A program made the position numbers and the translations under genes. DNA of 18,326 bases from contig MGSU01000044.1 in NCBI GenBank assembly GCA_001799195.1, positions 10,519 to 28,844 on the forward strand, in the 5' to 3' direction. The stretch comes from Deltaproteobacteria bacterium RIFOXYA12_FULL_61_11 (GTDB taxonomy: Bacteria; Bdellovibrionota_F; JAHFAK01; YA12-FULL-61-11). Shown here in pieces: positions 1-18,326 of the stretch (position 1 is the stretch's first letter; each line of letters opens with the position of its first letter). Below the pieces are notes generated by a model. That model had not been told where the DNA came from and did not search any database. It was given only the letters and a program-made list of their open reading frames with translations.

Positions 1-899
1 GACCGATAGGCTCTCGATAGCTCGTTCTCCGTCCTGCCGAGACGCTCGGACATAACGTGGTCGGCGATGCTCTCGAAAATTTGCCGCACCGGATGTCCGG
101 CACTGATCAGGTCCCGGAACGGAGGTACGACCAGCACCGACCCCGAGAGGCGGTAGTAAAGATCTGCTCTGAAATTCTTCCCTGTCCGCAGATCGGCCTC
201 GTGGTGGTTGGTAGCAGAGATCAAGTGGAAAGAAGCATGTTGCGCCTGATGTCCGCCGAGCTTGCGGTACTCACCGGTTTGGAGGACCTGCAGCAACTTT
301 GCCTGAACATGGAGCGAGGCATTGGCGACCTCGTCGAGGAAAAGGACCCCGCCGTCGACTTCGGCGATAAGCCCTTCGCGAGCGAGAATGGCCTGGGAAT
401 GAGCCCCCCGTTCATACCCGAACAATTCGGACTCGAGCAATTCGGTCGGCAGGGCTGCGGCATTGAGCGACACCACCTTGGCCTGGTCTGTCGAGAACTG
501 CCGAAGGGCCTCCGCCATGACACTGGCGATGATACCTTTCCCGACCCCGGTTTCCCCCAGGATCAGGATGCGGCGCAAATAGGGGTGCTCGTCGAACAGG
601 TTGGTACCGAGGTCCCCGCCGAAGACGGCATGGACCAGATCTCGCGCCAACTGGGGTCCGAAGATATTGAGGATACGCCAGTCGAGGAGAGCCTCATAAA
701 AGGTCAGGACCATCTGGATGACCCGGCGCAACCGAAGCCGCGACTGAAGCTCGAACCCCCGTTCCTCGGCCAGTTCTCGGGTCAAGGAGTCGAGGACCTG
801 CTCGCGCTGCTTGCGATCCAAGGTACGCGGGGTCAATCCGATCCGCTCGTGCAGGGCAAGCATGGTCTCGAAGGCAGGAATCGGTAGATATCTGCTCAT
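1..899 (-). CDS. Sigma-54-type AAA+ transcriptional regulator (bEBP-like), partial at the left edge
   Basis: The frame is open from the ATG at 899 to the window edge (about 299 codons seen, C-terminus missing). Residues 1-105 are a helical N-terminal region with no recognisable receiver, GAF or PAS motif. An AAA+ sigma-54 interaction domain follows: Walker A GETGVGKG (115-122), ESELFGYERG (156-165), Walker B GGVLFLDE (183-190), sensor I SATN (228-231) and the arginine-finger segment FRADLYYRL (243-251). Family members use ATP hydrolysis to remodel sigma-54 holoenzyme bound at -24/-12 promoters, and usually end in a DNA-binding HTH, which here would lie outside the window. The oddity is the sigma-54 contact loop: the usual GAFTGA reads GAHSQA (165-170). 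The gene diverges from an operon with a strong sigma-54 promoter, and a large palindrome lies 31 bp upstream of its start, so local activation plus autoregulation is inferred. The SD is weak (GAGG about 12 nt upstream). Confidence 0.92.
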   Translation of the reverse strand, partial: MSRYLPIPAFETMLALHERIGLTPRTLDRKQREQVLDSLTRELAEERGFELQSRLRLRRVIQMVLTFYEALLDWRILNIFGPQLARDLVHAVFGGDLGTNLFDEHPYLRRILILGETGVGKGIIASVMAEALRQFSTDQAKVVSLNAAALPTELLESELFGYERGAHSQAILAREGLIAEVDGGVLFLDEVANASLHVQAKLLQVLQTGEYRKLGGHQAQHASFHLISATNHHEADLRTGKNFRADLYYRLSGSVLVVPPFRDLISAGHPVRQIFESIADHVMSERLGRTENELSRAYR

Positions 900-922
900 G
901 CTTTACCAGCCTCAATGATCAC

Positions 923-960
923 TATTGGACGTACTAAGGTATACCTTAGTACATGCAATA
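923..960. promoter_or_regulatory. 38-bp dyad with a perfect 22-bp palindromic core (probable regulator binding site)
   Basis: Positions 931-952 are a perfect palindrome with half-site GTACTAAGGTA. The symmetry continues outward about the same centre (941/942): TATTG at 923-927 pairs with CAATA at 956-960, giving 17 of 19 possible base pairs overall. The centre lies about 92 bp upstream of the predicted sigma-54 start site (about 1034), a normal distance for an enhancer site, and also lies just upstream of the divergent regulator gene. The inference is an upstream activating sequence for that regulator, with possible autoregulation. Confidence 0.8.
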
Positions 961-1007
961 TGCCAACAAGGACCTTCCAATACATCATAATTACTAGTGC
1001 TATCTAA

Positions 1008-1023
1008 TGGCACAAACGTTGCT
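1008..1023 (+). promoter_or_regulatory. Sigma-54 (-24/-12) promoter
   Basis: TGGCACAAACGTTGCT matches the sigma-54 consensus TGGCACG-N4-TTGCW at every fixed position except the G after TGGCAC. The invariant GG (1009-1010) and GC (1021-1022) have the exact 10-nt separation. The predicted start site is about 1034. That leaves a short leader with the SD CGGAGG (1045-1050) before the ATG at 1058, and it excludes an upstream in-frame ATG at 1007, which lies inside the promoter. Confidence 0.85.
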
Positions 1024-1057
1024 ATCGGCCTCGCGGACTGTGTACGGAGGATATACT

Positions 1058-1936
1058 ATGGACCCCAGCAGTAAGGACCTCGTCGAATTCCTGCGAGGGG
1101 TGGAGAAGAAATACCTCGAGCCGCTCTACCGCCGCCACAATGTCAACCTCAGGGCCGGCGTGGAGAAACTCGTCAAAGAGATTGAACTCGACGCGGCGAA
1201 TTCCATCCTCTCCATGTTCCGCGGTTGGAAGGGTCAGAATTATGGAGACATCGTGCGCGAGCTTGCCGTCCGCCTCGGAGCGGAAGTCACGGAGACTTCC
1301 AGCATCGAAGAGCTCGAGGTCGCCTGCCTCGAACACTCCCTCGGCCGTTACTTGCACAGTCTGGACCATGAAACCTCCCGCCGTTTGGTCGCGAACCTCA
1401 ACACGGTCAAGCGCATCCCCGGCGAGATCGGGCGGCAACTCCAGGAAATGACTCTCCAGCCCCAGTTCCTGCAACGGTGGCTCGGTGAACTCGGTCGGAA
1501 TGAGACCGTGACACTCATTCGCGGTCTGACCTTGCCTCACCTCGATCTGCCGGCCTGGAGCGATCGCCTCAGGGACAAGGCCAGCGACAAACTCGAGGCC
1601 TTCGGGAGCATGATTTCCCAAGCTCTCGCACCCTTACTCTCCCTGGATTTCTTCGATCTTGCCGGCCCCGGATACCGACGCATTCTCCCTACCGTGCTCG
1701 ATATTGCCCTCCTGCGCCTCAAATTTGGCCAGCGTGATCAAGCAAATCCTCTTCGTAAAGTCCGGCGTCCCTCGAAGCCAGAGCCTGCTCTGGACCCACC
1801 GGCATCCCCGCCCATGTCCGGCCGCAACAAGAAGAAAACGCCCGGACAGGTTCAAGGTCAACGATCGAAAACAAAGCAGAGGAAGAGCACCGGCCGTGCT
1901 CGCACAACCTCGAAGCAGAACACCCCAATTACCTGA
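1058..1936 (+). CDS. YaaW/UPF0174-like protein with a basic C-terminal tail
   Basis: 292 residues. The ATG at 1058 is chosen because CGGAGG sits 7 nt upstream and the sigma-54 promoter at 1008-1023 places the transcript start after the other in-frame ATG (1007). From memory of the family, residues 36-95 (LVKEIELDAANSILSMFRG, then YGDIVRELAVRLG and SIEELE) and 201-222 (LAGPGYRRILPTVLDIALLR) follow the two conserved blocks of E. coli YaaW-type proteins, whose function is unknown. Between them is a 100-residue region with little recognisable identity. Residues 230-292 form a Lys/Arg/Pro/Ser/Thr-rich, probably disordered tail that could bind nucleic acid or another polyanion. No signal peptide or clear membrane span is seen. 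It is the first gene of a sigma-54-driven operon, 11 nt before the next gene. The family assignment is moderate and no function is claimed. Confidence 0.75.
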   Translation: MDPSSKDLVEFLRGVEKKYLEPLYRRHNVNLRAGVEKLVKEIELDAANSILSMFRGWKGQNYGDIVRELAVRLGAEVTETSSIEELEVACLEHSLGRYLHSLDHETSRRLVANLNTVKRIPGEIGRQLQEMTLQPQFLQRWLGELGRNETVTLIRGLTLPHLDLPAWSDRLRDKASDKLEAFGSMISQALAPLLSLDFFDLAGPGYRRILPTVLDIALLRLKFGQRDQANPLRKVRRPSKPEPALDPPASPPMSGRNKKKTPGQVQGQRSKTKQRKSTGRARTTSKQNTPIT

Positions 1937-1947
1937 AGGAGGCAACA

Positions 1948-2352
1948 ATGGCTACCGCTACTCGTCCGATGGACTTCTACCAGAAACACCGCAAGAGCGT
2001 CAGTTCCTGGTTGGGAGCCCAGAACATCCCGGTGATCAAGAACGCCGAATACTTGCTGCTGGGAACCGATCTCTCCCACCTCGTCCTCCGACTGGCCCTC
2101 GAGAAGAAGGTCCCCCTGCGCAAGCGCGCGGACTATGTTTTGCGCACCCTGCAGAAGGCAGAACCGAAAGTCCTCAAACGATACTGGGCAGGTGACGAGA
2201 AAATGCTGAAGAACCTGCTCGACCTGCCCGGCAAGACCGACGAGCTGGCCCAAGAGGTCAAGACCAGGTTGCAGCGCCGCTTCTCCTTCGGGACTCCCTG
2301 CGAGTGTAAGGAGTGCGATGAGAACTCCACCGAAACCTCTACGAAGGATTGA
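1948..2352 (+). CDS. Small hypothetical protein with a C-terminal CxCxxC cluster
   Basis: 134 residues, family not recognised. The start is well supported by GAAGGAGG ending 5 nt before the ATG. The protein is mostly helical and strongly charged (Lys/Arg/Glu), with a cytosolic composition and no signal peptide or membrane segment. Cys118, Cys120 and Cys123 (PCECKEC) stand in an acidic, Ser/Thr-rich C-terminus. Such a cluster could bind a metal or take part in thiol chemistry, but three cysteines alone do not show this. It starts 11 nt after the YaaW-like gene, so both are almost certainly co-transcribed from the sigma-54 promoter at 1008 and under control of the divergent AAA+ regulator. A partner or accessory role to the YaaW-like protein is inferred from position alone. 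Confidence 0.75.
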   Translation: MATATRPMDFYQKHRKSVSSWLGAQNIPVIKNAEYLLLGTDLSHLVLRLALEKKVPLRKRADYVLRTLQKAEPKVLKRYWAGDEKMLKNLLDLPGKTDELAQEVKTRLQRRFSFGTPCECKECDENSTETSTKD

Positions 2353-2409
2353 GGCAGGGTGAGGAATTCGGGACCGTCGTCCTCGATCCATGGAGACCAC
2401 GTGAACAGA

Positions 2410-2428
2410 CCGGGTCTTCTCGACCCGG
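2410..2428 (+). other. GC-rich hairpin between the sigma-54 operon and dus
   Basis: CCGGGTC (2410-2416) and GACCCGG (2422-2428) form a perfect 7-bp stem with a 5-nt TTCTC loop. No T-run follows, so this is not a standard intrinsic terminator. It sits in the 101-nt gap after the small Cys protein gene and 25 nt before the dus start. It could weaken read-through or shape the dus leader. Confidence 0.4.
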
Positions 2429-2453
2429 GGCGCCTTGCATCTGCACGCCGTTC

Positions 2454-3473
2454 ATGAACCACGAGTCGTCGCTCCGACGGATCCCGGCTTCCTCCCTCAC
2501 CCCGAACCCTACCCCTCCGCAACTCTTGCTCGCACCTTTGCGAGGACTGACCGACTACATACTGCGCGGGTCCCTGCAGCACCACCTCGGCGGTTTCGAC
2601 CTCGGCCTCGCCCCGTTCATTTCGACGGTCGAACGCCTCGGCCCACGCAAAGCCAGGTATCTGGACGACGTCCTCCCTCGGAAGAACGAATACTTACCGG
2701 TGATACCGCAGTTCCTCGGGAACAATCCCGAACAGGCTTTGCGGTTGTGCCATGAATTGCACCAACTCGGCCACCGCGAGGTCAACTGGAACCTCGGCTG
2801 TCCCTTCGCTCCGGTCACCCGTAAACGTCGTGGCGCCGGTCTGCTCCCCCACCCCGAGTTGGTCGCCGCCTTCCTCGGCGCCTTCCTGCCGAACAGTCCC
2901 GTGCGGCTCTCGGTGAAGGTCCGTCTCGGTCTCACCGACCCGGACGAACTATTCGGCTTGCTGCCCGTGCTCGCTGACCACGACCTCTCTTCGATCATCC
3001 TCCACCCGAGGACCGCGTTGCAAGAGTACTCCGGTACGGTCGATCTCGGTCGCTTCGAACAGGTGTTGGCCCAGTGTCCCCACCCGGTCATCTACAATGG
3101 AGACCTCGTGGATGTGGCCGGGTTCACCGGTCTCCTCACCCGCTTCGGTCCCCTCCCCGGCTGGATGATCGGCCGCGGCGCAATCCATGACCCTACCTTG
3201 GCCGCGAGGATCAAGGGCAGAACGTTCGACGAAGCCGGCCGTAGACTCGCCCTGGAAACCCTGCACCAGGATCTCTCGGCCGCGTACCTGGAGCGATACC
3301 TCACCGAACGCATGGTCCTGGACCGCCTCAAACAATTGTTCCGCTACCTTGCCAGGAATTTCGAGGCCGAGGAAGAGATCTTCACCCGCGTCAAACGCTG
3401 TAAAGAACTCGCTCCCTACACCGAGGAAGCACTGAGGATTCTCAGGGAAGCACCGATGAAACCATTGGGCTGA
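2454..3473 (+). CDS. tRNA-dihydrouridine synthase (Dus family)
   Basis: 339 residues. Dus enzymes are FMN-dependent flavoproteins that reduce specific uridines to dihydrouridine in tRNA. Expected marks of the TIM-barrel are in order: LLAPLRGLTD (24-34, FMN-binding start of the barrel), NWNLGCPFAPV with catalytic Cys116, Lys155 in SVKVRLG, His184 in LHPRT (usual HxRT), NGD (215-217) and IGRGAIHDP (239-247). A C-terminal helical tRNA-binding region follows (about 260-335). The ATG at 2454 is preferred. A TTG at 2349 is also in frame, but the 35 extra residues have no Dus similarity and it would overlap the upstream gene. The SD at 2454 is poor, so the start is the least certain point. Which Dus subfamily it belongs to (A, B or C) is not settled here; the sequence looks closest to the DusC-like group. 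It converges with the next gene, 12 nt apart. Confidence 0.93.
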   Translation: MNHESSLRRIPASSLTPNPTPPQLLLAPLRGLTDYILRGSLQHHLGGFDLGLAPFISTVERLGPRKARYLDDVLPRKNEYLPVIPQFLGNNPEQALRLCHELHQLGHREVNWNLGCPFAPVTRKRRGAGLLPHPELVAAFLGAFLPNSPVRLSVKVRLGLTDPDELFGLLPVLADHDLSSIILHPRTALQEYSGTVDLGRFEQVLAQCPHPVIYNGDLVDVAGFTGLLTRFGPLPGWMIGRGAIHDPTLAARIKGRTFDEAGRRLALETLHQDLSAAYLERYLTERMVLDRLKQLFRYLARNFEAEEEIFTRVKRCKELAPYTEEALRILREAPMKPLG

Positions 3474-3485
3474 AACTAGAATACC

Positions 3486-6041
3486 CTAAGGCAGGACCTT
3501 GAGTACGTACCCATCCTCCCGGAAACCGTGGGAAGCCCGGAGATGGGTCCCGGCAGATCCGAACGCAGCGCCGAAATCGACTTCATCGGCAAAGATCCCA
3601 CCCAGGTAGAGGAACCCCTCGGCATCAAGGCTCAGATCGAAACAGAAATCGTTATCACTGCCGCCGAAGGTCCTGGTCCACCCGTAGGCCCCCTCGGCCG
3701 AGAGCATGGTCAGAAAAACATCATCACTCGCCCCATCCGTGGTCGAGGTCTTTTCGTCCGGCTGGGCCCCCTCGAAAGCGGCCGCGAAATCGGCACTGCC
3801 CGCGAAGCTGCCGCACACGTAAACCTCGCCGGCCGGACCGACCGCCAGATTGGGGCTATGATCGACGTGATAGATGTTGACCAGGTCGTCCAGCGCACTC
3901 GCCACGGGCAGAGTCCGTTGCCAAAGGACTTCTCCCTCGGGGTCGAGCTTCACGACGACGGTCTCGAAATCGACCAGGGCATTGCTCGGCGCCAGCGCCC
4001 CACCGGCCATACCCGCTACGTAAATATTGCCCTCGGGGTCGACCGCGACCGAGGTGGCACGGTCCAATCCCTCGAAATCCAAGGGCGTTGTCCAGAGGTA
4101 CCGTCCGGCGGCATCGAGCTTGGTCACGAAGAGGTCGTAGATCATGTCTTCGTCGGCGGTGTGTTCGTCTCCGGTGACATCAGGACCGCTGGCTACCTCG
4201 GGGAAATCCTCGCCGAAATTCACGGTGTCGCGGAAGAAACCGACCACGACCACATTGCCGTCCTGGTCGGCCGTGACCGAGGAGGCGAAGTTCTGAGAAC
4301 CGTGGCTGCTCCAGGGGTCTATCCCGAACAACCGCACCCAGCCGAATTCGCCCGAGGTCGAGAGGTCGAGTACATAGATACTGGCGTCGTCGAAGGACTT
4401 CGTTGCTTCGTTCTCCCCCGGGAAGTCGGCGGCGAAATCCACGCCGGTACTTCCCCCGTCATCGTCCAGACCGGAGACCAACAAGCGGCCGCCTGCCGTA
4501 ACGGTGAGCGCGTGGACGGACTCTGAGGACCCGGCGCTCTCGACGGTGCGCACCCAGTCCAAGGTACCATCGGACACGATCCGAGCCAGGAAGAGGTCCT
4601 CGAAAGTACTCGACTTGACCAAGTCCGAGGTGTCATCAGCATCGACCACCGGCATGTAGCTTGCGAAGTCGACCTTGGTCCCCCGGAACAATCCACCGAG
4701 GTACGCTGCACCGTCCGGTCCTGCCGCGACCGCGTAACCGAAGTCAGTGGATCCACCGTGTACGGTCCGCTTCCAACCGTAGCTGCCGTCCCGCTCAAGG
4801 CGCACCACGAAAGCATCGTAGGATCCCTGGAGCTGGTGAGGATCCGCGCTGACGTCGGGAAAGTCCTCGGCGAAATCGGTCAGGGCGCTGCTGACGCTGC
4901 CCGCAACATAGACTCCGCCATCGGGGGTGGGAGCAACACCGTAGACCCAGTCGAACCATTCGTCGCCGAAGGTGTGGACATAGATGAGTCCGCCATCCAC
5001 TTCGAACGTGCACGTTTGGGCTGCTCCGCGGTTCCCGGCCGCATCGACCGGAACGACGCTCAAAGTATTGGAACCGGAACGCACGCCGAGGGGACGGAGC
5101 GGCGAGGGACATGGGGTACCGCCGGCACCGTTGCCGGAACATTCCAGGTCCACGTCTTCCTCGCTTGCCTGGACCGCCAGCGCAACGGTACCGAGTTGCA
5201 ATGCCGCCACGCGGTCGGCCGGACAACCCGAGAGGACCAGGGTCGGCGCGGTCACGTCATAGAGGATGCCGAGGGTCGCTTTGCCGAGGGAAAGCCCCGC
5301 GCTATCGTAGACCTCCACGTGGATCGTCTTCGCCCCCTCGCCGCCGATCGAGACATCCAGACCGACGTAGAGGGTCGAGAACGGTTGGGCGGCCGCGGTG
5401 GCCAAGTCGGTCTCCGACAGGGCGAAACGCATGGTCGCCGCGTCCTGTATAGTCGGCAGGACCAACTTGGGAGTTGTCTGGTTGGTACTCGTACCGCCGT
5501 TCTCGAGGGCCAGGACGAAATCCCCCTGACTTCCCTCTGCAGGATCAGCGCTCGGGTCCCCTCCTGGGCCATCCGGATCGGTCGGATCGCCAGGGCCATC
5601 CCCAGAGACATCCGGGGACAAGGCTACCTGTTGCCAGGCGGCCGGATCGACCGAGGGGCTTTGCCCCTCTTGCGTCACGGTCAAGCCTACTTCCACGCGG
5701 GCCAAAACCTCGATGGCACCTCCATCGGTGCGCCTGCCCGAGAAGGTTACGGTCAGCTTGTAACTACCAACCGCGAAATACGCAGGCCAGGAGATCAGGG
5801 CGACCTTGGCCTTGGTATCGATGCTCACCGTACCGCTGTATTGCCCCTTCCCGCTATTTTCGACGGCGACCGCGGTCGCGCTGAGGTCGGAAAGACCGGC
5901 CACCAAGAGGGCTGCGGGCAAGGGGCAGGACGTGGTGAAACCCTTGCCGGTTTCATCCTCGGGCGCCTCGCTCGAACTACCGCCACAGCCCAGGAACAGG
6001 ACGCAGCACCAGAGAGAGAAGACGATACGTTTGCTGTTCAT
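3486..6041 (-). CDS. Large lipoprotein with Ig-like region and seven SBBP-like propeller repeats
   Basis: 851 residues. The ATG at 6041 is chosen over the GTG at 6053 because GGAG, lying within the GTG-initiated stretch, sits 6 nt upstream as its SD. Residues 1-19 form a lipoprotein signal ending LFLGC, with Cys19 the predicted lipidated residue. Residues 20-146 hold a small beta-rich domain. Residues 147-173 are an Asp/Pro/Gly stalk containing GDPSADP. Residues 174-350 contain an Ig-like domain with a TAPTLVLSGC start and a VPVDAAGN motif. Residues 353-851 are seven repeats of about 60-80 residues with the pattern DG-x-YVxG-F-x-VDFxxxF...DxFLxKLxxxGxxxW, typical of SBBP-type beta-propellers. 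The protein is probably anchored to the outer membrane with the propeller exposed outside the cell. It diverges from a second giant lipoprotein gene with the same stalk motif. Binding partner unknown. Confidence 0.9.
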   Translation of the reverse strand: MNSKRIVFSLWCCVLFLGCGGSSSEAPEDETGKGFTTSCPLPAALLVAGLSDLSATAVAVENSGKGQYSGTVSIDTKAKVALISWPAYFAVGSYKLTVTFSGRRTDGGAIEVLARVEVGLTVTQEGQSPSVDPAAWQQVALSPDVSGDGPGDPTDPDGPGGDPSADPAEGSQGDFVLALENGGTSTNQTTPKLVLPTIQDAATMRFALSETDLATAAAQPFSTLYVGLDVSIGGEGAKTIHVEVYDSAGLSLGKATLGILYDVTAPTLVLSGCPADRVAALQLGTVALAVQASEEDVDLECSGNGAGGTPCPSPLRPLGVRSGSNTLSVVPVDAAGNRGAAQTCTFEVDGGLIYVHTFGDEWFDWVYGVAPTPDGGVYVAGSVSSALTDFAEDFPDVSADPHQLQGSYDAFVVRLERDGSYGWKRTVHGGSTDFGYAVAAGPDGAAYLGGLFRGTKVDFASYMPVVDADDTSDLVKSSTFEDLFLARIVSDGTLDWVRTVESAGSSESVHALTVTAGGRLLVSGLDDDGGSTGVDFAADFPGENEATKSFDDASIYVLDLSTSGEFGWVRLFGIDPWSSHGSQNFASSVTADQDGNVVVVGFFRDTVNFGEDFPEVASGPDVTGDEHTADEDMIYDLFVTKLDAAGRYLWTTPLDFEGLDRATSVAVDPEGNIYVAGMAGGALAPSNALVDFETVVVKLDPEGEVLWQRTLPVASALDDLVNIYHVDHSPNLAVGPAGEVYVCGSFAGSADFAAAFEGAQPDEKTSTTDGASDDVFLTMLSAEGAYGWTRTFGGSDNDFCFDLSLDAEGFLYLGGIFADEVDFGAAFGSAGTHLRASHGFREDGYVLKVLP

Positions 6042-6073
6042 GTCAAACTCCACGGCCTACGTAAGGACTTCAG

Positions 6074-6101
6074 AGAATACATGAGCCCGGCATAAAGGCA
6101 A
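6074..6101 (-). promoter_or_regulatory. Candidate sigma-70-type promoter for the minus-strand lipoprotein
   Basis: On the minus strand, TTGCCT (6101-6096) and TATTCT (6079-6074) are 16 nt apart, each matching 4 of 6 consensus bases. The predicted start lies about 25 nt before the ATG at 6041. This is a weak match, listed because the position is right and it does not overlap the opposing promoter. Confidence 0.35.
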
Positions 6102-6107
6102 CGACCT

Positions 6108-6136
6108 TTGACATCGCACCTCCGACCGGCTAGGAG
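6108..6136 (+). promoter_or_regulatory. Candidate promoter for the plus-strand giant lipoprotein
   Basis: A perfect -35 box TTGACA (6108-6113) is followed after 17 nt by TAGGAG (6131-6136), a poor -10 box (3 of 6). The distance to the ATG at 6186 is suitable. TTTGACA here is mirrored by TGTCAAA at 6041-6047 just before the divergent start, which may be chance. Confidence 0.35.
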
Positions 6137-6185
6137 AAGGGTGCGGAAAGCATCGCGACAACCGTTCAGTGCCAAGGAGCAAGCC

Positions 6186-9100
6186 ATGCATACCCTTCCC
6201 ATCCTTGCGAGCCTCATGTTGCTGTTGCTGCTCGGCTTCGGCTGTGAGCAGAGTTCCAACGACGATCTTCCGGGCGATGCCTCTTCGACCGGGGACCCGA
6301 GTGCCGACCCCTCGACGGACGATCCGGGCAAAGAGCCGGGACAGAACACGGACGATCCGACCTCACCTGCTACCGAGGTCGAACTCGATCTCCCTGCCTC
6401 AGCCCTGGTCGGAGGAAACGCCACCGTTTCCATCATCGACCTGGCCGAACTGCGTTCCGGACTGAAGGAACTCGGTCTACCCCTCACCCTGGGCAGCTCC
6501 GATCGTTTGCTCACCGGCGCGATGGTGATCTTGGGCACCGTCGGCCAGGCGGTCAGGGTCAGCACTTCCTTCTCGCTCCTCCTGGACCGCGGCAATTTCG
6601 GCGACCTCGCCCTCACCCCTGACCTCTTTGCCGACAAACCTCGCGAGGCCCTGTTCCTCCTTCCCGAGGGTACCGCCTCCGGCCGGATCATCCGCAGCTT
6701 CTATCTCCTCATCGGCCCCAAGGGCGACCTGCTCTCCGCACCGATTCGCGGCCAATTGACCCTGGACGAGAACACCGGCCTGGTCAAGGCGGTCCTCCTG
6801 CCCTCCCACTTCGATCCGGCCGGCGTACCCGGCGGAACCAAGGTCATGGTCGTCCTCTTGCTCACCGAATGGGGCGGCATTGACCTCAGACTCGGCCCGA
6901 TCACGCTGGAAGAGCTCACCGACGGGTTCCTAGCCGACCTCTCGAAGCTCTTCCCCGAACGCTATCGCCCCACCATCCAGACGGTGCTCGGCAACGGCTC
7001 GGCCGACGACGTGATCAGGGACGCACTGATCGTGGTCGGCACCAACCTCGACCGCACGACCGCGGTGCGGCTCGAAGGCGAGGGGAAAACCCGCCACGAC
7101 CTGGTTATCGCCCAACAGAGCAAGACCGATCTGATCGCGAGACTCGACACGACCATCCTCCCCGGGACTTACAAACTCCTCCTCGACAGCGAACTCGGTG
7201 CGGTCTCGACTCAGGTCACCCTCCTGCGCGGAGAGAAGGGTGATCCCGGTGAGAAGGGCGAGCCGGGTGATGCCGGTCCCGATGGTCTTGTAGGCCCTCG
7301 CGGCGAGAGCGGAGCCACTGGGCTGCCGGGACCGCAGGGGCTCCCCGGTGAGGACGGCTTGCCAGGGATTCCCGGACAAGACGGACACGAGTTGCTGGTC
7401 CTGGTTTCCTCCGAACCCGCGGGCGAGGCTTGCTGGGACGGTGGCTACCGGCTCACCCTCGGCCTCGATGACGGCGAGGGCAGCGCAAACCCGGACAACG
7501 GCATCCTCGAAACCGACGAGCGCGACGAGGTATTTTTCCTCTGTCACGGCGAACGCGGCCTGACCGGCCCACGCGGCCTCAATGGCACCAGCGGCTACAA
7601 TGCCTTAGTTGTCACTCAAACCCTTGAACCGGGAGAGACCTGCGAACTCGGCGGCACCTCGATTTCGGTAGGGCAGGACAACGGGCAAGACGGCGGCATC
7701 GCGAACGACGGGGTGTTGCAGTCCGGAGAGCTCGATGACGTGACCTTCTTGTGTCTCGAGGACTCGCTCGGAGAGACCAGCCCCGAGATAACCTCCATCC
7801 CGGTCGCCGAAGTCTACGAAGACGACTCATACTCCTACCCGGTACAAGCCTCCAGCCCCCTGGGAGCCTTCTTGGTTTACAGCCTCGCGAGTTTCCCCTC
7901 CGGGATGTCGATCAACCCCCTTACCGGGCAGATCGTCTGGTCCCCCGAACTCCTGGATTGCGGGTACCACGTGGTCACGGTCCTGGTCCTTGCCGATCGC
8001 GGCGGTATGGCCATGCAGAATTTCATCCTGACCGTGCTCCCGCGCCGCCTCAATCCCTTCCCGATGAACTGGTCCGACACTCTTCCGGCCCCGCCGGTCG
8101 GACCGAGCCTCAAGGCCGCGGCGTTCGCCGATGCCCAGTATGCCATCGCCGTGGGTGAGGGCGGCTACCTCCTCTTGGGGGACTATTATATGGGCAGTAC
8201 CTGGACCATCGAGAACTCGGACACCTCCGAGGACCTCCGCGGGGTCAGCTATCCCGACCCCTACTTCGCCGTGGCCGTGGGCACCAACGGCACGGTGGCC
8301 TATGCCTGCGACGGTATGAGCTACTGGTGCGCCGACCAGAACGACACCTCCGAGGACCTCAACGCCGTGGACTTCGTCGACGGTCAGTGGGGTTGGATCG
8401 TCGGCAACAACGGCACCATCCTGCGCGCTGATCCGGACCACTACCTCGGCAGCGGCTTGGCGGTGCTCGACAGCGGCACGAACTATGACTTATTCGACGT
8501 CGACTTCGTCGATGCCTTGAACGGTTGGGTCATCGGCGCTTTCGCCACCATCCTGCACACCACCGACGGCGGCGAGACGTGGACCCCACAGAGCGGTCAG
8601 GTGGGAATCGCCAATCGCGCCATCAACATGGTCGACTCCAATGTAGGCTATATCGCCCTGGGACCCAGTCCTTACCACTTTGCCTACCTGAAGACCACGA
8701 ATGGCGGCACGACCTGGGAACCGATCACTCCGTTCGAACTGCCACTGAATTACTACATCGAGTTCTCGGACATTGCCTTCGACGATAGCGACCATGGCTG
8801 GCTGCTCAACGCCGATGGTACCCTGCTCGTCACCAATGACGGCGGCACAACCTGGTCCTCGAGCCTCGCGGCCAGGGGTAACACCACGGGGATGGCCAAG
8901 TTCGACCAGAACACCGGGCTCCTCTTCGGCGCCCCTGACGGCGGCTTCATAGCCTACACCGCGAGCGCGGGGATGAACTGGAGTTACGACTACTTCCGGC
9001 TCCCCGTGGACCTGACCGTGGTGCGCGTGACCGACGGCGGCCTCATGGTCGGCGGCGGTCTCTACCCCTGGTCTACCTATGACGGACCGAGCTATCTCGC

Positions 9101-9902
9101 GACCTGGAATGGCGAAATGGGCTGGTCTCCCCAAATCCTGGACCATGGTCGGGCCATCGTGGACCTCGACTACGCCACGAGCAGCGAAGCCTACGCTCTG
9201 GCCGGACATGCAGCGTATTACACGTATGACGGAGGCAATACCTGGAACCCGGATGACGCAGCCGCAGGCGGCACCGCCCTCAACTACCCCAACGGCGACT
9301 CCTACTGGTTGGTCATCGACGGCGACCTCTATACCAACAGTGACGGACCCTCTTTGATCGACAGCCCCGACCTCGAGACGGTCTTCCTGCAAGACGTCTT
9401 CGCCGTGGACGTCTCCGGAGATCTGGCGATCTGGGTCAGCGGGTACGACACCTCGACCCAACCTCCCTACGCCCGGGTGATCCTCCGCTCGAACGACGAG
9501 GGCGACACCTGGACCGAGCAGCTCCGCTTCGGTGCAGCCGACTCGCCCAAGACCACCTTGTTCCTGGTGGACGCGCGACACGGCTGGGTAGCCACCGAGA
9601 CCGGCGAAATCTACGCCACCACCGACGGCAACCTCTGGCACTACCAAGGCCGGCCGACCACCCAAGGGCTCAACAAGCTCTTCTTCGTCGACATCTTCGA
9701 AGGGTGGGCAGTGGGTAATGGCGGGACCATCCTGCACACGGCCAACGGCGGTCTGGACTGGGTCACGGATACGACCGAGGTCATAGTCCCGCTCTACAAT
9801 CTCCACGCCAATGATAGTGGTATTGTTGCCGTGGGAGCCCAGAACACCGTGCTCGAACCGAGCCTGGGCTTGGGAGACAATATCAAAGTCATCCTACCCT
9901 AA
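6186..9902 (+). CDS. Giant lipoprotein: stalk, collagen-like tract, Cys-paired repeats, cadherin-like domain and Ycf48-like propeller
   Basis: 1238 residues. The ATG at 6186 has AAGGAG 6 nt upstream, and the signal sequence begins there. Residues 1-20 are a lipoprotein signal (five consecutive Leu, then GFGC; Cys20; the -2 Phe is unusual). Residues 21-70 are an Asp/Thr/Pro stalk with GDPSADP. Residues 71-348 are beta-rich and unassigned. Residues 349-402 are 18 unbroken Gly-X-Y triplets. Residues 403-453 and 473-523 are two copies of a repeat of the form PGxxC-x2-GG...GxD...NG-x-L...FLC, separated by six more Gly-X-Y triplets. Residues 530-620 resemble a cadherin-like/He_PIG domain ([17 protein letters not shown]). 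Residues 633-1238 carry about ten Ycf48/BNR-like repeats (GWxVGxxGTILxTxDGGxTW). This is a surface-exposed, rod-plus-propeller adhesin-like design. Ligand unknown. Confidence 0.92.
7230..7391 (+). repeat. Collagen-like Gly-X-Y tract (18 triplets)
   Basis: Codons for residues 349-402 of the giant lipoprotein encode 18 uninterrupted Gly-X-Y triplets, including [13 protein letters not shown] and [10 protein letters not shown]. Six further triplets lie at 7548-7601. Pro is common at Y and charged pairs (EK, DP, EP) stand where bacterial collagens gain stability. A trimeric triple helix is expected from family knowledge; it is not shown here. Confidence 0.9.
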
Positions 9903-9926
9903 GAGGTCCCAGCGATCTCAATACCG

Positions 9927-9946
9927 CCTCATCGTTCCGAATGAGG
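9927..9946. terminator. Hairpin between convergent genes (possible terminator)
   Basis: CCTCATCG (9927-9934), a TTC loop, then CGA-A-TGAGG (9938-9946) gives an 8-bp stem with one bulged A. It lies in the 51-nt gap between the giant lipoprotein and the convergent small-peptide gene. There is no T-tract on either side, so termination by this element alone is uncertain. Confidence 0.35.
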
Positions 9947-9953
9947 AGCAAGT

Positions 9954-10151
9954 TCAACGTCCAAACGAGGTGAGACGGAACTCGACGGTCACCTTGGCGA
10001 TCTGATGGTCCTGACCGGGACGTAAGATGTTGTCATCGGCATGAGCCATGGACTTGCACACGGCGAGGAGGAGGAAGAGGCCGGTGATGAAGAGGAGGAC
10101 CGGACGGAGCAACTTCGCATCCGAGGTGATCTGACGGTCTTCGCTGTTCAT
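9954..10151 (-). CDS. Small exported peptide precursor (65 residues), unknown function
   Basis: Its reality is supported by a strong SD (GAGGAG, 7 nt before the ATG) and by a sensible protein. A charged 16-residue start is followed by a hydrophobic stretch (about 17-32), then the signal-peptidase-I-like site AHA (36-38) before DDN. Cleavage there would release a mature peptide of 27 residues (DDNILRPGQDHQIAKVTVEF..., ending SFGR). If uncleaved, it would be a single-span membrane protein with a short outer tail. No family was recognised. It faces away from the pfaD-type gene, sharing a 266-bp upstream region, and converges with the giant lipoprotein. Possible roles include a signal peptide, a small envelope protein or a cluster-linked factor; none can be chosen from sequence. 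Confidence 0.7.
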   Translation of the reverse strand: MNSEDRQITSDAKLLRPVLLFITGLFLLLAVCKSMAHADDNILRPGQDHQIAKVTVEFRLTSFGR

Positions 10152-10417
10152 GGTGATTCTCCTCGAGTTCCCTGCGGCAACCTCGTCGGGATCTTTTCAA
10201 CCTCTGTTCCACAAACAACATTATGAATATATTACAACAGACCTTCCTTTCTCATGCTTCAACCGTCAGGTGAGTGCCTCAACCCTCAGTTTTCCGAGGG
10301 ATCCATCCCATGCTCTCGACCACGAAAATCATTTGACCCTCGGTTGGGTATGGGTGAACCTCCTTCGGACGAAGTTCCCGTCCTGCCGTTCTGGACAACC
10401 ATGCGAGGATGATGACG
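10152..10417. promoter_or_regulatory. Divergent intergenic region with a 14-bp direct repeat
   Basis: This 266-bp gap separates the small exported peptide gene (minus) from the pfaD-type gene (plus). It includes an AT-rich block (about 10208-10240) flanked by TCTGTT (10203-10208) and its complement AACAGA (10236-10241). GCTTCAACCGTCAG (10256-10269) and GCCTCAACCCTCAG (10276-10289) are direct repeats with two mismatches, offset 20 bp, close to two helical turns. This spacing suits a regulator bound to one face of the DNA. No convincing -35/-10 pair was found on either strand. Confidence 0.5.
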
Positions 10418-11857
10418 ATGCAGCCACCGACCTTGATCGAAGGGTACGACCGTTGTGGTCTGCGGGCAGAGCAACTCGGCGCACCGGAATTCAGGACCGC
10501 CCATGGCTGTCGTTATGCGTATATCGCGGGAGCCATGTTCAGCGGCATCGCCGGCGTCACCATGCTCGAGCGGTTGGCGGGGCGAGGTTTGCTCGGCTTC
10601 TTCGGCAGTGGGGGACTCTCGTTGCAGGAACTCGAGGCAGCCCTGGCCGCCTTGACCACCAAGCTGAGTAGGGAACGTCCCTGGGGGTGCAACCTCCTGC
10701 ACAACCTCTACGAACCAGAACTCGAAGAACGTACCGTGGACCTGTTGCTGCGGTACCAGGTACGACGCATCTCGGCCTCGGCCTATACCCGGCTAACCCT
10801 CCCCCTGGTCCGCTACCGGGTCACCGGACTGCAGCGCACCCCCGGAGGCGAGGTCAACCCCCGGCACCAGCTCTTGGCCAAGCTCTCGAGGCCCGAACTC
10901 GCCGAGCAATTCCTCGCACCGCCGCCGGCGAAGCTCCTGTCGAAGCTGTTCGAGGACGAGGCGATCACCCGCGAAGAGTACGAACTGGCCCAGAACCTGC
11001 CCATGGCCGACGCCATCACCGTCGAGGCCGATTCCGGAGGACACACGGACAAGGGCGTGAGCACGGTCCTGCTCCCGGAGATCCAGCGGTTGCGCGATCG
11101 GGCCCGCGAGAGACACCACTACTCCCCGCGGGTGCACATAGGAGCTGCAGGAGGGCTCGGAACGCCCATGGCCGTCGCGGCGATGTTCTACCTCGGAGCG
11201 GACTATGTCCTCACCGGGTCCGTCAACCATTGCACGGTCGAGGCCGCGACCAGCGAACCGGTGAAAGATCTGCTGGAGAGAATGAGTCCGGTGGACGTGA
11301 CCATGGCACCTGCGCCCGACCTGTTCGAACTCGGAGCCAAGGTCCAGGTACTGCGCCGGGGGGTACTCTACCCGGGGCAGGCCAACAAACTCTACGAACT
11401 CTATCGGACCTATCAGCGCTGGGAAGACCTTCCCCTCGTCGAGCGAGAGAAGCTCGAGGCCAAGGTGTTCCGCCGTCCCTTCGTCGAGCTTCTCACCGAG
11501 ACTCTCTCGTACTGGGACCAACGCAAACCCGAACTGGCCGAGAAGGCTCGAGCAGAATCCCACCTCGCCCTGGCTCTGGTGTTCCGCTGGTATCTCGGCA
11601 AGTCGTCGCGATGGGCCATCAACGGGGATCCCGAACGCAAGCAGGATTATCAGATCCACACCGGTCCGGCTCTCGGAGCCTTCAACTCCTGGGTCGAGGG
11701 CACCCCCTATCAGTCTTGGCGAGCCCGCCACGTCGACGAGGTGGCCGAGTTGCTCATGCAGGGTGCGGCGGTGCACGCCGCGGCCCGAGGCGGAAGAGAG
11801 GGAGGAGGGTTCCGCGGGTCCGGTCCTGGGGAACCCCGACCGCTGGCGAGGGTTTGA
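10418..11857 (+). CDS. pfaD: PfaD-type enoyl reductase of polyketide/polyunsaturated fatty acid synthesis
   Basis: 479 residues. The ATG at 10418 is chosen because GAGG lies 9 nt upstream; in-frame ATGs at 10409 and 10412 lie too close to it. PfaD-family proteins are FMN enzymes with a nitronate-monooxygenase-like barrel, which act in trans as enoyl reductases for PUFA synthases and trans-AT polyketide synthases. Visible family marks are EADSGGHTDKG (about 202-212), GAAGGLGTP followed by YVLTGSVNH (about 242-272), and the C-terminal block DYQIHTGPALGAFNSWVEG. The last 25 residues are a Gly/Arg-rich tail not expected in the family. The gene is separated by 89 nt from the ACP gene, which has its own candidate promoter, so it may be a separate unit of the same pathway. 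Identification of the family is secure; the substrate is not known. Confidence 0.93.
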   Translation: MQPPTLIEGYDRCGLRAEQLGAPEFRTAHGCRYAYIAGAMFSGIAGVTMLERLAGRGLLGFFGSGGLSLQELEAALAALTTKLSRERPWGCNLLHNLYEPELEERTVDLLLRYQVRRISASAYTRLTLPLVRYRVTGLQRTPGGEVNPRHQLLAKLSRPELAEQFLAPPPAKLLSKLFEDEAITREEYELAQNLPMADAITVEADSGGHTDKGVSTVLLPEIQRLRDRARERHHYSPRVHIGAAGGLGTPMAVAAMFYLGADYVLTGSVNHCTVEAATSEPVKDLLERMSPVDVTMAPAPDLFELGAKVQVLRRGVLYPGQANKLYELYRTYQRWEDLPLVEREKLEAKVFRRPFVELLTETLSYWDQRKPELAEKARAESHLALALVFRWYLGKSSRWAINGDPERKQDYQIHTGPALGAFNSWVEGTPYQSWRARHVDEVAELLMQGAAVHAAARGGREGGGFRGSGPGEPRPLARV

Positions 11858-11883
11858 GGCAAGAGGAGGATCCCGCAGAGCCA

Positions 11884-11911
11884 TTGACAATTGTTCGAGA
11901 ATGCCGATAGT
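11884..11911 (+). promoter_or_regulatory. Candidate sigma-70-type promoter of the ACP operon
   Basis: A perfect TTGACA (11884-11889) is followed after 16 nt by GATAGT (11906-11911; 4 of 6). The predicted start is about 30 nt before the ACP ATG. ACAATTGT, an 8-bp palindrome, overlaps the -35 box and could be an operator. The ACP SD (GGAGG, 11936-11940) lies within GGAGGACCTCC, so a small hairpin could mask it. Confidence 0.5.
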
Positions 11912-11946
11912 GGCTGCCGTTCCCGGGGCACCTGCGGAGGACCTCC

Positions 11947-12201
11947 ATGTCCGATCTCCACGCCGAGCTGCGCGACTACCTTTCCAGAACCTTCCTGATC
12001 GACTTCCGGGGACCGGTCGAGGAGAGCAGCAACCTCTTCGACCTCGGCTACCTTGATTCGTACGGTTACATCGAGTTGATCAAGCACCTCGAAACCACCT
12101 ACGGTCTCTCCATCAGCGAAGAGGAGATGCTCTCGGACGCGCTCAATTCCCTGCACAACATCGTCGTATTGGTTTCCTCCAAACGCTCGACCGAACGATG
12201 A
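11947..12201 (+). CDS. Free-standing acyl carrier protein
   Basis: 84 residues, the usual length for a discrete ACP or PCP. The phosphopantetheine attachment site is Ser38 in LGYLDSYGYIELI (33-45). The LDSxGxIEL form resembles discrete carrier proteins of secondary metabolism and DltC-like carriers more than the GADSLD form of fatty acid ACPs. Helix 1 (about 3-17) and the region after Ser38 show the normal four-helix pattern. The start has GGAGG 6 nt upstream. The stop overlaps the next start (ATGA, 4 nt), tying translation of this ACP to the PP-loop enzyme. In family terms it carries acyl or aminoacyl groups as thioesters. Here it could be loaded by the AT two genes downstream or present a substrate to the PP-loop enzyme. 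Confidence 0.92.
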   Translation: MSDLHAELRDYLSRTFLIDFRGPVEESSNLFDLGYLDSYGYIELIKHLETTYGLSISEEEMLSDALNSLHNIVVLVSSKRSTER

Positions 12202-13229
12202 ACGAACCGATACGCTGCAGCACCTGCGTCCTCCCGGCCTCCTTTCCCGGAGAAGCCTTCGACGCGGAGGGCCGTTGCCATAACTGCCAAGAGCATTCCC
12301 CCGAAGCGAGCCGTGAGGCGCGTGCGGCCGGCCGCCGTGAGCTGGAAACGGTCTACGCTCGGTACCGCGGTTGGGGCAGCCCGAACTGCGTGCTCGCCTT
12401 CAGTGGGGGCAAGGACTCCGCCTTCACGCTCGCCCACCTCGTCCGGGAGGCTGGGCTGAAGCCCTTGGCCGTCCTGATCGATCACGGCGCCATTGCAGGT
12501 GAAGCCCTGGAAAATGCCTCCAGGGTTTGCGCAGCTCTCGAGGTAGATCTCCTGATCCTAAAACCTGCCCCTTCGCTGTTCCGCAGGTTGGTCCGAGCTT
12601 CGCTTGAGCTGCCCGAACTGCACCCCCCCTCGGCCCTTCGGCGCGCCTCGGCGATTTGCCTCTCCTGCATCTCCCTGATCAATGCCCAGGTGACCGCGGT
12701 CGCTCTCGAAAAAGCCGCTCCCATCCTTGCCGGGGGCTACGTGAGCGGTCAGCATCCGGACGATCGACCCGTCCTGCGCATCCCCAAGGCCGCAAAACAC
12801 CGCCTCGGAGAGCTCCAAGCCCAACGCTTCGGTAAACTGCTCGGGCCCGAGGTACAGGCCTATTTCACGCTTCCCGAACACCGATATACCACCTATCCGC
12901 ATCCCGAACTGACCTTGATCAACCCCCTGCTGGCAACCCCGATCGCGGAGCGCGAGAAGCTCGCGGCGCTCGCCGAGCTGGGTTGGCGCCAGCCCCCCGG
13001 CACTGGTAGGAATTCCAGCAACTGCCTGCTCAACGATCTCGCGGTGATCCTCCACCAACGGCGGCACGGGTTCCATCCCTATGTGTTCGAGGTCGCCGCG
13101 CAGGTGCGCAACGGCGAGTTGAGCCGGTCGGAGGCCCTCGCCAAGCTCTCCCTCGACCATCTCGACCCGGCCGACTTCCACGCTCTCGCGCGGCAATTCG
13201 GTCTCGACCCTTCGGTGCTCGATGTCTAG
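12198..13229 (+). CDS. PP-loop (AANH-type) ATP pyrophosphatase, candidate amide- or thio-transfer enzyme
   Basis: 343 residues. The PP-loop SGGKDS (69-74) defines the N-type ATP pyrophosphatase family, which adenylates a carbonyl so that nitrogen or sulfur can replace oxygen. N-terminal CSTC (7-10) and CHNC (27-30) form a probable zinc knuckle, as in N-acetyl sugar amidotransferases of the WbpG type. CLSC (154-157) and GTGRNSSNC (268-276) are further conserved-looking Cys sites. Homologs include TtcA/ThiI-like sulfur transferases and, in natural-product pathways, AANH-like enzymes such as CtaC of closthioamide synthesis that act on carrier-bound substrates. The 4-nt overlap with the ACP gene and 8-nt overlap with the acyltransferase gene suggest it works on an ACP-bound intermediate. 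Whether it adds nitrogen or sulfur cannot be told from the sequence. Confidence 0.85.
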   Translation: MNEPIRCSTCVLPASFPGEAFDAEGRCHNCQEHSPEASREARAAGRRELETVYARYRGWGSPNCVLAFSGGKDSAFTLAHLVREAGLKPLAVLIDHGAIAGEALENASRVCAALEVDLLILKPAPSLFRRLVRASLELPELHPPSALRRASAICLSCISLINAQVTAVALEKAAPILAGGYVSGQHPDDRPVLRIPKAAKHRLGELQAQRFGKLLGPEVQAYFTLPEHRYTTYPHPELTLINPLLATPIAEREKLAALAELGWRQPPGTGRNSSNCLLNDLAVILHQRRHGFHPYVFEVAAQVRNGELSRSEALAKLSLDHLDPADFHALARQFGLDPSVLDV

Positions 13230-14124
13230 GACCGCGGTGGTATTCCCGGGGCAAGGCGCCCAGAGCGCCTCCATGTTGGACTCGGTGGCAAGACTCCCCC
13301 AGTACAGCGCCCGCCACGAGGTGGTCTGCGAAGCCTTGGGTGAGAACCTCGAAGCGCGGCTCGCCGATGGCGATCCGGACTACCTGCGCCGCAATCTCCC
13401 CACATCGCTGGCCACGGTACTCGCGAGCGTGGTGGCCTATGAACGCTACGTGGACGAATGCGGTCCACCCTCCTGCTTGGGCGGGTACAGCGTTGGTCAA
13501 TGGACCGCGCTCTATGCCGCAGCAACCCTCGATTTCCGCACCTTGGTCGAGGTCGTGACCCGGCGGGCGAAACTCATGGATGCCTGCCTCGAAAACCAGA
13601 ACACCGGCATGCTCGCCGTTATCGGGCTCCCGCTCCGACCTCTCGAAGCCCTCTGTGCTGAGTTCGCCGGACGCGGCCTGTACCTCCGCCCCAGCACCAT
13701 CAACTGCCCAGGCCAATACTCCCTCTCGGGCACCCTCGAGGCGATCGAACAGGCCCTCGCCGAGCTCGCCCCTCTGCATCCCAAACGGCTGCTTCGCTTG
13801 CCGTTACAAGGTGCCTGGCATTGCGACCTGTTGGCACCTGCAGCTCGAGCCTTCGCCGAATACCTCGATACCCTAACCCTTGCCATGCCAAACGTGCCGA
13901 TGGTCGATAACGTCACCGGGACCTGGCTGGACGCTGCGGCGCTCCGGGCAACCCTGGCTACCCACCTGCACCGGCCGGTGCTCTGGGAACGCTGCGTGCG
14001 CACCCTGCTCGAGGACGGGTGCACCGAGGTGGTCGAGGTCGGTCCCGGCGAGCTGCTGACCCGTTTCGGTTTCTTCCTCGATCGCAAGGTTCGGTTCCGT
14101 TGTTACCGTCCCGGGGTTCCCTGA
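13222..14124 (+). CDS. Free-standing acyltransferase (FabD-like, probable trans-AT)
   Basis: 300 residues, the normal FabD length. It would move malonyl (or another acyl) units from CoA to ACP domains. Motifs are PGQGAQ (9-14, oxyanion region), nucleophile Ser90 in GYSVGQW (88-94), Arg115 in VTRRAKLM, NCPGQYSLSG (161-170) and catalytic His200 in GAWHCDL. The catalytic set is complete, but GYSVGQW departs from the common GHSLGE and GAWH from GAFH, which may mean altered acyl choice or a hydrolytic (proofreading) role, both known among discrete ATs of trans-AT clusters. The start overlaps the PP-loop gene by 8 nt, and the TGATG at its end couples it to asnB. Its location in a cluster with PfaD and PKS genes favours a pathway enzyme over housekeeping FabD. 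Confidence 0.92.
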   Translation: MSRTAVVFPGQGAQSASMLDSVARLPQYSARHEVVCEALGENLEARLADGDPDYLRRNLPTSLATVLASVVAYERYVDECGPPSCLGGYSVGQWTALYAAATLDFRTLVEVVTRRAKLMDACLENQNTGMLAVIGLPLRPLEALCAEFAGRGLYLRPSTINCPGQYSLSGTLEAIEQALAELAPLHPKRLLRLPLQGAWHCDLLAPAARAFAEYLDTLTLAMPNVPMVDNVTGTWLDAAALRATLATHLHRPVLWERCVRTLLEDGCTEVVEVGPGELLTRFGFFLDRKVRFRCYRPGVP

Positions 14125-16091
14125 TGTGCGGCGTGGCCGGTTATTTCGATCCGCGCAGAGCTACGACCCATCCGCGCAACCTGCTCGTACACATGGCGGA
14201 ACGCCTCGCGCACCGGGGTCCGGATGAAACCGGATTCGTCCAAGGCCGCGGTCTGGGACTCTGCTCGACCCGCCTCGCCATCATTGACCCCCGCGGCGGG
14301 CAGCAACCCCGATCCGATGCGGGCAAACGCTACTGGTTGGCCCTCAATGGCGAGCTCTACAATTTCGAGGCACTGCGTGCCGAATTGCTCGGGCTCGGAC
14401 ACTCCTTCACGACCAATTCGGACACCGAGGTGCTGCTCGCGGCCTGGCTGGAGTGGGGCCGAACCGTCTTTCCCCGGCTCATCGGTTCCTACGCCTTCGC
14501 CCTCTACGACAGCCTAGCCCACCGACTTGTCCTCGCCCGAGATCCCTTCGGCAAGCGCCCGCTCTTCTATACCCACGTCGGCGGCGAAGTACTCTTCGCT
14601 TCGGAAATCAAAGCCTTCCTCGGGTTCCCGGGTTTTACCCCCCGCTTTTCTCCACGCGCCCTCCTCGATCTCTATTCCCTCTGGACCCCGCTCCCAGACC
14701 AGAGCTGTTTCGAGGGGGTGCGGCAAGTACCGCCGGGCCACCTGCTCGAGGTGACTCCCGAGGGATGCGACCTGTGGGCGCACTATCGGCCCACGTTCAC
14801 CCCGGACGGACCCGGGTCCATGGAGCTGCCCGAAGCTGCCGCCCTGCTGCGAGAAACCGTCTGCACCAGCATACGTCACCGACTCCGCAGCGACGTGGAA
14901 ATCGGAGCCTATCTCAGTGGCGGACTGGATTCCGCTATCGTCACCGCCGTGGCTTCCTCGTTGCTGGGCCACCCTCCACGCACCTTCTCCCTGGGTTTCG
15001 AGCAAGCCGGTTATGACGAAGGTCCCGAACAAGACCTGCTCGTTGCCGCGCTCGGCTCCGAGCACCAACGCCTGACCATCACCGCCGCCGACATCGCCAG
15101 GACTTTCCCTGCGGCCTTGTGGCACGCCGAAGTGCCGGTCTTCCGCACCGCCTTCGTGCCGATGTACCTGCTCTCCGGGCTCGTCTCTGAGGCCGGGATC
15201 AAGGTTGTCCTGACCGGCGAGGGAGCGGACGAGCTGTTCCTGGGCTACGACCTGTTCAAGGAGACCCGGTTGCGGGAACTGATCGCTGCGGGCCACCCCC
15301 GAGAGGACTTGCTGGAACGGCTCCGAGGCCTCTATTCCTACCTACCCCATTTCGGTCCGCAGAACGCGAGCTACCTCTTGGCCCACATGCAACAATGCGC
15401 TATTCCCCCGGAGGCCGAGCTGTTCTCCCACCATCTCCGGTTGCTGGGGTCGCGCTTGAGTCGGGACCTGCTGGCACTCGCAGGCAGCGGGACTGAGACT
15501 CTGCTCGAACTCTTGCGAAGAGAGGACAGCGGTTTCCCGGTCCACTCGTCCCTGGCCAAGGCCCAATGGTTGGAATGCACGACCCTCCTCGAGGGCTATC
15601 TGCTCTCGACCCAGGGGGACCGCATGGCCATGGCCCATGGGGTGGAGAACCGTACGCCTCTTCTCGATCCCGCGGTGTTCCGCTGTGCCGCGAACCTGCC
15701 GGAAACCTGGAAACTCCGCGATGGTCGGGAAGAAAAGTACCTCTTGCGCAAGGCCTTCTCCGACCTCCTACCCGAAGCGATCCTGCACCGGGTGAAACGG
15801 CCCTATCGCGCTCCGGATGCCCGGTGCTTCCTCGGTCCCGACGCTCCACCCTATGTTGCCGAAGCGCTGCGGCCCGAACGCCTCGAGGCCGTGGGCGTGT
15901 TCGAACTCGCCAGAACGAACGCCTTCCTCCAGCGGCTGCGCACCCTCGCCCCGGACGCCCTCTCCCCGGCCCAGGACCAGGCCTTCCTGCTCCTGCTCTC
16001 CACCGTGCTGCTCCACGAACAGTTCATCGAGGGGCATACGCCCCCTCCCGCTCGCCCCCTTGGATCTTGCACGTGGTACGACATGGTGTAA
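14124..16091 (+). CDS. asnB: Asparagine synthase-like glutamine amidotransferase (AsnB type)
   Basis: 655 residues. The start at 14124 puts Cys at position 2, the N-terminal nucleophile of class II amidotransferases once Met is removed; longer in-frame starts would destroy this. The glutaminase half (1-about 215) shows RGPDE (31-35), NGELYN (75-80) and SDTEVLL (99-105). The synthase half has the PP-loop SGGLDS (265-270) and GEGADELFLGY, as in active AsnB. It releases ammonia from glutamine and transfers it to an AMP-activated carboxyl group. In polyketide clusters such enzymes commonly make terminal primary amides, but making asparagine is not excluded. It is joined to the AT gene by a 1-nt overlap (TGATG) and is the last gene of the operon. 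Confidence 0.93.
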   Translation: MCGVAGYFDPRRATTHPRNLLVHMAERLAHRGPDETGFVQGRGLGLCSTRLAIIDPRGGQQPRSDAGKRYWLALNGELYNFEALRAELLGLGHSFTTNSDTEVLLAAWLEWGRTVFPRLIGSYAFALYDSLAHRLVLARDPFGKRPLFYTHVGGEVLFASEIKAFLGFPGFTPRFSPRALLDLYSLWTPLPDQSCFEGVRQVPPGHLLEVTPEGCDLWAHYRPTFTPDGPGSMELPEAAALLRETVCTSIRHRLRSDVEIGAYLSGGLDSAIVTAVASSLLGHPPRTFSLGFEQAGYDEGPEQDLLVAALGSEHQRLTITAADIARTFPAALWHAEVPVFRTAFVPMYLLSGLVSEAGIKVVLTGEGADELFLGYDLFKETRLRELIAAGHPREDLLERLRGLYSYLPHFGPQNASYLLAHMQQCAIPPEAELFSHHLRLLGSRLSRDLLALAGSGTETLLELLRREDSGFPVHSSLAKAQWLECTTLLEGYLLSTQGDRMAMAHGVENRTPLLDPAVFRCAANLPETWKLRDGREEKYLLRKAFSDLLPEAILHRVKRPYRAPDARCFLGPDAPPYVAEALRPERLEAVGVFELARTNAFLQRLRTLAPDALSPAQDQAFLLLLSTVLLHEQFIEGHTPPPARPLGSCTWYDMV

Positions 16092-16170
16092 GGCCTTCTT
16101 GGTAGGTATAGGGGGCCTGGGGCAGGCACGGGGGCCTTTTGGGCATGCACGGGAGATTTCTGGGCAGGAC
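16092..16170. repeat. Four degenerate tandem repeats of about 20 nt downstream of asnB
   Basis: Units lie at 16092-16110, 16111-16129, 16130-16150 and 16151-16170. The two central units are clearest: GGGGGCCTGGGGCAGGCAC and GGGGGCCTTTTGGGCATGCA (plus C). The outer two keep the GGCCTT or GATTTC plus GGGCAGG-like pattern with several changes. The second unit also contains GCCTG-GGG-CAGGC, a 5-bp hairpin. The function is unknown; the array starts immediately after the asnB stop codon. Confidence 0.55.
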
Positions 16171-16183
16171 CACAAACCTATCG

Positions 16184-16203
16184 ATCGAGGTCAACACCTC
16201 GAT
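16184..16203 (+). terminator. Perfect hairpin, possible asnB operon terminator
   Basis: ATCGAGGT (16184-16191), loop CAAC, ACCTCGAT (16196-16203): a perfect 8-bp stem. It is followed by AATACTTCATCTT, a weak T-rich run. This is the best terminator candidate after asnB, although an operator is also possible. Confidence 0.45.
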
Positions 16204-16219
16204 AATACTTCATCTTCCA

Positions 16220-16240
16220 TCCCTCCCCTCGCGGGAGGGA
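16220..16240. other. Second GC-rich hairpin in the asnB-ParA gap
   Basis: TCCCTCCC (16220-16227) and GGGAGGGA (16233-16240) form a perfect 8-bp stem with a 5-nt loop. Purine-rich sequence follows, with no T-tract. It could strengthen the stop signal between the two operons. Confidence 0.4.
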
Positions 16241-16299
16241 CAGAGGGAGGGGGCCCCCCTCGGCCCAAGGGATTACGGAAAGAAAACATACCCAGCATG

Positions 16300-16388
16300 G
16301 AGAAAAAACCTGGTTTTCTCATCCCTGGCAAGTTATAGTAAATCTCTATTTTTTCATGAAATGATATAACCTAGGTGATTTCATGAAA
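16300..16388 (+). promoter_or_regulatory. AT-rich promoter/operator region of the ParA-PKS operon
   Basis: AT-rich against a GC-rich background. AAAACC-T-GGTTTT (16305-16317) is a perfect 13-bp palindrome centred about 35 bp before the start site expected from TATAGT (16334-16339). The palindrome TTTCATGAAA occurs twice, at 16352-16361 and 16379-16388; the second copy contains the ATG of the ParA gene. A second -10-like box, TATAAC (16365-16370), lies between the two copies. No good -35 box is visible for either. The layout fits autorepression by the HTH domain of the encoded protein. Confidence 0.65.
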
Positions 16389-17348
16389 GAACTCGACAAC
16401 AGGGTCACCCTCGCCGATGCCGCGGCCATGCTCGGCATCAGCCGCGTCGCGGTGACCAAGAAGTTGACCCTCTTAGGTATCGAGCCGATCCAGATCCGCA
16501 AGGGCAACACCGAGGTACAGGGCCTGACCCCGGAACACCTCCGCCACTTGCGCAGCTCCAGGGCCGGCACTAGTCCCGTCCCGGGACGTCCACTGGTGCT
16601 CTCGTTCCAGGGATGTAAGGGCGGCATTGGAAAATCCACCCTCTCGTACAACTTCGCCCTGCGCGCTTCGCAATACGGACTGCGGGTCCTCTGCATCGAC
16701 ACGGATCAGCAGAGCCACCTGACCTTGTGCCTCTGCGGGAAGGCTCCGGGTAACCGCTGTTGGTACGACCTTCTCGAAGGCCAGACCACCCTGCGCGAAG
16801 CCATCGTGCCCTGGCGGGAATACCTGCACATCGTGCCCGGCACCATCCATCTCGCCCTGATCGACTACAAGTACAATGACCGGGCTCACCCCGAAGCCCT
16901 CTTCGGCCGCTACCTCGAGGAGGTCGAGGCCGACTACGACCTGGTCGTGGTCGACTGCGCGCCCTCGCTCTCCCTGCTCAACCAGGCCGTGGCCTATGCC
17001 TCGGACCGCATCGTCATCCCCCAGACCCCTTCGCGCCTGAGCTTCGACGGCCTCGAGCTGACCATCAACTTCCTCGAGGACCTGCACGAGAACTTTGAGA
17101 AACAGCTCGACGTGCGCATCCTCTGCAACATGGTCGAGCCCGACGAACTCAGCTCGATCCGCATCATCTCGCACCTCTCCAAAACCTATGGCGAGGCCCT
17201 GTGCAGGACCTTCGTCCACCGCAGCCAAACGTTCCTGGAGGCCATCGACGCCGGCACCAGCGTCTTCGACTACACCCTCAAGGCCGATACCGCCCGGGAC
17301 GATCTCGATGCCCTGACCCGGGAACTGCTCGCCGACCGGCTCTCCTGA
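16383..17348 (+). CDS. ParA/MinD-like ATPase with N-terminal HTH domain
   Basis: 321 residues. Residues 7-35 (VTLADAAAMLGISRVAVTKKL) form a MerR/excisionase-like helix-turn-helix. A Ser/Pro linker (58-70) leads to the ATPase, with deviant Walker A KGGIGKST (79-86, including the signature Lys79), Walker A' IDTDQQ (105-110) and Walker B VVVDCAPS (188-195). Such ATPases switch between monomer and DNA-bound dimer with ATP and drive partition or positioning of plasmids, chromosomes and protein bodies; P1-type ParA also uses its HTH to repress its own operon. The SD AGGTG precedes the ATG by 5 nt. No ParB gene is seen nearby. Its stop overlaps the PKS start (TGATG), so the two are translationally coupled, an unusual partner for a ParA. 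Regulation or subcellular placement of the megasynthase is inferred. Confidence 0.92.
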   Translation: MKELDNRVTLADAAAMLGISRVAVTKKLTLLGIEPIQIRKGNTEVQGLTPEHLRHLRSSRAGTSPVPGRPLVLSFQGCKGGIGKSTLSYNFALRASQYGLRVLCIDTDQQSHLTLCLCGKAPGNRCWYDLLEGQTTLREAIVPWREYLHIVPGTIHLALIDYKYNDRAHPEALFGRYLEEVEADYDLVVVDCAPSLSLLNQAVAYASDRIVIPQTPSRLSFDGLELTINFLEDLHENFEKQLDVRILCNMVEPDELSSIRIISHLSKTYGEALCRTFVHRSQTFLEAIDAGTSVFDYTLKADTARDDLDALTRELLADRLS

Positions 17349-18326
17349 TGGCCACGATCGACGACCTCCTGCGCAGCAAGCGCAAGCTGCTCGCACGCCT
17401 GGGAGAAGACCCCTTCTTCCCGGGTTCGGTGCTGGGTAAGAGTCCCTTCCGGGAGGATCGGCGTCCCTATCTGCGCTGTTGCAAGGCCGCGGCCGCAGGT
17501 ACCCAGCCGGCGGACATCGCCATCATCGGCCTGGCCTGCCGCTTCCCCGGCGCCGACAACGCTGCGGCGTTCTTCGAGCTGCTCTGCTCGGGCAAGACCC
17601 TGTTCGAACCCCAGGTCCGGGACCGGATCGCCTTACCTCCTTGGCAGAATTTCTCCCCGCAGGACCCGAACTACGTGCCGGTCAAACCCTCGATCGCCGC
17701 TCCCCTGGCTTTCGACGCAGCCTTTTTCGGGTACTCCGAGGAAGAAGCCTCGTGGATGGACCCCCAACAGCGCTGGTTCCTCACCTGCGCCTGGGAGGCC
17801 TTCGAAGAAGCCGGCCACGATCCCCGTTCGTTCCCCGGCAAGGTGGCGGTCTTCGGCGGTACCTCGAAGAACACCTTTCTGCCGCTGCTGCTCGGAGCAA
17901 GGAGCTTCGATAATCCGATCGACCTGTTCCGGGCTCAGACCACCGGGAACATGGTCGATCACTGCACGACCCGCGTCGCCTACAAACTCGGACTCACCGG
18001 CCCCGCCGTCACCGTGCAGACCGCGTGCTCGACGTCGTTCACGGCCATTCATCTCGCTTGCGAGTACCTGCGCCACTGTCAGGGCGACCTAGCCCTCGCC
18101 GGCGGGGTTTGTCTGAGCTTCCCGACCGAGGCGGGCTATCTCTACCAGGACGGGTTCATTGAATCCCGCACCGGGAACTGCCGGGCCTTCAGCGCTGCCT
18201 CCGACGGTACCGTGTTCGGGGACGGCGTCGGCGTGGTCCTGCTGCGCCGGCTCGAGGACGCCTTGGCCGCCGGGGATCACGTCCACGCGATCCTCCGGGG
18301 CACCGCGATCAACAACGACGGCGGGG
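17348..18326 (+). CDS. Polyketide synthase, N-terminal ketosynthase domain (partial, right edge)
   Basis: The frame stays open from the ATG at 17348 to the window end (326 codons). Residues 1-55 are a charged N-terminal segment (DDLLRSKRKLLARLG) that may be a docking helix. The ketosynthase starts at DIAIIGLACRFPGA (56-69). MDPQQR (137-142) is the usual KS motif. The catalytic Cys227 lies in QTACSTSF, and GNCRAFSAASDGTVFGDGVG (276-295) follows. The His residues of the Cys-His-His set lie beyond the edge. The sequence type resembles KS domains of trans-AT or hybrid NRPS-PKS assembly lines rather than FabF. No loading domain precedes the KS, so this may be an elongation module fed by another protein. 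It shares a TGATG stop/start overlap with the ParA gene. Further domains are expected downstream but cannot be seen. Confidence 0.95.
   Translation, partial: MATIDDLLRSKRKLLARLGEDPFFPGSVLGKSPFREDRRPYLRCCKAAAAGTQPADIAIIGLACRFPGADNAAAFFELLCSGKTLFEPQVRDRIALPPWQNFSPQDPNYVPVKPSIAAPLAFDAAFFGYSEEEASWMDPQQRWFLTCAWEAFEEAGHDPRSFPGKVAVFGGTSKNTFLPLLLGARSFDNPIDLFRAQTTGNMVDHCTTRVAYKLGLTGPAVTVQTACSTSFTAIHLACEYLRHCQGDLALAGGVCLSFPTEAGYLYQDGFIESRTGNCRAFSAASDGTVFGDGVGVVLLRRLEDALAAGDHVHAILRGTAINNDGG

Follow-up and report, generated by a model that had tools for sequence, protein, structure and literature searches.

A trans-AT polyketide synthase as candidate cargo of a dedicated plasmid-type HTH-ParA ATPase

Results

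Two overlapping genes close the window, by which we mean the whole analysed stretch of 18,326 nucleotides (bases 10519-28844 of G000:C44, a contig of 28,844 bases from the metagenome-assembled genome of an uncultured bacterium; window and contig end together): the gene of an HTH-ParA ATPase and, directly downstream, that of a polyketide synthase (PKS). The first ~43 residues of this PKS (MATIDDLLRSKRK...DRRPYLR) match the peptide with which the partner proteins of related plasmid ParAs begin, and then lead straight into a ketosynthase. Judged from sequence, the PKS is probably the partner of this ParA, its N-terminus being a natural "luggage tag" that would make the synthase ParA cargo. The link between ParA and PKS made in the original prediction is strengthened by this peptide and weakened by the occurrence of the pair in one genome only.

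The HTH-ParA gene (16383..17348, plus strand, 321 aa) was delimited as an open reading frame and characterised by Pfam, alignment, tree and model. Its product matches Pfam AAA_31 at 1.1e-33 and belongs to the ParA/MinD (deviant Walker A) ATPases, having the KGGxxK[ST] motif with its signature lysine, the Walker B aspartate and the ParA fold. Both nucleotide-binding motifs are intact, as had been claimed: the deviant Walker A, KGGIGKST, occupies residues 79-86 (16617..16640, plus strand) and the Walker B, VVVDC, residues 187-191. K79, K84, D106, D108 and D191 are conserved family-wide, and all catalytic residues are present. An AlphaFold2 model built from a 9-sequence alignment (mean pLDDT 85) places a winged helix before the ParA domain, with predicted helices at 10-17, 21-30 and 50-58 and strands at 36-40 and 43-48; with the alignment, this delimits an N-terminal winged helix-turn-helix at residues 8-58 (16404..16556, plus strand). 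The best structural matches of the model are two HTH-bearing partition ATPases, Vibrio cholerae ParA2 and 3ez2. The original prediction had no ParB in view; none was found anywhere on the contig, and the standard chromosomal ParA-ParB pair of the same genome lies on contig C208.

In a 41-row tree, this ParA and a paralogue from the same genome (44% identity, on contig C161, immediately downstream of an rRNA operon) are sisters (100/99), within an HTH-ParA clade of 20 rows (support 100/98) that comes from plasmids of Piscirickettsia, Legionella, Megaera, Bandiella and Cardinium, from contigs of a viral collection and from a few genomes. Assignment to this clade of Piscirickettsia/Legionella/Rickettsiales plasmids is given both by the tree and by the bipartite peptide encoded downstream. 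The locus L087 (Paraclostridium sordellii pCS1-6) was excluded from the motif work and the tree, and no close HTH-ParA was found in a phage collection. The same clade includes an HTH-ParA of the killer-particle plasmid pKAP298 of Caedibacter taeniospiralis (L125). The paralogue itself (L006:11430-12822) stands directly 3' of a 23S-5S rRNA operon and overlaps the gene of a protein of 144 aa that begins with a tag, is rich in Lys, Pro and Ala in its middle part and ends in what looks like a coiled coil; this second pair is chromosomal and non-PKS. In one phylum (that of G029, probably Myxococcota; loci L207-L215 and L011), the proteins encoded after the HTH-ParAs conserve another N-terminus, M[KR]xxFDxNVSRxKPR, and these HTH-ParAs were dropped as a comparison set on that account.

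The PKS belongs to a trans-AT polyketide synthase cluster, with a free-standing acyltransferase and a PfaD-type trans-enoylreductase beside it. On the plus strand, the genes follow in the order PfaD-family trans-acting enoylreductase (10409..11857; TIGR02814 4e-173, above cut-off), free-standing acyl carrier protein (11947..12201), N-acetyl sugar amidotransferase-like (WbuX-like) ATP pyrophosphatase (12198..13229; TIGR03573 2.5e-29, below its cut-off), free-standing acyltransferase (trans-AT; 13222..14124), asparagine synthase-like amidotransferase (14124..16091), HTH-ParA and PKS. Contig C44 also carries chromosomal-type genes, for a tRNA-dihydrouridine synthase and, by sequence, a biotin carboxylase, and the cluster of ParA and PKS is chromosomal. 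In the PKS, an N-terminal extension of residues 1-55 (17348..17512, plus strand), carrying the candidate ParA-partner tag, precedes a ketosynthase that begins at residue 56 (PF00109, 4e-61) and is cut by the contig end (17513..18326, plus strand). A single-sequence AlphaFold2 model of the fragment was unusable (pLDDT 33). The protein had been described as a polyketide megasynthase: a type I PKS ketosynthase is indeed confirmed, while the size, with 326 residues visible and the contig ending inside the first ketosynthase, is one that we infer from the surrounding cluster and from proteins with several KS domains encoded on contigs C16 and C103. Elsewhere in the window, a large lipoprotein-like ORF (6108-9902) combines central collagen-like GXX repeats with a C-terminal half that is repeated and beta-propeller-like, and a sigma-54 activator of possible RtcR type lies on the minus strand (3-899), its frame in the full contig including a stretch that reads N (X in translation).

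The two genes share TGATG (17346..17350, plus strand), the ParA TGA at 17346-17348 overlapping the PKS ATG at 17348-17350, which bears out the stop/start overlap reported earlier. No obvious purine-rich ribosome site precedes the PKS start, and this fits a translational coupling to ParA that the sequence makes plausible.

Most members of the HTH-ParA clade are followed by a gene whose product begins with a bipartite peptide, and in nearly all cases this gene begins at most about 40 bases from the ParA stop or overlaps it. Part 1 is an acidic-hydrophobic-basic helix (e.g. IDELxxK) and part 2 is R-P-[YW], the general pattern behind related HTH-ParAs being M-x-x-I-x-[DE]-L, a basic stretch and [RK]-[PA]-[YW]. 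Such starts are seen in Legionella (MPTIDELSNKSSKRKFKKSDYRPWN), Megaera (MPLIADLNSKKKTNNKFEKKLYRPWD) and Piscirickettsia (MATAEELLKKAENRKKKDKKKFQPTKRRAWD and MPTIEEALAARAKKKKKFKKESLRPYS), as well as in G027 (MPSINSFLEKEKKN...ARPWE), L131 (MASASELLKKHGAR...TRPWQ) and G940 (MANARRGISELLRSGKGKRFR); the partner of the C161 paralogue starts MVKIDEVVKKRKR..KPYF (also written MVKIDEVVKKRKRTEKV...EKPYF). Beyond this peptide, the plasmid partners often have a winged helix by weak Pfam matches, which is what a ParB-like protein would be expected to show. A family of plasmid and mobile-element proteins with M-x-x-I-x-[DE]-L, a basic run and RP[YW] (L073, L075, L085, L076, L081, L123, L127-L134 and L121), in which a winged helix is often weakly matched at the C-terminus, is annotated mostly as "hypothetical protein".

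The full PKS start reads MATIDDLLRSKRKLLARLGEDPFFPGSVLGKSPFREDRRPYLRCC, with the ketosynthase at residue 56, so both peptide parts are present in the PKS: part 1 is IDDLLRSKRK (residues 4-13; 17357..17386, plus strand) and part 2 is R-P-Y (residues 39-41; 17462..17470, plus strand), the spacer between them being longer and less basic than in most plasmid partners. The suggestion that the first 55 residues be searched for a ParB-like segment was thus fruitful, the segment found being a match to the partner peptide of plasmid ParAs.

This similarity was evaluated with a two-block profile (residues 2-9, and five residues around RP[YW] at any position within 15-50) trained on 14 partners from other organisms only, with the PKS and the own-genome paralogue excluded. 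The PKS start ranked first, with 21.3 bits vs 14.6 for the next, among 7,514 candidate starts from 897 ORFs in 1.17 Mb of its own genome; since the blocks were picked by eye after inspection, this and the following ranks are strong and carry no formal probability. Against 1,228 mixed control ORFs, it was outscored only by L151, a true partner, and the next control below it (16.2) was the gene downstream of an HTH-ParA in G145, outside the training set. None of 20,000 shuffles of the PKS N-terminus reached its score. Leave-one-out recovered most training partners (L134 weakly, Cardinium not at all), and the partner of the own-genome paralogue scored 0.6, with 123 controls higher. A regular-expression motif was less sensitive, finding 7 of 19 partners and 2 of 1,237 controls; a second version found 6 of 22 partners and none of 873 own-genome controls.

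A PKS docking domain at residues 1-45 was considered as a reading of the extension and found no support: other PKSs align only from residue ~41 or residues 44-58, or align without the shared tag. None of the other PKSs in 386 genomes matched residues 1-40, which are therefore not a common docking domain.

Discussion

A conserved pairing of HTH-ParA with ketosynthase genes, which the original prediction had proposed as a check, was not seen outside this genome. The matches examined, from 386 genomes spanning the domain, from 195 and 346 genomes of two phyla and from 8 and 58 genomes of two further phyla, contained no second ParA-PKS pair; the phylum of the source genome was represented by two genomes in the comparison set. 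Because the pair comes from a single genome, selection on the ParA-PKS pairing is not demonstrable. A literature search for ParA linked to polyketide synthases likewise returned nothing relevant. Two findings that the prediction had named as counting against it, a pair confined to one genome and a ParA grouping with plasmid proteins, were thus both made, and the third, a nearby ParB, was not, the contig having none. Given the partner peptide on the PKS, the plasmid grouping suggests where the pair came from rather than speaking against the PKS link.

That origin could also be the whole story. A plasmid par operon may have been acquired ahead of the PKS, with a deletion then fusing the first codons of its parB-like gene to the PKS and leaving the tag as a relic and the ParA without any role in polyketide synthesis. 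The largely plasmid-borne clade and the single genome agree with such a history, for which one deletion would suffice. However, the ParA is intact with every catalytic residue conserved, both tag parts and the frame are preserved, the third-position GC of the extension is coding-like (0.78 vs 0.85 for the rest) and the exact stop/start overlap is kept in the operon. These points leave room for a recent event, and we regard a vestigial fusion as unlikely, while giving it some weight.

The region around the ParA start raises the question of expression control. The 10-bp palindrome TTTCATGAAA occurs there in two identical copies within a larger inverted repeat, at 16352..16361 (copy 1, a candidate operator for autoregulation of the HTH-ParA) and at 16379..16388 (copy 2, overlapping the ParA start codon), neither being assigned to a strand; these are two of only five occurrences in the 4.64-Mb genome. 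The palindrome-rich promoter described earlier therefore stands as regards the palindromes, while scans for sigma-70 promoters and for terminators gave no match. By analogy with P1-type par operons, the presence of a winged helix and of two rare palindromes suggests that the ParA may regulate its own expression. The ADP-bound ParA of P1 represses its operator, a precedent for a reading in which the HTH-ParA would be mainly an autoregulator: the tag would feed back on its nucleotide state and the amount of PKS would set the repression, with no positioning involved. The nearest folds include ParA2 and 3ez2, which likewise bear an HTH. Yet the relatives count, by annotation or by placement, as plasmid partition ATPases, and in such ParAs regulation and positioning are combined rather than exclusive, so that control of expression as the main function, with no positioning, seems quite improbable to us. 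As for an accidental resemblance of the PKS start to a partner peptide, the motif is short, the profile was built after inspection and some true partners score poorly, but a best score by a wide margin over the other own-genome starts scored, found immediately after a ParA that belongs to the expected clade, makes chance very hard to credit.

We therefore return to the PKS as a ParA partner. In ParA-type systems, the partner binds the ATP-bound dimer via a short N-terminal aliphatic/basic peptide and stimulates hydrolysis, and the rest of the partner protein names the cargo (PMC10241942; PMC12204374; PMC12462528); the cargo here would accordingly be the synthase. It is believed that trans-AT synthases zipper up into large assemblies (PMC11907408), and cargo of this kind is what a ParA ratchet is able to position and divide. 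From a mechanistic point of view, the ~43-residue N-terminus would be the type of peptide with which plasmid partition proteins of this ParA clade are expected to bind the ATP-bound ParA dimer, joined here without a break to the first ketosynthase where those proteins have a DNA-binding domain. The nucleoid would be covered with ATP-bound ParA. The tagged synthase, clustered as is believed of trans-AT assembly lines, would pull on it through repeated binding and stimulated ATP hydrolysis, and would thereby become distributed across the nucleoid and pass to both daughter cells. The ParA-ADP set free may then bind the two TTTCATGAAA palindromes with its winged helix and hold down the operon's expression. 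This fuller scheme, in which a PKS megacomplex is segregated like a plasmid by a dedicated ParA, and PKS-stimulated ParA-ADP represses the operon so that number, place and expression of the assemblies are coupled, is put forward tentatively, as a possibility somewhat short of even. The mechanism is known; the cargo and the way it is attached would be new.

The known cargoes of ParA-type motors include DNA, carboxysomes, chemoreceptor clusters and flagella, in most cases placed via a separate adaptor. If the present reading is true, an assembly line carrying its own partner peptide would be a new class of ParA cargo, would offer a direct test of the positioning and inheritance of PKS megacomplexes, and would be a natural example of a "luggage tag". 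The bipartite peptide could also be used to search for further tagged enzymes and for partners of orphan ParAs.

Among known systems, the plasmid type Ia ParAs (P1 ParA, Vibrio ParA2) and the Piscirickettsia/Legionella/Megaera HTH-ParA clade are alike in combining an N-terminal HTH with a ParA ATPase, in standing directly upstream of the gene with the N-terminal peptide and in their promoter palindromes. Their partner is DNA-binding, whereas here it is a PKS, the locus is chromosomal and no parS is needed. This does not fit ParABS DNA partition, as the ketosynthase starts at residue 56 and the visible PKS has no DNA-binding domain. Carboxysome positioning by McdA/McdB is similar in that a ParA-type ATPase recruits a protein cargo via the first ~20 residues of the partner; McdB is, however, a separate adaptor, whereas in the present case the enzyme itself bears the peptide (PMC6328274; PMC12204374). 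The ParA here further differs from McdA in having an HTH and belonging to another clade, and the neighbours are those of a trans-AT PKS cluster rather than of a carboxysome or BMC locus. The trans-AT PKS megacomplexes held together by LINKS motifs share the expectation that such synthases form large assemblies, and the parts consulted of a review on them mention neither a ParA nor a partner peptide (PMC11907408). Closest in concept is synthetic "luggage tag" positioning, in which the N-terminal peptide of a partner turns a chosen cargo into ParA cargo; what is an engineering aim there (PMC10241942) has a natural candidate here.
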